Part shown: piece by piece, positions 1 through 64,000 of the stretch
Layout: each line of letters opens with the position of its first letter
Position numbering within the stretch: the stretch's first letter is position 1
Origin: Halonotius pteroides
Lineage (GTDB): Archaea; Halobacteriota; Halobacteria; Halobacteriales; Haloferacaceae
Direction: 5' to 3'
DNA length: 64,000 bases
Assembly (NCBI RefSeq): GCF_003605635.1
Contig: NZ_QMDW01000007.1
Span: forward strand, 1 to 64,000
The notes under the pieces: generated by a model
Seen by the model: only the letters and a program-made list of their open reading frames with translations
Databases searched by the model: none
What the model was told of the DNA's origin: nothing
Position numbers and translations under genes: made by a program

Positions 1-27
1 GGGTAGACCGGGAGTTCACTGACAAAC

Positions 28-45
28 CCCGGCGTTCACGCCGGG
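28..45. repeat. GC-rich perfect hairpin at window edge
   Basis: CCCGGC and GCCGGG flank a GTTCAC loop, and the outer GT/AC also pairs, so the 18 bases form one near-perfect stem. It could be a terminator for a gene left of the window, or the right end of an IS200/IS605-type element, which carry such hairpins. No transposase is visible, so its role is undecided. Confidence 0.4.
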
Positions 46-95
46 TGTAGGTGATGAGCGGTGGAGTAAAACCGTCGGGGGCCCTTTATCATCCA

Positions 96-341
96 ATGAC
101 AACGCGGCGGTGTGACGGCTGCGACACGAAGGTCAAGATCGCCGGCGGGATCGGTGACATCTGGAGCTTTGATTTCGGGCCGACCGATGGGATGATCCTC
201 GAACTCGCCGACGGCAGCGAGCACTTCCTCTGTCTCGACTGTGTCGACCGCCTGCCAGATGACCACGACCCAACCGCCGAGGACGTGGCTGCGTTGCCGA
301 CCGCCGACGATGCGGACGGGTCGCCGGCTGACGACGAGTAG
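96..341 (+). CDS. small zinc-finger protein (DUF7561-like)
   Basis: 81-residue acidic protein with two CxxC pairs, C6-C9 (RCDGCD) and C46-C49 (LCLDCV), separated by about 36 residues, which suggests one four-cysteine zinc site. The last 30 residues are Asp/Ala/Thr rich and probably disordered. The ATG at 96 was preferred over the upstream ATG at 51 because the conserved-looking part begins right at RRCDGC and the upstream codons are not acidic or finger-like. The family resembles haloarchaeal DUF7561; its function is unknown. It stands alone, facing away from the hairpin at 28-45. Confidence 0.75.
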   Translation: MTTRRCDGCDTKVKIAGGIGDIWSFDFGPTDGMILELADGSEHFLCLDCVDRLPDDHDPTAEDVAALPTADDADGSPADDE

Positions 342-406
342 CTACATTCGGCTCGTGAACGCCTCACCGGTCTAGTGATCCGCCTCAATCGCTCAGCACA
401 GCCCAC

Positions 407-679
407 TCAAGCCCCAGAAATCGCGGAGAGAACTGTTCCGAGAAGCGTCAAACAAGCGGCACCAACTAACGCGAAGATGGAAATAGCCGAGGCAATAAAC
501 TCCTCAGGGTCAGTTTCCAGTGCTTCGTAGACAGCGGTGACGGTCATCCCAGCCCCGCCGATCGCCATAAGCAGTATCGGGATGCTATGGTCTCCAGCAG
601 CGAGTGAGCGTGTTGCTGGCCCGCCCAGTGAAAGTCCGATTACGGCGAACGCGCCGGTGTATATGTACAGCCGCTCCAT
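407..679 (-). CDS. small three-helix membrane protein
   Basis: 90 residues with three hydrophobic stretches: about residues 3-20, 30-52 and 62-86. Between the second and third is a short acidic loop (ALETDPEEF). No known domain is recognised. The ATG at 679 (MERLYIYTG) is preferred over the start seven codons upstream because the first transmembrane segment begins directly after it. It is divergent from the helicase gene at 827, so the roughly 150 bp between them must hold both promoters. Function unknown. Confidence 0.6.
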   Translation of the reverse strand: MERLYIYTGAFAVIGLSLGGPATRSLAAGDHSIPILLMAIGGAGMTVTAVYEALETDPEEFIASAISIFALVGAACLTLLGTVLSAISGA

Positions 680-826
680 AGTGACTGTAATAACGCGCAA
701 CTACTTGTGAGTTTGTTGAACGATGTTTTTTGTGCTGCTTGGCCGCCTCAGAGACTCGCTGTCGACACCGATGACCACCCCACCGCAATCCCTACGTTTT
801 TTTCTCCAGCCTTCCGACCGACGGCC

Positions 827-2629
827 GTGAAGCCCGCCCGCATCGTCGAATCCTTCCCAGCCCCCGAGTTTCGGGCTGGGCAAAACCAAGCCCTCAGCGA
901 CATCCAGTCGGCCTACGAGGCCGGCAACGACGTGGTGTTGGTTCGCGCGCCGACCGGGAGCGGGAAATCCCTGCTGGCGCGAGCGATCATGGGCTGTGCG
1001 CGCTCGAAACAGACCGCCGAGCCCGCCCAGGCGACCGGGGCGTACTACACGACGCCGCAGGTCTCCCAACTCGACGATGTCGCCGCCGACTCGCTGCTCG
1101 ACGATCTCAACATCATCCGCGGGAAGAGCAACTACACCTGCCTGCTGCCCGGCGAACACGACACGCCGGTTGATCAGGCTCCCTGTGCGCGGGAGTCCGG
1201 CTTCGACTGCTCGGTCAAACACCGCTGTCCGTACTTCTCCGACCGAGCGATCGCCTCCGCCCAGCCGTACGCCGCGATGACGCTGGCATATTTCATGCAG
1301 ACCGCTGGCTCCGACGTGTTCGGGAAACGCGATGTCGTCGTGATCGACGAAGCGCACGGACTGGCCGAGTGGGCCGAGATGTACGCAACGATCGAGCTCT
1401 CCCCCGAACGCGTGCCGGTTTGGGACGATGTCGGCGTTCCCGATATCGCCGGTGCCGACGACCCACTCGACCGCACCGCCCGCTTCGCGGAGACGCTGGC
1501 GGGCGTCTGCTCGCAGGCGAAAGACGACCTGACCGCACAGCCTGAACTCACCCCCGAGGCGGTCGCCCGTCGTGACCGTCTGAGCGAACTTATTTCGGAG
1601 CTCAACTGGTTCGTCGACGACTACCGCGAGCCCGAGAGCCAGACAACCTGGGTCGTCGATCAGTCCGGTGGGGAGGGGACAGCGATCACGATCAAACCGC
1701 TTGATCCCGCTCGGTATCTCCACCACACAGTCTGGGATCGCGGCGAGGCCTTCGCGCTATTGTCGGCGACGATTCTCAACAAGGAGGCCTTCTGTCGGCA
1801 GGTCGGCCTCGATCCTGACCGCGTCGCGCTTGTCGACGTTGAACACACGTTCCCGGTGGAAAACCGCCCGCTCTATGATGTGACACAGGGTAAGATGACC
1901 TACGAGCATCGTGGGGAGACGCTGCCGAAGATTGCCCGCCTGATCGTCCGGCTGATGGCGCATCACCCCGAGGAAAACGGGTTGATCCACGCCCACTCCT
2001 ATGCGATCGCCGAGGAGCTGGCTGACCGACTGGCTGAGTTTGGCGTCGGCTCGCGGGTGCGAACCCACACCAAAGCAAGCCGGGACGACGAACTCACCGC
2101 GTGGAAAGCCAGCGACGACCCCGAGGTCTTCATCGCGGTCAAAATGGAGGAAGCCCTTGATCTCAACGGCGACCTTGCTCGCTGGCAGGTGCTCTGTAAG
2201 GCCCCGTATCTCAACACGAACGACTCCCGGGTCGCTCGCCGGCTCGAAGACGACCAGTGGGCGTGGTACCACCGGACGGCGTTGCGGACGGTGATTCAGG
2301 CTTGCGGGCGGGTAGTTCGCGCCCCCGATGACTATGGGGCGACTTATCTCGCCGATTCGAGTCTGTTGGATCTCTTTGATCGGGCTGCCGCCGACATGCC
2401 GCCGTGGTTCCGCGAGCAGGTCGACCGGTGTTCGCGGCCGACGCTCCCGGCGTTTGATCCTGCCGCGGCCGTCGCCGGACTCGATGGCTCAGCCGGCACC
2501 GGAAGTCGTCAGCGGTCTGTGACGCAGCATCGCAACGAGTCGACATCATCCAGCGGGCAGACACGAACCGATGCTGACGCTGATCAACGGGCCGATCATC
2601 CGCTGTCAGATGTCTGGGGCGACGGCTAA
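827..2629 (+). CDS. XPD/DinG-like superfamily 2 DNA helicase with Fe-S cysteines
   Basis: About 600 residues. Walker A is RAPTGSGKS (about residues 40-48 from the chosen start) and the DEAH box is VVIDEAH (about 171-177). Between them lie four cysteines at about 105, 120, 128 and 134, spaced like the 4Fe-4S domain of XPD and DinG helicases. The C-terminal half contains a second RecA-like domain ending in the motif VI-like segment QACGRVVRAPDDYG. Such enzymes unwind DNA 5' to 3' in repair. The GTG at 827 is chosen because the 40 codons upstream from 707 lack helicase similarity and include a T-run typical of promoter DNA. No repair gene is adjacent. The exact subfamily (XPD or DinG) is not settled here. 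Confidence 0.85.
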   Translation: MKPARIVESFPAPEFRAGQNQALSDIQSAYEAGNDVVLVRAPTGSGKSLLARAIMGCARSKQTAEPAQATGAYYTTPQVSQLDDVAADSLLDDLNIIRGKSNYTCLLPGEHDTPVDQAPCARESGFDCSVKHRCPYFSDRAIASAQPYAAMTLAYFMQTAGSDVFGKRDVVVIDEAHGLAEWAEMYATIELSPERVPVWDDVGVPDIAGADDPLDRTARFAETLAGVCSQAKDDLTAQPELTPEAVARRDRLSELISELNWFVDDYREPESQTTWVVDQSGGEGTAITIKPLDPARYLHHTVWDRGEAFALLSATILNKEAFCRQVGLDPDRVALVDVEHTFPVENRPLYDVTQGKMTYEHRGETLPKIARLIVRLMAHHPEENGLIHAHSYAIAEELADRLAEFGVGSRVRTHTKASRDDELTAWKASDDPEVFIAVKMEEALDLNGDLARWQVLCKAPYLNTNDSRVARRLEDDQWAWYHRTALRTVIQACGRVVRAPDDYGATYLADSSLLDLFDRAAADMPPWFREQVDRCSRPTLPAFDPAAAVAGLDGSAGTGSRQRSVTQHRNESTSSSGQTRTDADADQRADHPLSDVWGDG

Positions 2630-2709
2630 ATCAGCGTCGCGCCCCAAGCGACCATCGAGCCGACCATCAGCACGGTAAAGATGACCGCAATGATCTGTTG
2701 TCTGTCCAT
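2626..2709 (-). CDS. 27-residue single-helix membrane peptide
   Basis: Encodes 27 residues: a short polar N-terminus (MDRQQ) followed by one hydrophobic helix (IIAVIFTVLMVGSMVAWG) and a short tail. A purine-rich stretch precedes the ATG on the minus strand (AGAAGGGG). Its stop codon overlaps the helicase stop (2627-2629) on the other strand, a compact convergent arrangement. Membrane peptides of this size are common in haloarchaea but usually unannotated. I see nothing that gives a function. Confidence 0.5.
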   Translation of the reverse strand: MDRQQIIAVIFTVLMVGSMVAWGATLI

Positions 2710-2799
2710 ACCCCTTCTACTATGGCCGAGTAAGTTAGCTCCGTTGACTTCGCACGAGGCAACGACGAACCGAACAGCACAACGTACCCAACCCTACTA

Positions 2800-2828
2800 G
2801 AAATTTGAGATAGACATTCACAAATTTC
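2800..2828. promoter_or_regulatory. 8-bp inverted repeat, candidate operator
   Basis: GAAATTTG at 2800-2807 and CAAATTTC at 2821-2828 are exact inverted repeats with a 13-bp spacer. They lie in the AT-rich 220-bp region upstream of the small HTH-like gene at 2932. They may bind a dimeric regulator; no direct evidence. Confidence 0.3.
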
Positions 2829-2896
2829 CGAGTTTAAATACAAACAATAAATCAGTTATTTCTATTTTACGGCCATACTACGACACTAATTCTCAC

Positions 2897-2915
2897 AGTA
2901 GACTTATAATCTACT
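2897..2915 (+). promoter_or_regulatory. TATA-containing palindrome before 2932
   Basis: AGTAGA (2897-2902) and TCTACT (2910-2915) are inverted repeats that bracket CTTATAA, a TATA-like box about 20-28 bp before the ATG at 2932. The spacing fits a leaderless transcript. A repressor bound here would block TBP, so autoregulation is possible. Confidence 0.45.
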
Positions 2916-2931
2916 ATCCTATACAGAGCGT

Positions 2932-3114
2932 ATGGCCACAGATAGCCTACCGATCGCACTCACCCTGTACCGTTGTGGAACACTCAGCTTCACACAGGCC
3001 GCGACGCGTGCCGGGCAGTCGCCGGAGACCTTCGCCCGCGTTCTCGACCGCTTCGGTGTCCCATGTCGCGGCGAGCAAACAGACCAGTCAACGTTCTCAG
3101 AACCAACAGCGTAG
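2932..3114 (+). CDS. small HTH-like protein (DUF7317-like)
   Basis: 60 residues. The segment LYRCGTLSFTQAATRAGQSP is typical of the UPF0175/DUF7317 class of small helix-turn-helix proteins: a hydrophobic helix, GTL, then a QAA..AG turn and a recognition-like helix (ETFARVLDRFGV). The end is polar and variable. The ATG at 2932 sits about 25 bp after the TATA box at 2903-2909, suggesting a leaderless message. Likely a DNA-binding regulator or an antitoxin-like protein; no toxin partner is obvious nearby. Confidence 0.65.
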   Translation: MATDSLPIALTLYRCGTLSFTQAATRAGQSPETFARVLDRFGVPCRGEQTDQSTFSEPTA

Positions 3115-3239
3115 GCGGTTTGTCGCCCCGTTTCTCGACACCCGCACTCGGGTTCTGATTGTCATTCACTATCAGCACAGATAATTTGAAGCTGAGTATT
3201 ATGTATGTGGCAACCCCTCTCACGAATGGAGGCACGCGT

Positions 3240-3557
3240 ATGACAGCATCCGTAACCGACCCCTGTGGCCGGCTTGAACTGCCGCATGCCGAGGCTTGGG
3301 CTGCCCACGCAACCGTCGAGCACTGGCTTCGAGACGCTGTCGACCGAACCACCGTCGACGATGTTCGTATCGAACGCGTCTCTCGGATTCTTGACCGACT
3401 CGAAGCCGACGGGGTATTTACAACGGACGAGCTGTCACTGCTCTGTGAACTGTGTCGTGACCGCCTTGCGGCATCAGCCGTCCCCACGCGGGATCACTCC
3501 TCGTTGCGGGCGGTCATCGAGGCAGCTGAAACACAGCGCGAACGCTGCACACAGTAG
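3240..3557 (+). CDS. haloarchaeal DUF7853-like protein
   Basis: 105 residues, mostly helical by composition. It starts MTASVTDPCGRLEL and includes AWAAHATVEHWL and a C-terminal repeat of Arg/Asp-rich helices. The ATG at 3240 is preferred over 3159 because it follows a purine-rich GGAGG at 3229-3233 and matches the usual start of this haloarchaeal family. It is convergent with mcm, whose stop is 28 bp away. Function unknown; family assignment from memory is tentative. Confidence 0.6.
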   Translation: MTASVTDPCGRLELPHAEAWAAHATVEHWLRDAVDRTTVDDVRIERVSRILDRLEADGVFTTDELSLLCELCRDRLAASAVPTRDHSSLRAVIEAAETQRERCTQ

Positions 3558-3584
3558 CAAGGCGAAGAGGCCGACCGACGCTCG

Positions 3585-6500
3585 TCAGGTCGTCCGCAGG
3601 TGATCCTGCTTCGGTTCGTACACCTCGCCTTTCCGTCGCAACTTCTCGATCTCTTGTTCGGCTTTGGAAGCATCCATCCCGATCTCGTCGGCCCGATCTA
3701 ACACTTCCTCGATCGGCGCGCCTTCTTCGAACTCCTCTTCGATATCGCTGATGAGCCCCTTGATATTTTTGATCCGATCACGCTGCGTCTTCGAGGTGCC
3801 TGTCTCGACGACATCGGCGTCGAACTGCCCGGTTTCGGGGTCGACACCGATATCCTGCAGACAGGAGCGAACGATATCGACCGATCGATCGGCGTCCTCG
3901 GCCTCAACGGTATCCGAAAGCCGTACCCGTGCACTCGCCTCCGCCAGCCTGACGAGGGCCTCGAGCTTTCGGGCGGTGACCGGGATCGGGGCGTCCTCGT
4001 CGGCCCCTTTCGATCGGAGGTCAACGTAGAACTCCCGGATCGCCGCCTTCGCCTCGTCGGTCATCGTCGGGAAACAGGAGCGTTTGGCGTGAGCGACGTA
4101 TTTCCGCAGGAGTTCGGCGTCGATCTCGGGGGCGACCTCCTCGGTTACATCGTCGACTTGCTGTTGGGTAAACTCCGAGGTGGCAATCCGGTCGCGCTGG
4201 GTATTTAGCTCGCCAGCGTAGTTCGTTTTGAGAATGTGATCGGCGAGTTTGCCGTCGTGTTCGGGATCGGGCTGGTCGGTGACGGTGAAGATAAGATCAA
4301 ATCTGGAGATCAAAGCGGGTTCGAGATCGATCTGCTCGCCGATCGGTTCGTACTGATCGAACCGGCCGTATTTCGGGTTGGCTGCACCCAAAAGCGAGCA
4401 GCGGGATTTCAGGGTGGCGTTGATACCGGCCTTGGAGATCGAGATCGAGTTATGCAACATGAGCCCCTTGCTGACGAACGTGTTGGTGGGTTCGACAGTT
4501 ACGTCGTATACCCACTCGGTGTCCTCGTTCGGTACGGTTTCGACATCCGTAACCCGATAGTATCGCAGCTCACACCGGGATTCGAGCGCGTCAATCCGAC
4601 GACGTGCATCGCCAAGTGCGTCCTCGACGGCGGTGACCGCAGCGCTCGCCATCGACCCCCGGCGGTCGGCGTCGTAGCCGCCGTCCTCGGCGTAGTAGAT
4701 CGTACTCGTCGTCTCACCGTTGAGTCGGTCAGCAAGCTGGCGTCCCGACCAGCCGATCAGATCGCGGATCGATTCGAGATCGTCGGCCGCATCAAGACCG
4801 TCGCCCACGGCATCGATCCGGCTCCGAAGCGTTCCGAGCTGGTCACGGACGGTTTCGATCTGGACGCCGTAGGATTCGTCGAGATGGGGTTTGAACTGAC
4901 CCGTCAGTCGGAGCCCGAGCAGGCGTCGAAGCGCACGGATCTCCGCAGCTGCACTCGTCGGCAACACGTCGTGATGCCGTCGCGTTTCGGCACTCCGCTC
5001 GACGAACGCCTGTGCCTTCTCGTACCGGTCGTCCGCCGGATCGACGACCGCGTCGACGAACCGGTCGATCGAATCACCCATGATGTAGACCTTCCAGGAG
5101 TCCTCGGCCCGATCCCGGTGAATCCGCGATGCGACGCCGATCTTCAACAGTGCGTCCGCATAATCCTCTGCGAGCCCGGCTGATGCCGTCGAAAACGATA
5201 TCGCCTCGCTTTCGACCCCGCCGTCGCCGGCGAACGCACCGACAAGGAACCGCCGAATCTCCTCCTCGGAGCCAGCGAGCACGCGATCCGGAACCCGTTT
5301 TTCGCGGGCAGTCTGCATGACACCGGGGAAGTTCGATTCGAACCACCGATAGAGCTTCGTGGAAATCCATCGCTGTGTCACCGTTCCGGCCGCGTTGGTC
5401 GTATCGGTACTCCCGAACCCGACGGTTCGCTGCATAAGCATCTGCATCCGGCCGAGGAGTCGGTCGTCCTGATTCGAGAACCCGATTTCGTGTGCGGAGC
5501 CGGCATACGAGTGGCCCTCTGCGATGAGTAATCCGAGGATTTCGGCGAGATCACCGGTGAGCGTCTCGGGAAGGTCGATATCAGCTTCGCGGCCGCGCTG
5601 TGGCTCCGGTTCGACCGGGACTGCTGTTGTGGAGTTCGGTAGCTTTCGCGGCCCTGGCACGAACGCCCCGGTGTCGAGATCGGCGGCCTCGACTGTCCCG
5701 ATCTCGCCGTCGGCAGCGACGAACATCGGGTGTTCGGGTGTCACCGTTACCGTCCGCCCGTTCGAGATCGTCACCCGAACGAACTCCTCGGGTGCGTCGT
5801 GTCGGCTCACTCGGTCAACAGGGAGTTTCGTAACCTCACTCGTTTCCGGATCAACCGAGTGGACGCGGAGGTCATCGACCGGCAGGATCTCACAATCGAC
5901 GCCATCGACAACCGATTCCGGACGGTCGGCCATCGCGTCGTCGATCAGTGTCCCGATTTCGACCCGCTGACCGTCCGCGAGCAGTATCTCCTCGGATGGG
6001 TGATAGGATTGCTGTTCGAGGGCCTCGTGCATCGCCGAGCGGTCGTCGCTGGCCATCTTGTCGAGTTCGTCGACCGCCGCGATCCCTTTGTCGGCCAAGA
6101 CGAGCGCGCCCGCTTCGAGCGTCCACTGTTGACCGTCGCCGAAGTCATCCTGCACAGCGGCGGCGGTGTTGTGTGTGACGAGACCGTTGCCAACGAAGTT
6201 GTGTGTCTCCGGGACGGTCAAATCGAAGACCTCCTTCTCACCGGTGTTTTCGACGGCAACGACCTCGTCCCACCGCAACTCCGCGTCCACCACTTCACGG
6301 ACGAGCGGTTCGGCGGGGCCGAGATCGATATCCCGCAGCATCGAGCGCGCCCGCGCCCGTCCGGGGTTGTCGCCGCGGTGGACGTTCATGTAGTATTCCC
6401 CGGCTGACCCTTCGGCAGTGGCGAGTGCCGACCCGACCGGCATCGTTTCGCGCTGGCGTCGTTCGGTGCTGACGATCTCCTGCAGTGCCTCCGCTTTCGC

Positions 6501-9335
6501 CGACGATGCAAAGCCGATGGTGTCGGCATAGCGGTCGATGTCCGCGCCATAGATTTCGATGTGCTGGTGGACGTGCTTGGATTCGATTGTCCCGCCGCTG
6601 GCGAGTTCGTACGTGCCACGCCGATCCCGTTCTCTGGTTTGTGCCCGGACGCCGTAGGTCTCCAACATCAACTGCACCTGTTCGGCGAGATCGAGGCTGA
6701 TCGTCGACATGAGAACGCTCGATCCGCCGTCGTTGCGTGCCGAGACGGAGCCGTCGGCGTCCATGAGGCCGCGGAGGAACGCATCCGCGTGCGCCGCCGT
6801 GGTCAACCGTGGATCGAGTGCCAGCCCATCTTTCGGCGTCTGCATCCCGGCATTGGCGAACAGCCGGGCAATAGTCGCACTGTTGATACGAATACAAGGC
6901 ACTTTGTCCGCCCGCCGTTCGATATCGGGGTGTTTGTCGAACTGTGCGTCGAAGATGTCGGCGGCTCCTTCGAGTAGCTGTGTGTCGCTGTTCGAGATCC
7001 GAACCATCCCGCGGTTGCCGTCGCGGCGGTTCAGCGAGATATCCCCGTCTCCGAAAACGAGCCCGAGCAGGTACATGAGATCCTCGTCGAACGTCTTTGG
7101 AATCGTGATGCTGTCGCCGTGTCTGAGCATCGCTCGTTCAATACTGGCGTCCTCGCGGGTCGCACCGACGGCCTCCAGCATCCGATCGAGTTTATCCAGC
7201 GGAACGTGGCGATTCTTGAGGTGGAGGTAGATGAAGTTCTCCGAGAGATCGAGTGCCGCCGCGGCGTCCCGCAACGAGCCGAACGCCGCTGTCAGCTCCT
7301 CGCGAAGGAACTCGACCGTCTCGTCGGCGAGGCGTACCTTCTCAGTGGTCAACTCCAAGAACTCCCGAACAGCGATTTCCGACCGGTCAAGGTCGTTGTA
7401 CCGCGGTACTGCCACGTACTCGCCGGGTTCGACCGCCGAGATTTCAGTCCACTCCATCCCGTCGGATCCGCATGTGAGGACGGGCGTACTGAGGGATGCT
7501 TCGAGTTCTTTCCCATGGGTCGTCTCAAGCCGTCGACATTCCTTCTCGGGCATTCGCCACGCGTGCGACGACGTATCACTCTTCATTTCACCCGTCTCAC
7601 GGTCGAAGGTCTGGATGTCCACCTCCTTCTCGACAGCCGTCTCGTCGTCAACTGGTTCAGGCAGATCGCTCGTCACGAGGTCTCGTACTTGCCTGAAGCC
7701 CTCATTCGTGTGTACGAGCGTATCTCCTGTGACACACAGCCCGGCCGAACTGCTGCCCTTCCCAGAGGTGTACACTGACCGCGGGGCGATGTTTTCGATA
7801 TATGACAGCATCTGGGAGTTGTGGGAGATGATGTTGTTCGTGAGGTAGTTGTGTGTGCCTGTGACCTCCAGATCGTAGACCCACTCTTCGGTCGATTCGA
7901 CCGTCTCTATGGATGCTATTTCTTCGGCAACAACACCTCCGCCATCGGCAACTATCGGTGTCTCTCTCGCTGCCAACACGTCTTGCTGGGTTGATGAGAC
8001 GCAAATCGAATCACTCGTCGAAAGTTTGTCTGCACGTACTGCGGTGAAGCGACCGTCTGTCTGTACAAACAACGGATGAGAAGGGGTGACAGTCACCGAA
8101 TGTCCCGGTTCAGTCGTGATTCGATACATCTGTTCGGGAGCTTCCCGTTTCCACACTTTTGTTGCATGTCCGACCCCGAGTGTCCCGTCTTGCTGGAGCG
8201 ACGGAAGTGCGATATCGATGTGATCCCACACGCCATCGTCGACCAGTTTTGGATCAGTCAGATTTTCCTCAACGATATCTTCGATATGTTGCTCCGAGCC
8301 ATCTCCAAGTGTCACTTTTGTGTCACCACAAACACACTTCCCGGTTCCAGGGTCACCAATAAGAAGCATATGCAGATCGCCACGAATCCGCGAGCCGTCG
8401 GGGAGGTTCTTCGTCACCCCAGAGAACAACTGGAGAATCATCGCCAGCTTCTCCTCCTCGTAGCCATAGATTGCCGGCGCGACCGAGCCGACCATCTGGT
8501 CGTAGATATCGTCCTCGTTTGAGAGTTCGATGATCGTCTCGATATCCGTCTGCTCGATATCCATATCCTCGAACTCCTCATCTTCGACGGTGATCGCAAC
8601 GCCGTCCATGTAGAGGTCGAATAGCGAGGATTTCTCGTTGCCCTCCGACATCTGTTCGATGTGGAGGACGCCGACGGCGGTGACGTGATCGCCGGGGGTG
8701 ACCTTTCCGGTGATATCGTCTTCGACGTTCATATCGATGCTCTGTGGGGTCTCGCCGCCGCGCAGGCCTTCGGGACTTTCCTGGACGCGGATCTTCTGGG
8801 CGTCGATGAACTCAGATTGGTCGAAGTTGATTCGGAACGGCCCCTGTCGCTCACAGCCCTGACACTCGTGGGGCTCCTGAAACTCGCCGTCCTGCTGTGG
8901 GATGTAGTTCATCGTCCCACAGCGTTGGCACTCAAACGCGGAGTCGGTAATCTTCGGGCGCACATCAGTCGCTTTGCGGACGATGCCCTGGACAGAGACG
9001 AGCTTGCCGATATGGTTGTCGTGGACGCGAATCCCGCGAATGTCGACAGACTCGGGGAGGTTCCGCAGCCGGACGTGGGCGTTGCCGAGTTTGACATCCG
9101 CTGGGAGATCGTAGAGTCGGAGGGCTTCCTCGGCGTACTCCTGGAGCTGGTCGGGCTGGGAGCGGTAGTCCTCGGCGAGATCCGCATCGAACTGATAGAG
9201 GTCGTCGTAATCGATATACAGCGATCGCTGTTCGTTGGGATATTGTTGGGCGAGCTGTCCGATCTCGTCGCGGTAGTAGTTGCGATAGAACTGAATGAAC
9301 CGATCGGTGAGTTCCTGATTGGAGGCCTGCGCCAT
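3585..9335 (-). CDS. mcm: replicative MCM helicase with three inteins
   Basis: 1916 codons: four extein pieces (residues 1-333, 507-533, 1057-1109, 1630-1916) that join into a 700-residue MCM, the usual haloarchaeal size. The N-terminal domain has zinc cysteines 136, 139, 158 and 161. The AAA+ core has Walker A GDPGTGK|SQ, Walker B AAVDELDKM, and the arginine finger ALISRFDLIF. The C-terminus is a winged helix. As the hexameric replicative helicase it must be active, so all three inteins should splice. The ATG at 9335 (MAQASNQELTD) is used; 43 upstream codons are not conserved and run through the promoter. Gene stands alone, divergent from 9453. Confidence 0.97.
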   Translation of the reverse strand: MAQASNQELTDRFIQFYRNYYRDEIGQLAQQYPNEQRSLYIDYDDLYQFDADLAEDYRSQPDQLQEYAEEALRLYDLPADVKLGNAHVRLRNLPESVDIRGIRVHDNHIGKLVSVQGIVRKATDVRPKITDSAFECQRCGTMNYIPQQDGEFQEPHECQGCERQGPFRINFDQSEFIDAQKIRVQESPEGLRGGETPQSIDMNVEDDITGKVTPGDHVTAVGVLHIEQMSEGNEKSSLFDLYMDGVAITVEDEEFEDMDIEQTDIETIIELSNEDDIYDQMVGSVAPAIYGYEEEKLAMILQLFSGVTKNLPDGSRIRGDLHMLLIGDPGTGKCVCGDTKVTLGDGSEQHIEDIVEENLTDPKLVDDGVWDHIDIALPSLQQDGTLGVGHATKVWKREAPEQMYRITTEPGHSVTVTPSHPLFVQTDGRFTAVRADKLSTSDSICVSSTQQDVLAARETPIVADGGGVVAEEIASIETVESTEEWVYDLEVTGTHNYLTNNIISHNSQMLSYIENIAPRSVYTSGKGSSSAGLCVTGDTLVHTNEGFRQVRDLVTSDLPEPVDDETAVEKEVDIQTFDRETGEMKSDTSSHAWRMPEKECRRLETTHGKELEASLSTPVLTCGSDGMEWTEISAVEPGEYVAVPRYNDLDRSEIAVREFLELTTEKVRLADETVEFLREELTAAFGSLRDAAAALDLSENFIYLHLKNRHVPLDKLDRMLEAVGATREDASIERAMLRHGDSITIPKTFDEDLMYLLGLVFGDGDISLNRRDGNRGMVRISNSDTQLLEGAADIFDAQFDKHPDIERRADKVPCIRINSATIARLFANAGMQTPKDGLALDPRLTTAAHADAFLRGLMDADGSVSARNDGGSSVLMSTISLDLAEQVQLMLETYGVRAQTRERDRRGTYELASGGTIESKHVHQHIEIYGADIDRYADTIGFASSAKAEALQEIVSTERRQRETMPVGSALATAEGSAGEYYMNVHRGDNPGRARARSMLRDIDLGPAEPLVREVVDAELRWDEVVAVENTGEKEVFDLTVPETHNFVGNGLVTHNTAAAVQDDFGDGQQWTLEAGALVLADKGIAAVDELDKMASDDRSAMHEALEQQSYHPSEEILLADGQRVEIGTLIDDAMADRPESVVDGVDCEILPVDDLRVHSVDPETSEVTKLPVDRVSRHDAPEEFVRVTISNGRTVTVTPEHPMFVAADGEIGTVEAADLDTGAFVPGPRKLPNSTTAVPVEPEPQRGREADIDLPETLTGDLAEILGLLIAEGHSYAGSAHEIGFSNQDDRLLGRMQMLMQRTVGFGSTDTTNAAGTVTQRWISTKLYRWFESNFPGVMQTAREKRVPDRVLAGSEEEIRRFLVGAFAGDGGVESEAISFSTASAGLAEDYADALLKIGVASRIHRDRAEDSWKVYIMGDSIDRFVDAVVDPADDRYEKAQAFVERSAETRRHHDVLPTSAAAEIRALRRLLGLRLTGQFKPHLDESYGVQIETVRDQLGTLRSRIDAVGDGLDAADDLESIRDLIGWSGRQLADRLNGETTSTIYYAEDGGYDADRRGSMASAAVTAVEDALGDARRRIDALESRCELRYYRVTDVETVPNEDTEWVYDVTVEPTNTFVSKGLMLHNSISISKAGINATLKSRCSLLGAANPKYGRFDQYEPIGEQIDLEPALISRFDLIFTVTDQPDPEHDGKLADHILKTNYAGELNTQRDRIATSEFTQQQVDDVTEEVAPEIDAELLRKYVAHAKRSCFPTMTDEAKAAIREFYVDLRSKGADEDAPIPVTARKLEALVRLAEASARVRLSDTVEAEDADRSVDIVRSCLQDIGVDPETGQFDADVVETGTSKTQRDRIKNIKGLISDIEEEFEEGAPIEEVLDRADEIGMDASKAEQEIEKLRRKGEVYEPKQDHLRTT
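4449..6008 (-). mobile_element. mcm intein 3: Ser-1 homing-endonuclease intein
   Basis: 520 residues (1110-1629), starting with Ser (SYHPSEEILLADG), ending MLHN, +1 Ser. Block B GRTVTVTPEHPMF is complete. Endonuclease helices: LAEILGLLIAEGHSY and FLVGAFAGDGGV. It lies between MHEALEQQ and SISISKAG, just after Walker B. The long segment of about 170 residues after the second LAGLIDADG helix has no clear assignment. A Ser at position 1 rather than Cys is a known but less common variant. Confidence 0.92.
6168..7736 (-). mobile_element. mcm intein 2: homing-endonuclease intein
   Basis: 523 residues (534-1056), starting CVTGDTLV, ending VTHN, +1 Thr. Contains a helix-turn-helix-like stretch and two LAGLIDADG helices (YLLGLVFGDGDI and FLRGLMDADGSV), so it is a homing endonuclease intein. 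It splits SSSAGL from TAAAV in the AAA+ core. Block B reads GKELEASLSTPVLT: the usual His is Thr and the usual Thr is Ser. This departs from the standard autocatalytic motif; the C-terminal blocks (THNFVGNGLVTHN) are intact. Confidence 0.92.
7818..8336 (-). other. mcm intein 1: mini-intein in the Walker A loop
   Basis: 173 residues (334-506 of the precursor), starting CVCGDTKV and ending ISHN, with Ser as the +1 residue. Block B is GHSVTVTPSHPLF with the usual Thr and His; block F is EWVYDLEVTGTHNYL. No LAGLIDADG motif and too short for one, so it can splice but not home by itself. It sits between K and S of GDPGTGKS, so ATP binding is impossible until it is removed. Confidence 0.93.
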
Positions 9336-9360
9336 TGAGAAAGGCGTAGGTCGGCATCGG

Positions 9361-9368
9361 TTATGAAA
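9361..9368 (-). promoter_or_regulatory. TATA box of mcm
   Basis: On the minus strand TTTCATAA lies 26-33 bp before the mcm ATG at 9335, the right distance for a leaderless or near-leaderless archaeal transcript. It supports the chosen start. Confidence 0.5.
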
Positions 9369-9452
9369 TGTTGGTTCACGCGACCGCTGACAGCCCCCAC
9401 AGCGAACAGCATCGAAACAACTTCCCCTGCGACGCGTTGACCCGGTGACACG

Positions 9453-10169
9453 ATGCCCTCCCACGCCGACACTGTCGATAGCGATGCTACCACTGACGAC
9501 CGAACAGCCGTGCCGTCCGTCGTTCGTACCGCCGCCCGCCGCTACTGGCGACGCACGCTCGCCTTGCGCGCGCTCACTTGTCTCGGCTACTTCGTCATCA
9601 GCATCGCTGTTCTGTTTACACTCCCATACATCCCAGCACTCGCCGGCATCGTCGTCCTGCTCGGTACGCTTGCCGCACCGGTGTTCAAAACCGGCGGCAC
9701 GATTGAGCTGACGACCGACCGGTCGCCCGCGGCTGTCCGCGACGACTTCACCGACGCGACGCCGCCAGTAGTCGGATTTCAGGCGGCGCTGGCCGACGAG
9801 ATCCGATCGACAGCAACGGGTGCCGAGTATGACCTCTCGACGGCGTTGGGGCTTCGCTCGGCGACGATGACCATTGAGACTGAGCGGCTCGCTGGCGACA
9901 GCGATACCGCCGACGGCGACGCCGCCGACAGCAACGCTGATCTCGAGCTCGTCGTCACCGTCGGCGACAAGCCGTGGGGTCGCTACACCGTCACAACGGA
10001 CGAACGCGACGGTAAGACAGCTGTTAGGATCACGATGATCCCAGCCCGTCGCTTCGGCGTACGACGACTACCGGATTTCGTATTCGGTCGTCGCTACCGC
10101 CGCCAACTGTTCGACGGACAGGGGTACACGCTCGTCGCCGACGACACGTCGCTGTCGGTTCGATCGTAG
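9453..10169 (+). CDS. membrane-anchored protein of unknown function
   Basis: 238 residues. After a polar N-terminus comes a hydrophobic block at about residues 38-80 (LTCLGYFVISIAVLFTLPYI and ALAGIVVLLGTLAAPVF), probably two transmembrane helices. The remaining 155 residues are soluble and beta-rich, with an acidic linker (DSDTADGDAADSNAD) in the middle. No catalytic motif is visible. It is divergent from mcm with about 115 bp between starts and followed by a 114-bp gap before the next gene. I do not recognise the family beyond a haloarchaeal conserved hypothetical. Confidence 0.7.
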   Translation: MPSHADTVDSDATTDDRTAVPSVVRTAARRYWRRTLALRALTCLGYFVISIAVLFTLPYIPALAGIVVLLGTLAAPVFKTGGTIELTTDRSPAAVRDDFTDATPPVVGFQAALADEIRSTATGAEYDLSTALGLRSATMTIETERLAGDSDTADGDAADSNADLELVVTVGDKPWGRYTVTTDERDGKTAVRITMIPARRFGVRRLPDFVFGRRYRRQLFDGQGYTLVADDTSLSVRS

Positions 10170-10283
10170 CTGCTCGTCGGTTGTGACCCTCCGACGATCG
10201 AATGCTGAACTCACCGATCGGCAGGAGATAGTATTCGAATACTGTACCAATACTGCAAAATCAATCGAGTCACCAGCACAGAT

Positions 10284-11135
10284 ATGGCGTCATCGAAGTC
10301 GACAACGACACCGGACGCAAGTGGGCAACACGAGCTGTTAATAATTGGTGGCGGCGTCGCCGGACTGACGGCGGCGACGTTTACCGCTCGCGCGGGCATC
10401 GAGACGATGGTGATCAACGATGGCGAGACGGTGCTGCGGCGCAACGCCCATCTCGAAAACGTGCCGGGATTTCCGGCCGGTGTCAACCCCCGCCGGTTTG
10501 CGGATATGCTCCGTGCACAGGCAACCCGAAACGGCGCGGAGTACCAGACCGGCACCGTCACCGAGTTGGCCGGTGATATCGACAATGGATTCACGGCCAC
10601 CATCACCGGCGGACAGGCCAGCGACGATACCGAGAATGCTACCGTCGACGGCGAGAACACCGAACCGACGCGGGAGCTCACCGCTGATCGGGTGTTGGCC
10701 GCCTCGTTTCCGGATGCCGAGTTCCTCGACGGCTACGATATCGACACGCGAACGGCCGACAGCAAACAGTACGCCGAGGCCGGCGAGCTAGGACGCACCG
10801 AAGTTGAGGGTCTCTACGTCGCCGGCCGGCTGGCCGAACATTACCATCAGGCTGTGATCGCCGCCGGCGATGGGGCTGAAGCCGCGATCACGCTGATCCA
10901 CGACAGCGACATCCCCTTCTACAACGACTGGGTCGCCCCCGAGGGCTACTGGACAGATCGCGGCCGGGAGGTGCCGCCGGGCTGTGAAGAGATCGACCCA
11001 ACCGAACAGCGCGCCAGACAGGAGGCCGCGATGGCGGCGATGCAGGAGTACTTTGCCGCCTCCCACGACCAACAGCAGCGAACCTTTCCTTCGCTCGTCG
11101 ACGACGAGCGCAATCGTCTCGATTGGGAGCGGTAG
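10284..11135 (+). CDS. FAD-dependent oxidoreductase, thioredoxin-reductase-like fold
   Basis: 283 residues. The N-terminal FAD-binding motif is IIGGGVAGLTAATFTARAG (about residues 20-38), and the C-terminal FAD contact is VEGLYVAGRLAEHYHQAVIAAGDGAEAA. It lacks the CxxC redox pair of true thioredoxin reductase and the second full Rossmann domain appears shortened, so a disulfide reductase role is unlikely. The protein resembles haloarchaeal NAD(P)/FAD-dependent oxidoreductases of unknown substrate. It lies 44 bp before coaBC in the same direction and may be cotranscribed with it. Confidence 0.8.
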   Translation: MASSKSTTTPDASGQHELLIIGGGVAGLTAATFTARAGIETMVINDGETVLRRNAHLENVPGFPAGVNPRRFADMLRAQATRNGAEYQTGTVTELAGDIDNGFTATITGGQASDDTENATVDGENTEPTRELTADRVLAASFPDAEFLDGYDIDTRTADSKQYAEAGELGRTEVEGLYVAGRLAEHYHQAVIAAGDGAEAAITLIHDSDIPFYNDWVAPEGYWTDRGREVPPGCEEIDPTEQRARQEAAMAAMQEYFAASHDQQQRTFPSLVDDERNRLDWER

Positions 11136-11179
11136 CGAACCCCGAACGCCTATCTATCTACCGACCCCACGTTTGGGGT

Positions 11180-12352
11180 ATGCTTGACGGCGTCAACGTC
11201 GCCCTCGGGGTCACGGGAAGCATCGCCGCGGTGAAAACCGTCGAACTCGCCCATGAACTCCGCCGACAGGGTGCAACCGTCCGCGCGCTCATGAGCGAGA
11301 GTGCGGCCGGCGTGATCCACCCGTGGGCGCTCGAATTTGCGACCGAGCGCGACGTTGTCACCGAGATCACCGGCCGCGTCGAACACGTCGAACTCTGCGG
11401 TCGGGACGGCTGGGCCGATGTGCTGTTGATCGCGCCCACGACAGCCAACACCGTCGGCAAGATCGCGGGTGCGGTCGACGATACGCCCGTGACGACCGCC
11501 GCAACCACCGCCCTTGGCGCGGACGTTCCAGTGGTCGTCGTACCCGCGATGCACGAGCCGATGTACGACCACCCCGGCGTGGTTGCGGCCATCGACCGCG
11601 TCGAATCGTGGGGTGTCGACTTTGTCGACCCTAGAATCGAGGAGGGGAAGGCCAAGATCGCCACCGCCGAGGCTATCGTCACCGCCACCGCGCGGGCGAC
11701 AACCACCCAAGATCTTGCCGGCCGCAACATCGTCGTCACCGGCGGGGCGACAAGCGAGGCGATCGACCCGATCCGTGTGCTGACAAACCGGGCGTCGGGT
11801 CGCACCGGCCGTGAGATTGCCCGCGCCTGCCACGTCCGTGGGGCTGAGGTCACCCTGATTCACGATGGCCCGGCGGTGCCGTACGCCGATGTCGTCGAAA
11901 TCGAGAGTGCCGCCGAAATGCTGGCCGCGGCCGACGCCGCCTGCGAGGCTGCCGACGCGATGATCTCGGCGGCGGCGATCGGCGATTATACCGTACAGGA
12001 AGCGTCCGCAAAACTCCGCTCCGGCGAGGCGCGGACACTGGAGTTGGAGCCAACACCGAAGGTGCTCGATTCTATTCGTCAGGGCCATCCCGAGCTCCCG
12101 CTTATCGGATTCAAGGCTGAAACGACCAGCGACGATGATGCCCTGCTTGAGCAGGCGGTCGCGCTCCGCGATCGGATCGGGCTTAGTTTTGTCGTTGCCA
12201 ACGACGCCACCGTGATGGGAGAAGATGATACCCGCGCGCTGTTGGTCGACCGCGAGGCCGAAACGGTCGCCGACTGTGACGTTATCGAGGGGTCGAAACA
12301 GCTGTTGGGTGCTCAAATCGCCACGCGACTTGCGAATCTGCTCACGTCGTGA
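11180..12352 (+). CDS. coaBC: CoaBC: phosphopantothenoylcysteine decarboxylase / phosphopantothenate-cysteine ligase
   Basis: 390-residue bifunctional enzyme of coenzyme A synthesis. The N-terminal flavoprotein CoaC half starts VNVALGVTGSIAAVKTVELA and contains APTTANTVGKIAGAVDDTP and VPAMHEPMYDHP, which carry the active-site Asn and the FMN-binding segments. The C-terminal CoaB half begins near NIVVTGGATSEAIDPIRVLT, with DAMISAAAIGDYTV and the Lys-containing loop LELEPTPKVL. The ATG at 11180 is used; the longer frame from 11123 overlaps the preceding gene and adds non-conserved residues. Acts in the cytoplasm, third and fourth steps from pantothenate. Confidence 0.93.
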   Translation: MLDGVNVALGVTGSIAAVKTVELAHELRRQGATVRALMSESAAGVIHPWALEFATERDVVTEITGRVEHVELCGRDGWADVLLIAPTTANTVGKIAGAVDDTPVTTAATTALGADVPVVVVPAMHEPMYDHPGVVAAIDRVESWGVDFVDPRIEEGKAKIATAEAIVTATARATTTQDLAGRNIVVTGGATSEAIDPIRVLTNRASGRTGREIARACHVRGAEVTLIHDGPAVPYADVVEIESAAEMLAAADAACEAADAMISAAAIGDYTVQEASAKLRSGEARTLELEPTPKVLDSIRQGHPELPLIGFKAETTSDDDALLEQAVALRDRIGLSFVVANDATVMGEDDTRALLVDREAETVADCDVIEGSKQLLGAQIATRLANLLTS

Positions 12353-12424
12353 GACACGGTTTGTCACCGCAAAACTGGACAACTGACGGATCTCGCCACA
12401 CACACTGCGTAAAACTGCATACTT

Positions 12425-12459
12425 GCGGTGGGATTTCAAAACACACCGCCCGTAGGCGG
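12425..12459 (+). terminator. two overlapping hairpins after coaBC
   Basis: GCGGTG (12425-12430) pairs with CACCGC (12444-12449), and CCGCC (12446-12450) pairs with GGCGG (12455-12459). They share bases, so only one can form at a time. They may simply end the coaBC transcript, or act in the leader of the Mrp operon if its promoter lies upstream. Confidence 0.35.
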
Positions 12460-12512
12460 CCAAGATAAGAATAGTTTTGAGGCGTCCCCAACTCCGTTCA
12501 ACTAGTATTAGT

Positions 12513-12563
12513 ATGACGTTCGGACAACCCACTGTCGCGCCGAACGGAGTGAGCCACCGATGA
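12513..12563 (+). CDS. 16-codon leader ORF before the Mrp operon
   Basis: ATG at 12513 opens a frame of 16 codons (MTFGQPTVAPNGVSHR) whose TGA (12561-12563) overlaps the ATG of mrpE as ATGA. Every later junction in the operon uses the same kind of overlap, so translational coupling of mrpE to this short frame is plausible. It may be only chance; no conservation test was possible. Confidence 0.3.
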   Translation: MTFGQPTVAPNGVSHR

Positions 12564-13702
12564 CGGACACACCGGCAGGCGTGATCGTTCCTGTCACGCG
12601 CTCGGTGACCCTCCGCCAGACGGTCGGCTATGTCATCCAGCGTGCACTCGACCAGTTGGCCGACGGTGAACCCCCCCAGATCCATTTTGTCTTCATCGCC
12701 TCATGGCGGGCCGATGACCCCGGCTCGACGGCTGACCGAAAGCAGGCCGACGAACTGCTTGAGCAGGTCACAACCTGGTCGCAGTTCGAGCTTGAAGCGG
12801 CCAACGCAGACCCCGACTCGGTGACCATCGAGACCGCAGTCATTGGCGATGACGACTACCGGTTCAGCCCGACCGATTACGCCGACCTCCTCACCGAGTA
12901 CGCCGAAACACACAACAGCAGCCATGTCGTCATCGACCCCGAATACTCGCTTGTCGGCCACACGACGCTGCTGGAACCATTTGAGTTCGAGCTACAGCAA
13001 CGCGACCTCAACGTTACGGAGGCTCCTGTCGACCGCTCAACACGCCGCGGCCGGCTGGTCGACCCCGGGAGTCCGGCCCGCTTTCTGACGCTATTCGGTG
13101 GCTCGTTCCTCTTTTATCAGGTTCTCGGCGGGTTCAGCGGGCTGTTCGATATCGTCACCGGGGTTGCGACCGCGTTGATCGTCGCCATCGCACTTGACGA
13201 CGTGAGCTTCTATCGCGACCCGACATTGACTGGATCGCCGAAACGCCTCCTCCGTGCTGTCCTCTATGTGCCGTATCTCCTGTATGAGATCATTGTCTCA
13301 AATCTCGTCGTCGCTCGCGTGATCCTTGATCCGCGTGCCGATATCGATCCACGGCTGACCAAGATCCGGGTGTTCGTCGGCTCAGGGTTCCCGTTAGCGA
13401 CGCTGGCAAACAGCATCACGCTGACGCCCGGGACACTGACGGTCAAAGCCGATGATCAGGAGCTGTACGTCCACTCATTGGTGCCGTTTGCCAGAGACGG
13501 GCTGTTCGACGGCGCACTGGAACGCTGGGTGCGATTCGTCTTCTACGGTCGAGAGGCCGCTCGGTTCCCGTCGCCGCTGGATCGCGGTGATACCGAGGTA
13601 CTGCAAGACCCTGCGGCGGCTGACCCGCCGGAATCAGCATCCGCAGCCGCCGCTGACGGCGGCGTTGATCGGGGCGTCGACACCCAGGAGGGCGACCGAT
13701 GA
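12560..13702 (+). CDS. mrpE: Mrp antiporter subunit E with N-terminal USP-like domain
   Basis: 380 residues. Residues 1-170 are soluble and resemble a universal-stress-protein fold (a strand-rich start GVIVPVTRSVTLRQTVGYVI and the segment SHVVIDPEYSLVGHTTLLEP). Residues about 175-345 are the MnhE/MrpE domain, with hydrophobic helices (FLTLFGGSFLFYQVLGGFSG, DIVTGVATALIVAIALDDV) and the conserved GSGFPLATLANSITLTPGTL. The C-terminus is acidic and disordered. First gene of the Mrp Na+/H+ antiporter operon in the cell membrane; its stop overlaps mrpF. Bacterial MrpE is about 160 residues, so the N-terminal domain is the notable extra. Confidence 0.88.
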   Translation: MTDTPAGVIVPVTRSVTLRQTVGYVIQRALDQLADGEPPQIHFVFIASWRADDPGSTADRKQADELLEQVTTWSQFELEAANADPDSVTIETAVIGDDDYRFSPTDYADLLTEYAETHNSSHVVIDPEYSLVGHTTLLEPFEFELQQRDLNVTEAPVDRSTRRGRLVDPGSPARFLTLFGGSFLFYQVLGGFSGLFDIVTGVATALIVAIALDDVSFYRDPTLTGSPKRLLRAVLYVPYLLYEIIVSNLVVARVILDPRADIDPRLTKIRVFVGSGFPLATLANSITLTPGTLTVKADDQELYVHSLVPFARDGLFDGALERWVRFVFYGREAARFPSPLDRGDTEVLQDPAAADPPESASAAAADGGVDRGVDTQEGDR

Positions 13703-14004
13703 GCGTTGTCGACACAACACTGATCGCCGGCTACACCGTCGGCGACGGGTTGGTGCTTGCGGCCGCGCTGTTTGTCACCCTCGCTGTCGCGATGCTCTAT
13801 CGGGCGATCATGGGGCCGACCAATCAGGATCGCGTGCTCGCGGTTAACGTGTTGGGCACCAATACAGTCGTCATTCTCGCCCTGCTTGGTGCGGCCCTCG
13901 GTGAGCCGTGGTTCCTCGATATCGCGCTTGTCTACGCGCTGTTGAACTTCCTGATGTCGATCGCCATCTCGAAGTTCACCGTCGAGCGGGGTGGTGTCAT
14001 ATGA
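13699..14004 (+). CDS. mrpF: Mrp antiporter subunit F
   Basis: 101 residues with three hydrophobic helices and the MrpF signature RAIMGPTNQDRVLAVNVLGT followed by FLDIALVYALLNFLMSIA. Small integral membrane subunit of the multisubunit cation/proton antiporter. Starts within the mrpE stop (ATGA at 13699) and overlaps mrpG by four bases. Confidence 0.92.
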   Translation: MSVVDTTLIAGYTVGDGLVLAAALFVTLAVAMLYRAIMGPTNQDRVLAVNVLGTNTVVILALLGAALGEPWFLDIALVYALLNFLMSIAISKFTVERGGVI

Positions 14005-14321
14005 TCGCCACCGCCCGGATCGGCCTCATCGCCGTGTTCGTCACGCTGGGGCTGTTTTTTACATTCGTCTCGACGGCCGGCGTGATCCGGCTCCCGGACG
14101 TGTTTTCGCGGGCTCACACCGCCTCTCAAGCCGACACGCTGGGGGCGGGGTTCACGCTGGCTGCGGTCGCGCTCACGCTCGGCTGGCAGTCGGCGACGGT
14201 AAAAACGGTGCTCCTGTTGGTGTTCATCTTCGTGACCAATCCTACCGCCGCCCACGCCATCGCTCGGGCGGCCTACGAGGAGGGCATCGAGCCCTGGACA
14301 ACGGGGGACGACCGCCGATGA
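14001..14321 (+). CDS. mrpG: Mrp antiporter subunit G
   Basis: 106 residues, three transmembrane helices and the MnhG/PhaG signature AGVIRLPDVFSRAHTASQAD followed by TLGAGFTLAAVAL. The conserved end of the third helix, VFIFVTNPTAAHAIARAAY, is present. ATG at 14001 overlaps the mrpF stop. Required for assembly of the antiporter; not itself a proton channel. Confidence 0.93.
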   Translation: MIATARIGLIAVFVTLGLFFTFVSTAGVIRLPDVFSRAHTASQADTLGAGFTLAAVALTLGWQSATVKTVLLLVFIFVTNPTAAHAIARAAYEEGIEPWTTGDDRR

Positions 14322-14911
14322 GCGTTACTGGAGCGTCCGCCGTCGGCTTGCTCCCGATTCACAGCGTCGGCATCACGCCGATCGAGGTGTCGTTGTTCGT
14401 CTTCGTGTTGCTCACGGCCGTCCTCACCGCGCTGTTCCGGGATGTGCTGGCCTCGATTGTCATCTTTGCGGCCTACAGCCTCGGGCTGGCGGTCATTTAC
14501 ACGTTCTACCGCGCCCCCGACGTGGGGCTGACCGAGGCCGCGATCGGTGCCGGCGTCACCACCGTCTTCCTGTTGTTGACGATCGCGAAGACAACCCGGC
14601 CCGCAAGCGACGCCCGCTTTGAGGCGATCAACTGGCCGGCGGTCGGTATCTGTGGGTTGTTTGTCGCTGTCGTCGCCGTGACGCTGCCGGCGTTTCCGGC
14701 GGTCGGCGACCCCGCCTCGCCGATTCTCACAGATGCCGATGTCTCCGGCTACTACATCGCCAACGCCTACGACCAAACCGGCGCGGAAAACGCGGTTACC
14801 GCGGTGCTGGCGGCCTACCGCGGGTTCGATACCTTCGGTGAGGCGATCGTCGTCTTCGCCGCCGGGGTTGCCAGCCTGCTCGTGCTCGGTCGGGAGGTGT
14901 TCACCGCATGA
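14318..14911 (+). CDS. Mrp antiporter subunit, DUF4040 (MbhD/E-like) protein
   Basis: 197 residues. Contains FRDVLASIVIFAAYSLGLAV and YRAPDVGLTEAAIGAGVTTV, the DUF4040/MbhD signature that in bacteria forms the C-terminal part of MrpA. The second half (GFDTFGEAIVVFAAGVASLL) matches the following MbhE segment. So the region that is fused to MrpA in Bacillus is a separate gene here. Start overlaps the mrpG stop (ATGA). Confidence 0.88.
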   Translation: MSVTGASAVGLLPIHSVGITPIEVSLFVFVLLTAVLTALFRDVLASIVIFAAYSLGLAVIYTFYRAPDVGLTEAAIGAGVTTVFLLLTIAKTTRPASDARFEAINWPAVGICGLFVAVVAVTLPAFPAVGDPASPILTDADVSGYYIANAYDQTGAENAVTAVLAAYRGFDTFGEAIVVFAAGVASLLVLGREVFTA

Positions 14912-15516
14912 GTAGCGATCCTGCCGACAACGACACCGGCGGTACCATCACGCGCCAACGACCGGTTTACACCGAGAGCCAGGTCATCATGACGACGGTG
15001 AAAGCCGTGATCCCGTTCGTGTTGACCTACGGGCTGTTCATCACGTTCCACGGGACAGGTTCGCCCGGTGGCGGCTTCCAAGGCGGCGCGCTCATCGCCT
15101 CGGTTGTGTTGATGATGGCGTTTGCGTTTGGGATCGAATCGACCCGCGAGTGGCTTTCAAACGCGCTTGTCGTTGGCCTCGGCACCGTCGGCGTGGCGAT
15201 CTTTGCGGGTATCGCCCTCGTGCCGATGGCCCTCGGCGAAAACTTCCTTGAGTACACCGCGTACTACCCCGTGTTGGGTGACATACTCGGGCTCAAGGAG
15301 TATGAGTTCGTCAAATACGGGATGGAGGCCGTCGAGATCGGCGGCATCGCCCTCATCGTCGCTGGCGTCCTGATGGGGCTGTTTTTCGCGCTGGCAGCCG
15401 GCGTGACGCCTCCCAACGACACCACCCCCGACACCGAATCAGCAGCCGACACCGGTGCGGCATCGAATACAAACACAATGACCGGCGACATCGACACGGA
15501 GGGGGCAAACAAATGA
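14908..15516 (+). CDS. mrpB: Mrp antiporter subunit B (MnhB)
   Basis: 202 residues. The MnhB signature TVKAVIPFVLTYGLFITFHG, followed by SPGGGFQGGALIASVVLMMA, covers residues about 30-75, and there are about four transmembrane helices. The last 30 residues are Thr/Asp/Ala rich and not conserved. ATG at 14908 overlaps the previous stop (ATGA) and the next gene starts four bases before its end. Structural subunit of the membrane complex. Confidence 0.92.
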   Translation: MSSDPADNDTGGTITRQRPVYTESQVIMTTVKAVIPFVLTYGLFITFHGTGSPGGGFQGGALIASVVLMMAFAFGIESTREWLSNALVVGLGTVGVAIFAGIALVPMALGENFLEYTAYYPVLGDILGLKEYEFVKYGMEAVEIGGIALIVAGVLMGLFFALAAGVTPPNDTTPDTESAADTGAASNTNTMTGDIDTEGANK

Positions 15517-15881
15517 CCGACATCATTGGCGTGGCGACGACACGACACGCCTACGTCTTGTTTGTCCTGCTGTCAGCTATCGGCTTGTACATGATGATCG
15601 CAAACAAAAACCTCGTCAAGAAGATTATCGGATTGAATATGTTCCAGACCGGCATCTTCCTGTTTTTTATCACCTCGGCCTACCGGATCGGCGGCTCGGT
15701 ACCGATCGTCGAACCCGGGGCTGGCCCCTACGTCAGCCCGCTGCCACAGGTGATTGTGCTGACCGCGATTGTCGTCGGTATCAGCCTCACCGCGGTCGGC
15801 CTCGCGCTCACGATCCGGCTCTACACCGAGTATGGGACGCTCCGGGCCGACGCGCTCCGGGAGGTGATCGGCGATGAGTGA
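15513..15881 (+). CDS. mrpC: Mrp antiporter subunit C (NuoK-like)
   Basis: 122 residues, three helices. NuoK/MnhC signature: IGLYMMIANKNLVKKIIGLN, then FQTGIFLFFIT and LPQVIVLTAIVVGISLTAVG. Homologous to the NuoK subunit of complex I, with the conserved acidic and Gln-Val-Ile positions in the last helices. Overlaps both neighbours (ATGA at 15513; eight bases with mrpD). Confidence 0.94.
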   Translation: MTDIIGVATTRHAYVLFVLLSAIGLYMMIANKNLVKKIIGLNMFQTGIFLFFITSAYRIGGSVPIVEPGAGPYVSPLPQVIVLTAIVVGISLTAVGLALTIRLYTEYGTLRADALREVIGDE

Positions 15882-17427
15882 CGCGCTGCTCCCGTTGTTG
15901 ATCGCCATTCCCCTGTTGGCGGCGATCTTCCCGCTGTTGTTGGGGCTGCGATTCGACCGCGCCGGCTGGCCGGTGGCGATGGCAACGTCGCTGATAGTCG
16001 CTGGCCTCGCGGGGCGGCTCGCATGGGCCGTTTCGCCGGCCAGCAGCGGCCCCCAGCAGTTCGTCCACGATCTCGCGGGCTACCCCGCGCCGTACGGGAT
16101 CGAACTCGTCGGCGACGGGTTGTCGGCGATTCTTGTTGTCCTCATTAGCGTCGTTGCTGTCGCCGTGCTCATCTCCGCTCGGACGACCGGCCCCGACAGC
16201 AACGCCTTCTACAGCGGCCTGTTGCTGTTGACCGGCGGCCTACTCGGGATGGCACTCACCGGCGACCTGTTCAATCTCTTCGTCTTCCTCGAAATCGTCG
16301 GGCTGGTCAGCTACGCGCTGATCGCCAGCAGCGACGATGGCCGGGCGGCCTACGGCGCGCTCAAATATCTCTTCCTCGGGACGACGGGCGCGTCACTGTA
16401 CCTGATCGGCGTCGGCTACGCGCTCGTGGCGACAGGAACGCTCAACATGGGCGATATGGCGACCGAACTCGCTGCTGTCGGCTACAGCGACCCGCTCGTA
16501 CAGGCGGCCTTCGGCTTCATGCTCATCGGCTTCATGCTGAAGATCGCCATTTTCCCGCTGCATACGTGGCAGCCTGACGCCTACACCTACGCGCCCGACA
16601 CTGTTTCAGCGTTCATCTCCGCGCTCGTCTCGACGACGGCGGCCTACGCGCTTATCCGGATCGCCTACGACGTATTTACCGTCGAGTTCTTCGCGGCGAA
16701 CCCACTGATCACCGACGCCGTCCTGTTGGTCGCCTCGATCAGCATCGTCGTCGGCAGCCTCCTGGCCCTCCTACAGACCGACCTCAAACGCGTCTTCGCG
16801 TACTCCTCGGTCGCCCAGTTCGGCATGATCCTCGCCGCCATCGGGCTCCAAAGCGAGACGGCGCTGTTCGGCGCGATTATCCATCTCGTCGGCCACGGGC
16901 TGATGAAGGCCACGCTGTTCATGGGCGCGGGCGTGCTGTCGAGCGCGTATGGAGCCCAGACTGTCGCCGACTACGCCGGTCTCGCCAAGCGCGCACCGAT
17001 CACGTCGGGCATGATGGCGGTCGCCGGTCTCGCACTCGTCGGGATTCCGCCGTCGGTCGGCACGCTCGGCAAGTGGTTTATCGCCCTCGGCGCGGTCGAG
17101 GAGGGCTCGTGGGGCGTCGCCGCCGTGATCTTCATCAGCACGCTGTTGACGCTGACGTACATCGGGCGACTGCTCGAAGCCCTGTACTTCACCCAGCCCG
17201 CCGCGACTGACGACGACACCGGTGTCGCTGGCGACGCCGATGGCGGTTCGATCGTCGCCGACGGCGGCGACACTGAAGGTTCGACCGCCGGCGACGGAAT
17301 CACAGCCATCGCCACCGAACGGATCGTTGTCGTCGTTGTCCTCGCCATCTCGACGGTCGCGTTGTTCGGCGCGGCCGATCCGCTCGCTGCCATGCTTGAT
17401 CCCGTCTTCGGGAGGTTCTTCCAGTGA
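15874..17427 (+). CDS. mrpD: Mrp antiporter subunit D-type, proton-conducting
   Basis: 517 residues and about 14 hydrophobic helices. Proton_antipo_M core: TGDLFNLFVFLEIVGLVSYA (conserved Glu), FMLKIAIFPLHTWQPDAYTY (conserved Lys and His), and LLQTDLKRVFAYSSVAQFG. Such subunits carry ions and are homologous to NuoN/NuoM/NuoL. Near residue 450 is an acidic loop (DDDTGVAGDADGGS) typical of halophile adaptation. First of three homologous channel subunits in a row. Confidence 0.93.
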   Translation: MSDALLPLLIAIPLLAAIFPLLLGLRFDRAGWPVAMATSLIVAGLAGRLAWAVSPASSGPQQFVHDLAGYPAPYGIELVGDGLSAILVVLISVVAVAVLISARTTGPDSNAFYSGLLLLTGGLLGMALTGDLFNLFVFLEIVGLVSYALIASSDDGRAAYGALKYLFLGTTGASLYLIGVGYALVATGTLNMGDMATELAAVGYSDPLVQAAFGFMLIGFMLKIAIFPLHTWQPDAYTYAPDTVSAFISALVSTTAAYALIRIAYDVFTVEFFAANPLITDAVLLVASISIVVGSLLALLQTDLKRVFAYSSVAQFGMILAAIGLQSETALFGAIIHLVGHGLMKATLFMGAGVLSSAYGAQTVADYAGLAKRAPITSGMMAVAGLALVGIPPSVGTLGKWFIALGAVEEGSWGVAAVIFISTLLTLTYIGRLLEALYFTQPAATDDDTGVAGDADGGSIVADGGDTEGSTAGDGITAIATERIVVVVVLAISTVALFGAADPLAAMLDPVFGRFFQ

Positions 17428-19097
17428 CTGCAATCCCCTCACTCCAACCCCTGGCTGCCGTCATCGTCTCGTTCGTCGCCGCCGGGCTGATCCTCGTCTC
17501 CGGCCGGCGGCCGAACCTTCGAGAGGCGTGGACGCTGCTGGCGTCGTTCTCGATGTTCGGCCTCGTCGCCAGCATGGTGCCGTCCGCTCTCGACGGCGAG
17601 ATCCTCGTCACCAACCTCGGCACGATCGTCCCCGGCATCGACTTCGTTCTCCGGGCCGACCCCCTTGGTGTCCTTTTCGCCTCGCTGGCGAGCCTGCTGT
17701 GGATCGTCACCAGCTTCTACAGCATCGGCTACATGCGCGGCCTCGACGAACACAACCAGACCCGCTATTTCGCCTCGTTCGCCGTTTCGGTCGCTGCCGC
17801 CGTTGGCATCGCCTTCTCGGGCAATCTCCTGACGATCTTCGTCTTCTACGAGGTGCTCTCGGTCGCAACGTACCCGCTTGTCGCCCACGACGAAACCGAG
17901 GAAGCACGGGCCGCGGGCCGCAAGTATCTCGCCTACACCTTCTTCGGCGGCGGGGTGTTGGTGTTAGCTGGCACGACGCTGGTCTACTGGCTCACGGGCA
18001 CGGTTGACTTCACGCCCGGCGGGATCACCGCCCTTGCCAACGCCGACCCGACGGCGGCGACGCTGGCGTTCATTGTCCTCGCGGTCGGTTTCGGCGTCAA
18101 AGCCGGGCTGATGCCGCTGCATCAGTGGCTGCCGGAGGCGATGGTCGCGCCGACGCCCGTCTCGGGGCTGCTGCACGCCGTCGCGGTCGTCAAAAGCGGC
18201 GTCTTCGGGATCGCCCGCGTCGTCCTCGACGTGTTCGGCCCTGACACGCTGGCTTCCCTCGGCCCCGACCGCTTCGGCGACCTCGGGATCGCGCTGCCGT
18301 TGGCCGCCGTCGCGGCGATCACGCTCACCGTCGCCAGCATCATCGCCCTGCGGAAGGATCACCTCAAACGCCGACTGGCCTATTCAACAATTAGCCAGCT
18401 CTCGTATATCGTGCTCGGGCTCGCATTGCTGGAGGGCGACGCGCTGATCGGCGGGCTGTTGCATATCCCCGCTCACGCGTTCATGAAGCTCACCCTGTTT
18501 TTCTGTGCGGGGATCATCCACGTCGAAACTCACACCGACTACATCAGCGAGATGGCCGGAATTGGCAAGCGGATGCCGCTCACGATGCTTGCGTTCGGCG
18601 TCGCCGCCGCAGGGATGGCCGGCATTCCGCTCGTCGCCGGCTTCGTCAGCAAGTGGTACATCGTGATCGGCGCGTTCGAAGGCGGCAATGGGATCTTTGC
18701 GGCCGTGCTGTTGCTCTCGGGGATCCTCAACATCGCGTACTTCTGGCCGATCGTCTATCAGGCGTTCTTCGAGACGCCCGACGACCACGACGCAAAACCC
18801 ATCGCCGAAGGCCCCTACGGCGGTCGGGATCAGGTCGTCGCCGACGGCGGCGACGACACCGACCATGCTACCGACGCCCACAACGCCAGCGACGCACACG
18901 ACTCCGACCACGGCGGCCCGCCGGCCGGCGGTTGGGACGAACGCGACTGGCGCGGCGGCGAGAGCACGTGGTTCATGCTCGGGCCGATCCTGACGGCGGC
19001 CACGCTGTCGTTAATTTTGGGGGTCGTGCCCCATACCGCCGTCTTCCTGCGGATCGTTGAGACCATCGTCGGCAATCTACCGGGGGTGATGGGCTAA
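17424..19097 (+). CDS. Mrp antiporter second D/A-type proton-conducting subunit
   Basis: 557 residues with about 14 hydrophobic helices. Motifs: FSGNLLTIFVFYEVLSVATY (conserved Glu), FGVKAGLMPLHQWLPEAMVA (Lys, His), LRKDHLKRRLAYSTISQLSY and HAFMKLTLFFCAGI. GTG start overlaps the preceding TGA. An acidic His/Asp-rich loop (about residues 470-500) precedes the last helix. It is the second of three channel-type paralogues; the bacterial MrpA equivalent is probably split between these genes and the DUF4040 protein. Confidence 0.9.
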   Translation: MTAIPSLQPLAAVIVSFVAAGLILVSGRRPNLREAWTLLASFSMFGLVASMVPSALDGEILVTNLGTIVPGIDFVLRADPLGVLFASLASLLWIVTSFYSIGYMRGLDEHNQTRYFASFAVSVAAAVGIAFSGNLLTIFVFYEVLSVATYPLVAHDETEEARAAGRKYLAYTFFGGGVLVLAGTTLVYWLTGTVDFTPGGITALANADPTAATLAFIVLAVGFGVKAGLMPLHQWLPEAMVAPTPVSGLLHAVAVVKSGVFGIARVVLDVFGPDTLASLGPDRFGDLGIALPLAAVAAITLTVASIIALRKDHLKRRLAYSTISQLSYIVLGLALLEGDALIGGLLHIPAHAFMKLTLFFCAGIIHVETHTDYISEMAGIGKRMPLTMLAFGVAAAGMAGIPLVAGFVSKWYIVIGAFEGGNGIFAAVLLLSGILNIAYFWPIVYQAFFETPDDHDAKPIAEGPYGGRDQVVADGGDDTDHATDAHNASDAHDSDHGGPPAGGWDERDWRGGESTWFMLGPILTAATLSLILGVVPHTAVFLRIVETIVGNLPGVMG

Positions 19098-20926
19098 TGG
19101 CGACCGCGCTGACCGCAGTGCCGCCAGGCGTCGTCCTGCTGGCGGTCGCCGTCCTCGTCGCGCTGCTGCCGCGCCGCACCGGCCACGCGCTGGGTATCGC
19201 TGCCTCCGCCGTGACGCTGGCGTGGGTATGGACGATTCCGGCTGGAGCATACCTCCAAACATCGTTCCTCGGCTTCGAGGCGGTGCTGTTCAACGTTGAT
19301 CAGTTCTCCCGGCTGATGGGGATCATCTTCGCGCTCATCGGTGTCGTCGCCGTGCTGTACTCCTACGCCAGCGAGGCCGAAAGCCTCCAGACCGCCTTCG
19401 CGCTCTCGTATGTCGCCACCAGCTTCGGAGCTGTCTTCGCTGGTGACTGGCTCACGCTCATCTTCTTTTGGGAGCTGATGGCCGTCACCAGCACGCTGCT
19501 CGTCTGGCACTATCGCGGCAAAGCGGTGCGAGCAGGCTACCGCTACGCCATCTTCCATGGGATCGGCGGCACGCTGTTGATGGCAGCGATTCTGCAGACC
19601 TATGTTGCCAAGGGCACCTTCCTCTTTGCGTCGGTGCCTGGCGGCCCGGAAGTCGCCGGTATCGCCGCTGGTCTTCCCGCCGCACTCGCGGCGGTCGGGA
19701 TCGGCGTCAACGTCGGCTTCATCGGGCTCCACACGTGGCTCCCGGATACCTACCCGCGACCGCATATCGCCGCCAGCGTCTTCCTCTGTGTGTTCACCAC
19801 CAAGACCGGCGTCTACGGGATGTATCGGGCGTTCCCGGAGGGTCACCTCGCTATCGCCTACATGGGCGGCGGGATGGCCGTCTTCGGGGCGACGTTCGCG
19901 CTGTTCCAAAACGATATGCGCCGGCTGCTCTCGTACCACATCCAATCGCAGGTCGGCTACATGATCGCCGGCGTCGGCATCGGCGGCGCGTTGGCCCAGT
20001 CCGGCGCGTTCGCTCACGTGTTCAACCACATTCTCTACAAGGGTCTGTTGTTCATGACCGCCGGCGTCGTCGTCTACCGGACAGGCGAGGAGAACCTGAA
20101 GAAACTCGGCGGGCTGGCACGGGAGATGCCGATTACCGCCGGCGCGTTCACGGTTGCCGCGCTGTCGATCGCCGGCTTCCCTGGGTTCAACGGCTTTGTC
20201 AGCAAGGGGATCATTATCTCGGCGAGTCACTACACCTTCGGTGCGGGGCCGCTGCCGATCGGTGAGTTCCACACCCTTGAATGGCTGCTGTTGCTCGGTG
20301 GGGTTGGCACCTTCATGTCGTTTATCAAGTTCGGCTACTACGCCTTCTTCCACGGTGCGCACGACGGCAGCGTCGCCGACGCGAATCCCGGCCAAAGTGT
20401 CGCCATGTTGGCGGTGGCAGGACTCTGCGTCTTCTACGGGCTTGCCGTGCCAACCTCGCCGCTTTCGTCGATCCTGCCGGCCAACGTCGGGCTGTTCGGT
20501 CTCCTGCCGTTCGACGTGACAAGCGACGCTGTCGTCGCACACGTGTACAAAACCTATACGATCGGTCACATTGTTGAGGGGGTCGTCCTTGCGGCCGCAG
20601 GGCTGATCGGCTTCCGACTCACGAAGAAACCGCTCTCGAAACTCGGTCGCGTGCCCGATATCGATGCGATCTACAATCGAGTCGTCTTCTACGGTGGCCA
20701 CAGTGTGATCGTCGGCGTCACCGAGTTCTACGCCGCCGTTGATCGCGCTGTGATGAGCACTATCGCCCGCGCCAAAGCCGTCGGGGGCGATCCGCAGGCG
20801 ACCGCCCGACGGCTCGGCTTCGGGGGCGACGACCAGCCGCCGGTACTCCGCTCGGGGATCGGACAGAGCGTCTTCGTGTTACTCGCCGTGGTGAGTCTCG
20901 TCGTGGCGATCCTGCTGATCGGCTAA
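19097..20926 (+). CDS. Mrp antiporter third proton-conducting subunit
   Basis: 609 residues, the longest of the three paralogues. Motifs: FAGDWLTLIFFWELMAVTST (conserved Glu), VNVGFIGLHTWLPDTYPRPH, FQNDMRRLLSYHIQSQVGYM and NHILYKGLLFMTAGVVVYRT. The C-terminus adds an amphipathic helix region and one last transmembrane helix (VLLAVVSLVVAILLIG). The ATG at 19097 overlaps the previous stop (TAATG). Last gene of the Mrp operon; 41 bp separate it from hisD. Confidence 0.9.
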   Translation: MATALTAVPPGVVLLAVAVLVALLPRRTGHALGIAASAVTLAWVWTIPAGAYLQTSFLGFEAVLFNVDQFSRLMGIIFALIGVVAVLYSYASEAESLQTAFALSYVATSFGAVFAGDWLTLIFFWELMAVTSTLLVWHYRGKAVRAGYRYAIFHGIGGTLLMAAILQTYVAKGTFLFASVPGGPEVAGIAAGLPAALAAVGIGVNVGFIGLHTWLPDTYPRPHIAASVFLCVFTTKTGVYGMYRAFPEGHLAIAYMGGGMAVFGATFALFQNDMRRLLSYHIQSQVGYMIAGVGIGGALAQSGAFAHVFNHILYKGLLFMTAGVVVYRTGEENLKKLGGLAREMPITAGAFTVAALSIAGFPGFNGFVSKGIIISASHYTFGAGPLPIGEFHTLEWLLLLGGVGTFMSFIKFGYYAFFHGAHDGSVADANPGQSVAMLAVAGLCVFYGLAVPTSPLSSILPANVGLFGLLPFDVTSDAVVAHVYKTYTIGHIVEGVVLAAAGLIGFRLTKKPLSKLGRVPDIDAIYNRVVFYGGHSVIVGVTEFYAAVDRAVMSTIARAKAVGGDPQATARRLGFGGDDQPPVLRSGIGQSVFVLLAVVSLVVAILLIG

Positions 20927-20967
20927 GGGATGGAAACGGTTTTTCGCTGGCCACCCGAAGCCGACCC

Positions 20968-22236
20968 ATGAGCTACCGAGTTATCGCGGATCTCTCGCCG
21001 GATGAGCGCGCGGCCTTTTTTGAGCGCGACGCCGGCATCGACGCGGTTCGGAGCGACGCCGCCGATATCATCGACCGCGTCAGCACGGAGGGCGATGTCG
21101 CGCTGCGTGATCTCGCATCAAAACACGATGATGTCGAGGTCGGCAATCTTGATGTGACCGACCTCGCCGAACGCGCCCACGAAGATGTCGACGACGGAAT
21201 TCTCGACGCCATCGAGACTGCCGCCGCCAACATCCGCGCGTTCCACGAGCGACAGATGCCCAACGACTGGCGTGAGGAGTTCGACGGCCGTGAGTTGGGA
21301 CGTCGCTTCCGCCCGCTTTCGGCGGTTGGCGTCTATGCGCCTGGCGGCACCGCCGCCTACCCCTCAAGTGTGCTGATGGGCGTCCTCCCCGCCAAGATCG
21401 CCGGTGTCGACCATGTCGCTGTCGCCACGCCGCCGGCCGACCCGATGAACCCAGTGACGCTCGCAGCAGCCCACGAGGCCGGAGCGGACGCGATCTATGC
21501 CGCCGGCGGCGCGCAAGCGATCGCCGCCCTCGCCTACGGCACCGAAACGGTCACCCCGGTACAGAAGATCGTCGGCCCGGGCAATAGGTGGGTGACCGCC
21601 GCAAAGGCCGAGGTTCGCGGCGACGTGGAGATCGACTTTCTCGCCGGCCCCAGTGAGATCCTTGTCGTCTGCGACGAGACAGCCGATCCAGAGCTTGTCG
21701 CCAGCGACCTCCTCGCCCAAGCCGAACACGACCCCAACGCCTCCGTTGTCGCCGTTACCGCCGACGAGGCCACCGCCGAGGCGATCGACGACGCCCTCGA
21801 CACACAGGTCGACGGACGCGACCGAGCCGACATCATCAGCGATGCCCTCGACAACGATGCCAGCGGCGTCCTCCTGGCGCGGTCGATGTCGGAAGCCGTG
21901 TTGTTCGCCGAGGAGTACGCCGCCGAACACCTCTCGATTCAGGCCGATGACGACGAGGCGATCCTTGACCGAATCGACTCGGCCGGCAGCGTTTTTCTCG
22001 GCCCGAACACACCGGTTGCCGCCGGTGACTACGCCTCGGGAACGAACCACGTCCTGCCGACCAACGGCGGCGCAAAACGGTTTGGTGGACTCTCTGCCGA
22101 TGCCTTCCTGCGGTCGACAACAGTCCAGCGGCTCGATTCAGCGGGCCTCGATGCGCTCTCGGAGTCAATCACAACGCTCGCGGAGGCCGAAGGGCTGGAA
22201 GCCCACGCCGAGAGTGTTCGTCGCCGGTTCGAGTAA
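20968..22236 (+). CDS. hisD: histidinol dehydrogenase
   Basis: 422 residues, standard length. Catalyses the last two steps of histidine synthesis, histidinol to histidine, with NAD and zinc. Signatures: [48 protein letters not shown] and [10 protein letters not shown] (His-containing zinc/substrate region), and [22 protein letters not shown] follows the Mrp operon by 41 bp; no other his gene is in the window, as is usual for haloarchaea where his genes are scattered. Confidence 0.97.
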
Positions 22237-22294
22237 TGGTTCCTGATTACGTTTCGCCGTCACTGTTAACACCCTCGGCTGACGATAGCTGGGT

Positions 22295-22660
22295 ATGAGC
22301 ACGAGCACCGCCGACAGCAGCACCGAGGAGGCCGTCGAAGTCACGGAGCAGGCTGCAAACAAAGCGCTCGCGTTGATGGATGGCGAGGGGATGGATACCG
22401 ATGTCGGCGGCCTCCGGTTGTTCGTCCAGCAGGGCGGCTGTGCCGGTCTCTCCTATGGGATGCGTTTTGACGACGAGCCCGAAGAGGACGATACGATCAC
22501 CGTCCACCACGGCCTGCGTGTCTTTGTCGACCCATCAAGTCTCAACTACATCGGTGGCAGCAGTCTCCAGTACGAGGATGGCCTACAGGCGGAGGGCTTC
22601 CACGTCGAAAACCCAAATGTCGTCTCCGAGTGTGGCTGTGGTGAAAGTTTCAGAACCTGA
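22295..22660 (+). CDS. HesB/IscA family iron-sulfur assembly protein
   Basis: 121 residues. The A-type carrier motif is present: a first Cys in QQGGCAGLSYGMRF and the terminal CGC pair in VVSECGCGESF, with LNYIGGSSLQYEDGLQAEGF between. These three cysteines bind iron or a cluster for transfer to target proteins. The first 25 residues are polar and non-conserved. Could serve IscA, ErpA or a related carrier role; the sequence does not distinguish these. A standalone gene 58 bp after hisD. Confidence 0.9.
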   Translation: MSTSTADSSTEEAVEVTEQAANKALALMDGEGMDTDVGGLRLFVQQGGCAGLSYGMRFDDEPEEDDTITVHHGLRVFVDPSSLNYIGGSSLQYEDGLQAEGFHVENPNVVSECGCGESFRT

Positions 22661-22736
22661 GGCTGTTTTATCTTGGTTTGACCAGAACGCGGCTGGTGTG
22701 GCTGGGTTTTTACCATCCGAGCCCAACGTGTTACCA

Positions 22737-23063
22737 ATGGCAGCGAGGCCGCCCCAAAATGAGACGTCGGAGCCCGAAGTGATCGCGTTCGGCATCGCCG
22801 CGCTCGCCGCTCGGCTTGAGACGGCCGACATTGACTACCCGGCGACAAGCGAAGATGTCTGTGCGGCCGTTTCCGACACCGAGATTCCGGTTGACAGTAC
22901 CGGCAACACGGTTGCGTTGGCGACCGCGCTTGATCGGCTGGCCCAAGATGAGTTCACCAAACAATCGGAGCTGCTTGATATGTTACATCCGGTCTTCGAG
23001 GAACAACGGAAACAGGCCGCCACAAGCGTTGTCGGTCGTCTCCGAGCCCTGTTGCCGATCTAA
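22737..23063 (+). CDS. DUF5789-like protein
   Basis: 108 residues. The segment VIAFGIAALAARLETADIDYPATSEDVCAAV, a helix followed by YPAT, resembles haloarchaeal DUF5789 proteins. The rest is helical (TALDRLAQDEFTKQSELLDML). The ATG at 22737 was chosen because an upstream in-frame stretch overlaps hesB in another frame and is not family-like. Function unknown; it ends 26 bp from the convergent glycosyltransferase. Confidence 0.65.
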   Translation: MAARPPQNETSEPEVIAFGIAALAARLETADIDYPATSEDVCAAVSDTEIPVDSTGNTVALATALDRLAQDEFTKQSELLDMLHPVFEEQRKQAATSVVGRLRALLPI

Positions 23064-23089
23064 CGGCGTCGATTCTCCTGAACAGACAG

Positions 23090-24100
23090 TTACCGATCTG
23101 ACTTGGCGACCGGCTGGTCAGCTTCGTTGTCGGCCGGCGTCGGCTCCGGTCGGTCTGTCGTCGTCGCCGACTGGTCGTCAGTGAGAGCCCTGTCGAGGCG
23201 GTCGATCCGGTCGCGCTGTTCGCGGTGCAGCGACTGGATCATATCCGCAAGGAAGCCGAAGATCAGGAGTTGCACACCAAGCAGCAGCAGTGCAACCCCA
23301 CCGATAGCGACAAGTTGGTGAGTGATATTGACGGTGAGCCACCGCCAAAGAACAAACACCAGCATGACGACGCCAACGGCCGTCGAGCCGAGGCCGACGC
23401 TGCCGAAATAAAACAGTGGATTGTTGGTTTTGGCGTTTCGGTACAGTTCAAGCAGAATGATGCTCCCGTCCTTGATCGGGTGGAGGTTGGTCGCTGAACC
23501 ATCAGGCCGAGGACGGTAGGTGATCGGAACAACCGTGGTTGTGATCCCGTGTTTCGCACATTGGATCGCCATCTCGGTCTCAATGCCGAAGCCGTCGGCC
23601 GTCAGCGTCAGTCGCTCGAAGGAGTCGGTTGTGAACGCTCGGTAACCAGAGAGGATATCGACGTAGGTCTCGCCGTAGACCACGCCGAAGATGCTGTTGA
23701 AAAAGCGATTGCCGATCCTGTTGAGTGTCGTCATCGCCCCCGACCGCATGTCGGCAAACCGGTTGCCGATGACATGCTCCGCCTCGCCGGCGATCAGTGG
23801 CTCCAACATCGCCTCCGCGTCGGCGGCGCGGTAGGTCATGTCGGCATCAGCCATGAGGACATACGGCGCGTCGATGTGGGCAACGGCCTGTCGGACAGCC
23901 TGGCCCTTGCCGCTGCCGGTCTGGGTGATGACCGTCGCACCGGCTTTTTGGGCCAACTCGGGGGTATCATCGCCGGAGCCGCCGTCGATGACGAGAATAT
24001 CGGTGTAGCCGGCGGCCTGATAGCTGGTAATGACGTCGGTGATCGTCGCGGCCTCGTTGAGCGCCGGCAGCAGGATACAGACATCCGCACTCGAAGCCAT
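23090..24100 (-). CDS. aglJ: AglJ-like dolichyl-phosphate hexosyltransferase
   Basis: 336 residues. A family-2 glycosyltransferase domain occupies about residues 1-225: [26 protein letters not shown], the DxD-like [10 protein letters not shown] and [14 protein letters not shown]. Two C-terminal helices ([16 protein letters not shown] and [20 protein letters not shown]) anchor it to the membrane, followed by a charged tail. It matches AglJ, which adds the first hexose of the S-layer N-glycan to dolichol phosphate in Haloferax. Orthology to AglJ is likely but DPM-type relatives look similar. Divergent from the ribosomal cluster. Confidence 0.78.
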
Positions 24101-24213
24101 TGTCGTGGTGTCGGCACCGGAGCCCTAAAACCCTGTGTGGTTGCAGGCGGGTGGGCCGCGTTGGTGCCGCCCCATGCGTTGTGTGGCCACGTCGATCCGT
24201 CGGGATGGACAGG

Positions 24214-24221
24214 ATTTTAAG
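24214..24221 (+). promoter_or_regulatory. TATA box of the rpl39e cluster
   Basis: TTTTAAGC lies 26-33 bp before the rpl39e ATG at 24247, fitting a leaderless archaeal promoter for the whole ribosomal/aIF6 cluster. Confidence 0.5.
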
Positions 24222-24246
24222 CGGTGCTGTCCGAGACGTTGGTACT

Positions 24247-24399
24247 ATGGGAAAGAAATCGAAAGCGCAGAAAAAGCGGCTGGCGAAGCTTGACCGTCAG
24301 AATCGACGCGTGCCGACGTGGGTCATGATGAAAACCGATATGGAAGTTTCGCGCAACGCGAAACGCCGCAACTGGCGGCGAGGCGACACTGACGAGTAA
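24247..24399 (+). CDS. rpl39e: ribosomal protein L39e
   Basis: 50 residues, highly basic ([19 protein letters not shown], then [20 protein letters not shown]): unmistakable L39e, a small protein threading the exit tunnel of the large subunit. ATG at 24247 matches family length. It opens the conserved cluster L39e-L31e-aIF6; two bases separate it from rpl31e. Confidence 0.97.
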
Positions 24400-24401
24400 C
24401 G

Positions 24402-24677
24402 ATGAGTACGAGTGATTTCGAGGAGCGCGTCGAGACGGTGCCGCTCCGCGGCGTGAAGGCTGTCCCGACCCAAGAGCGTGCCGACCGAGCGATGACGATC
24501 ATCCGCGAGCACCTCGCACAGCATTTCAACGTCACCGAAGACGAGGTTCGGCTCGATCCCTCGATCAACGAGGCGGTCTGGGAGAACGGCCGACAGAACC
24601 CGCCGTCGAAGCTCCGGGTTCGTGCGGCCCGGTTCGTCGAAGACGACGAGACGATCGTCGAAGCGGAACTCGCCTAA
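24402..24677 (+). CDS. rpl31e: ribosomal protein L31e
   Basis: 91 residues with the L31e pattern VPLRGVKAVPTQERADRAMT, DPSINEAVWENGRQNPPSKL and RVRAARF. Large-subunit protein near the exit tunnel. Typical length. Six bp lie between its stop and the GTG start of eif6, in the same operon. Confidence 0.97.
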   Translation: MSTSDFEERVETVPLRGVKAVPTQERADRAMTIIREHLAQHFNVTEDEVRLDPSINEAVWENGRQNPPSKLRVRAARFVEDDETIVEAELA

Positions 24678-24683
24678 CGCACC

Positions 24684-25349
24684 GTGTTACGCACGTCTGT
24701 TGCCGGCTCGCCGTACGTCGGTGTTTTCGCGCATGCGAGCACCGGCTGTCTGCTCGTCCGGCGTGATATCGACGACGAGATAGCCGAGACAATCGCCGAC
24801 GAACTCGGCGTCACAGCGGTGCCGACAACGATCGGTGGCTCAGGAACAGTTGGCTCGTTGGCCGTCGGCAACGACCACGGGCTTGTTGTCTCCAGTCAAC
24901 TCACCGAGCGTGAACGGAAGACGATCACTGACGCCGCTGACGGCGTCATCGCTGAACTCCCCGGCCGCATCAACGCCGCTGGCAACGTGATTCTCGCCAA
25001 CAACACCGGCGCGTACGTCCATCCGGAACTCGACGACGAGGCGGTCGCAGTTGTCGAGGAGACCCTCGATGTGCCGGCTGTCCGCGGTGGACTCGGCGAC
25101 CGCCAAACCGTCGGTACCGCCGCTGTCGCCACCAACACCGGCGTGCTGTGTCACCCGCAAGCGCGGGAGGCCGAGCTAACGACGATCGAGGAGCACCTCG
25201 ATGCCTACGTCGACCTCGGAACCGTTAATTACGGCACACCGCTGTTGGGCTCGGGGTTACTCGCCACCGACGGGGGCTTCGTGGTCGGTGAGGAGACGAC
25301 CGGCCCAGAGATCGGGCGGATCGAAGACACCCTCGGCTTCATCGAGTAG
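24684..25349 (+). CDS. eif6: translation initiation factor aIF6
   Basis: 221 residues, the expected size. The pentein fold repeats are visible: [55 protein letters not shown] and [19 protein letters not shown]. aIF6 binds the large subunit and blocks premature joining of subunits. GTG start at 24684 lies six bp after rpl31e, as usual for this operon. Confidence 0.97.
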
Positions 25350-25480
25350 CCGGCCATCGTATCGGCCGTCGCTTCTGTTTTGCAGTTTCCGTCCCTCGCG
25401 TCGATAGGTGGTCTCATGGTGTCGGCCGATCTCGCCCCGAGTAGGAAGATACTTCCCCGTTGCTGCCGGAATAACGAGGC

Positions 25481-25657
25481 ATGAGTCAGTTCACGATCCG
25501 CGGCGAGTTCGACGGGCGAACCGGCCCGCGAACCTTTCGTAAGGAGATCGACGCCGAAAACGAAAACGTCGCCCGCGAGCACGTCCTCTCGCAGTTCGGG
25601 AGCGAGCACGGGCTCAAACGAACGCAGGTCACGATTCAGGATGTGTCGGCCCAATGA
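25481..25657 (+). CDS. rpl20a: ribosomal protein LX/L20a (L18a family)
   Basis: 58 residues: MSQFTIRGEFDGRTGPRTFRK..., ending VTIQDVSAQ, the archaeal LX/L20a form of eukaryotic L18a. Too short for most gene finders. Its TGA (25655-25657) overlaps the ATG of the prefoldin gene at 25654, so the two are translationally coupled. Confidence 0.94.
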   Translation: MSQFTIRGEFDGRTGPRTFRKEIDAENENVAREHVLSQFGSEHGLKRTQVTIQDVSAQ

Positions 25658-26127
25658 TGGGAAGCGGTGGCGGCGGTCAGCAGCTCCAGCAGTTGCAAAA
25701 GCAGCTCGAAGCAATCGACGCTGAGGTCGAAGAGCTAGAGGCTGAGGTCGACGAGCTTGAGACCGAACACGCCGAGATCGACGAGGCGATCGACGCGCTT
25801 GACACCCTCGACAGTGGCTCGACGGTGCAGGTGCCGATCGGCGGCGACGCCTACCTCCGCGCGGAGATTCAGGATATCGACGAGGTCATCGTCAGCCTCG
25901 GCGGCGGCTACGCGGCCGAACAGGAACAGGACAACGCCGTCGATGCGCTCCGCACCAAACAGGACACGATCGAGGCGACCATCGAGGAGACCGAGGCCGA
26001 GATCGAAGAGCTCGAAGACGAGACCGAGGATCTCGAAAAACAGGCTCAGGCGATCCAACAGCGGATGCAACAACAGCAGCAACAGCAGATGTCGAAGATG
26101 GAAGAGATGCAGGGCGGCGACGAGTAA
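25654..26127 (+). CDS. pfdA: prefoldin alpha subunit
   Basis: 157 residues. Two long coiled coils (about residues 8-55, LQQLQKQLEAIDAEVEELEA..., and 95-145) frame the central beta hairpin STVQVPIGGDAYLRAEIQDI. This is the prefoldin alpha (GimC) architecture; hexameric prefoldin delivers unfolded proteins to the thermosome. The C-terminal Gln/Met-rich tail (QQQQQQMSKMEEMQGGDE) is typical. Start overlaps the L20a stop. Confidence 0.95.
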   Translation: MMGSGGGGQQLQQLQKQLEAIDAEVEELEAEVDELETEHAEIDEAIDALDTLDSGSTVQVPIGGDAYLRAEIQDIDEVIVSLGGGYAAEQEQDNAVDALRTKQDTIEATIEETEAEIEELEDETEDLEKQAQAIQQRMQQQQQQQMSKMEEMQGGDE

Positions 26128-26162
26128 CACCCCGCTGTAAGCTGAGCTACTGAGGACAAGCC

Positions 26163-27335
26163 GTGTTTGATGGACTCAAAGACAAGCTGAACTCGTTCCG
26201 CGAGGATGTCGAGGAAACCGCTGAGGAGGCGGCCGACGACGCGGACGAGTCGGCTGACGACGCCGATGAATCGACCGCGAGTGCCAACGCTGCCGAAACT
26301 GAGACCGAGAGTGTCGCTGTCGACGACACTGATGCCGACGACAGCGCGGCCGCGACCCCTTCCGAGACCGATGTTACGACGCCCAGTAGCGACGAGAGCG
26401 ATGGTGACGACGCAGATGACAGCGGCGACGCGTCGTCATCGGGGCCAGGCACGCTGAAACGCGCCGCGGCCTTCGCCACGGGCAAGGTCATCATTGAGGA
26501 AGACGATCTTGAAGACCCGCTGTGGGAACTTGAGATGGCACTCCTGGAGAGCGACGTGGAGATGAGCGTCGCCGAAGAGATTCTTGAGACCGTCGAGGAG
26601 ACGATGATCGGCGAGACGCGCAAGCAGGTCGAGACGACCGGCGAACTCGTCGAGCGCGCGCTCCACGACGCCCTCGTCGATGTGATCAGCGTCGGCCAGT
26701 TCGATTTCGACGAGCGGATCGCCGCCGCCGACAAACCGATCACGATCGTCTTCACCGGTGTCAACGGCGTCGGCAAAACGACCTCGATCGCCAAGCTTTC
26801 GGAGTATCTGGCTGATCGTGGCTATTCGTCCGTGTTGGCCAACGGCGACACCTACCGCGCCGGCGCGAACGAACAGCTCCAACAACACGCCGAAAATCTC
26901 GACCGCAAGATCATCACCCACGAGCAGGGCGGCGACCCCGCTGCTGTCATCTACGACGGCGTTGAGTACGCCGAGGCCAACGGCGTGGATGTCGTTCTCG
27001 GTGACACAGCAGGGCGGCTCCACACCAGCGACGACCTGATGTCCCAGCTCGAAAAGATCGACCGCGTCGTCGACCCGGATATGACACTGTTCGTCGATGA
27101 GGCCGTCGCCGGACAGGATGCCGTCATGCGCGCCCAAGAGTTCAATGACGCCGCCGCAATCGATGGAACAATTCTCACGAAGGCGGATGTCGACGCCTCC
27201 GGCGGCGCGGCGATCTCGATCGCCTACGTCACCGGCAAACCGATTCTTTTCCTCGGGACAGGGCAGGGCTACGAGCATATCGAGCCCTTCGAGCCGGAGG
27301 AACTGGTCGATCAGCTGCTCGGCAACGACGAGTAA
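26163..27335 (+). CDS. ftsY: signal recognition particle receptor FtsY
   Basis: 390 residues. An acidic Ala/Asp/Thr-rich A domain (about 1-95) precedes the N helical bundle and the G domain: GVNGVGKTTSIAKLSEYLAD (P-loop), DTYRAGANEQLQQHAENL, VVLGDTAGRLHTSDDLM, TILTKADVDASGGAA. SRP GTPase docking the ribosome-SRP complex at the membrane; its partner SRP54 is at 30439. The start is GTG at 26163, 35 bp after pfdA, and the gene closes this cluster. Confidence 0.96.
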   Translation: MFDGLKDKLNSFREDVEETAEEAADDADESADDADESTASANAAETETESVAVDDTDADDSAAATPSETDVTTPSSDESDGDDADDSGDASSSGPGTLKRAAAFATGKVIIEEDDLEDPLWELEMALLESDVEMSVAEEILETVEETMIGETRKQVETTGELVERALHDALVDVISVGQFDFDERIAAADKPITIVFTGVNGVGKTTSIAKLSEYLADRGYSSVLANGDTYRAGANEQLQQHAENLDRKIITHEQGGDPAAVIYDGVEYAEANGVDVVLGDTAGRLHTSDDLMSQLEKIDRVVDPDMTLFVDEAVAGQDAVMRAQEFNDAAAIDGTILTKADVDASGGAAISIAYVTGKPILFLGTGQGYEHIEPFEPEELVDQLLGNDE

Positions 27336-27417
27336 CGCCCCTTAATCGGTATTTTCGCGTACAAAACGGTAGACCTGTGGCATAGCCGTCGGCTCGTGTT
27401 CCGATTGTAGCTGATAC

Positions 27418-28278
27418 TCAGGCAGAGACTTCTCGCTCGACAAGCTCCCATGACTCGATCGTCGGCTGGCTGCAGTACACACTACTGTTTCCGGTTTGGC
27501 CATCAGCCAACCGCGGGTCGCCGGCGAGTGCCAGTGCGATCGAGAGGCGATCCCTGACAGGCTGTTCGTACTCAACGACCAGCTCAACTGGTTGGGGCTC
27601 AGTAAAACACTCTCTTCCAGGGGGTGAAAGTAGATTGGAGCCGACCGCCGGCTGATCGGCGACGACCTGATACGTTCGCTCCCAGCCCGCCGCCCACGTC
27701 GGTGTCGTCGGCATGATCTGGCCGATCTGCTCGACCTCATGGGCTGCTGTGAGAAACCCGTCGTCAACGAAGGCTCGTAGTGGGCGCATGCGAATGTCGC
27801 TGTTGTTCTGAAGTGTGAGCTCGATGCTGTTGACGATGTCAACGCTGCTGTTGTTCTGCGAGCTGAGTTTGTAGTCGATATCGATCGTCGGCTGCCATGG
27901 CCGGCGCGTCAGTTCCGTCTCCCTGTCGTAGAGCACGAGCTCGTGTTGCAGCGAGTCGACGGCGGCGATCGGGTGAAGAATGGCATCAACTCCGTCTTCG
28001 AGCGGCACGCGGACGAATCGTTGCTCCGGGCGGAGTTGCGTCTGGAAGACACTGGTACCAGATTCGGTGACAACGACTAGCCGTGTCGCGCCGTGCTCCT
28101 CGACAAGCTCAACAAGGAGGTCGACAACGCGGGGGTTGGCGCGTCGTTCGGTACTGAGCGAGGCGATGTATGTCGGCTTCGCATCTGCTGTTGTTTCACT
28201 CGCCGCACAGCCGCCAAGGGCGGTCGCCATCCCGGCGGCGAGTGTCCCCACCATCTCACGACGCGAAACCGGGCTCAC
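27418..28278 (-). CDS. Tat-exported lipoprotein of unknown function
   Basis: 286 residues. The N-terminus VSRREMVGTLAAGMATALGGC has a twin-arginine motif and a lipobox ending in Cys23, so it is probably exported by Tat and lipid-anchored outside the cell. The mature part is beta-rich and acidic, with a pattern such as IVNSIELTLQNNSDIRMRPL. No enzymatic motif seen. Not recognised beyond a haloarchaeal hypothetical. Its C-terminus faces ftsY's end (convergent). Confidence 0.7.
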   Translation of the reverse strand: MSPVSRREMVGTLAAGMATALGGCAASETTADAKPTYIASLSTERRANPRVVDLLVELVEEHGATRLVVVTESGTSVFQTQLRPEQRFVRVPLEDGVDAILHPIAAVDSLQHELVLYDRETELTRRPWQPTIDIDYKLSSQNNSSVDIVNSIELTLQNNSDIRMRPLRAFVDDGFLTAAHEVEQIGQIMPTTPTWAAGWERTYQVVADQPAVGSNLLSPPGRECFTEPQPVELVVEYEQPVRDRLSIALALAGDPRLADGQTGNSSVYCSQPTIESWELVEREVSA

Positions 28279-28329
28279 AGATCACTCTCACCGCTCGGAA
28301 AGTAAACCGGCATCGCTGCGTGGCTGCGA

Positions 28330-29805
28330 TCAGTTGCGACAGACATCGACCGGAATCGAGAGACTTCTATTGGCTGTCGTGACTGTGATCGATGACGTTC
28401 GAGGCGCGGCACAGGCGATTCCGCGCGTTCCCCGAATCGTCGTTGTTGTGGTTCCGTCGAGCGTGACACGGCGGGAGCCGACCCGCTCACCGTCCACGGA
28501 GAGTATCACGAGTTGGCTATCGCTGACGTTGCCGACGTTTTTGATCGTCGCCTCGAATGAAACCGGCTCGTTTCGGCCAAGTTGGTGCTCAGTTGGGCCG
28601 TCGTGGGTGAGTCTCGTGACCGCGAAATAGGGGGGTCGATTAGCGACCGCTGCCACAGCGTCGTAGCCGTCGATGACACCGTAGCCGTATCGGGTGTCTG
28701 GCGGCGTTGCTCCGGGATAGCGAGCGGTCTTCAAAAGCGCGCGATCGATCTCGGCCGGCGTAAGCTGGCGATCGCTGGCGGCCTGCATGAGCGCAACCAC
28801 GCCAGCGGCGTGGGGGGCAGCAAAACTCGTTCCTGCGGTGCGTCGGAACCCACCATCAGCGGTTGTTGAAAGGGTTGTTGCCGGGGCGACAACGGTCGGC
28901 ACGACGTACGATTCCGGCCAGTCGTGCTCGTAGATCGGCTGTTCACCCCAACGAGCGCGGGTTGAGATGGTGTTACCGACCGAGTAGTCTTCGACAGCCC
29001 CGGTAGCGTTGGTCGCGCCGACCGACAGCGCGCTGTAGACGCTGCCGGGTGAGGTGATGCCGCCGTCGCCCTCGTTGCCGGCGGGGACGACGACGTAGAT
29101 CCCCGCCTCGCGGGCGCGTTCGATCGCCTCGATGTATCGATCGTAGTAGACGCGCTTGTGGCCGACGTTGATCAGCACCACGTCGGGCCGCTGGGGATGG
29201 CCGATCGCCCACTCGACACCCTGGAGGACGTTTGTGGTGCGGGCGGTGCCGTCGCTGTCGATCACCTTCCCGTGGAGCAGCGTTGCGTTGGGTGCGACCC
29301 CGAAGCGTGTCCCGTCCGGTGTTTCGGTGCCGACGAGGACGCCGGAAGTGATCGTGCCGTGGTTGCGATCGTCGAAGGGCTCACTCCGGTTGCCAACGAA
29401 GTCCTTCCAGCCGCCGTCGGCCAGTGTGAGTGACTGGTGGGCGTCGGTGGCAACTCCGGAATCAAGGACGGCGATCGTTGTGTTTTCGCCGCGCGTGTCG
29501 AACCCAGTCCACACCTCATTGACGCGGAGTAGTTCCAGCGCGGCGGTCGTGTTCGTTGCCGGCGGGGGCCCGATGGTCGACGGCGTGACCGTCTGTGACT
29601 CGGGAGCCGATCGGAGGCTTTCATCTGCAGGCGGTCGGTCGCTGTTCGGATTTAACGCGTCGGCAGAAGAGATTGAAAGACGGTCTGTGGTGGGTGAGTG
29701 CGAGTTGACTGCCTCGGCAGGAGCACCGGAGACAGTGGCGGTTGCAGCGAGCAGTAGTAGCGTGCTGAGACAGAGCAGCGCAACAATCGGCAAAGGATGT
29801 TTCAT
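28330..29805 (-). CDS. secreted subtilisin-like serine protease (S8)
   Basis: 491 residues. Signal peptide at residues about 1-28 (IVALLCLSTLLLLAATATVSG), a pro-region to about 105, then the S8 domain: Asp in TIAVLDSGVATDAHQ, His in DRNHGTITSGVLVG, Ser in GTSFAAPHAAGVVALM. The C-terminal 100 residues form a beta-sandwich (CARDB-like, with VSFEATIKNVGNVSDSQLVI). Related to halolysins. The His and Asp motifs follow DRNHGT rather than the more usual HGTHV order, but are in the right places. Divergent region of 240 bp to the RHH pseudogene on the same strand holds no gene. Confidence 0.9.
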   Translation of the reverse strand: MKHPLPIVALLCLSTLLLLAATATVSGAPAEAVNSHSPTTDRLSISSADALNPNSDRPPADESLRSAPESQTVTPSTIGPPPATNTTAALELLRVNEVWTGFDTRGENTTIAVLDSGVATDAHQSLTLADGGWKDFVGNRSEPFDDRNHGTITSGVLVGTETPDGTRFGVAPNATLLHGKVIDSDGTARTTNVLQGVEWAIGHPQRPDVVLINVGHKRVYYDRYIEAIERAREAGIYVVVPAGNEGDGGITSPGSVYSALSVGATNATGAVEDYSVGNTISTRARWGEQPIYEHDWPESYVVPTVVAPATTLSTTADGGFRRTAGTSFAAPHAAGVVALMQAASDRQLTPAEIDRALLKTARYPGATPPDTRYGYGVIDGYDAVAAVANRPPYFAVTRLTHDGPTEHQLGRNEPVSFEATIKNVGNVSDSQLVILSVDGERVGSRRVTLDGTTTTTIRGTRGIACAAPRTSSITVTTANRSLSIPVDVCRN

Positions 29806-30047
29806 ACGATCAGAGCTTCAGCGTGGAGACGATTCGTAGGCGGTTGGTGGGTGTAGGTGTTGCGATGCCGCACAGATGAACTGAGTCGATCGATGAACAA
29901 ATCGGGGCTCACTGAGGGGTTACACTATGATCGACAGTCGGTTCACTCAATCGTCGCCTTTGTACGCACCGTCGCGTTTCCGGATACTTTCGACTCTCAG
30001 CATCTTTCGGCCACGCTGCGGCCGACAGCTCACACTCCCGCCCGTCG

Positions 30048-30323
30048 TCACTCATCGTCGGTGCCATACCTCGATTTGATCGCCTCGCTCGGCACCCCAT
30101 CGCCATCGTTCAACTGGGCTTCGCTGATCGCTATATCTTTCCAAAAGCCCGCGCCTTCGGGATGGTTCACCGAATCGCGGAGCGCGTAGCGGATAAACCC
30201 GCTGCGGCTATTGAACCCGCGTTCGCGCTATGTCTCGTCGACAACATTTAAAAACGACCGCGAAATCCGGAGGTTGATCCGGTCGATCTCGGGGTCGCTG
30301 TCGTCGGACTCCGGTTGTGACAT
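30048..30323 (-). pseudogene. ribbon-helix-helix (CopG-like) gene with in-frame TAG
   Basis: In one unbroken frame of 92 codons, codon 32 is TAG (30228-30230 on the plus strand). Before it: DPEIDRINLRISRSFLNVVDET; after it: RERGFNSRSGFIRYALRDSVNHPEG and a C-terminal tail. Both halves together form a typical haloarchaeal RHH regulator. Such proteins usually have Trp at this place, so a single TGG to TAG change explains the break. Either a true nonsense mutation or a base-calling error. Divergent from srp54, whose start is 116 bp away. Confidence 0.75.
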
Positions 30324-30336
30324 ACGTACGTATGTC
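30319..30336. promoter_or_regulatory. 18-bp perfect palindrome over the RHH start
   Basis: GACATACGTACGTATGTC is its own reverse complement over 18 bases and overlaps the ATG of the broken RHH gene. RHH proteins bind such palindromes, often to repress themselves, so this is a likely operator of that gene. Confidence 0.5.
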
Positions 30337-30438
30337 GGTCGCATGCATAAAAACTGCTCCGCCAATTTACCTGCTGGCAGAGCCATCGCGCCAGCGGACG
30401 AACAACACTTTAGCTATTCGGCCGTCTAACACGGACAA

Positions 30439-31836
30439 ATGGTACTCGATGATCTCGGGAGTTCGCTGCGGGGCACCCTCGATGACCTCCGCGGGCAATC
30501 CCGGCTGGAGGAAGACGACATCCAGGAGGTCGTCAAACAGATCCAACGCTCCCTGCTTGAGGCCGACGTTGAGGTCGACCTCGTCATGGAGCTGTCGGAT
30601 GCGATCAAAAATCGCGCCCTCGATGAGGAACCGCCGGGCGGAACGACCGCCCGCGATCACGTGCTCAAGATCGTCTACGAGGAGTTAGTCGAGCTCGTCG
30701 GCGACTCCACCGAGCTACCGCTGGAATCCCAGACGATTCTGCTGGCTGGCTTGCAGGGCTCAGGAAAGACGACAACTGCCGCCAAGATGGCGTGGTGGTT
30801 TGCGAAGAAGGGCCTCCGGCCGGCGATCATCCAGACCGACACGTTCCGGCCCGGCGCGTACGATCAGGCCAAGCAGATGGCCGGCAACGCCGAGGTCGAT
30901 TTTTATGGTGATCCCGACGCCGACGATCCGGTGCAGATCGCCCGCGACGGCCTCGAAGCGACCGACGACGCCGAAGTCCACATCGTCGACACCGCGGGTC
31001 GACACGCTCTCGAAGAGGAGTTGATCGCCGAGATCGAGGAGATCGATTCGGTCGTCGACCCCGACACCCGGCTGCTCGTCCTTGACGCAGCGATTGGTCA
31101 GGGCGCGAAAGACCAAGCCCAGCGGTTCGAAGAGGCCATCGGCGTTGAGGGCGTTGCGATCACCAAACTCGACGGAACAGCCAAGGGTGGCGGCGCGCTC
31201 ACCGCGGTCAACGAGACCGATTCCTCGATCGCCTTTCTCGGCACCGGCGAAACGGTGCAGGATATCGAACGCTTCGAGCCCAACAGCTTCATTTCGCGGC
31301 TGTTGGGGATGGGCGACCTCAAACAGCTCTCCGAGCGCGTCGAGCGCGCGATGGAGGAAACCGGCGGCGAGGACGACGACTGGGATCCCGAAAGCATGCT
31401 GGAGGGGAGTTTCACCCTGAAAGATATGCAAAAACAGATGGAGACGATGAACAAGATGGGCCCGCTCGATCAGGTGATGGATATGATCCCCGGGATGGGT
31501 GGCGGGATGATGGATCAACTTCCCGACGACGCGATGGACGTTACCCAAGAACGGATGCGGGAGTTCAACGTGGTCATGGATTCGATGACCGAACAGGAAC
31601 TCGAAGAGCCACGCTCGATCAGTGCCAGTCAGGTCGAACGCATCGCCCGCGGCTCCGGCACCAACACCGAACGGGTCAACGAACTGCTCGAACAGCACAA
31701 GATGATGGATCGCACCCTCAACCAGTTCCAGGGGATGGGCGACGGCGACATGCAGCGCATGATGAAAAAGATGCAAGACGGCGAGGGTGGGCTTGGCGGC
31801 CTCGGTGGCGGCGGTGGCCCTGGCGGCATGATGTAA
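30439..31836 (+). CDS. srp54: signal recognition particle protein SRP54
   Basis: 465 residues. The N and G domains have [55 protein letters not shown] and [20 protein letters not shown]; the M domain (about residue 300 on) has Met-rich helices and the RNA-binding helix [19 protein letters not shown]. The C-terminus is Gly/Met rich. It binds 7S RNA and signal peptides. ATG at 30439. Orientation is divergent from the RHH pseudogene. Confidence 0.97.
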
Positions 31837-31871
31837 CCCAGACGACCGTCTCACGTCACACAGCCGATCAA

Positions 31872-32705
31872 CTATGCTTCTTCGAGCGGGTACCGATCCA
31901 ACGCGGCAACGAAATCAGCCGGTGGGTCAACAACACTTTGTGGGGTTCCCAGCGGCGTGACGCTGATCTCGCCGTCGACGATGGCGGCGCGGTCACTCCA
32001 CGCCGGGTAGTCGTCTGCGTAGGTGTCGAGGCCGATCGGGAACCCGTCACCCTCGACCGGATGGGTTGCCCAGTAGTTGCTCTCGAAGACGCTGGTTTCT
32101 CCGTCGTTGTCGACAACGCGGGTATCGTAGTCGGCCAGGGGTTTGGTCACCGCGAGCGTGTCACTCCCCGTTGCTGGGGCGTTAACATTGAGGTAGTCGA
32201 TCTCACCGTCGAAAACGGCGGTATCCTCGATCAAAGCGAGGAGATCGCGGGTTGCCGCGCCGATCGCGTCAAACGAGTTGTCGCCATCCTCGGGAAAGTA
32301 CGTCTCGTGGTCGTAACCGGAGACGGCGACCGCCGGCGTGCCAAGGAAGGCTGCCTCGACGGCCGCGCCGACCGTCCCCGAGTGGCCCAGAATGTAGCTG
32401 CCGACGTTCGGGCCATTGTTGGCCCCCGAGACGACGAGATCGATAGCCTCGGCTTCGGGGATATGGCGCAGCCCAACGGCAACACAGTCGGCTGGGGTGC
32501 CGTCGACGACGTAGCCCCACTCGTGGTCGTCGATGGTGATCTCGTCGGCGCGCTCATACGAGAGGTCGGAGCGAGACCGCCCCACGCCGCTTTGATCGCC
32601 GGCGGGCGCGACGACCGTCACCTCCAATGTTGGCGTCAGATGCTCGTAAGCCGCCGTGAGTCCTGGACTCTCGATCCCATCATCATTGGTGAGGAGGATA
32701 TGCAT
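31872..32705 (-). CDS. surE: SurE 5'/3'-nucleotidase, first copy
   Basis: 277 residues. The SurE signature starts the protein: MHILLTNDDGIESPGLTAAY (metal-binding NDDG), then APAGDQSGVGRS, and the metal-binding Asn loop VSGANNGPNVGSYILGHSGT. These enzymes remove phosphate from nucleoside monophosphates in the cytoplasm. The ATG at 32705 is preferred over an upstream frame start because the family begins M-x-ILLTNDDG. A second copy lies at 38606-39427. Transcription towards srp54 is convergent. Confidence 0.93.
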   Translation of the reverse strand: MHILLTNDDGIESPGLTAAYEHLTPTLEVTVVAPAGDQSGVGRSRSDLSYERADEITIDDHEWGYVVDGTPADCVAVGLRHIPEAEAIDLVVSGANNGPNVGSYILGHSGTVGAAVEAAFLGTPAVAVSGYDHETYFPEDGDNSFDAIGAATRDLLALIEDTAVFDGEIDYLNVNAPATGSDTLAVTKPLADYDTRVVDNDGETSVFESNYWATHPVEGDGFPIGLDTYADDYPAWSDRAAIVDGEISVTPLGTPQSVVDPPADFVAALDRYPLEEA

Positions 32706-32748
32706 TGCCCACAGGTTCGGCGGCCGTCGATAAAATTCCGCCGACCGA

Positions 32749-33132
32749 TCAGTGAACACAGAGGGTGAGGGTTCGGCTTCGTGGCCCGTCGCATTCGACA
32801 GCGAGAATCGACTGCCAGCGACCGAGTTGGGGCGTGCCGTCGGCGACAGGAATCGTTACACTCTCGCCGACAAGCATCGCCCGAACGTGGCTGTCGGCGT
32901 TGTCGTCGATCTCGTCGTGTTGCCAGCCGCTGTCGGGGATGAGTTCGTCGAGTGCAGCCGCCAGATCATCGAGCAGTCGGGATTCGGCCTCGTTGACGAC
33001 GACACCCATGGTCGTGTGCTGGCTAAAGACGGTGCAAACACCGTCGGCGTCATCAGGAAGTGTCGCCGCCACGCGGTCAGTAATGTCGATACACTCGGTT
33101 TGGCTGTCGGTCTCAACTGTCAGGGTGGGCAT
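32749..33132 (-). CDS. YjbQ/UPF0047 family protein
   Basis: 127 residues, full length for this family. Signatures: VFSQHTTMGVVVNEAESRLL and DDNADSHVRAMLVGESVTIP, with LGRWQSILAVECDGPRSRTL at the end. The two conserved histidines (QHTT and SHVR) bind a metal. YjbQ proteins have been linked to thiamine-phosphate synthase activity, but their physiological role is unsettled. It is divergent from the membrane gene at 33213. Confidence 0.92.
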   Translation of the reverse strand: MPTLTVETDSQTECIDITDRVAATLPDDADGVCTVFSQHTTMGVVVNEAESRLLDDLAAALDELIPDSGWQHDEIDDNADSHVRAMLVGESVTIPVADGTPQLGRWQSILAVECDGPRSRTLTLCVH

Positions 33133-33212
33133 ATCCGCTGTACGCTGCAGGGCGTAAAAACCGCAGCGACGAGACCGACGCGGCTTTGGGCGCGCCGTCC
33201 GGACGGCTGACC

Positions 33213-34193
33213 GTGCTGGCTGTCGATTCCGTTTCGGTCGTCGTCGACGCGCTCATCGAGATAGCACCGCGTGTCGCCCGGATCGCCGCCCTGGTGTCGG
33301 TGTCGGTCTATCTCGCCAACGTGGCGGTCGCTTTCGGCTTGGTCGAGAAGATCGCCGGCCTCTCGCGGCTGTTGACCGGGCCGGCCAACCTCCCTGATGA
33401 GGTCGGCACCGCGATCCTGACGACAACCGCCTCAACGACCGCGGGGTATTCGATGTTGGCTGATCTGCGGGAGTCGGGCTATCTCGACGACGAGGCGACG
33501 CTGATCGCCGTCGTGATGAACACGTTCTTTGGCTTCGCCCAACACGTCTTCACGTACTATATTCCGGTGCTCATCCCGATTCTTGGGATACATGTTGGCG
33601 TCCTATATGTGGGCTCACGGGCACTGATTTCTCTGGCGATCACGCTGGTCGGCATTCTCGCCGGCGCGCTGTTGCTCTCGGAGGCCAATGTCGACGAGGA
33701 TGTCCAACTCGATCCCGACGCGCTTGATGACGACGAGGAACAGACGACAAAACAGCGACTGCTTGCGGCGTGGGATCGGACGCGGCCGACGTTGCGGCGA
33801 CTCATCCCACGGCTCGTCGTCATCTACACGCTGGTCACACTGCTGGTGGGCCAGTATGATATCACAGGCATTACCGGCTCAGCTGATCCCCTGGTTGCGC
33901 TGGTCGGGCTGCCGGCGGCCGCCGTGCCGGTGATCGCTGTCTACACGCTCGATACGACATCCGGCACGGCGACGATCGCACCGCTGTTGGGCGATGTGTT
34001 CACGCCCCGACAGGCGGTGGCGACGCTGCTGCTCGGCGGGATCATCTCGTTTGCGGTCTCGACGTTTAAACGATCGATCCCGTTCCAGTACGGCATCTGG
34101 GGCGCGGAGTTCGGGACAAAGGTGATCGTCGTCAACACGGCCCTGAAGATCGTCTTCATCAGTCTCACCGTTGTTGTGTTGCTGGCGATCTAG
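33213..34193 (+). CDS. nucleoside-recognition (GATE) domain membrane protein
   Basis: 326 residues with about seven hydrophobic helices in two blocks, separated by an acidic cytoplasmic loop (about residues 160-195). Sections resembling the Gate/nucleoside-recognition family: AILTTTASTTAGYSMLADLR and VMNTFFGFAQHVFTYYIPVL, and repeated later by TLDTTSGTATIAPLLGDVFT. A likely transporter or regulator, substrate unknown. GTG at 33213 is chosen because the earlier codons to 33186 overlap the promoter of the divergent yjbQ gene. Confidence 0.72.
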   Translation: MLAVDSVSVVVDALIEIAPRVARIAALVSVSVYLANVAVAFGLVEKIAGLSRLLTGPANLPDEVGTAILTTTASTTAGYSMLADLRESGYLDDEATLIAVVMNTFFGFAQHVFTYYIPVLIPILGIHVGVLYVGSRALISLAITLVGILAGALLLSEANVDEDVQLDPDALDDDEEQTTKQRLLAAWDRTRPTLRRLIPRLVVIYTLVTLLVGQYDITGITGSADPLVALVGLPAAAVPVIAVYTLDTTSGTATIAPLLGDVFTPRQAVATLLLGGIISFAVSTFKRSIPFQYGIWGAEFGTKVIVVNTALKIVFISLTVVVLLAI

Positions 34194-34224
34194 CCGGTGA
34201 TGACACTACCTACCGGCAGCAACG

Positions 34225-34788
34225 CTACTGTGTCGATAACGCACGCTCCATCTTCACATGCGGAATCCCGGCCTCGTCGAAGGGGTCGCTGACAGTTTGG
34301 TAGCCCAACTTGTGATAGAACGCCGCTACGCGTCGTTGGGCGTGGAGAACGCAGTGACTCGCGTCGGCGTCGACACCGACCGCCTCGACAGCGTCCATCA
34401 GTCGCCGTCCCCATCCTGCGTTGCGGGCTGACCGCCGTACAGCTACCCGCTCGGCTTTTATCGTGGCGTCGTCGATGCGTCGTACGCGGGCAGTCCCAAC
34501 CGGTCGGTCGTTGACAACAAGGAGCAGGTGGATCGCCTCGGTCTCAGCATCGTCCCATTCGAGCGACGGGTCAACACCCTGCTCAGCAACAAAAACGGCC
34601 CGGCGGATCGCAAACGCCGCGGTCAGTGTGCCCACGCCGCGATCGGTGGGTGATGCCGTTGTGGCGTCGACACCGGCGTCGATGATCTCGGTCGGGTCAG
34701 TGGCTGCGTCGCTGCCGGTTTCGACACGGCGGTTGGCCGTTGTGACGATCTCATCCGATGGCTCGGGGACTCGATAACACTCCCACAC
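34225..34788 (-). CDS. GNAT family N-acetyltransferase (ElaA-like)
   Basis: 187 residues. GNAT core: AFAIRRAVFVAEQGVDPSLEWDD, VNDRPVGTARVRRID, AERVAVRRSARNAGWGRRLMDAVE (acetyl-CoA pocket) and HAQRRVAAFYHKLGYQTVSD. The signature RRAVFVAEQGV is typical of the ElaA/YitI subgroup. The first 45 residues are variable and the start could lie later. Substrate unknown. The stop faces the GATE protein gene. Confidence 0.85.
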   Translation of the reverse strand: MWECYRVPEPSDEIVTTANRRVETGSDAATDPTEIIDAGVDATTASPTDRGVGTLTAAFAIRRAVFVAEQGVDPSLEWDDAETEAIHLLLVVNDRPVGTARVRRIDDATIKAERVAVRRSARNAGWGRRLMDAVEAVGVDADASHCVLHAQRRVAAFYHKLGYQTVSDPFDEAGIPHVKMERALSTQ

Positions 34789-34861
34789 GGCCTGTCTGTA
34801 GTAGTGACTGTCGTATCTATCTGCGGTTCGGAAGGAGTGTGGATGACGGTGAGCCGGCCGA

Positions 34862-35173
34862 TCAGTTGGTTCGTTCGACGCGCCAGGTCGTCGCGCTGGT
34901 GTACGACCAGCGTTCGATCGAGAGATCAGCGACCGAATCCTGAAGCTTGAGGATCAGCGCGCCGATCTCCTTGGCGGAGAGATCGACATCGTCGGCGATG
35001 AACTTGCTTTTGAAGTACAGCTCGCCGTCTGCGGCCTGCTCACGGAGGTAGGACGCAAGCCGTTGCTGTTTTGTCGCCGTCGACTCGGTGTCAGCGGTGC
35101 CGCCGGCGTTGTCGCCTGATTGGTCGGAGGCTGTGCGTGTCTCGTCAGCGGAGGTGTGGTGAGAGGTGCTCAT
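34862..35173 (-). CDS. DUF7123-like wHTH protein
   Basis: 103 residues. A disordered Ser/Thr/Asp-rich first third is followed by RLASYLREQAADGELYFKSKFIADDVDLSAKEIGALILKL..., ending YTSATTWRV, which reads as a winged helix and matches haloarchaeal DUF7123 proteins. ATG at 35173 overlaps the stop of the upstream gene (ATGA), implying coupling with the membrane protein. Probably a DNA-binding or structural small protein; role unknown. Confidence 0.75.
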   Translation of the reverse strand: MSTSHHTSADETRTASDQSGDNAGGTADTESTATKQQRLASYLREQAADGELYFKSKFIADDVDLSAKEIGALILKLQDSVADLSIERWSYTSATTWRVERTN

Positions 35174-35451
35174 GTGGTATCGTAGGTGTAGTTGTGGCCG
35201 GCGACCAGTGCAAATAGGTGACAGCCAAGCAGCCCGAGACCGAGGAGACTGGGCCGTGGGCTGAGCCCGAACGCCAGCACCGGCAGATACAGAATGGGGA
35301 GAACAATCGCAGCCCAGAATCCCATCCACCGAACGGTGGTATGAAGCGCTTGCCGGCTGTCGTGGAGGACACGCTGGCCCCGGCGGAGCGTTGTTGTGGC
35401 CGCGGTTGTCGCAGCCGTTTCGATGCGTCGAACCGATTGGAACCCTTTCAT
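35170..35451 (-). CDS. small membrane protein coupled to DUF7123-like gene
   Basis: 93 residues: a basic helical N-terminus (KGFQSVRRIETAATTAATTT) followed by two hydrophobic helices (FWAAIVLPILYLPVLAFGL and LLGLGLLGCHLFALVAG). Start ATG at 35451 chosen over a TTG at 35478. TTTATAAA at about 35558-35565 could serve as its promoter box, reading leftward. Stop overlaps the next ATG. Family not recognised. Confidence 0.65.
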   Translation of the reverse strand: MKGFQSVRRIETAATTAATTTLRRGQRVLHDSRQALHTTVRWMGFWAAIVLPILYLPVLAFGLSPRPSLLGLGLLGCHLFALVAGHNYTYDTT

Positions 35452-35661
35452 CTCGTGCTCACCGTCTATCCGTCCCAACGACCCATACCCACATATAGTG
35501 GCCAGAGCGTTGGTGTAAATTCACCCAGAAAAACCGGCGAAAAGGTCAATCGGACGATCGTTTATAAAGCTTTCAAAATCGTTTAGACTGTTTAGAAGCT
35601 ACTTTGCGGCGTTTCTAGTGTGCTTGTCGGAACAGAAGACTGTCAGACGTCAGCGACCGAC

Positions 35662-36084
35662 TCACTCAGCTTTCGACGCTGGATCGACGGGCGCACCATC
35701 CTCAGTCGGTGGCGCGACACGGCCGATCATCGACGCGACATCGGGCTCCCGAACCGTCACCGACACCTCGATATCGCCGAGTTCGTCGGCGTTGCCGACC
35801 GCGAAGTTGATCACGCCCTGAAACGCCGCCTGTTTCTTCAGCGCGAAGCTGAACCCTTCGTCGTCGGCGTGTTTGTGGAACTCTCGGCGGGCGGTATCAA
35901 GGATTTCTTGTTCGTACAGCCGATCCGAAAACGGATCAAGCGTGTGGGTTTCGCCGACGAGCAGCCCCGGTTCGTGGTCAAACTCGGCGTTCGGAAAGAC
36001 GTTGCCGACGGCGTCGGCGACCCGATCGGTGACCTCGGTATCGTTGACCGGTGCTTCGATCCGCACGTCAATGCTGTAGATCAT
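35662..36084 (-). CDS. RNA-binding protein, UPF0201 family
   Basis: 140 residues. Starts MIYSIDVRIEAPVNDTEVTD and has FDHEPGLLVGETHTLDPFSDRL, FALKKQAAFQGVINFAVG and DIEVSVTVREPDVASMIGRV. UPF0201 proteins are archaeal and thought to bind RNA. Overlaps the preceding UPF0200 gene by 17 bp, so the two are probably one operon, as is common in archaea. Start at 36084 chosen since the family begins with this MIYSI strand. Confidence 0.8.
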   Translation of the reverse strand: MIYSIDVRIEAPVNDTEVTDRVADAVGNVFPNAEFDHEPGLLVGETHTLDPFSDRLYEQEILDTARREFHKHADDEGFSFALKKQAAFQGVINFAVGNADELGDIEVSVTVREPDVASMIGRVAPPTEDGAPVDPASKAE

Positions 36085-36637
36085 TGGTTTCCACCTGAGA
36101 AAGTAGTTTGCGCGCCTCAACTCGGAAGTCGTCGAGGCTGTCGGTGTTCTCGATTCGGTAGTCGGCGACATCCATCACGTCGCCCATCCCAAAGCCGAGT
36201 TCGCGCTCGTCGCGCCTGCGGAGGGCTTCGAGGTCGGTGTCGGTGCCGTCCCGGCCGCGGTTGCCGAGGCGCTCTGCACGGAGGTCAAAGGGGGCTTCGA
36301 TGCTGACGATCGAAAATCCGTCGCCGAAGGCGTCGGTGAAGGCCTCAACCTCGACCATCGACCGCAGACCGTCGACGACGACCGTGTCGGTGTCATCGTC
36401 AGCCAGGTGCTCGCGGATGTGTGGCAGCGATCTCTCGGCGATGGCTGCCGGGCCGTGTTCGTCCCGAATGGCTTTCGCAACCTCACCGTGGGCCGCAGCG
36501 GGGTCACGCCCGCGATCACGGCAGGCCTGCCGGATCACATCTCCCATTGTGACGACCGGCACACCCGCATTGCGGGCCACGTCGGCAAACTCGCCTTTCC
36601 CGCTACCGGGGAGGCCGACGGTTCCGAATATATGCAT
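36068..36637 (-). CDS. UPF0200 P-loop nucleotide kinase-like protein
   Basis: 189 residues. P-loop GLPGSGKGEFA at the N-terminus (residues about 8-18), followed by VPVVTMGDVIRQACRDRG and DTVVVDGLRSMVEVEAF (Walker B-like). Resembles adenylate/dephospho-CoA kinase-like UPF0200 (MJ1399) proteins; the substrate is not established. Upstream partner of UPF0201 in the same operon. ATG at 36637 gives a start directly before the first beta strand. Confidence 0.82.
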   Translation of the reverse strand: MHIFGTVGLPGSGKGEFADVARNAGVPVVTMGDVIRQACRDRGRDPAAAHGEVAKAIRDEHGPAAIAERSLPHIREHLADDDTDTVVVDGLRSMVEVEAFTDAFGDGFSIVSIEAPFDLRAERLGNRGRDGTDTDLEALRRRDERELGFGMGDVMDVADYRIENTDSLDDFRVEARKLLSQVETNDLQH

Positions 36638-36727
36638 ATCTGCGATAGCGGACTGCGGGACTTAGGTGTGCTGACTCGCTGTCCCGAACCCAAACGGCTT
36701 TGTACGAACTGACGTGAGAGTCTGACG

Positions 36728-36802
36728 GGGCATATAGCTCAGTCTGGACAGAGCGTCGGACTTCTAATCCGACGGCCGCGGGTTCAAATCCCGTTGTGCC
36801 CG
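36728..36802 (+). tRNA. tRNA-Arg (anticodon UCU)
   Basis: 75 nt. Acceptor GGGCATA pairs with TGTGCCC (one G-T), D-arm GCTCAGTCTGGACAGAGC, anticodon arm TCGGA-CTTCTAA-TCCGA with anticodon TCT, T-arm GCGGG-TTCAAAT-CCCGT, discriminator G. No intron. Decodes AGA/AGG, rare in high-GC haloarchaea. Intact, CCA not encoded. Confidence 0.95.
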
Positions 36803-36977
36803 CTGTAAACGCGTTGGTGCGATGGTGTCTTCTTTTTGGCTGCTATGGCCGATAGTCCAGAGAACGCAAAATGCATCCGAAATCAGGTTGCGTATCACTG
36901 TCGTTCTCTCGTATATAATGGACGATCATTGGTAAAAATCCCGGAAAACTTATCACTCACAACCGAGTACCAATGAA

Positions 36978-36997
36978 TGCGGAGAACGTACTCCGCA
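36978..36997. promoter_or_regulatory. 7-bp hairpin ahead of the PAS gene
   Basis: TGCGGAG and CTCCGCA flank AACGTA exactly (20 bp in all). It lies 25-44 nt before the ATG at 37022 and just after a TATA-like ACTTATCA (36947-36954). It may be an operator or an RNA hairpin in the leader. Confidence 0.4.
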
Positions 36998-37021
36998 CCG
37001 TATCCCGCTGTCACCTCCACT

Positions 37022-37420
37022 ATGACCGCAACATCGAATCAGTATGTGACCCAGTTCGGGCAGCTCTTACACCAGATCGACGACGCCGTCGTCAAATTCG
37101 AGATCGAAGACGGCGAGCCGATGATCGTCGACGCCAACCACGCCTTTCGCGATCTGTTCAGCCCCGATATGAAGCGCGTGATCGGGCTCCCGTTGAACGA
37201 TCTCATCGTCCCCGCTGACCACGAAGCTGAAGCCAAGCAGTTCGACGAGCGCACGGCCGACGGCAAATCAAACGTTGCATTCGTTACCCGGGCGGCCGTC
37301 GGCGGCGAAAAAACGTTCCTCTACCGCGGCATCCCGTACGGCGACAAGCAGGGATTCGCAATCTACACCGACGTGACCGACAAGGTTGACGATCACGAGG
37401 AACTGCTGGATCTTTTCTAA
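37022..37420 (+). CDS. stand-alone PAS domain protein
   Basis: 132 residues, nearly all PAS: a helix, VVKFEIEDGEPMIVDANHAF (PAS core), FRDLFSPDMKRVIGLPLNDLI, and FLYRGIPYGDKQGFAIYTDV. There is no kinase, GGDEF or HTH attached. Likely a sensor that works with a separate partner, signal unknown. Start is uncertain: ATG at 36977 would add 15 residues and would suit a leaderless message from the TATA at 36947; ATG 37022 fits the family better. Confidence 0.72.
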   Translation: MTATSNQYVTQFGQLLHQIDDAVVKFEIEDGEPMIVDANHAFRDLFSPDMKRVIGLPLNDLIVPADHEAEAKQFDERTADGKSNVAFVTRAAVGGEKTFLYRGIPYGDKQGFAIYTDVTDKVDDHEELLDLF

Positions 37421-37422
37421 CA

Positions 37423-37442
37423 CAGCCGGTCGATCCCGGCTG
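37423..37442 (+). terminator. hairpin after the PAS gene
   Basis: CAGCCGG and CCGGCTG enclose TCGATC, two bases after the PAS stop codon. Stable GC stem, likely a transcript end or stabiliser; no T-run follows. Confidence 0.4.
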
Positions 37443-37513
37443 CGTCGCGTTAGGGTTGGTCTGGTATCGTTGCACGCACAACCTACATACGATCCCTGTG
37501 CGTAGAGACACCT

Positions 37514-38593
37514 ATGTCAACAGAGACACCCGCGACCGACCACCGGCGACTTGTGATCGCCGGCAGCGGAATCGCTGGCCTGTCGGCGGCGATCTACGCT
37601 GCCCGATCGAACAACGAACCGCTCGTCTTGGAAGGCGACGAACCCGGCGGCCAACTCACGCTGACGACCGACGTCGAGAACTATCCGGGCTTCCCTGAGG
37701 GGATCTCCGGGCCGGATCTCATCAACGAGATGAAAGAACAGGCCCGGAAGTTCGGCACGGAGATCGAAAACGGCGTCCTCGAAGATGTCACTGTCAACGG
37801 TGAGGGAGCCGACCGCCAGTTCCGGATCACGCTCACCGACGACACAGTGTACACCGCTGATGCACTCATCGCCGCCTCAGGTGCGAGTGCGCGCACGCTC
37901 GGGATTCCGGGCGAAGACGAGCTGATGGGCTGGGGACTGTCGACGTGTGCGACCTGTGACGGCGCGTTCTTCCGCGATGAGGAGATCGTCGTCGTTGGCG
38001 GCGGCGACGCTGCCATGGAGGAAGCGCACTTTCTCACGAAGTTCGCCTCGACGGTCTACATCGTCCACCGCCGCGAGGGGTTCCGTGCCGAGGACGTGTG
38101 GGTCGACCGAATCATGGAGAAGGTCGACGCCGGCGAGATCGAGATCATGCGCAACACCGAGGTCACCGAACTCCACGGTACTCAGGAAGACGGTATCGAC
38201 CACGTGACGATGGTCTCGAATCCCGAGGGCCACCCGACGGAGAAGCTCGACGATCCAGACACCGAAGCGTTCGAGTTCGACGCGGGCGCGGTGTTCTACG
38301 CTATCGGCCACACGCCGAACACCGACTATCTGGAGGCCACCGGTGTCGACACCGACGACGAGGGCTATCTCATCACTGAGGGCGGTCGCGGCGGCGGCCA
38401 GACAAAAACCGGCGTTGAGGGGCTGTTCGGCGCTGGCGACGTCGTTGATTTCCACTACCAGCAGGCCGCCACAGCCGCGGGGATGGGCGTGCAGGCCGCC
38501 CTCGACGCCGACGACTATCTCGACGAGCTGGATCGCACGCAGGCCGCCGCGGCGACCGATGCCGGCGCGGCCGCGGCTGAATCGGACGACTGA
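37514..38593 (+). CDS. trxB: thioredoxin reductase
   Basis: 359 residues. FAD motif VIAGSGIAGLSAAIYAARSN, redox CATC in GWGLSTCATCDGAFF, NAD(P) motif VVGGGDAAMEEAHFLTKF, and C-terminal FAD loop GLFGAGDVVDFHYQQAATAA. It reduces thioredoxin with NAD(P)H in the cytoplasm. Unusual is the alanine-rich C-terminus, probably disordered. Between the PAS gene and trxB there is a hairpin, so they are probably separate units. Confidence 0.93.
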   Translation: MSTETPATDHRRLVIAGSGIAGLSAAIYAARSNNEPLVLEGDEPGGQLTLTTDVENYPGFPEGISGPDLINEMKEQARKFGTEIENGVLEDVTVNGEGADRQFRITLTDDTVYTADALIAASGASARTLGIPGEDELMGWGLSTCATCDGAFFRDEEIVVVGGGDAAMEEAHFLTKFASTVYIVHRREGFRAEDVWVDRIMEKVDAGEIEIMRNTEVTELHGTQEDGIDHVTMVSNPEGHPTEKLDDPDTEAFEFDAGAVFYAIGHTPNTDYLEATGVDTDDEGYLITEGGRGGGQTKTGVEGLFGAGDVVDFHYQQAATAAGMGVQAALDADDYLDELDRTQAAAATDAGAAAAESDD

Positions 38594-38605
38594 GCGAGCA
38601 GGCAG

Positions 38606-39427
38606 CTATTCTGTGTCGGCGGTAGCTTCAGTGTTCGACGTGTATCCAGCGGCGATCTCATCGAGGGCGTCGTGCTGTTTCGTCGAGTGGGGCGCGGTCA
38701 GCGGTGAGACGCTGATCTCGCCGTCGGCGACCGTCCGGCGATCGGTGCCGATCGGGTCGTCAACGCTGCCGCCACGCATGGTCTCCCAGATACCGTCCCT
38801 GAGTTCGATCTCACGGCCCCCGTTCTGTTCGGCACCCATCTCATACCGCATCGAGGGCCGGGTAACACGCATCGGGATCGAGCCGGTGACACCGGTGTTG
38901 TCATGGAAGGGAACGTTCACGTTGAGGTAATCAGCTGCCGCAAAGACACTCTCGGTGGTCGCCTGCTCGACGAGATACGTGGTTGCCTCACGCGCTGTGG
39001 CGAAATCGCTCGCCTCGGTGGCCAGCGACTGCCAGTTATCGCCGCCCTCGATATACATCGACACCGAGATCGCGGGGACGCCGAAGAATGCCGCTTCGAC
39101 AGCTGCGCTGACGGTTCCGGAGCGTCCCAAGACGTAGCCCCCGAGATTCCCGCCCTTGTTACAACCCGACACAACAAGATCAACATCGGGACAGATCGAG
39201 CCGAGGCCAGCGATCACACAGTCAACCGGGGTGCCGTGAATCGCATACCCATACTCGTGGTCGGCGAACTCGACGGCCTCCGAGACTGTCCGGCCGACAG
39301 CGCTCTGGTCGTCGGCCGGCGCGACGGCGACAACATCGCCCACCGCAGAGAGTCCCTCATAGAGGGCCCGAAACCCGACGCTGTCGATCCCGTCGTCGTT
39401 GGTCAACAGAATTTGCGGCGCGTCCAT
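38606..39427 (-). CDS. SurE 5'/3'-nucleotidase, second copy
   Basis: 273 residues. Signature QILLTNDDGIDSVGFRALYE, APADDQSAVGRTVSEA, and VSGCNKGGNLGGYVLGRSGT in place of the first copy's SGANNGPNVG. The metal-binding Asp pair and the Asn loop are kept. It differs enough from the copy at 31872 (e.g. an insert VEQATTESVFAA) to suggest a different substrate or an old duplication. ATG at 39427 is chosen because the family begins at QILLTNDDG. Confidence 0.9.
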   Translation of the reverse strand: MDAPQILLTNDDGIDSVGFRALYEGLSAVGDVVAVAPADDQSAVGRTVSEAVEFADHEYGYAIHGTPVDCVIAGLGSICPDVDLVVSGCNKGGNLGGYVLGRSGTVSAAVEAAFFGVPAISVSMYIEGGDNWQSLATEASDFATAREATTYLVEQATTESVFAAADYLNVNVPFHDNTGVTGSIPMRVTRPSMRYEMGAEQNGGREIELRDGIWETMRGGSVDDPIGTDRRTVADGEISVSPLTAPHSTKQHDALDEIAAGYTSNTEATADTE

Positions 39428-39540
39428 ACATCCCGTCACAGCGGCAGCACGAAAAACACTCGGGCGGGGTGGTAGCCACGACACACGGGGTCACGGTGAC
39501 AACCACAACACACACAACGCGGGCAGCCAACGATATCGAT

Positions 39541-39924
39541 ATGGGACTCGGAAGCACCGCCAAGAAGATCCAGACGGTGGCCGACACCGCCGAGAAGATG
39601 TATCGCCGACTCAACGCCCTCCGCAAGGAGGTCGAATCAACCAAACGGACGGTCGAAGACACCGGTGGCCGAGTCCAGTCACTCGAAGCCGAGGTCGCTG
39701 AACAGCGTGTCATCTTAGAGGCCATCGGCGACGAACTCGATGTCGATATCGAAGCCGCTGTCGATGACGCCGATCTTGGTATCGACAGCGAATCGGCGGC
39801 TGACGACAGCGAGAAGATCCCTGTCGAAGCAGACGAATCTGACAGCGACTCGGCTGATTCGACTGGCAGCGGCAACAGCGATGCGGCTGCCGACAGCAGC
39901 GACGACAACGATCCAGCGCAGTAA
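39541..39924 (+). CDS. DUF5798-like coiled-coil protein
   Basis: 127 residues. It starts MGLGSTAKKIQTVADTAEKM and continues as a coiled coil (RRLNALRKEVESTKRTVEDT..., QSLEAEVAEQRVILEAIGDEL) to residue about 75, then an acidic disordered tail (ADESDSDSADSTGSG). It resembles haloarchaeal DUF5798. ATG at 39541 used; longer upstream frame from 39469 is not acidic and overlaps the promoter. Function unknown, perhaps structural. Confidence 0.7.
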   Translation: MGLGSTAKKIQTVADTAEKMYRRLNALRKEVESTKRTVEDTGGRVQSLEAEVAEQRVILEAIGDELDVDIEAAVDDADLGIDSESAADDSEKIPVEADESDSDSADSTGSGNSDAAADSSDDNDPAQ

Positions 39925-39961
39925 TTAGGCGTCGTTTGTCAACAAATGTGACACCACTGCG

Positions 39962-40387
39962 TTAGTCAGCCAACAATCGTTGGTGTTCGACTTTCATACA
40001 GCGATCTTGAACCGTTGTGAGTCCAGCGGCCTCGGCGTCGGCAAGGGCTTCGGTGTCGGTGATGCCGAGTTGGAGCCAGAGGGCTTCGGGATCGCCCGTA
40101 GCGTCATGGCGGGCGAGGGTTTCCTTGACGATACCGGCGACCTCTTCGCTCGGCCGGAATACGTTGACGAGATCGACCGCCGCGTCGACATCCGCGAGTG
40201 AGTCGACCGCGGGCTCACCGAGCACAGTGTCAGCGTAGGGGTTGACGGGATGGATTTCATAGCCCTGCCGCTGGAGATAGGCGGGGATGTCGTGGGCAGC
40301 CTTACCCGCAGTCGTCGAACAGCCGACGACAGCAACCGAATCGAGGCCCAACACATCGCGGATCGCATCGTCGTCAGTCACTGGCAT
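39962..40387 (-). CDS. CoA-binding domain protein
   Basis: 141 residues of a CoA_binding_2 domain: VAVVGCSTTAGKAAHDIPAY (Rossmann nucleotide-binding loop), GYEIHPVNPYADTVLGEPAV, DLVNVFRPSEEVAGIVKET and LWLQLGITDTEALADAEAAG, ending with DRCMKVEHQRL. Resembles the N-terminal part of acyl-CoA synthetases; the single-domain form binds CoA or related nucleotides, role unknown. ATG at 40387. Confidence 0.88.
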   Translation of the reverse strand: MPVTDDDAIRDVLGLDSVAVVGCSTTAGKAAHDIPAYLQRQGYEIHPVNPYADTVLGEPAVDSLADVDAAVDLVNVFRPSEEVAGIVKETLARHDATGDPEALWLQLGITDTEALADAEAAGLTTVQDRCMKVEHQRLLAD

Positions 40388-40444
40388 GGAAGTAGTATCG
40401 ATGTCTCGCGGCAAAGAGTCACCGACAGAAGCGTCAACAGCAAC

Positions 40445-41293
40445 TCAGCCAACGACGACCATCGCTCGCCCGACCACGAACGCCACGGTCGCAAGGAACA
40501 TGCCACGTTTGAGCCACCGCTGGCTCACGGTTGGATCGCGGAACGAGTAGAGTGCGGCCAACAGCATTACCGCATCGGCAGGGATGACGACGAGTAGATA
40601 GCTCAGCCCGAAGGTACCGTCGAGATGCGGGAGCACACTCGCGGCGACAGCGACCACAAGCGCGGCGACACCGGCCCACAGTGCTGGTTTTCGGCCGACA
40701 ACGATCGGAAACGTTCGTAGCTCCTCCTGTCGGTCGCCGGCGATGTCCTCAACGTCCTTAACGATCTCCCGGGTGAGCGTGGCGACCGCGGCCAGCAGGA
40801 ACAATACGCCCGCCTCAAGGGGGTCTCCGAGGGCCGCGCCACCAAACAGAAACGCGCTGCCGGTGAGATAGGCGACGAGCGCGTTGCCGACGAGTGGGCG
40901 GCTTTTAAAAAACTCAGTGTAGACGACGAGCGCGAGGAGATTGACGACTGCGATCCCGACAGCGATCAGTGGGAGCGTCAGCGCGGCGACGGTGGCGACG
41001 GCGAAGCAGGCGGTACTGACACCGAGCGCGCCGCGGGCCGAGATCGCACCGCGAGGGATCGGTCGATCGGGTTGATTGACTGCGTCGATCGCGCGGTCGA
41101 AGTAGTCGTTGATCGCATTGCCGCCGGCGGTCGCGGCGATGGTCGCAAGGACTGCTGCGGCGATGGCGAGGGGAGCGGCAGCGACGCCGCCGCTGACGAA
41201 CGCGCCGGTAAACGTGAGCACACCGGCGGCGACCGCGTTGCCGGGGCGGGTGAGTTCGACCGCCGCTCGGAGCGAGGGCGACATCGACGCCAT
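40445..41293 (-). CDS. UbiA family prenyltransferase (DGGGP synthase type)
   Basis: 282 residues and about eight helices. First Asp motif NDYFDRAIDAVNQPDRPIPR, second Asp motif TREIVKDVEDIAGDRQEELR. This pair and length match archaeal digeranylgeranylglyceryl phosphate synthase, which adds the second C20 chain to make archaeal membrane lipid. Other UbiA branches (e.g. protoheme IX farnesyltransferase) have different motifs, but a quinone-type role cannot be excluded by eye. Start could be 41293 or a Met three codons later. Confidence 0.85.
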   Translation of the reverse strand: MASMSPSLRAAVELTRPGNAVAAGVLTFTGAFVSGGVAAAPLAIAAAVLATIAATAGGNAINDYFDRAIDAVNQPDRPIPRGAISARGALGVSTACFAVATVAALTLPLIAVGIAVVNLLALVVYTEFFKSRPLVGNALVAYLTGSAFLFGGAALGDPLEAGVLFLLAAVATLTREIVKDVEDIAGDRQEELRTFPIVVGRKPALWAGVAALVVAVAASVLPHLDGTFGLSYLLVVIPADAVMLLAALYSFRDPTVSQRWLKRGMFLATVAFVVGRAMVVVG

Positions 41294-41411
41294 ACGCTCT
41301 GGTGGTCGGTGGTCGTGAATAAAAGAGGTGGTTCCAAGAGCTGTGTGATCGACTGGCCCACGATGAAGAGACCGACGCCCTTATTATTCGAGCATCGGAA
41401 GAAAGCAATGC

Positions 41412-41486
41412 GGGCGCTTAGCTCAGCTTGGACAGAGTGCTTGGCTTCGGACCAAGTTGTCGCGGGTTCAAATCCTGCAGCGCCCA
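41412..41486 (+). tRNA. tRNA-Arg (anticodon UCG)
   Basis: 75 nt. Acceptor GGGCGCT pairs with AGCGCCC, D-arm GCTCAGCTTGGACAGAGT, anticodon arm CTTGG-CTTCGGA-CCAAG with anticodon TCG, T-arm GCGGG-TTCAAAT-CCTGC, discriminator A. Reads CGA (and other CGN by wobble). TTATTATTC at about 41379 may be its TATA box. The 3' end may serve as an attachment site, see 41470. Confidence 0.95.
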
Positions 41487-41487
41487 T
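41470..41487 (+). repeat. candidate attL: 3' end of tRNA-Arg(UCG)
   Basis: AAATCCTGCAGCGCCCAT, comprising the T-stem and acceptor 3' strands of the tRNA, the classic integration target of tyrosine recombinases. Matches 45829-45846 at 16 of 18 bases in the same orientation. Confidence 0.45.
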
Positions 41488-42263
41488 TCCTTTTCGGAAC
41501 GATCAACATCCGCAAGACGGCGGTAGCTTGTATATAAATACACCGCCGAATTTGAATTTGATCTCGTTCCGTTACGGAACGGGGGTCGGAGCCCTCATGC
41601 GATTCGGTTACATCTAAGGGTAATCATCGAAATAAATCGGTCGGTTAGAAGCCGAAATAGGTGATTTGATGGTGCTGATAAAATGTTACAAAGAATCGAC
41701 TTTTCTTGAACGCTCATGTGAAGCACGTTGTTGGTAGCACTGGCGAAACTTGTGTAGGGGTAGTAGAATCCCGCGTTCAGCTGGTGCCAATCTTGATTCG
41801 ACTCAGCCACAGCTGATTTTCAGCACCCCATTTCTCTTAAAATAAAAAGACAGGACATACAACGTAACGTCAAAACGTACTGTAGTAATAGTTATTTGAG
41901 GACAAGTGAAGGATAGGAATATATTTCGATAGATATCAAATGCCAACATATAACATAATCATCGCAATCGGTTGGTTCTATCTGACTTTTTTAATTGAAC
42001 AGAACAATGATCAGATTAGCGATATTGTTATTGATTGGCATGCAAGATGCAGGGCGCGTATCGGTCACTCAACTACCCATCAGTTCATTGATGTAATAAA
42101 TTGACAGGGGCTGAGTGCGGGGCACTTGGTCAGCCACCCCGTTAATCGATAGTCGAAGGTAGATATGAACAGTCCTGAAAAGAGTGTTTCTCACTGTGAA
42201 TTGGCGCGTGTTGATTTATACCGGATGCTCAGAAATATTTTAATTGGTTGTATTGAATTACGT
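41487..42263. other. AT-rich stretch without convincing gene
   Basis: 777 bases after the tRNA. Near the start are two hairpins, CGGCGGT/ACCGCCG (41518-41524, 41542-41548) and CGTTCCG/CGGAACG (41565-41571, 41575-41581), that may end the tRNA transcript. A 71-codon frame on the minus strand at 41595-41810 has no recognisable features. A 54-codon plus-strand frame is described separately at 41940. Confidence 0.5.
41940..42104 (+). CDS. possible 54-residue membrane peptide
   Basis: ATG at 41940, stop TGA at 42102-42104. The N-terminus YNIIIAIGWFYLTFLI could span the membrane; the rest is polar. An ATATATTT box lies at 41919-41926, slightly close to the ATG for a leaderless gene. No family recognised; the frame may be chance in AT-rich DNA. 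Confidence 0.25.
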   Translation: MPTYNIIIAIGWFYLTFLIEQNNDQISDIVIDWHARCRARIGHSTTHQFIDVIN

Positions 42264-42692
42264 ATGATGTCCGATTTGCTCCCCAAGAGTCCCCGACCAC
42301 GGGCTATTGTTGCGTTAATCAGTGCAATGCTCGGTGTGTGGGTAGTGCCAGACATGTTTTTTTACCCCCTATACCAATCACTGCTTGGTATTATTGGTAT
42401 TTCAATCTCAGTATACCTCGTTTACACACTCGACCAGCAATCAGAGGCTGACAACGCAGATCCAGTTGATTCTGAAGGGCAAAACAGTTCTACACCGATT
42501 GAGACCCTCCGCCAACGGTATGCGGCGGGGGATATTTCTCACACAGAGTTTGAACGCCAGATGGAGCAACTGCTCAAAACAGAGGATCTCTCTCAGACTG
42601 ACCAGCCAATGTCACTGCTACAAAATAATAAAGACACATCGCACTTGGACAGTGAGTCATCATCCGGACTAACCGAAGAGGAAGGCTACTGA
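42264..42692 (+). CDS. SHOCT-domain membrane protein
   Basis: 142 residues from the ATG at 42264. Two hydrophobic helices (IVALISAMLGVWVVPDMFFY and LLGIIGISISVYLVYTLD) are followed by a linker and a SHOCT motif (PIETLRQRYAAGDISHTEFE, then RQMEQLLKTED), then a polar tail. SHOCT domains are short and oligomerising, often in membrane proteins of unknown role. A TATA-like ATATTTTAA lies 21-29 bp before the ATG, which supports this start over 42165. Lower GC than core genes. Confidence 0.68.
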   Translation: MMSDLLPKSPRPRAIVALISAMLGVWVVPDMFFYPLYQSLLGIIGISISVYLVYTLDQQSEADNADPVDSEGQNSSTPIETLRQRYAAGDISHTEFERQMEQLLKTEDLSQTDQPMSLLQNNKDTSHLDSESSSGLTEEEGY

Positions 42693-42857
42693 ACGGGTTC
42701 TCGACAAGGGAATAGCAGTCATGCAGTATAGAAGCTCTGTATCTTGCATAGCCTGATCTACCAATTCCCATATAGATACCGCGATTTTGGCATTGAGTCT
42801 GGGTGATTCGCTGTTGCAACGCTGGCGTGGCGCAGGGTACTGAATCTAAGGAGAATA

Positions 42858-42903
42858 TCTCAAAATACGCAAGATATTTATAAGTGAGTTGCCTATTTTG
42901 AGA
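42858..42903 (+). promoter_or_regulatory. promoter flanked by 10-bp inverted repeats
   Basis: TCTCAAAATA (42858-42867) and TATTTTGAGA (42894-42903) are exact inverted repeats on both sides of a TATA element (TTTATAAG, 42877-42884). The TATA lies 24-31 bp before the TTG start at 42908. A dimeric regulator bound to both arms would cover the promoter, suggesting that the gene product controls itself. Confidence 0.5.
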
Positions 42904-42907
42904 CAAC

Positions 42908-43858
42908 TTGCTCTCCAAACCAGAACTCACCGTTCTCTCACAGCTGAGTACGCACGCAAGCGGAAACGTGATACAGCGAGAGTTAGCTGACAATCTCGAT
43001 TGGGATCCAGGACACGTCTCCCGTGTAGTATCGAAGCTTGCAGATCGAGAACTGGTTGTCAGAGAACAAGACAGCGGCCGATACCGGGTTTCATTGTCGA
43101 ACGCTGAGCCGACCGAGCGGTTTGCCGACCTCACCCGTGAATTCCCCCACGTCAACTTCCCCGATCTGCTTGCTGGGTCCACGATTAAACTCATGTTCTA
43201 TTTGACTGCTGAGCGAACTGCAGCCGAACTCACCGGATGGACCGACGTGAGTCGAGCAACAGTATACCGCCGACTCAACCAGTTGCAGAATGTGGGCGTC
43301 GTAACTAAGCGAGACACTCGGTTCGCGCTGACGCAGCAGTTCGAAGAACTAGCTGCGTTTGCGCGATCGCTTGTGCGTCACCTCCAGCGACAGGAGGCGG
43401 GTAAACATACTACTGGCGTTCGGATCATATGGGCTGACGTAGACGAGTACCTGTTTAGTTGTCAGACTGAACCGCCTGCGGACCTAGTTCACCAGACCGG
43501 TCCGGACGCATTTGAACAGTACGGCATCCCGTTGCTAACTCAGGAAAGTCAGTACTATTTTCGATCCGAAGAACAGTCAGAGATTGCGCCTGAAGACCTA
43601 GTCTGCCACATGCTGCTGATCGATGACGGTGCTCGGTATCGATCGTACTGTCTCCTACTAATCGTAGGTTGTGAGTTGGAGGCGGAGACGCTCACGCGTA
43701 CAGCCGAGCGATATGATCTGGAAGCTCAGATTGAGCTCAGCGACATGGTCCAACAACTCTGTGCGTACCTTGATTCCGAGGGTGCAGAATCCGAGGCGAA
43801 GTTGCCTGAGTGGGACACATTCAAATCGAAGGCTGCTGATTACGACATATCAGTATGA
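42908..43858 (+). CDS. double winged-helix regulator paired with a nucleotidyltransferase
   Basis: 316 residues. Two wHTH units: about residues 1-60 (VLSQLSTHASGNVIQRELAD, VSRVVSKLADRELVV) and about 85-150 (TAAELTGWTDVSRATVYRRL, NQLQNVGVVTK). The remaining 160 residues form an acidic effector domain including CHMLLIDDGARYRSYCLLLI, not recognised. TTG start at 42908, 24-31 bp after the TATA box, leaderless. Its stop overlaps the next gene's ATG (ATGA). In AbiE-type systems the antitoxin is a wHTH protein that represses its own operon; this could be an archaeal analogue, but that is inference. Confidence 0.72.
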   Translation: MLSKPELTVLSQLSTHASGNVIQRELADNLDWDPGHVSRVVSKLADRELVVREQDSGRYRVSLSNAEPTERFADLTREFPHVNFPDLLAGSTIKLMFYLTAERTAAELTGWTDVSRATVYRRLNQLQNVGVVTKRDTRFALTQQFEELAAFARSLVRHLQRQEAGKHTTGVRIIWADVDEYLFSCQTEPPADLVHQTGPDAFEQYGIPLLTQESQYYFRSEEQSEIAPEDLVCHMLLIDDGARYRSYCLLLIVGCELEAETLTRTAERYDLEAQIELSDMVQQLCAYLDSEGAESEAKLPEWDTFKSKAADYDISV

Positions 43859-44703
43859 CACCTCGGGCGCAGTTCGATGCCGAATACATTCAGTCGGAAC
43901 TGAGAGATGTCGGTACGGCGTTGCAGGCCGAGGTCACGGTGTTTCTCATCGGTGGCGGGGCGATGGCATTTCGAGGGCTGAAGGATACGACTAAAGACAT
44001 CGATCTGGTAGCTACGAGCGAGACAGCATTCAACCGGTTACTTGCTGGTCTGGACGACCAAGGATACGAGAAAGTATCTGATCTCGACGAGACATACCAG
44101 CAGTTGGGCGCGAGGCTGTGTGTCGAGAACCCTGATGGCTGTCGAATCGACGTATTCAATCGACAGGTCGCTAACAAACTCATTTTCAGCGATGCCATGC
44201 GGCAGCGAAGCGAGGAGTACCTCACGTCCAACGAGTTTACCGTCCGCTTGACCGCGCTGGAGGATATCTTCCTGTTCAAAACAGTCGCTAAGCGGCCTGA
44301 TGACATCGACGATATGAACACGCTGGTGCAGACGACTTTGGACTTTAGCGCAATTGAGGAGGAGATCGCAACGCAGGTTGAGTTATTGGGTGGGAAGCAG
44401 TTCACGACTCACGTCCGCGAGTCGCTTGATGAATTGTACGAGCAGTACGAGATACAAACCCCACTCGAGGACGTAATCGATGATTACTACGCGCAGTACA
44501 TGAACGAGCTGGAAGTCAGGCTCGTGTTGAGTGAGGACGACCCGCTGTCGGTAGAGGCAATTGCCGACAAGCGCGACCTGAACCGTGACCATGTAGTGGA
44601 GCAGCTACAGCAACTCGAAGCATTCGGGTATGTTGAGCAGACAGACGCGGGGTTTGCCGATACGGGAAAACGAGACGCATTCAACGAAGAACCCGATAGA
44701 TGA
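43855..44703 (+). CDS. MNT-type nucleotidyltransferase (DUF6036/AbiEii-like)
   Basis: 282 residues. The nucleotidyltransferase core has GGGAMAFRG (residues about 33-41), DxD in TTKDIDLV (D48, D50) and a third Asp in CRIDVF (D99). The C-terminus (about 225-275) reads as a winged helix (LSVEAIADKRDLNRDHVVEQ, LEAFGYVEQ), an addition not usual in AbiEii. These enzymes transfer nucleotides to protein or tRNA targets; as a toxin the target is unknown here. Starts within the stop of the regulator gene. GC is lower than in core genes. Confidence 0.72.
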   Translation: MTPRAQFDAEYIQSELRDVGTALQAEVTVFLIGGGAMAFRGLKDTTKDIDLVATSETAFNRLLAGLDDQGYEKVSDLDETYQQLGARLCVENPDGCRIDVFNRQVANKLIFSDAMRQRSEEYLTSNEFTVRLTALEDIFLFKTVAKRPDDIDDMNTLVQTTLDFSAIEEEIATQVELLGGKQFTTHVRESLDELYEQYEIQTPLEDVIDDYYAQYMNELEVRLVLSEDDPLSVEAIADKRDLNRDHVVEQLQQLEAFGYVEQTDAGFADTGKRDAFNEEPDR

Positions 44704-44720
44704 AGGGTTAGATCAGGTTC

Positions 44721-45731
44721 TTAGATGTCGTCTAGGTAGTCTCGTCGCTGCTCCATCTTCTCTTTCTCCGATCGTGAGTCGTAGTGCGTCGAAAGCACGC
44801 TCTCGGTGACATTGGCCCGGTTGCCGACGGCCTTCATCGGCCATCCCTCAGACAATGCATGTGTGATGCCACCTCTTCGTAACGCGTGTGGACTCAACGA
44901 CGACGGACACTGGGAGGCCTTGTTGTGCTCGGTCGCATCGCATTCTTCAATCTCTTTATCGTGTGGACATTCACCGCTGATCTCACATGGGCGGGTGTAC
45001 CGGTAGCAGTCACGTCGTAGGGTTGTTGTGTTTGGTCGGCCCTGTTCTGTCGCGATCAGTGGCTTTCGGCCGTGGTCGTCGGTCACGTCTGGCCGACAAT
45101 TGGCGATCCAATCATTGAGCAATTCTGCTACCTCATCAGTCAAAGCCACATACCGTTCGCCCCTGGATTGGTTTTTCAGACTCGTTTCGGAGTCTGGACG
45201 ATGAGCAACTCGGAGGAATTGTTCATCAGGGTCGTAGTCGTCACAATCGATGGCTCTGATCTCACCAACGCGCATCATCGTATGCCACATCAGCGTGAGT
45301 ACCACGTGTGGACGCGACGCGTACGAAAACCTCTGTAGGTGGTTCAGAATTTCTTTGGCTCGCTCTGGTTCCAACCGCTCATCTCGCACGTTGTCGCCAT
45401 CACTCAGCGTTGGCGAGAGTACCTTGGTGTGTAGATCAGTTTCGACGCCGTCAATCGACTCAAGCCATCTGATGAAGACGCGAAGCGTATCCATCTGTGT
45501 CTTTTCGGTCGTTGGCGCGAGATCACCCTCCTCACGACGGTGCAGCCGAAATTCGTGTAACTGCCGGCCAGTCAGCTCGTTCAAGTTGGTAATCTGCTTG
45601 TCTTCGCACCACCGGATGAAGTGACCCAGCCGAGAGCGGTGTGAGTATAGCGTCGCTTCTGAGACGTTATTTTCTCTGTCTGTGAGATACAATTCGAGTG
45701 CGTGTCGGGGTTCGATTGGTTCCAAACTCAT
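44721..45731 (-). CDS. tyrosine recombinase/integrase
   Basis: 336 residues. An N-terminal SAM-like core-binding domain (about 1-100: ALELYLTDRENNVSEATLYS) and a catalytic domain with R154 (HTMMRVGEIRAI), H282-x-x-R285 (PHALRRGGITH) and the nucleophile Tyr317 after His316 (LSTHYDSR). Between about residues 242 and 275 a Cys/His-rich insert (C249, C255, H257, C264, H269, C275) may bind zinc. It lies next to the distal repeat of a tRNA-Arg element, facing the nucleotidyltransferase (convergent, 17 bp apart). Likely catalyses integration and excision. Confidence 0.88.
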   Translation of the reverse strand: MSLEPIEPRHALELYLTDRENNVSEATLYSHRSRLGHFIRWCEDKQITNLNELTGRQLHEFRLHRREEGDLAPTTEKTQMDTLRVFIRWLESIDGVETDLHTKVLSPTLSDGDNVRDERLEPERAKEILNHLQRFSYASRPHVVLTLMWHTMMRVGEIRAIDCDDYDPDEQFLRVAHRPDSETSLKNQSRGERYVALTDEVAELLNDWIANCRPDVTDDHGRKPLIATEQGRPNTTTLRRDCYRYTRPCEISGECPHDKEIEECDATEHNKASQCPSSLSPHALRRGGITHALSEGWPMKAVGNRANVTESVLSTHYDSRSEKEKMEQRRDYLDDI

Positions 45732-45828
45732 GGATTGGTCTGCGCAAACCCCCCGACACGAGGTAATCTGAAACCGCCGTTATTCGGCGACACACGCCCC
45801 AACTCGAAAATCGTTCAATTCGTAAACA

Positions 45829-45846
45829 AAAGCCTGCAGCGCACAT
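45829..45846 (+). repeat. candidate attR: degenerate tRNA-Arg 3' end copy
   Basis: AAAGCCTGCAGCGCACAT, 98 bp beyond the integrase start. Same orientation as the tRNA end, differing at two positions. The chance of a 10-base identical core in this span is small but not negligible. Confidence 0.42.
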
Positions 45847-46090
45847 ACGAAACAAACATCTTTTGCCTCAAATGTAAATACCCAAATAGAGCCTTCTATA
45901 CGCTGTTTTTCGTCGGAATTGATTTCGTATATTCGCTTCTGTTTTCTGATCCAAACAGCAATTCGACTGCGGCCCTCTGCCGTCGTCCGCTTCCGCTCTC
46001 AAACCTCCGATTCCTGTTTATCGGCTCTGCGGCCCTCGTTCCGCGCCTTCTTCGGCACAGGAATCTAACACAAGTCACACAATATCGTGA

Positions 46091-46267
46091 ATGAAAGGGG
46101 TGTTCTTATTTTCATCTCTAGATCACGGCGAACCCGTTGACACCTATCTCACTGGTCTCCGGCGGCCCGCCCATCGTCTGACCGTCGACACCCGTCGTGT
46201 TGCGTATCTCGACAGCTCACAGAGCCATCGCAAGCGCGACCCGGCAGTGACGCTCAGTGCCGTCTGA
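46091..46267 (+). CDS. 58-residue frame of unknown origin
   Basis: ATG at 46091; residues include YLTGLRRPAHRLTVDTRRVA and a basic C-terminus SHRKRDPAVTLSAV. Composition is coding-like and GC-rich compared with its surroundings. Could be the end of a decayed gene. No family recognised. Confidence 0.25.
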   Translation: MKGVFLFSSLDHGEPVDTYLTGLRRPAHRLTVDTRRVAYLDSSQSHRKRDPAVTLSAV

Positions 46268-46298
46268 ACGACTTCAGATCACAAACGGATAGCAATCA

Positions 46299-46484
46299 AT
46301 GAGTAGTGAAAGCCCGTCTACTGGCCACGTTGACGACTAGGTAGAGCCCTCTGCTGGCTTGGCACTCGAAGAGACTAATTCTGTAAACTCTTCTACCGGC
46401 AAATCTGACGAGTTGGACGAACGGATGTATAAATGCGTGTTCGAACCGGTTGAACAGCAACGCGGCTACGTCCCTGAGTTATGA
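46299..46484 (+). pseudogene. interrupted frame with TAG at codon 14
   Basis: From ATG 46299 the frame reads MSSESPSTGHVDD, then TAG (46338-46340), then continues in the same phase as VEPSAGLALEETNSV and KSDELDERMYKCVFEPVEQQ to a TGA at 46482-46484. The acidic, coding-like sequence beyond the stop suggests a small gene broken by a nonsense change. No family recognised. Confidence 0.25.
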
Positions 46485-46662
46485 TACTGGTACTCCTAAA
46501 AACGCGAAAACAGTTTTACACCGCTCAGGCAACGGAATCAGCATAGATCCGTACCGATAATAGCTATTCCTCAAACTACAGATGATAAAGAGCCGCCGGC
46601 AGCCATCCTGCTACGGCAGGACGACGCCCGGCCGCAGAGTGGCATCAGGGGCACCGACGGAT

Positions 46663-46930
46663 GGTGTCTCGGTTCTCAGTGCTGAACATCGCAAGCCTGT
46701 GTCCGTAGGCCACTTTCACAGGCTGTATCCCGAATAAACGGGATGATAGCATTAAAACTATGTTCTAAATTATCAGATTTAAAAACGACTGCAACAGATA
46801 AAAACAGCAGAGGCGACTGTGCGATCCCCCGCAACCCCCGTAGAAACTCCCCCGACGAAACGAAGGTCAGGGGTCGCCATCTGGCATCGGGATCAGGCGT
46901 TCCATGTTCAACACTGATAACCGAGACACC
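46663..46930. repeat. 27-bp near-perfect inverted repeat, 214 bp apart
   Basis: Arms 46663-46689 and 46904-46930 match at 25 of 27 bases when one is reversed. Both arms read GGTGTCTCGG outwards at the ends, and weaker similarity continues inwards. No duplicated target site is obvious. Could be terminal repeats of a small non-autonomous element (MITE) about 268 bp long. Hairpins at 46694-46724 and 46727-46744 lie inside. Confidence 0.5.
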
Positions 46931-47164
46931 AGATAGGCATCTATAGGTTATTTCTCGTATGTATTAAAATCAATGGTCAAAACAACGGCAAATCAACAGG
47001 CGAGGATGACATCGTATCACAAACCCCACGCCAGACGGATTTCTCGTGGCCAGCCGGCGAACAAAAATCGATCCGCGAACCCGCTCACGGCGTAGTCATT
47101 CGACTGCCAAACTACGCGTTCAGTCAGTTCCGACTGCTGACTGTGATTCCACGCACGGTGGTCG

Positions 47165-47917
47165 TCACTGATCGGCCTCCAGCGTGTGCCCGCACGCACA
47201 GTTCCCGATACAGTAGGTTGTCTCTGCCGTCGACGCCGCAAGCCCGAGGCGTGCGAGGGTGACCCCCATCGTCGATGTCGAATCGGTTGTGGGCCGTACC
47301 GTCCCAGCGGTCGTCCCGTAGGGGCTTGAGCCCATATCGATCCGCTCGATGATCTCGCCCGCCGCGTGGTCGATGCCTACCACCTCACCGACGGTTGTTG
47401 ACCACCGGTCGGCGTCGATCCGATAGTTCATACGGCTCGGCTCCCGCGCGCTGACGACAAGGTAGTCGCCGTCGGGGGTCTGCTCCTGCCAGTTTGCGCT
47501 CGAACCGGTGTCGACGTGAGCGACCTCATCCAGTGTTCCAGCGGTGAGCGCGCCCACCCCGTGCTCAACGTTGAGCCACAGCACGCCCTCGGATCCGTCG
47601 GTCAGGTCAGGCGTGTACTGGTTCGACGGAAACGACGAGGAGAGCCCGATCGCTCCGGAGCCGACGACCTCGTTGCTCGCGGGATCGATCAGGCTTACCG
47701 TCCCGTCGCCGGTGTTGAACACGAAGACGGTCGATCGCTCTGTGGCCTGAGATTGCGTGTCATCGTTGGCCTCGCTGTCGCCATCGCCGGCACAGCCAGC
47801 GGTAGCGACCGCGCCTGCGGTGGCCCCGCTGGTCAGCAGGTGGCGATGGGAGACGGCATCGTGGCCGACCCTGTCGTCGTCGCGGTTTGGATAGGGTGGA
47901 TTGGCTGACTGTGTCAT
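47165..47917 (-). CDS. beta-propeller (YVTN-type) lipoprotein
   Basis: 250 residues. The N-terminus has SHRHLLTSGATAGAVATAGC, a lipobox (TAGC) behind a Tat-like region in which the first Arg of the twin pair is His. FVFNTGDGTVSLIDPASNEV is a YVTN beta-propeller blade; GEIIERIDMGSSPYGTTAGT is another. The C-terminus has CIGNCACG, a cysteine cluster that may bind copper or a cluster. Only about two or three blades are recognisable, so it may be a shortened propeller. It is divergent from nosL across an inverted repeat, which suggests a shared copper or redox context. Confidence 0.6.
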   Translation of the reverse strand: MTQSANPPYPNRDDDRVGHDAVSHRHLLTSGATAGAVATAGCAGDGDSEANDDTQSQATERSTVFVFNTGDGTVSLIDPASNEVVGSGAIGLSSSFPSNQYTPDLTDGSEGVLWLNVEHGVGALTAGTLDEVAHVDTGSSANWQEQTPDGDYLVVSAREPSRMNYRIDADRWSTTVGEVVGIDHAAGEIIERIDMGSSPYGTTAGTVRPTTDSTSTMGVTLARLGLAASTAETTYCIGNCACGHTLEADQ

Positions 47918-47959
47918 GCCAGCGTGTCACACTGATGTACTGAATCGGCACCGATGGCG

Positions 47960-47999
47960 GCACACCGGCGACTACTTGTGATCGGGCGTTCCGGTGTGC
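47960..47999. promoter_or_regulatory. 9-bp inverted repeat between divergent genes
   Basis: GCACACCGG (47960-47968) and CCGGTGTGC (47991-47999) are exact inverted repeats with a 22-bp spacer in the 164-bp gap between the propeller lipoprotein and nosL. Position fits a shared operator for both directions, or a hairpin. Confidence 0.4.
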
Positions 48000-48081
48000 G
48001 TACTCGATACGAAGCAGTCAGCTATCTTTTTTCGAGTAACACACCATAGTAATTAACGAGTCGTCGGCCGAACCGTTGACC

Positions 48082-48723
48082 ATGCCACGATCCGGTCGTA
48101 CGGATAGACGCACAGTGCTTCGAACAGCCGCAACCGGCGCGATGCTTGGGATTGCAGGGTGTATCGGAAAACCCGACTCAGCGGCCGACGGCAACACAAC
48201 CGACGACGCACCCGACGACGAGACAACCACGCAACCAGCAGCGATCCCGGCAGATGCGAACTGTGAGGTCTGTAACATGGTCGCCGCCGACTACCCGGCG
48301 TGGAACACCCAACTCACCCACGATACCGGCAACGACGCCTACTGCTGCTCGCCGGGCTGTCTGGCAGCCTATGTCGCCGAGCCACCGCGGTTTGGTGGGC
48401 CGGATGCCCCGATCGACACAGCGTGGGTGACCGAATACGGGACGGAATCCTTCATTCGGGCGAGCAAGGCGTTCTTTGTGCGGGTGACGAACCCTGATCA
48501 CGTTGCTGATGTGATGATGAAGAATCCGATGCCGTTTGCGACTCGTGAAGCTGCTATCGCGTTTACCGAGTCGTTTGACGGGTACGACGAGGACGACCTC
48601 CTCCGGTTCAGCGACTTCGACATGGCGTTGGCGACGTTCTACCGTGGCAAATTCTTCGAAGGCGACGAGAACCACAGCTCTGGGGGCAACGAGAGTATTG
48701 TGGAACCAACGAGTACAGCGTAG
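48082..48723 (+). CDS. NosL-like copper-chaperone lipoprotein
   Basis: 213 residues. N-terminal SGRTDRRTVLRTAATGAMLG with Tat Arg pair (DRRTVL) and lipobox IAGC gives Tat export and a lipid anchor. The mature part has CEVCNMVAADYPAW, typical NosL CxxCxM, followed by YCCSPGCLAAY and later FSDFDMALATFYRGKF. NosL delivers copper to nitrous oxide reductase; no nos genes are adjacent, so it may serve another copper site. ATG at 48082 preferred over TTG 48076. Confidence 0.83.
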   Translation: MPRSGRTDRRTVLRTAATGAMLGIAGCIGKPDSAADGNTTDDAPDDETTTQPAAIPADANCEVCNMVAADYPAWNTQLTHDTGNDAYCCSPGCLAAYVAEPPRFGGPDAPIDTAWVTEYGTESFIRASKAFFVRVTNPDHVADVMMKNPMPFATREAAIAFTESFDGYDEDDLLRFSDFDMALATFYRGKFFEGDENHSSGGNESIVEPTSTA

Positions 48724-49971
48724 TTAGACGCCAGTCGAGTACCGCAGGATGCCAGCGATCCCACCGAAGGCGTTGTAGAGCTGTTCGCCTTTTTCGAAGT
48801 CACTTGAGATGAATTTGACCTCGGTACCGCGCTGCTCGGCGATCCCGATAAGATGGTCGATGGCATCTTCACGCTCGACGACCGCTGCATCTGTGCCGTC
48901 GTCGCACTTGTGTGCTGGTGTCTCCTGCCGGCGGCCGACGAGCTCGTACTCCTCGGTGCCGTCACAGTCGTAGACAACCACATCCTGTCGCAGATCCTCG
49001 GAGATGAGCAGCCGGTCGACCGAGCCCATCACGAGGTTTCGGCGAGTCGGCTCGAAACCGTAGGTTGCCTCGTCGCCGTCGTGGAGGTTCTCGAAAAACT
49101 CCTCCATCTGGTTTTTGTCTTTGACGACCTCCTGATCGGCCAGTACGTCGCTGCCGGCGTCAACAAGGTCGTGAAGGCCGGATTCGTCGGTGTAGGCGAC
49201 ATCGAATTTGCCTAACACCATATCCTGGAGTTCGTGGTGCAGGTAGTCGCCGTCGACGAACTCATCTTTCGTCGGCGAGGGCCCACCGATGAGGATGCCG
49301 TCAAGATCGTGCCGTTTCGGCACCATTAGCTCGTCGGCCATCTCGGCGATCTCCTGATAGAAGTTATCGATCGCTTCCAGCCGCAGACGGGCGAACCGCT
49401 GAGCTGACTGCCCACCCTTTCGCTGCTTGCCGGGCACCAGCGAGGAGGCGGATTTCACCGGCTCGACGCGTTTACCCTTCAGCCAGCCGACGTTGGCCTC
49501 CCGGCGGTCGAGGACGATCAGGCCAAACAACCCCTTGTCGAGCAGCATGTTTTCCAGCGGCTCGGTCAGAAAATCAGAATCGCAGTGATACCGGAACGAC
49601 TGGATCGGTTCCGACGGCGACTCCAACACACGAGTGACCATCTCGGTTTGGCCGCCGCCGGAGTCGACCGCCCCGGAGAAGATGACGATCCCGTTTTCGG
49701 GTGGGTAGGTGTCGTAATAGCGCAGTCGATCCTTGATCGAGGTGAGGGCGTCTTGGACGTTCGTCCGTGTCTGTTTGGACTTGATGTTCGAGGCCTCGGA
49801 GTGTTCCTGAATAACGTGTTCGACAACCGAAGAGATCTGCTTGTCGTCGGGGATGTAGATCGTGACGAGCTGGGTGCCGGAGCCTTCGAACTCCTGGAGT
49901 TCTTCGATAACCTTCTTAAACTCGTATTTCTGCCGGTCGTCACCGGCTTGCCCCTCGGCGTCCGTACTCAT
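48724..49971 (-). CDS. prf1: peptide chain release factor aRF1
   Basis: 415 residues. Release-factor motifs: YIPDDKQISSVVEHVIQEHS with NIKS in ASNIKSKQTRTNVQDAL for stop-codon recognition, and GGQSAQRFARLRLEAIDNFY (GGQ for peptide release). C-terminal domain as in eRF1/Pelota. Terminates translation at all three stops. Ends beside nosL (convergent) and starts 64 bp from the response regulator. Confidence 0.96.
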   Translation of the reverse strand: MSTDAEGQAGDDRQKYEFKKVIEELQEFEGSGTQLVTIYIPDDKQISSVVEHVIQEHSEASNIKSKQTRTNVQDALTSIKDRLRYYDTYPPENGIVIFSGAVDSGGGQTEMVTRVLESPSEPIQSFRYHCDSDFLTEPLENMLLDKGLFGLIVLDRREANVGWLKGKRVEPVKSASSLVPGKQRKGGQSAQRFARLRLEAIDNFYQEIAEMADELMVPKRHDLDGILIGGPSPTKDEFVDGDYLHHELQDMVLGKFDVAYTDESGLHDLVDAGSDVLADQEVVKDKNQMEEFFENLHDGDEATYGFEPTRRNLVMGSVDRLLISEDLRQDVVVYDCDGTEEYELVGRRQETPAHKCDDGTDAAVVEREDAIDHLIGIAEQRGTEVKFISSDFEKGEQLYNAFGGIAGILRYSTGV

Positions 49972-50035
49972 TGTGGCTATATCGCCCGGCGGCGGGTAAG
50001 TATGCTTTGGCTCCGTGTTTCAGGCCGTCTGATGA

Positions 50036-50590
50036 CTACTCAAGAAGCGTGGTGACGCTGCTGTCGTCGAGTTTTTCGACCGTCTCGTCGAACTCGGCTT
50101 CCAGCGTCGCCATGTGGTTTTCAAGCTCGGCGAACGCCTCGTTGTCCGCAAGCTCAGACCGGGAGTACGCCTCCCGTAAGACATCGTAGGTCTCTGCGGC
50201 CGCGTTGTATTCGGCGATAAGCTCCTCGTATCGTTGTTTGAGAAACACCCGTTCGACGGCATCCAGCAGTTCGTCCTTCGAGACGGATTTCGTGAGATAG
50301 CCATCGAACGGGAGATCAACGAGATCCGTATCGGGGTCGATCGCCGACACAAGAAGAACCTGAAACTCAAGCTCCCAGTCGTCGATCCGCTTGATCACGT
50401 CATCGCCGGCCATCCCCGGCATCCGGCGATCCAGCAACACCAGATCGATATCCGGGCCGAGTTTGGTCAGCGCTTCGCCGCCGCTGGTTGCGATCTTCGT
50501 CTCATAGTGATCCTCAAGCCGAAGGGCGTACGACTCCGCGAGATCGGCCTCGTCGTCGACGACAAGGATCGTCTTCGCAGCCTCAGTCAT
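50036..50590 (-). CDS. HalX-type response regulator
   Basis: 184 residues. Receiver: ILVVDDEADLAESYALRL (acid pocket), VLLDRRMPGMAG (phospho-acceptor Asp54), GYLTKSVSKDELLDAV. HalX domain follows (about 110-180): QRYEELIAEYNAAAETYDVL, LENHMATLEAEFDETVEKL. No DNA-binding domain. Haloarchaeal receiver-HalX proteins work with histidine kinases encoded elsewhere. ATG at 50590; the longer frame from 51019 is antisense to the next gene. Confidence 0.9.
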   Translation of the reverse strand: MTEAAKTILVVDDEADLAESYALRLEDHYETKIATSGGEALTKLGPDIDLVLLDRRMPGMAGDDVIKRIDDWELEFQVLLVSAIDPDTDLVDLPFDGYLTKSVSKDELLDAVERVFLKQRYEELIAEYNAAAETYDVLREAYSRSELADNEAFAELENHMATLEAEFDETVEKLDDSSVTTLLE

Positions 50591-50683
50591 ACCTGAACAC
50601 CCACACAACACCCAAAAAATCTTGTCACTTTTCGGTCGGCGGCTGGACGGCAAGGGTTTGTATCGCCCGTCACAAACGCCTGT

Positions 50684-51295
50684 ATGGATGACGCCCTGAC
50701 AGCCGGTATCGCCCTCTACACCGCCGGCGACTACCATGCCGCCCACGAGCCATGGGAGGCGACGTGGCTGGAGCTGCCTGCCGGCGACGACAAACAGCTT
50801 CTCCAGGGGCTGATTCAGTTCACCGCAGCCATCTATCACGCTCGCCAGCGCAACTGGGACGGCGCGGTTGGCCTCGCCGAACGAGCCCAGTCGTATCTCA
50901 CCGCGGTGCCAACGCAGTACTGCGGTATCGATGTCGACAGCGTGGTGGCAGCCCTCAAACAGCTCGAAGCCGACCCAGAACGGATCGAGCGCGAACCGAG
51001 TCCGCCACTGCGCTACCAAGGTCGAAAGCTGACCGCAGCCAACCTCGAAATCGAGGGGATCACGACTGCCGCCAGCGTTGTTGCCGCGGAGGACGAAGAA
51101 TACGATACGGCGATCGTCAAGACTGCTATCGACTACGCACGAGAGGAGACCACCGGCTCACAGGCGCAGTTTATCAGGCTGCTGACCTCGTTTGTCGACG
51201 ACCGCGGACACCGCGGCATTGTCTACGATCGGCTTCGACAGAACGTCGAGCGACGGCAGGCAAAACGAGACGATGTCGCCGGACTGTTTGACTGA
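50684..51295 (+). CDS. DUF309 family protein
   Basis: 203 residues. The DUF309 signature begins the protein: AGIALYTAGDYHAAHEPWEA and TWLELPAGDDKQLLQGLIQF, with AIYHARQRNWDGAVGLAERA. All-alpha domain with conserved His and Glu/Trp residues; function unknown. The C-terminal half (about 110-203) is helical and not part of the core family. Divergent from the response regulator gene. Confidence 0.85.
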   Translation: MDDALTAGIALYTAGDYHAAHEPWEATWLELPAGDDKQLLQGLIQFTAAIYHARQRNWDGAVGLAERAQSYLTAVPTQYCGIDVDSVVAALKQLEADPERIEREPSPPLRYQGRKLTAANLEIEGITTAASVVAAEDEEYDTAIVKTAIDYAREETTGSQAQFIRLLTSFVDDRGHRGIVYDRLRQNVERRQAKRDDVAGLFD

Positions 51296-51470
51296 TCGGA
51301 TTCCGATGCTAGCGCGGTCGTAGCGACTCCTCCGCAACTGCAGAGGCCGATGCGACCCACTCTGAGTGCTGTGACGCTGTTGCAGCAATTTTTGCTGGAA
51401 GCAGTAACCACTGACACCGAAATCGGCTGTCATAAGACATTTATTCCGCCTAATTAGATGTCATTACACG

Positions 51471-52442
51471 ATGTCAGCAGATTTCCCAGAGCACCTCGAT
51501 GTCGATTACACCGACGGCGAGGGCGAAGATCCAGCCGACTATCCGCAGTTGCCAGATAAGATCGAGAAGGCCATCGAGGTCACGCAGGCCGGCCTCGAAC
51601 AGTACGAGAATCCGGCAGTCATGTGGACTGGCGGCAAGGACTCGACGCTGACGCTGTATTTCATCAATCAGGTTGCCGAAAAGTACGGCTACGACAAGCC
51701 AACGGCGGTTTTCATCGACCACTACCAGCACTTCGATGAGATCACTGACTTCACCGAACGCTGGGCCGAGGAGTGGGGTATCAATCTCGTTTACGCCCGC
51801 AACGAAGATGTGGGCGAGTACGTCGACGAAAACGGGCTTGAACCCGGCGACGACATCCCCGTCTCGGCACTCTCTGAGCACAACCAACACCACGTACGAG
51901 AGATCCTCGAATACGAGGACGACACCTTCCCGTTCCTGTTGGACACCTACGTCGGCAACCACCTGCTGAAAACCGTCGCGCTCAACGACGCGCTTGAGGA
52001 ACACGGCATCGACGGCGTCATCTCCGGCGTCCGCTGGGACGAACAGGAGGCCCGCGCCGACGAGACGTTCTTCAGCGCGCGCCACGATCCGGACATCTAC
52101 CCGCCACACGACCGTATTCAGCCGATTCTCCAGTTCGACGAGAGCGACGTGTGGGGTGTGTTCTGGAACTACGTTGTGCCGGACACCGTTGAGGCGTTCC
52201 CCGACGACGGCTACGTGCCGGAGTCCGCAGACGACCTGCCGGACGGCGTCGAGCAAGACGACGTGCCAATTTCGCCGAAGTACTTCGCCGGCTTCCGGAG
52301 TCTCGGCAGCGAAGTGAGTACCGAAAAGACGACCGACGAGCCCGCATGGCTACAGGATCTCGACAACACGACCGAACGCGCTGGTCGCGCACAGGATAAG
52401 GAAGACCTCATGGAGCGACTGCGCGATCTCGGCTATATGTAA
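51471..52442 (+). CDS. PAPS-reductase/ATP-sulfurylase-like enzyme
   Basis: 323 residues. ATP-PPi loop SGGKDS-like WTGGKDSTLTLYFI; then FIDHYQHFDEITDFTERWAE, YPPHDRIQPILQFDESDVWG and SGVRWDEQEARADETFFSA. This is the CysH/CysD family layout (PAPS reductase or the small subunit of ATP sulfurylase). Cysteines of assimilatory PAPS reductase are absent from the C-terminus, so reductase activity is uncertain. ATG at 51471. No other sulfur genes adjacent. Confidence 0.8.
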   Translation: MSADFPEHLDVDYTDGEGEDPADYPQLPDKIEKAIEVTQAGLEQYENPAVMWTGGKDSTLTLYFINQVAEKYGYDKPTAVFIDHYQHFDEITDFTERWAEEWGINLVYARNEDVGEYVDENGLEPGDDIPVSALSEHNQHHVREILEYEDDTFPFLLDTYVGNHLLKTVALNDALEEHGIDGVISGVRWDEQEARADETFFSARHDPDIYPPHDRIQPILQFDESDVWGVFWNYVVPDTVEAFPDDGYVPESADDLPDGVEQDDVPISPKYFAGFRSLGSEVSTEKTTDEPAWLQDLDNTTERAGRAQDKEDLMERLRDLGYM

Positions 52443-52556
52443 CGGCTCAGCGACCACGATATGTGAGCGACGGCAAAGCGATCGTCTCCGGACAGGGTAG
52501 CGGTCAAACTAGTGGGCAGCACAATCCTTTTTTCTGAGCTCGATCAAATTGATTGA

Positions 52557-53999
52557 ATGTCAGATTCCGAGTCGACACAGACAGAAAAACTCTATATCGA
52601 CGGAGCGTGGCAGGAGGGCGGCGAGACGATTGTGGTCTCTGATCTCGCAACTGATGGCACCGCCGGTCGGATTGCGGCAGCCTCACAGCACCAAGCCGAT
52701 GACGCGCTGGCGGCAGCCGCTGCGGCCCAGCCAGCGATGGCAGAGACGACCGCTGTCGAACGCGCACGGTGGCTTGAAACGATCGCTGACGCTGTCGAGG
52801 CTCGGGCTGAGACGTTCACCGACACGATCGTTCGAGAGGCCGGCAAGCCGATCTCGTCGGCCCGGGGCGCGCCGGCGGCGGCCGCCGAACGGTTTCGGTT
52901 TGCGGCCGCCGAGGCTCGTGATCTGGCGACAAACCACGGCGAGTACCGAGAGGGGGCGACCGCCGGCCACGAGGAGTGGACGGCCATCGTCAAACCCGAG
53001 CCGATGGGGACGGTGCTGTGTATCTCACCGTACAACTATCCGCTCCAGACGACCGTCCTGCAGGTCGCCCCGGCGTTGGCGGCCGGCAACACGGTCGTTC
53101 TCAAACCCTCCTCAAAGACCCCGTTGACCGCGGCGATACTGACCGATGTGATCACCTCGGCCGTCGACCTGCCCGATGGTGCGATCAACTTTGTGCCCGG
53201 CCGAGGTAGTGAGATCGGTGATACGCTGGCCGGCGACGACCGGATCGATACCATCGCGATGACCGGTTCCTCGGCTGCTGGCCAGCACGTCGCCCGCGAG
53301 TCCGGCATGGTCAATCTCGTGATGGAACTCGGCGGCAACGCCCCGGCGATCGTGTTCCCTGATGCGACCCTCGCCGACGCGGCGGGTGCCTGTGCAGCCG
53401 GCTCGTTCAAGTTCGGCGGCCAGCGGTGTTCGGCGGTCTCTCGGGTCTTGGCCCACGAGTCGATCCACGACGAGATGATCGAACAGCTGCGGCTGACGAT
53501 GGATTCCTGGGTCGTCGGCGACCTCTTCGACGAGGAGACCGACTTCGGGCCGCTTATCGATGCTGCCCAGGCACAAACAGTCGAGGAACTCGTTGACGAC
53601 GCAGTCGACGCCGGTGCGGAACTGATCGCCGGCGGCGACCGCGACGGCGCGTTCTACGAGCCGACGCTGCTTGCGGACGTGCCCCATGACGCCCGGATCA
53701 TTCACGAAGAGCAGTTCGGCCCTGTTGCCGCGGTCACCAGCTTCAAGAACGAACCCGAGGCGATCGACCTCGCTAACGCCGGGACTCTCGCATTAGATGC
53801 CTCGGTGTTCACCACCGACCACGACCGGGCGATGCGGGTCGCCGAGGCCGTCGACGCCGGTGGGGTTCGGATCAACGGCGCGCCCTCGCACGGTCTCGGT
53901 GATATTCCGTTCGGTGGCAACGATGGCTCCGGAATCAACCGCGAGGGGATTCACGCCACCATCGAGCAGATGCTCCGCAAGAAGTCGATCATCCTGTAG
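52557..53999 (+). CDS. NAD(P)-dependent aldehyde dehydrogenase (GapN-like)
   Basis: 480 residues. Catalytic Glu257 in VMELGGNAPAIV and Cys291 in GGQRCSAVSRVL; cofactor segment GTVLCISPYNYPLQTTVLQV, KPSSKTPLTAAI, and the substrate region NGAPSHGLGDIPFGGNDGSG. Oxidises an aldehyde to an acid. The PYNYPLQ and GGQRC context resembles non-phosphorylating glyceraldehyde-3-phosphate or lactaldehyde dehydrogenases; substrate not established. Followed within 50 bp by the diphthamide gene. Confidence 0.87.
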   Translation: MSDSESTQTEKLYIDGAWQEGGETIVVSDLATDGTAGRIAAASQHQADDALAAAAAAQPAMAETTAVERARWLETIADAVEARAETFTDTIVREAGKPISSARGAPAAAAERFRFAAAEARDLATNHGEYREGATAGHEEWTAIVKPEPMGTVLCISPYNYPLQTTVLQVAPALAAGNTVVLKPSSKTPLTAAILTDVITSAVDLPDGAINFVPGRGSEIGDTLAGDDRIDTIAMTGSSAAGQHVARESGMVNLVMELGGNAPAIVFPDATLADAAGACAAGSFKFGGQRCSAVSRVLAHESIHDEMIEQLRLTMDSWVVGDLFDEETDFGPLIDAAQAQTVEELVDDAVDAGAELIAGGDRDGAFYEPTLLADVPHDARIIHEEQFGPVAAVTSFKNEPEAIDLANAGTLALDASVFTTDHDRAMRVAEAVDAGGVRINGAPSHGLGDIPFGGNDGSGINREGIHATIEQMLRKKSIIL

Positions 54000-54041
54000 C
54001 CGACCAAAGGCGGTATTACGCCTCCGGGTTTGGGGTCTTGT

Positions 54042-54776
54042 ATGACAGACGACTGGGTGAGTCTTTTCTCCGGCGGCAAGGATTCCTCGTGGGCGCTCTA
54101 TCGGGCACTTGCGGCGGGCCACGACGTGACGCGACTGCTGACCGTCCACCCCTCCGAGGACTCGTATATGTATCATGTCCCTGAGACACAGCTTGCCACT
54201 CTCGCCGCCGAGAGCATCGGTGTCGACCTCATCGAAATTGATCCTGGCGATCTTGACGCCAGCGAGGCGACTGACTCGGCCGCGCAGGGCGACGCCGAAC
54301 TCGAACCGCTCGAAGCAGCCCTGACAGCGCTCGCCGACGAGATCGACCTCGCTGGCGTCACCGCGGGTGCCATCGAAAGTGAGTTCCAGACCACCCGGAT
54401 CCAGGGCATGTGCGACCGCCTCGGCATCGACCTCTTTGCGCCACTGTGGCAGCGCGATCCCGAGGCACTCGCCGCCGAGATGCTGGATGCAGGCTTCGAG
54501 ATCACGATCCTCCAGGTCGCAGCCTACGGCCTCGATGAATCGTGGCTCGGCCGGACGCTCGACGCCGACGCTATCGACGACCTCCGCGAACTCAACACGG
54601 AGTACGGCGTCCATCTGCTGGGCGAAGGCGGCGAGTTCGAAACCTTCGTCACCAACGGCCCGCATATGGATCAGCAGATCGAGTTAGAATATGATACCGA
54701 GTGGAACGGCGACAGCGGCCGCGTGCGGATCACCGATGCGCGATTGGCAGCATCGGACACAACGACCGACGAATGA
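54042..54776 (+). CDS. diphthine-ammonia ligase (Dph6)
   Basis: 244 residues. ATP-PPi loop LFSGGKDSSWALYRA at the N-terminus; TTRIQGMCDRLGIDLFAPLW, QRDPEALAAEMLDAGFEI and the signature GEGGEFETFVTNGP. Dph6 makes the final diphthamide modification of elongation factor 2. ATG at 54042 chosen because the family starts with this strand. Its end overlaps or abuts the next small gene (ATGA at 54773 is also possible). Confidence 0.88.
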   Translation: MTDDWVSLFSGGKDSSWALYRALAAGHDVTRLLTVHPSEDSYMYHVPETQLATLAAESIGVDLIEIDPGDLDASEATDSAAQGDAELEPLEAALTALADEIDLAGVTAGAIESEFQTTRIQGMCDRLGIDLFAPLWQRDPEALAAEMLDAGFEITILQVAAYGLDESWLGRTLDADAIDDLRELNTEYGVHLLGEGGEFETFVTNGPHMDQQIELEYDTEWNGDSGRVRITDARLAASDTTTDE

Positions 54777-54805
54777 GTTTTGCACTGAGGGATCTGAGGG
54801 GAGAT

Positions 54806-55099
54806 ATGACCGATTCAACGCGCCGTGAACGACTGGCCGACCGGCTCGGTGAGGGGCCAGCAACCGCTAGCGACCTTGCCGACGAACTCGACACGCCGGT
54901 CTCGACGATCTATACTGACATCCAACACGTCGCCAGATCAACGCGATACACCGAACAACGGGAATTCCTCGTTGCGCCACCGGAATGTGTGAACTGTGGG
55001 TTCAGCGGCTACGATGATCCGATCAACCATCCGTCGCGGTGTCCGGAGTGTCGCAGCGAAAATATCGAGGAAGCCGTCTTCAAGATCGACGCGGAATAA
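54806..55099 (+). CDS. HTH plus zinc-ribbon transcriptional regulator
   Basis: 97 residues. wHTH at about 5-50 (RERLADRLGEGPATASDLAD, TPVSTIYTDIQHV) and a zinc ribbon, CVNCGFSGYDDPINHPSRCP-ECRS, at the C-terminus. Resembles a family of haloarchaeal one-domain transcription regulators. ATG at 54806 follows GGGGAGAT; ATG at 54773, overlapping dph6, is an alternative. Target unknown. Confidence 0.72.
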   Translation: MTDSTRRERLADRLGEGPATASDLADELDTPVSTIYTDIQHVARSTRYTEQREFLVAPPECVNCGFSGYDDPINHPSRCPECRSENIEEAVFKIDAE

Positions 55100-55131
55100 C
55101 GGAACGCGACCGGTGTGTGCGCCGTTGCTGC

Positions 55132-55824
55132 TTAGGCTGTCGCCTCGATGCCGAGTTCGGCCAGAAGCGTCTCAGCGGCCGCCCCGGAGGAGCCCGGCCC
55201 GCGGGCGGTGATCAGGTCGCCGTCGACGGTGACGCTGGTATCGGCATCGAGCTCGGCATCCCAGTTTCCACCGGCGGCGATGACCTCGTCTTCGACCCAA
55301 TAGGGGAGCTTTCGGCCGTCATCCATCAGGTCGTGGTCGTCGACAATGCCCTCCTCCCACTCGTTGGGGAAGCCCGTTACATCACGACCGTCGACGAGAT
55401 ACTCACCGTCGTCGGTGCGGGTAAAGCCGAGCAGCCCGACAGCGTGGCAGACAACAACCGCGGTGCCGTCGTCGCCGGCGACCGCATCGGTCAGCAGATC
55501 GCGGGCGTGGCGATCCGTATTGACATCCCACATCGTTCCGTGGCCGCCAGGGAAGACGACAGCGTCGTACCCGTCGGCGTCGACAGCCGTGATCGAGACG
55601 GGATTCTGGAGTCGTTCGTCATTGCCATCGCACTCCAGTACGCGTTCGGCGACCTCTTCGCCGACCTCGGCGGGATCAACCGATCGCTCATCAACAACCG
55701 GCGGCTCGCCGGTCGGCGTCGCAACGTCAACCGCAACGCCGGCGTCATCCAGCCGGAGCAGCGGTTCAATACACTCTTCGCCCCAATAGCCGCGTTCGCT
55801 AACCACAAATAGTGCGTTTGCCAT
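55132..55824 (-). CDS. DJ-1/PfpI family protein
   Basis: 230 residues. Nucleophile Cys in AVVVCHAVGLLGF, preceded by DAVVFPGGHGTMWDV. Also TGFPNEWEEGIVDDHDLMDD. The class I glutamine amidotransferase-like fold of the Hsp31/DJ-1 group: glyoxalase, chaperone or deglycase-like activity is possible; not decided. ATG at 55824 is the usual family start (MANALFVVSERGYWGEE). Confidence 0.85.
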   Translation of the reverse strand: MANALFVVSERGYWGEECIEPLLRLDDAGVAVDVATPTGEPPVVDERSVDPAEVGEEVAERVLECDGNDERLQNPVSITAVDADGYDAVVFPGGHGTMWDVNTDRHARDLLTDAVAGDDGTAVVVCHAVGLLGFTRTDDGEYLVDGRDVTGFPNEWEEGIVDDHDLMDDGRKLPYWVEDEVIAAGGNWDAELDADTSVTVDGDLITARGPGSSGAAAETLLAELGIEATA

Positions 55825-56147
55825 CATAAATAGTATGTACTCAGGCGTCAAAAGCAGCGTTTCAGTATGAGTGACAGCTTTGCGGGGAGGGTGGCGCGCC
55901 GTGGCACCTGACAGTGTCGAACGAGGGTCGTCGCTAACTGAGCAAACCGATCATGAGATCGGCGATATTACCACCGAGTAACGTTCACATCGGATCGCAC
56001 AAGCCTAACAGATCCACTCCGATTCGATTGTTGTGTTCGTCTGTAGTACGCTGCAGCAGAGACAGCCAACAACTGCCATAGGTCAGTCAGCTCCGCATGG
56101 AATCAGCTCATCTGAACACCGCCGCCTTCCTGACAGGTTCCCCCGGC
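55825..56147. other. 323 bp without a convincing gene
   Basis: Contains a 6-bp hairpin CCGATC/GATCGG with loop ATGA at about 55948-55963 and short frames only (one of 26 codons ending at 55981). Nothing else seen; probably promoter and terminator DNA. Confidence 0.4.
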
Positions 56148-56393
56148 TTACTCGTTGACTGCGTCCCACTCATCTGGCTTGCGAATGTTCGAACAGCCGT
56201 TACAGACGACCCGCCCCATCGTATCCATCGCATTGTCGAAGCCGCCACAGGCGTTGCAGTAGTAGCCCCATCGCTCCGTTCCCCCGGCCGTACAGTACAC
56301 CGGGTGAAAGACATCGACGGAGCCGCGTTCTGTTTCCTCGCGGTCGATATAGACGGTGTCGCCGTCGGCCGTCGTCGCTTGCTCTCGACTCAT
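56148..56393 (-). CDS. DUF5816-like zinc-finger protein
   Basis: 81 residues. Two CxxC pairs in the second half, YYCNACGGFDNAMDTMGRVV and CNGCSNIRKPDEWDA, form a zinc site. The first half is polar and acidic. It resembles haloarchaeal DUF5816. ATG at 56393. Function unknown. Confidence 0.75.
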   Translation of the reverse strand: MSREQATTADGDTVYIDREETERGSVDVFHPVYCTAGGTERWGYYCNACGGFDNAMDTMGRVVCNGCSNIRKPDEWDAVNE

Positions 56394-56526
56394 ATTCAGG
56401 GTACCGTCCTCTGTGGGTTTATGCGTATGGCTCTCCGATTTGGGTATGGGACGCCCAGCCCCACAGCTGTATTGTTGCCGCCGTGTTGACAGAGGACTTA
56501 TTCAGGTCGCTCCCACACCAGTCAGT

Positions 56527-56736
56527 ATGGCTGATTACACAACGGTGTCGATCCCGAAAGAGCTCGGCAACCGTGTTGAGGAGACGATCGAAGGAACCAG
56601 CTTCACCTCGACGAGCGATCTCGTCCAATTCCTCCTGCGGAGTATCGTCATCCAACAGGAGCCTGACGGCACAGTAACGGAGGAGGATTTCGCCGAGGTC
56701 ACCGATCAGCTTCGGGATCTTGGCTATCTAGAGTAG
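56527..56736 (+). CDS. ribbon-helix-helix (CopG-like) protein
   Basis: 69 residues. Starts MADYTTVSIPKELGNRVEET, then IEGTSFTSTSDLVQFLLRSI, ends EVTDQLRDLGYLE. A conserved haloarchaeal RHH protein, likely a DNA-binding dimer. ATTATTC box at about 56499 is 22-28 bp ahead of ATG, suggesting a leaderless gene. Its stop faces the next gene directly, since 56737 is the end of a convergent frame. Confidence 0.78.
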   Translation: MADYTTVSIPKELGNRVEETIEGTSFTSTSDLVQFLLRSIVIQQEPDGTVTEEDFAEVTDQLRDLGYLE

Positions 56737-57165
56737 CTACTCGAGGGTTTCGACCGGTGGCTCGGCATCGAGACCAACCAACTCGACGCCTGTGCCGCGA
56801 CGGTCGAAGGCACGAATTTGCTTGGCATCCCACGGCGGCACCGCCACGAGAACCGCGCCGGCCAAGTCGTCTTCCTTTATCACCGCAAGCGGGCCGGTTG
56901 GATGTGAGACAAACCGGGCCTGCGCGCCGCCGGAGGGGGTGCCAAGATCAACCCCGAAGACCGAGCTCACCGCGCCGCCGGCGTCGGGCAGATAGAAATG
57001 TGTCAACACCGGGGTGTCGGGATTAACATCGGCGAGCCGATGATCAGTTCCGGTCAGCTCGGCGGCCGGCGTTGCTGCCAGCGGGACGTTCGCCTGTTGT
57101 GGTTCACGGTCGATCGCAAACTCGACGAGCACATCGAGCAGCCCGGCTGTCGCATAGAGCACCAC
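56737..57165 (-). CDS. haloarchaeal hypothetical protein
   Basis: 142 residues, acidic, alternating beta strands (DTPVLTHFYLPDAGGAVSSV, AGAVLVAVPPWDAKQIRAFD). No catalytic or binding motif recognised. Three bp separate its start from the stop of the next gene upstream (57169), so it is probably in one operon with the MBL-like protein. Function unknown. Confidence 0.6.
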   Translation of the reverse strand: MVLYATAGLLDVLVEFAIDREPQQANVPLAATPAAELTGTDHRLADVNPDTPVLTHFYLPDAGGAVSSVFGVDLGTPSGGAQARFVSHPTGPLAVIKEDDLAGAVLVAVPPWDAKQIRAFDRRGTGVELVGLDAEPPVETLE

Positions 57166-57168
57166 GGG

Positions 57169-57876
57169 TTACCCGGTGAGAAACCCCTTCAGTGTCTTTG
57201 CGTACAGCGAGGGGGTGTTCGCCCGTGAGGAGTTGAGTGCAGCCTCGATCGTGGATGCAGCGTTTTCCTGAACTCCCGCGCCGTGACCGACACGGAGCTG
57301 TTCTGGACGCCCGTGCGATCGAAGCGCGTCGGGGGGTGTGAGCCGCAGCATAGGATGCACCCCGAGCTGCTCGTCGCCGGCGAGGAAGTACGACACCGTC
57401 CCAACAGACTCAGGGACAACCATCGTCCCGGTCGCAGGATTGTAGAGTCCGGCCTCCTGCCACGGTGGCAGTGATGACTCCCGGATCACAAACGACTCGA
57501 AACCGGACTCGCCGAGCTCGCCTGCAAATCGGCTCACTGGGGCGTCGATCTCGTCGACAACGCCGGACATCCACGTTGGCACATACACATCAACATCGTG
57601 ACGGCGGGCGACCGCGGCGGCATCACGCTTGTGACGGTCGAGACAGACCGCGACGCCGGCAACGTCGCTGGCTCCTGTCCCCTCCTCGCCGACCTCAGCG
57701 AGTAGGTCGTCGACACCGTCGGCATCGACGGGATCGACCACCCAGACACCCTCGGGCGTTGGGAGTGCGTGACTCGCTCGTTGCATCGTTTCATCCGGAT
57801 AGGCCACCCAACCGGCTCCACCATTGAAGCGGTCGATTACCTGCAGGTCGGCCGGGCCATCTCTCTTCATAGGCAT
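57169..57876 (-). CDS. metallo-beta-lactamase-fold-like protein
   Basis: 235 residues. The segment VVDPVDADGVDDLLAEV and AGVAVCLDRHKRDAAAVARR, followed by HDVDVYVPTWM, resembles the first half of the MBL fold with an altered HxHxDH loop (DRHKRD), so metal binding may be lost. PPWQEAGLYNPATGTMVVPE resembles the second part. Probably a degenerate or divergent member; no defined activity. First gene of an operon with the next one. Confidence 0.6.
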   Translation of the reverse strand: MPMKRDGPADLQVIDRFNGGAGWVAYPDETMQRASHALPTPEGVWVVDPVDADGVDDLLAEVGEEGTGASDVAGVAVCLDRHKRDAAAVARRHDVDVYVPTWMSGVVDEIDAPVSRFAGELGESGFESFVIRESSLPPWQEAGLYNPATGTMVVPESVGTVSYFLAGDEQLGVHPMLRLTPPDALRSHGRPEQLRVGHGAGVQENAASTIEAALNSSRANTPSLYAKTLKGFLTG

Positions 57877-58074
57877 ATCCCTGAGTTATGACTGTGGCGG
57901 CATAAACACAGGCACGTCGGTAAGCCGGTGGGAGGTTTCCACCGCCAATACCGACCGGCCACGGTCTCATCACCTTCCTCATAGATCGAACCGACTGAAC
58001 CCGCTCACCGGTACGCTGCAGCGGAACAACCACGAAGCAACCGTGTCTTCGTTCTGATTGACACCCCGGTGCTC

Positions 58075-58359
58075 TCAGAGTCGATCGGTATTGATCGCGG
58101 TCTCCGGCGGTGTGATGATCAAAAAGTCTCGAAAATGCATGAGCTCTCCGCCCATGTCTTTGATCTCTCGGGCGAAGCCAGCAGCCAACTCGTTGAGGTC
58201 GCCCTCAACGGAGAGCACGAGGACGTTACCTTGCGTGATCGACTGCACCCACTCGGTGTCTTCGGTCTCACCGTCAAGCACACCCAACACCACCTCATCG
58301 CTCGGCATGTCATCGAGTTGCGCCTCCGCCTCACGGAGGTCGAGATCAAAATCCGCCAT
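58075..58359 (-). CDS. DUF5779-like protein
   Basis: 94 residues. MADFDLDLREAEAQLDDMPS, VVLGVLDGETEDTEWVQSIT and GELMHFRDFLIITPPETAI. Beta-alpha structure, acidic; resembles a haloarchaeal family DUF5779. Function unknown. Gap of 290 bp to the next gene on the other strand holds only promoter-like sequence. Confidence 0.68.
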   Translation of the reverse strand: MADFDLDLREAEAQLDDMPSDEVVLGVLDGETEDTEWVQSITQGNVLVLSVEGDLNELAAGFAREIKDMGGELMHFRDFLIITPPETAINTDRL

Positions 58360-58648
58360 ACACCTCGGTTAGCCGGTGACACTAAAAGGGTTCGGGCGTC
58401 GCCGTCAACGCCGTTGTCCAGGCGGGTTACCACGAGCACCGACCGCTTGAACAACAGTGTTTTTCGCCGTCCGGAACCGAGTAAACGATGATGTTCGCCT
58501 CCACTATTTGGGCTTGTCGTCGACCGCCGACGCGGCGTCGCCCGCATGAATTGACGCTACGCCTGTCGTCTGTATTCGATCGAGCAACACACCGACAGTC
58601 GGCATCACGGCGACCAACTGCCGGTGACAGCCGCTGTGGGTGGTGGTG

Positions 58649-59539
58649 ATGGGCGAATCAAGCAGTGACCCGGGCGACCGACGCCCCGTTGGATCAGTTA
58701 CCGACGACGGCCGCATCGTCTCCGGCGGTGCCGACGGTGGATCCGGACGCTCCCGCTGGCGGCTGCTGGAAAAGCTGTGGGCGATCATTCTTGCTGCGGG
58801 GCTTGGGTTCGGTGCGATCGTCCTGCCAGCCGTATTGATACTGCCGCTGCTTGCGGCGACGATGGTGTTCCCGATCGAGCAGCCGTTGTCGCCGTTGGCT
58901 GAGCTTGTGATCAACTTCGTGTTTGGGCAGATCTTAGCGATGGGCGGGATCGCCGTCGCGTATCTGTGGGCAACCGGGAAGGAGTTCTCCTTTGTGCGCA
59001 TCCGCAAGCCGACGTTGGCCCAGGTGTTGGTGATCGCAGTTGCACCGTTTGTTGTGCTGTTTAGTATCGGCCTCGTCAATATTATCTCCTTTTCACTCGG
59101 TGTGCAGGCAGCGTCCCACAGCCTGCTGAACTTCGAGGGGATCGAGCCGAGCTTCTATCTGGTGTTGATCCCGTTTATGATCCTCATCGTTGGCCCGTTT
59201 GAGGAACTGCTCTACCGAGGGATCATCCAAACCCGGTTGACAAACTCCTTTCGCCGGCCAACAGCGATCGTGCTGGCGAGCTTCATCTTTGTGCCGATTC
59301 ATCTGACAGCCTACAGTGCTGGTGGTGCCAACCTGGTACAGGTGTTTGCGGCCTTCGCGGCACTGTTTGTTGGCTCAGTTATCTATGGAGCACTCTACGA
59401 GTGGACGGAAAACCTGACAGTCGTCGCGCTGGCCCACGGGCTCACAAACTCGGTGCAACTCCTCGTTGTCTATGTTGTGACGACCAGCGAGGAGCTGTCA
59501 GAGCTGGCGAATCAGGCGACAGTACTCCTTGGTCTCTGA
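58649..59539 (+). CDS. CPBP family intramembrane metalloprotease
   Basis: 296 residues from the ATG at 58649. About eight hydrophobic helices. CPBP/Rce1-like motifs: EELLYRGIIQTRL (Glu-Glu and Arg), FIFVPIHLTAYSAGG (His) and ALAHGLTNSVQLLVV (His). Membrane protease or protein of unknown target, such as in prenyl processing or bacteriocin-type immunity. The first 45 residues are polar and disordered. GTG starts upstream (58640) are possible. Confidence 0.82.
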   Translation: MGESSSDPGDRRPVGSVTDDGRIVSGGADGGSGRSRWRLLEKLWAIILAAGLGFGAIVLPAVLILPLLAATMVFPIEQPLSPLAELVINFVFGQILAMGGIAVAYLWATGKEFSFVRIRKPTLAQVLVIAVAPFVVLFSIGLVNIISFSLGVQAASHSLLNFEGIEPSFYLVLIPFMILIVGPFEELLYRGIIQTRLTNSFRRPTAIVLASFIFVPIHLTAYSAGGANLVQVFAAFAALFVGSVIYGALYEWTENLTVVALAHGLTNSVQLLVVYVVTTSEELSELANQATVLLGL

Positions 59540-59656
59540 TTACGCCCGTTCAACGTGTTGGGTGGGCCACCTTGCAGTCGCGGTGAGGTAGGTACTGATT
59601 GATCACTGCGGTGGCCTTACCCGCAGTGTTTTACTCGCCGATCCCCACAAGCCAGT

Positions 59657-60292
59657 GTGGACGTTCACCAGCCCCAGTTAGAGAACCCCTTCGGCATGGA
59701 CGAGGAGTGCACCAACTGTCCGGGGCTCTGTGAGGCACGCAGTAACGTCGTTCACGGTTACGGCGATGTCGGCGGCGAGTTCATCTTCATCGCTGAACGC
59801 CCCCACGAGGGTGCCGATACGACAGGCATCCCGTTTACCGGCGACGACGCCGGCCGTCGCCTCCAGTGGATCCTCGGCGAACTCGGCTTTGTGCGATCCG
59901 ACCCCGACGCCGCGGAACCGGACATGCAGAACGCATTTTGTACCTATCTGACGCGCTGTCGACACCCAGACCGCGAGCCAAGCGAAACCGAAATCAACAC
60001 CTGTGAGCCGTATCTCAACGCCGAGATCCGGATGATGAACCCACAGATCATCGTCCCCATCGGCCAGCGGGTGATCGAATCGTTGGCGATGGAGTACACG
60101 ACCCAGTCGCCGGACGATTTCGACATCGAGGACGTCCATGCGACAACCGTTCGCGGTCGTGGCTTCGAGCTTGTCCCGATGCTGGAACTCGATCGGCAGA
60201 CTGACGCCGACAGCGAGGCCTTCATCGAGCATCTAACCGAGAACGTGTTATCGCGGGATTATCGCCAGACGAAGGGTCGACAGAGTCGCTGA
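59657..60292 (+). CDS. uracil-DNA glycosylase family protein (family 4-like)
   Basis: 211 residues. Fe-S cysteines: C18 and C21 (ECTNCPGLC) and later C101 and C116 in the spacing of family 4 enzymes. FIAERPHEGADTTGIPFTGD and FCTYLTRCRHPDREPSETEI are UDG regions. Removes uracil from DNA, important at high genome GC and heat. GTG at 59657 used, with no better ATG. Activity on uracil is inferred from the family. Confidence 0.85.
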   Translation: MDVHQPQLENPFGMDEECTNCPGLCEARSNVVHGYGDVGGEFIFIAERPHEGADTTGIPFTGDDAGRRLQWILGELGFVRSDPDAAEPDMQNAFCTYLTRCRHPDREPSETEINTCEPYLNAEIRMMNPQIIVPIGQRVIESLAMEYTTQSPDDFDIEDVHATTVRGRGFELVPMLELDRQTDADSEAFIEHLTENVLSRDYRQTKGRQSR

Positions 60293-60368
60293 CGACCACG
60301 GCCCAGCGGCATGTCGGCAGCCGTCTGGGATCACCGTGTTCAAGACGCCGCCGCCCCGAGCGGTGGAT

Positions 60369-61127
60369 ATGACCGTAATCGCCGTGTTGGCGTCGCCACC
60401 CCGTGAGGGGCTTGTGTTGCCCGCGCTCTCTGAGACGAGCCCACTGTCGGTCGCCGCGGTAACCGACCTCTATGAGGCAATGTTGGCCGATACGTTCCAG
60501 GCGATCGACCGCTCGGGCGCGGAGCTGCTGGTTAACTATCCGGACTCTGAGCAGTTGCCGGATGCTCATCGGACTGACACCGAGCCGGTCGCCGAGCTGC
60601 GGGCCATCGTTGCCGACGCGCTTGACGATCCCTCTGCTGTGCGATTTGAGCCACAAGTTGGCTCGACGTTTTCAGCGCGGGCGGGCAATACGGTGACGCA
60701 TCTGCTCCGCGAGGAGGAGGCGGCGTCGGCGGCCATCATCCGCGGGACGGCACCGTTGTTGTCGCGGACGATGATCGACGGAGCGGCGATGAAGCTCCGC
60801 ACCAACGATGTGGTTGTTGGCCCAGCGAGTGAGGGCCGGGTCTACTACGCCGGCTTTACCGAGGTGATCGATTTTGCCGATGTCTTCGGCGCAATCGAGC
60901 TCCAGCGCCTCGCTGATCGGGCGGCCGACGCCGAGCTGTCGACCGAGTTCTTGGGTGCCTCGCCGGTCGTCGAAACCGGCGGGGATCTCCGGACACTGGT
61001 GCCAGAACTGCGCGCCCGGGTGTCGGCCGAACGGATCGTCCCCGAGCGAACAGCGACGTTCATCCACGAGCATGGGCTCGCTGTTATTGCGGGCGACGAC
61101 GGGCGCAAACTCGTCGCCGAGCAGTAA
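60369..61127 (+). CDS. DUF2064-like nucleotide-sugar transferase protein
   Basis: 252 residues. DUF2064/GT-A-like: VIAVLASPPREGLVLPALSE, RFEPQVGSTFSARAGNTVTH, AAIIRGTAPLLSRTMIDGAA, MKLRTNDVVVGPASEGRVYY and FTEVIDFADVF. The family belongs to sugar or nucleotide transferases. Substrate unknown. ATG at 60369 chosen because the start FKTPPPRAVD upstream lies in a promoter-like region. Follows the glycosylase gene in the same direction with 76 bp between. Confidence 0.68.
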   Translation: MTVIAVLASPPREGLVLPALSETSPLSVAAVTDLYEAMLADTFQAIDRSGAELLVNYPDSEQLPDAHRTDTEPVAELRAIVADALDDPSAVRFEPQVGSTFSARAGNTVTHLLREEEAASAAIIRGTAPLLSRTMIDGAAMKLRTNDVVVGPASEGRVYYAGFTEVIDFADVFGAIELQRLADRAADAELSTEFLGASPVVETGGDLRTLVPELRARVSAERIVPERTATFIHEHGLAVIAGDDGRKLVAEQ

Positions 61128-61307
61128 TCGCTACCAGTTCTATCGGCGACACGAGCAGAATCGCACGCTTCGAGGGCACCCGAAGCGTTCGGTGGTTGAA
61201 CGCGTCGCGGGCTTTCGGTAGACGCCACCCGCGCGTAACGGATTGTATGAACACTCTCTGTCCCCGGCACGACAGGTCTTTGATGCCGCCCTTATTAGCG
61301 AGTTGGT

Positions 61308-61532
61308 ATGAGCAATCGCGTCGTTGAGGGCCGCATGGTCACCGCCGAATCGCTGGCCGAGTTGATCGAAGGAGAGTCGCCGATGGAAGCGACCGAGATC
61401 GAGGATGCTGACCGCGAGTGCCCGGACTGTGGTGGCAACGTGTTGGAGGTTGGCTATATGCCAAATGTCACATCGTTTGTCACCGGCTACAAGTGTCAGG
61501 ACTGTGGCTGGCACGACAGCGAGGCTGAGTAG
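61308..61532 (+). CDS. DUF5795-like zinc-ribbon protein
   Basis: 74 residues. An acidic helix (MVTAESLAELIEGESPMEAT) then a zinc ribbon CPDCGGNVLEVGYMPNVTSF, TGYKCQDCGWHD with two CxxC pairs. It resembles haloarchaeal DUF5795. Function unknown. CTTATTAG box at 61291, close to the ATG. Lies 70 bp before tRNA-Trp. Confidence 0.75.
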   Translation: MSNRVVEGRMVTAESLAELIEGESPMEATEIEDADRECPDCGGNVLEVGYMPNVTSFVTGYKCQDCGWHDSEAE

Positions 61533-61602
61533 TCACCCCTGGCTGTGGGTTGGCGATGCCGACCGAAACCCCTTTACTGTGATCCGGGTAAACTGTTGGC
61601 GA

Positions 61603-61781
61603 GGGGACGTGGCCAAGCCAGGCATGGCGACTGACTCCAGAGGCCACGCGCCCGGGACGACACTCCAGACTGATATGCCGAGCGACCGACTGATCATCGG
61701 TTCGCAATGACGACCCTCTGGAGTTCCGAGGCGCGTACCGGAGATATCAGTCGATCGGGGGTTCAAATCCCTCCGTCCCCA
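61603..61781 (+). tRNA. tRNA-Trp (anticodon CCA) with 105-nt intron
   Basis: 5' exon 61603-61640 (acceptor GGGGACG, D-arm, anticodon stem ACTGA and loop CTCCAG with CCA at 61637-61639). 3' exon 61746-61781 (A38, TCAGT, T-arm GGGGG-TTCAAAT-CCCTC, acceptor CGTCCCC, discriminator A). The acceptor, anticodon and T stems pair perfectly apart from one G-T. The intron follows G37. Decodes UGG. Confidence 0.95.
61641..61745 (+). ncRNA. tRNA-Trp intron with box C/D 2'-O-methylation guide
   Basis: 105 nt. A bulge-helix-bulge forms: CTCC (61635-61638) pairs with GGAG (61740-61743), with 3-nt bulges cut as AG^A and AT^A, and the stem is closed by ACGCGCC/GGCGCGT (61646-61652, 61730-61736). Candidate box C TGATATG (61671-61677), C' ATGACGA (61707-61713) and D CCGA (61726-61729). 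The guide CCTCTGGAGT (61715-61724) is complementary to the loop region and places C34 five bases from box D; CGACTGAT (61687-61694) pairs with A38-G45 around U39. This is the arrangement known from Haloferax volcanii; D' is degenerate and unclear. Confidence 0.85.
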
Positions 61782-61983
61782 TTTACTCCGCTTCGCTTCG
61801 TAACATCGACCGTACAACCTCTCAAACGTAGTTTTAGGATTTAGAAGCCGTTTCAATCCACCATGTTTGAGATTCAAATCTATGCTTCGTGATCCACATA
61901 TCGATGATAGTGGTCTCCGAGCACCAGAGTATCGAACTCCTGCCGTCGACAATAGCGGCCCACTCAGTTGGGAGACCGCCGTC

Positions 61984-62316
61984 TCACGGCAGTTGTAGAG
62001 TGCCCTCGTACTGATGTGTGTCGTTGACGGTATCGACATAGCGGTATGCTGGTGGCGGATCGATACCCCACTGTTGGAGTCGGCTATCGACCGCATCAAC
62101 GATAGTCGTTACAAACGACCCCCGATCCCTGAGCGTTGGCGGTGAGTGCGTATGAACTGTCTTGTATCGACAGATAGCACTCGACCCGTTAGGCGGACTG
62201 ATCTCAATCTGCAGGTCGTCTCTGAGCGTCCCGCTTACGCCACTTGCGTCCCCGAGTAACAGCCGTTCGCCGAACCTGTCGATCGCTGTCACCACTGTAT
62301 CAGGAACGTGGTTCAT
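61984..62316 (-). CDS. hypothetical protein downstream of archaellin
   Basis: 110 residues with mixed alpha/beta composition (VVTAIDRFGERLLLGDASGV, WGIDPPPAYRYVDTVNDTH). No domain recognised. It lies 46 bp after the archaellin stop on the same strand and may be in the same transcript. Its coding character is fair but not strong. Function unknown. Confidence 0.5.
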   Translation of the reverse strand: MNHVPDTVVTAIDRFGERLLLGDASGVSGTLRDDLQIEISPPNGSSAICRYKTVHTHSPPTLRDRGSFVTTIVDAVDSRLQQWGIDPPPAYRYVDTVNDTHQYEGTLQLP

Positions 62317-62362
62317 CTGCCGGGATTACGTGCTGCTTCGGCAAATGCGTTTGCTGGGTCTT

Positions 62363-62938
62363 CTAGAGGATGTACGATTCATTGTTGACAATATTGTTTG
62401 GGGCTCTGAACTCCTTGTATGTCGTCCCACCGTCAGGTGCGATCGCAATGAAACGAACCTTCGTCCGCTCCTCAAGATGGCTCACCCCCTGAATCGCGGT
62501 CAGATTAAGCCGAGTCGTAATAAGATCTGATTGATCCGATAAGGTGCTGGTGCCGTTGTCAGCCAGCCCCTGTACCGAGTGGTAGGAAACGCCGTCGCTG
62601 ACAGCCTCGTTGCCGTTGACGACGGTCGCGTTGCCGTTGACCTCTACGGTGTAGGAGGCGTCGCTGAGATTAATCGGATCCGAGCCCGGTGTCAGGCGCA
62701 TACTAATATTCAGCACGTCGATGTCGCCGTTGTTCGTTGTCTCCTCGCCGATGGCGTGTTTGATCTGGATGACGTTGCTGACCTCAGCGGTCGTTTCCTC
62801 GCCGGTGGCCTGGGCTTGAGCCTGCAGCAACCCCGCGGTATTGATCAGGACGCCCGCCGCGATCGCCGCGACCAGCACCATCGCTATGAAGACGATGAGT
62901 GTCCCGATCCCAACCTGACCGCGAGCCCCGTCGGACAT
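62363..62938 (-). CDS. archaellin (flagellin)
   Basis: 191 residues from the ATG at 62938. Class III signal peptide [17 protein letters not shown], cut after Gly by the prepilin-like peptidase FlaK, then hydrophobic helix [20 protein letters not shown] and the archaellin body ([20 protein letters not shown]). Several Asn-x-Ser/Thr sites (NIS, NLS, NAT, NGT, NLT) may carry N-glycans. The frame extends 35 codons upstream, but those residues do not look archaellin-like. Single copy here, not in an arl cluster. Confidence 0.92.
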
Positions 62939-63311
62939 AGTGTGACTTTGCCCACCCAGAACAGGTGCAGCGTTACCTGTATCTGTAATCAGGAACGCAT
63001 TAAACATAGGCTCGCAATTATCAAATTTAATACTAAGACGCAATCTCGACCGGAGTCAGCTCCGATCTCAACTTCTTTCGACCCGTTAACGAAAGTTAGG
63101 CTGCAGATTCTTTCGTATGATTCTGCCCGGTGCCTTGGGACGCACCGATATATCAGAACGTTAGCATACTGTGACCCACCGGCTGTTGTGGGTGCTGGTG
63201 GGTCGTTGGTCGTCGCCGTCGATTCCGAGGGAGAGATTTTAGTCGGCGGCCGACAACGATCTGATATCAGTACACCGACGGCCGTTGTCGGCCGTTGCAT
63301 CGCACCAACCA
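62939..63311. other. 373 bp promoter region with a hairpin
   Basis: Intergenic region between divergent archaellin and AAA ATPase genes. An 8-bp inverted repeat GACCCACC (63173-63180) and GGTGGGTC (63197-63204) has a 16-bp loop. An AT-rich stretch at about 63002-63045 probably carries the archaellin promoter. No protein-coding frame supported. Confidence 0.45.
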
Positions 63312-64000
63312 ATGAGCCATCAGGAGTCCAACGGCGAGGCGACCGCTGATACCCAGGACGTGCCACGCCATCGGCTGCTCATCCGGAACCTCATTGAGGC
63401 GTGGCTCCTGGCTGTCGGCCTCTGTAGTACGCTTGGGTACGGCGTTCGTGATGCCTTCAACCGCCGGCTGGCTGTTGGCATCATCTATACCGCCGTCGTT
63501 GCCGTTGGGGTTTGCGGCGGTGTCACCGCCGTTGCCGTCCTGCTTGAGTATCCGCCGCTACCAGCAGTCGGGGTCGGCGGTGTCGCCGCTGGTGGGCTCA
63601 TTCTTGCCTCAATCGGCGGCTCACTGGTTCTCGATGACACCGCCCGACGGGATTACCGCTCCCACCTCGTCGCCAGCGTTCCAGGACTGTCACCGGATTC
63701 ACTCGCCGAGCAACCGGCAGCAACCGCCGACACCGCCAGCGACGGCCAGCCTGCGACCGACCAATCGACCTCCCACACTGATGACGACGCCACCGAGGAG
63801 CCCACCACCGGCGAGCACCCCACAGCCGACGAGCAGTCACCGACCGAGCAAGACACCACCGGTGATGAGGGGTCGGAATCCGGCCACAGCGACGCCTCCC
63901 ACGGCGACTCAGAAGGGGCCGGTCGCAGCACCCAGTACGTCTCTGAACCCCCTGACATCGACTTCGATGCTGTCGCCGGCATGGAATCGGTCAAAACGGA
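63312..64000 (+). CDS. membrane-anchored AAA ATPase, truncated by window end
   Basis: First 229 codons of a gene with no stop in the window. Residues about 53-77 (LAVGIIYTAVVAVGVCGGV) and 84-107 (PAVGVGGVAAGGLILASIGG) are hydrophobic helices. An acidic Ser/Thr/Asp linker of about 110 residues follows, then PPDIDFDAVAGMESVK, which is the usual entry to a CDC48/FtsH-type AAA module. Likely a membrane-bound unfoldase with the ATPase domain beyond the window; a protease domain cannot be ruled out. Start ATG at 63312. Confidence 0.7.
   Translation, partial: MSHQESNGEATADTQDVPRHRLLIRNLIEAWLLAVGLCSTLGYGVRDAFNRRLAVGIIYTAVVAVGVCGGVTAVAVLLEYPPLPAVGVGGVAAGGLILASIGGSLVLDDTARRDYRSHLVASVPGLSPDSLAEQPAATADTASDGQPATDQSTSHTDDDATEEPTTGEHPTADEQSPTEQDTTGDEGSESGHSDASHGDSEGAGRSTQYVSEPPDIDFDAVAGMESVKT

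Follow-up and report, generated by a model that had tools for sequence, protein, structure and literature searches.

The window, a 64,000-nucleotide stretch of DNA from Halonotius pteroides, contains a tRNA-Trp gene whose intron carries the elements of a box C/D guide RNA. Just 5′ of this gene lies a gene for a DUF5795 protein (61308–61532, forward strand; PF19108, E = 1.1e-42), and downstream, on the opposite strand, an archaellin gene (62366–62971, reverse strand; PF01917, E = 2.3e-30). The features of the locus, with what each assignment is based on, are as follows.

61564–61576 (+): probable BRE/TATA promoter, CGAAACCCCUUUA (conserved upstream columns)
61603–61781 (+): tRNA-Trp(CCA) gene, exons and intron (Rfam RF00005, E = 3.8e-08; cloverleaf pairing parse)
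61603–61640 (+): 5′ exon, ending at G37, with C34 at 61637 (exon–intron parse)
61639–61641 (+): 5′ bulge of the bulge-helix-bulge (BHB), AGA (A36 G37 / A), with the 5′ splice site after 61640 (fold; conserved helix)
61641–61745 (+): intron of 105 nt at the canonical position 37/38 (exon–intron parse)
61646–61652 (+): 5′ arm of the terminal stem, ACGCGCC, pairing with GGCGCGU at 61730–61736 (sequence; paired region of the intron fold)
61654–61660 (+): box C, GGGACGA (among 226 distinct sequences, 120 GGGACGA and 96 GUGACGA)
61662–61669 (+): anti-guide, ACUCCAGA, a copy of the anticodon loop able to pair with the D guide (fold)
61669–61676 (+): D′ guide for U39, ACUGAUAU, pairing with 61744–61751, that is, the last two intron nucleotides and A38–U43 (scan; covariation)
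61678–61681 (+): box D′, CCGA (132 CCGA, 81 CUGA, 10 CAGA and 3 CGGA of 226)
61682–61706 (+): hairpin joining D′ and C′ (covarying inner pairs)
61690–61696 (+): apical loop of this hairpin, CUGAUCA, in which UGAUCA is self-complementary (class conservation)
61707–61713 (+): box C′, AUGACGA (class comparison; covaries with D′)
61714–61725 (+): D guide for C34, CCCUCUGGAGUU, 12 nt, of which 61715–61724 pairs with A31–G37 and the first three intron nucleotides (whole-intron scan)
61726–61729 (+): box D, CCGA (223 CCGA and 3 CUGA of 226)
61740–61743 (+): GGAG, pairing with C32–C35 (61635–61638) in the 4-bp BHB helix CUCC/GGAG (226 of 226 relatives)
61744–61746 (+): 3′ bulge of the BHB, AUA (A U / A38), with the 3′ splice site after 61745 (fold)
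61746–61781 (+): 3′ exon, starting at A38, with U39 at 61747 (exon–intron parse)

The tRNA-Trp gene and its relatives

The Rfam tRNA model scores 61603–61781 at 46.4 bits (gathering score 29), and no other match was found in the genome. When ARAGORN was run on the window, the gene was absent from its list, which presumably reflects the intron. Folding of the precursor gives the standard BHB with two 3-nt bulges and the 4-bp helix, and the gene folds better than all of 200 dinucleotide shuffles (z = -3.66). The 4-bp helix is complete in each of the 226 distinct relatives (220 with GGAG, 6 with GGGG), and of the two outer pairs, examined in the same relatives, the pairing covaries in seven (GA/UC) and is one pair short in six. 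The preliminary description of the window, made from its letters alone, had proposed a tRNA-Trp gene with an intron that fits the BHB rule exactly, and this is borne out by the Rfam match, the fold and the conserved helix. A gapless count of terminal-stem pairs gave 1–6 of 8 and is uninformative because one base separates the stem from box C. In 196 upstream regions, conserved columns lie at about -39 to -27, where a loose promoter pattern was found in 139 and a strict one in 89, and CGAAACCCCUUUA at 61564–61576 is probably a BRE/TATA promoter.

The gene is widespread in the class, being matched in 389 of 391 genomes at E ≤ 0.001, although at least two of these matches (in G187 and G389) are fragments of the 3′ arm, and the genes of G310 and G346 are broken or partial. 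From the 340 loci collected, 330 were parsed as exon–intron–exon. The ten unparsed loci (L048, L120, L129, L219, L220, L226, L246, L250, L270 and L300) include chance matches that are bacterial by their titles (L226, L246 and L250) and, as judged by eye, other tRNA genes (L219 and L220). Removal of 18 outgroup loci and of L298 (N) from the 330 left 311 class rows; since these include some genomes twice, counts are given on the 226 distinct sequences. Similarity searches supplied 174 of the 226, and the other 52 were obtained only via a pattern scan (among the matches listed) that fixes C′, the D guide and D, so that conservation at these three elements is partly built in. Locus L343 stands outside the 226, and L201–L218 are counted separately as the outgroup, comprising the 18 regions parsed out of 20 that were chosen, among the matches listed, by similarity of their exons to those of the window in 241 genomes from outside the class. 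Named records among the matches listed include Halobacterium salinarum, Haloferax sulfurifontis, Haloarcula vallismortis and Halorubrum species, and on this basis the class is taken to be the Halobacteria.

Several individual loci deserve mention in their own right. The introns of L117, L118 and L121 (genus g69) measure 195, 195 and 158 nt and those of L113 and L196 (genus g47) 128 nt, the added length being hairpin-like sequence ahead of box C and the guide core being unchanged; L165, from another g69 genome, has an intron of 109 nt. In the draft genomes G310 and G346, tRNA-Trp is broken inside or beside the intron (L129 and L120), possibly through assembly faults. Genome G058 has two tRNA-Trp genes (L108 and L130) with identical introns. 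A putative viral contig of 18.4 kb holds the end of an intron-bearing tRNA-Trp (L364:14300–14434), and 22-nt stretches identical to the tRNA 3′ end are found near the gene in three genomes (G007:C1:889308–889329; G183:C1:1886765–1886786; G286:C53:138769–138790 and 137076–137097), as expected of an integration site.

Boxes and guide segments of the intron

Box C/D RNAs have the consensus boxes RUGAUGA for C and C′ and CUGA for D and D′, and in a canonical archaeal box C/D sRNA about 12 nt separate C from D′ and likewise C′ from D. In the window, both C (GGGACGA) and C′ deviate from RUGAUGA, and CCGA stands in place of CUGA at D and D′, but such spellings are frequent in the class. The preliminary description had reported C and C′ motifs in place; C′ stands, at 61707–61713, whereas its box C was left unspecified and the one found here is GGGACGA at 61654–61660. 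The order C–D′–C′–D, with 12 nt from C′ to D, is present in all 226 distinct sequences with degenerate spellings; this order is imposed by the parser pattern, which no parsed class sequence failed, L298 alone having been dropped (N). The spacer between C and D′ departs from the canonical spacing, being 17 nt in the window and 13–22 nt in the class, against the 12 nt between C′ and D.

The two internal boxes change together. We take the fifth base of C′ and the second base of D′ to be the 3b:3n pair of the kink-turn; this pair reads C.C in 132 sequences, U.U in 73 and A.A in two, and the bases are unlike in 19. Like pairs thus make up 207 of 226, compared with a shuffled mean of 114 and a maximum of 137 (5000 shuffles, phylogeny ignored). 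Both states occur within genus g39, with U.U in L094, L182 and L192 and C.C in L105 and L197, and the A.A pair is found in two families (L157 in f1 and L125 in f10). At the terminal C/D pair, C.C was counted in 223 sequences and U.U in three.

For the C34 guide, a scan of whole introns, free of any pattern, finds in 226 of 226 sequences that no other segment complements the 5′ splice junction as well as the D guide; all 10 pairs form in 182 sequences and 9 of them in 44, and the duplex includes three intron nucleotides. The fifth base upstream of D is a G opposite C34 in all 226, as the N+5 rule has it; the parser pattern imposes this G, and no parsed class sequence failed it. In three of the four sequences with G31 the D guide ends in GAGC, as it also does in one sequence with A31. 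A guide beside box D that places C34 at its fifth position had been read in the window by the preliminary description, and the class-wide scan confirms it.

In the naked-RNA fold, the D guide pairs not with its target but with the anti-guide copy of the anticodon loop, and this helix is strong. A swap test for covariation between anti-guide and D guide, on 68 distinct pairs, gave no significant difference (mean of -8.99 kcal/mol against -8.78 kcal/mol when swapped, the lowest swap reaching -9.03, in 1000 swaps). The helix formed with the CUCCAG copy is lost in L122, L125 and L200, and a few of its changes look compensatory (L081, L170 and L177).

The guide for U39 had to be reassigned. ACUGAUAU pairs with AU/AUCAGU across the 3′ splice junction, so that two intron nucleotides form part of the duplex; it ends one base before D′ CCGA, and its fifth base from D′ stands opposite U39. 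In the pattern-free scan of the 226 introns, no other segment of any of them complements the 3′ junction as well as this one, which forms all 8 pairs in 221 and 7 in five, and a CNGA box follows it by one base in all 226. The segment also changes with its target. Junction AGACCAGU pairs with guide ACUGGUCU in four of four cases, junction ACAUCAGU with guide ACUGAUGU in two of two, and junction AUAUCAGC with guide GCUGAUAU in 18 of 22, the other four forming 7–8 of 8 pairs; guide GCUGAUAU is also found with junction AUAUCAGU in 29 sequences, as a G.U pair. Watson-Crick pairs between guide and target number 1751 of 1808, exceeding the shuffled mean of 1700 and maximum of 1718 (2000 shuffles, phylogeny ignored). 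At N+5 itself, position 39 is paired as A:U39 in 201 of the 226, as G.U39 in 21 and as G:C39 in four. The latter four, L106, L124, L127 and L128 (families f5 and f11), have C39 in a pair with G31, and their D′ guide has changed accordingly. In the outgroup, all 18 introns hold a segment that forms 7–8 of 8 pairs with the same junction, and a CNGA box comes one base after it in 17 and two bases after it in L212; the junctions read AGACCCGU in 17 and AGACCUGU in one, and the best matches are AUGGGUCU, ACGGGUCU or ACGGGUCA. From C39 in the four class sequences and in the outgroup, Cm39 would be predicted instead of Um39.

In the preliminary description, U39 was assigned to another segment, CGACUGAU at 61687–61694, pairing with A38–G45, with a D′ motif that could not be recognized. 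The complementarity exists: all 8 pairs can form in the window, as they can in 132 of the 178 distinct sequences that share its target, and in 190 of 226 no site matches A38–45 better than the hairpin to which the segment belongs. Nevertheless, the segment is the arm and loop of the covarying D′–C′ hairpin, it has no D′ at the correct distance, and it does not follow changes of the target: in all four C39 sequences it retains only 5–6 of 8 pairs, the loop still being CUGAUCA. Moreover, the hairpin is not the best site for A38–45 in 35 of 226 sequences, one more being unscored, and the 18 outgroup introns without exception carry their guide at the D′ place and not at the place of CGACUGAU; the only CUGAUCA in the outgroup, in L215, sits elsewhere in the intron, after box D. 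The comparison of target changes thus largely refutes this assignment, which is now very improbable. The predicted U39 guide is ACUGAUAU at 61669–61676, 18 nt upstream of CGACUGAU and accompanied by a plain D′ box; D′ appeared unrecognizable because the wrong segment had been taken for the guide. Conservation of the guide segments, on whose absence the preliminary description would have given up its reading, was found for the D guide and the real D′ guide, but what is conserved in CGACUGAU is the loop, unchanged when the target changes.

The D′–C′ hairpin and its loop

The hairpin that contains CGACUGAU is 23–26 nt long across the class and sits between the two internal boxes, where a short-connection kink-loop for C′/D′ is not found. 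Its inner four pairs are formed in 425 of 468 cells (117 distinct arm pairs), whereas shuffling gives 321 on average and 344 at most (2000 shuffles, phylogeny ignored). The arms drift, the inner 5′ arm taking 31 forms, but the loop is near-invariant: UGAUCA is present in 225 of the 226 distinct sequences, and in 173 of the 174 that were not fetched by pattern, and it is wholly unpaired in 225 of 225 hairpin folds. On the 311 rows, the loop reads CUGAUCA in 306, UUGAUCA in three and CUGGCCC in two, so that its commonest form has a frequency of 0.982, above boxes C, D′ and C′ and about equal to box D (0.987). Its distance from D′ is also nearly fixed, the 5′ arm having 8 nt in 302 of the 311 rows and 9 nt in nine.

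A search for the combined pattern of loop, C′ and guide was positive in 380 of 391 genomes, a count that may include chance matches elsewhere. Among the 11 genomes without the pattern, four have UGAUCA with an altered C′ (G113, G211, G021 and G129), two have UGGCCC (G001 and G007), G310 is broken, and G187, G314, G382 and G389 gave no full gene. The only genus with an altered palindrome is g24, whose loops read CUGGCCC or, in a third genome, CUGGCUC. These variants keep the pairing of the core four bases (GGCC, or GGCU with a G.U pair) and lose the outer U-A pair, and they thus neither prove nor exclude pairing between loops. The draft genome G632 has, beside its own CUGGCUC type, a second, partial tRNA-Trp with the ordinary CUGAUCA loop (L344, at G632:C292), perhaps a contamination. 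In L215 of the outgroup, the CTGATCA already mentioned is part of a palindrome in an insert after box D, a place not homologous to that of the halobacterial hairpin.

Three other partners for the loop were considered and rejected. First, pairing of CUGAUCA with the target A38–G42 is contradicted by the four C39 sequences, in which the loop is unchanged. Second, docking on GAUCG (45–49) in the variable region of the tRNA would allow five pairs, but by eye L035 (GACC), L124 (GAUU) and L190 (AAUC) differ there while the loop is constant. Third, pairing of the loop with the D′ guide would break in the 21 sequences with ACUGGUAU.

The self-complementarity of UGAUCA makes a loop–loop contact between copies of the intron possible. 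Alternatively, the loop may be a site for some protein or another RNA, its self-complementarity being coincidental, and we consider this slightly better than an even chance. Such a site would fit the conservation of the loop and its near-fixed distance from D′, as well as the loss of the outer U-A pair in the CUGGCCC and CUGGCUC loops of g24; the argument against coincidence is arithmetical, a random hexamer being perfectly palindromic once in 64, and nothing direct speaks against it. More speculatively, the hairpin might be a device for loop–loop recognition, by which an excised intron RNP or a pre-tRNA docks on the identical loop of another pre-tRNA-Trp and guides its methylation in trans. 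We regard this proposal as rather unlikely. If it were true, docking would explain the reported trans methylation and a near-invariant loop on a drifting stem, and also the presence of the hairpin in salt-in archaea and its absence from the 18 outgroup relatives examined. The term "kissing loop" was not found in the part of the literature that was covered.

Proposed action of the intron and its relation to known systems

Taken together, the intron is very probably a dual-guide box C/D RNA of tRNA-Trp, with C34 and U39 as predicted targets of 2′-O-methylation. In the proposed mechanism, L7Ae, Nop5 and fibrillarin would assemble on the C/D and C′/D′ kink-turns, either of the pre-tRNA or, once excised, of the circular intron, with C′/D′ closed by the hairpin instead of the usual short loop. 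The D guide (61714–61725) would pair over the 5′ splice junction, with A31–G37 and AGG, and place C34 for 2′-O-methylation, and the D′ guide (61669–61676) would pair over the 3′ splice junction, with AU and A38–U43, and place U39. Since both guide duplexes need intron bases and exclude the BHB, methylation would have to precede splicing; the guides may act in cis or in trans. The host genome encodes fibrillarin (PF01269, E = 2.7e-52) and a Nop protein (PF01798, E = 1.4e-36) side by side.

The intron of Haloferax volcanii pre-tRNATrp has reportedly been studied as a box C/D RNA by Clouet d'Orval in 2001, Bortolin in 2003 and Singh in 2004 and 2008. This intron of 103 nt is described, in the portion of the paper available, as guiding Cm34 and Um39, with methylation preceding splicing and in vitro work favoring action in trans, and its arrangement is shared by at least 29 archaea (PMC2584109). 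It thus resembles the window in the tRNA concerned, the position 37/38, the length (103 nt against 105 nt) and the two target sites, C34 and U39 being those predicted here, and the order of methylation before splicing derived from the anatomy of the window agrees with that account, as far as the available text of the paper goes (PMC2584109). A self-guided system for C34 and U39 of the H. volcanii type had been suggested for the window by the preliminary description, and guides, boxes, geometry and covariation support it for the predicted targets. The circular tRNA-Trp intron has been seen in H. volcanii, according to part of another paper (PMC7714728). In our sample, the intron of Haloferax sulfurifontis (L275) has 103 nt, equal to the length published for H. 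volcanii, and combines D′ CUGA with C′ UUGACGA where the window has D′ CCGA and C′ AUGACGA.

That the intron is spliced out while its guide is a relic, with C34 and U39 either methylated by protein enzymes or unmethylated, has very little probability. A relic would decay, whereas throughout the class the guides, the boxes and their geometry are conserved and show covariation; in its favor, H. volcanii remains viable after deletion of the intron (Joardar 2008, as related in the accessible parts of PMC4090602 and PMC7714728).

The dual guide read in the window has counterparts beyond the class. The outgroup introns (L201–L218) are likewise dual guides in which the D′ guide spans the 3′ splice junction, but they differ in a C39 target in 18 of 18, in the lack of a CUGAUCA hairpin between D′ and C′, in that no CUCCAG copy was seen in them, and in a C–D′ spacing of 12 nt where counted by eye. 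Set beside this outgroup by description only, Pyrococcus sR50 also combines a dual guide with a D′ guide across the 3′ splice junction, according to the part of the source available (PMC7994747). Free-standing archaeal box C/D sRNAs, which have a kink-turn and a kink-loop, share the two box pairs and the fibrillarin/Nop5/L7Ae machinery, as the accessible text of one paper has it (PMC3608112), whereas in these introns the internal C′/D′ is capped by the hairpin of 23–26 nt. They differ also at 3b:3n, since archaeal box C/D kink-turns favor U:U, as stated in a portion of the relevant paper (PMC5689011), and most of these introns have C.C.

The system is therefore already known in kind, and the window adds one case together with a corrected assignment of the U39 guide. 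Three points that we did not meet in the literature searched, of which coverage was partial and for which we claim no priority, can be put to test: the near-invariant palindromic loop, the prediction, for four distinct sequences from families f5 and f11, that the target is C39 and not U39, and the like-with-like change of the C′/D′ kink-turn pair (C.C, U.U and A.A).
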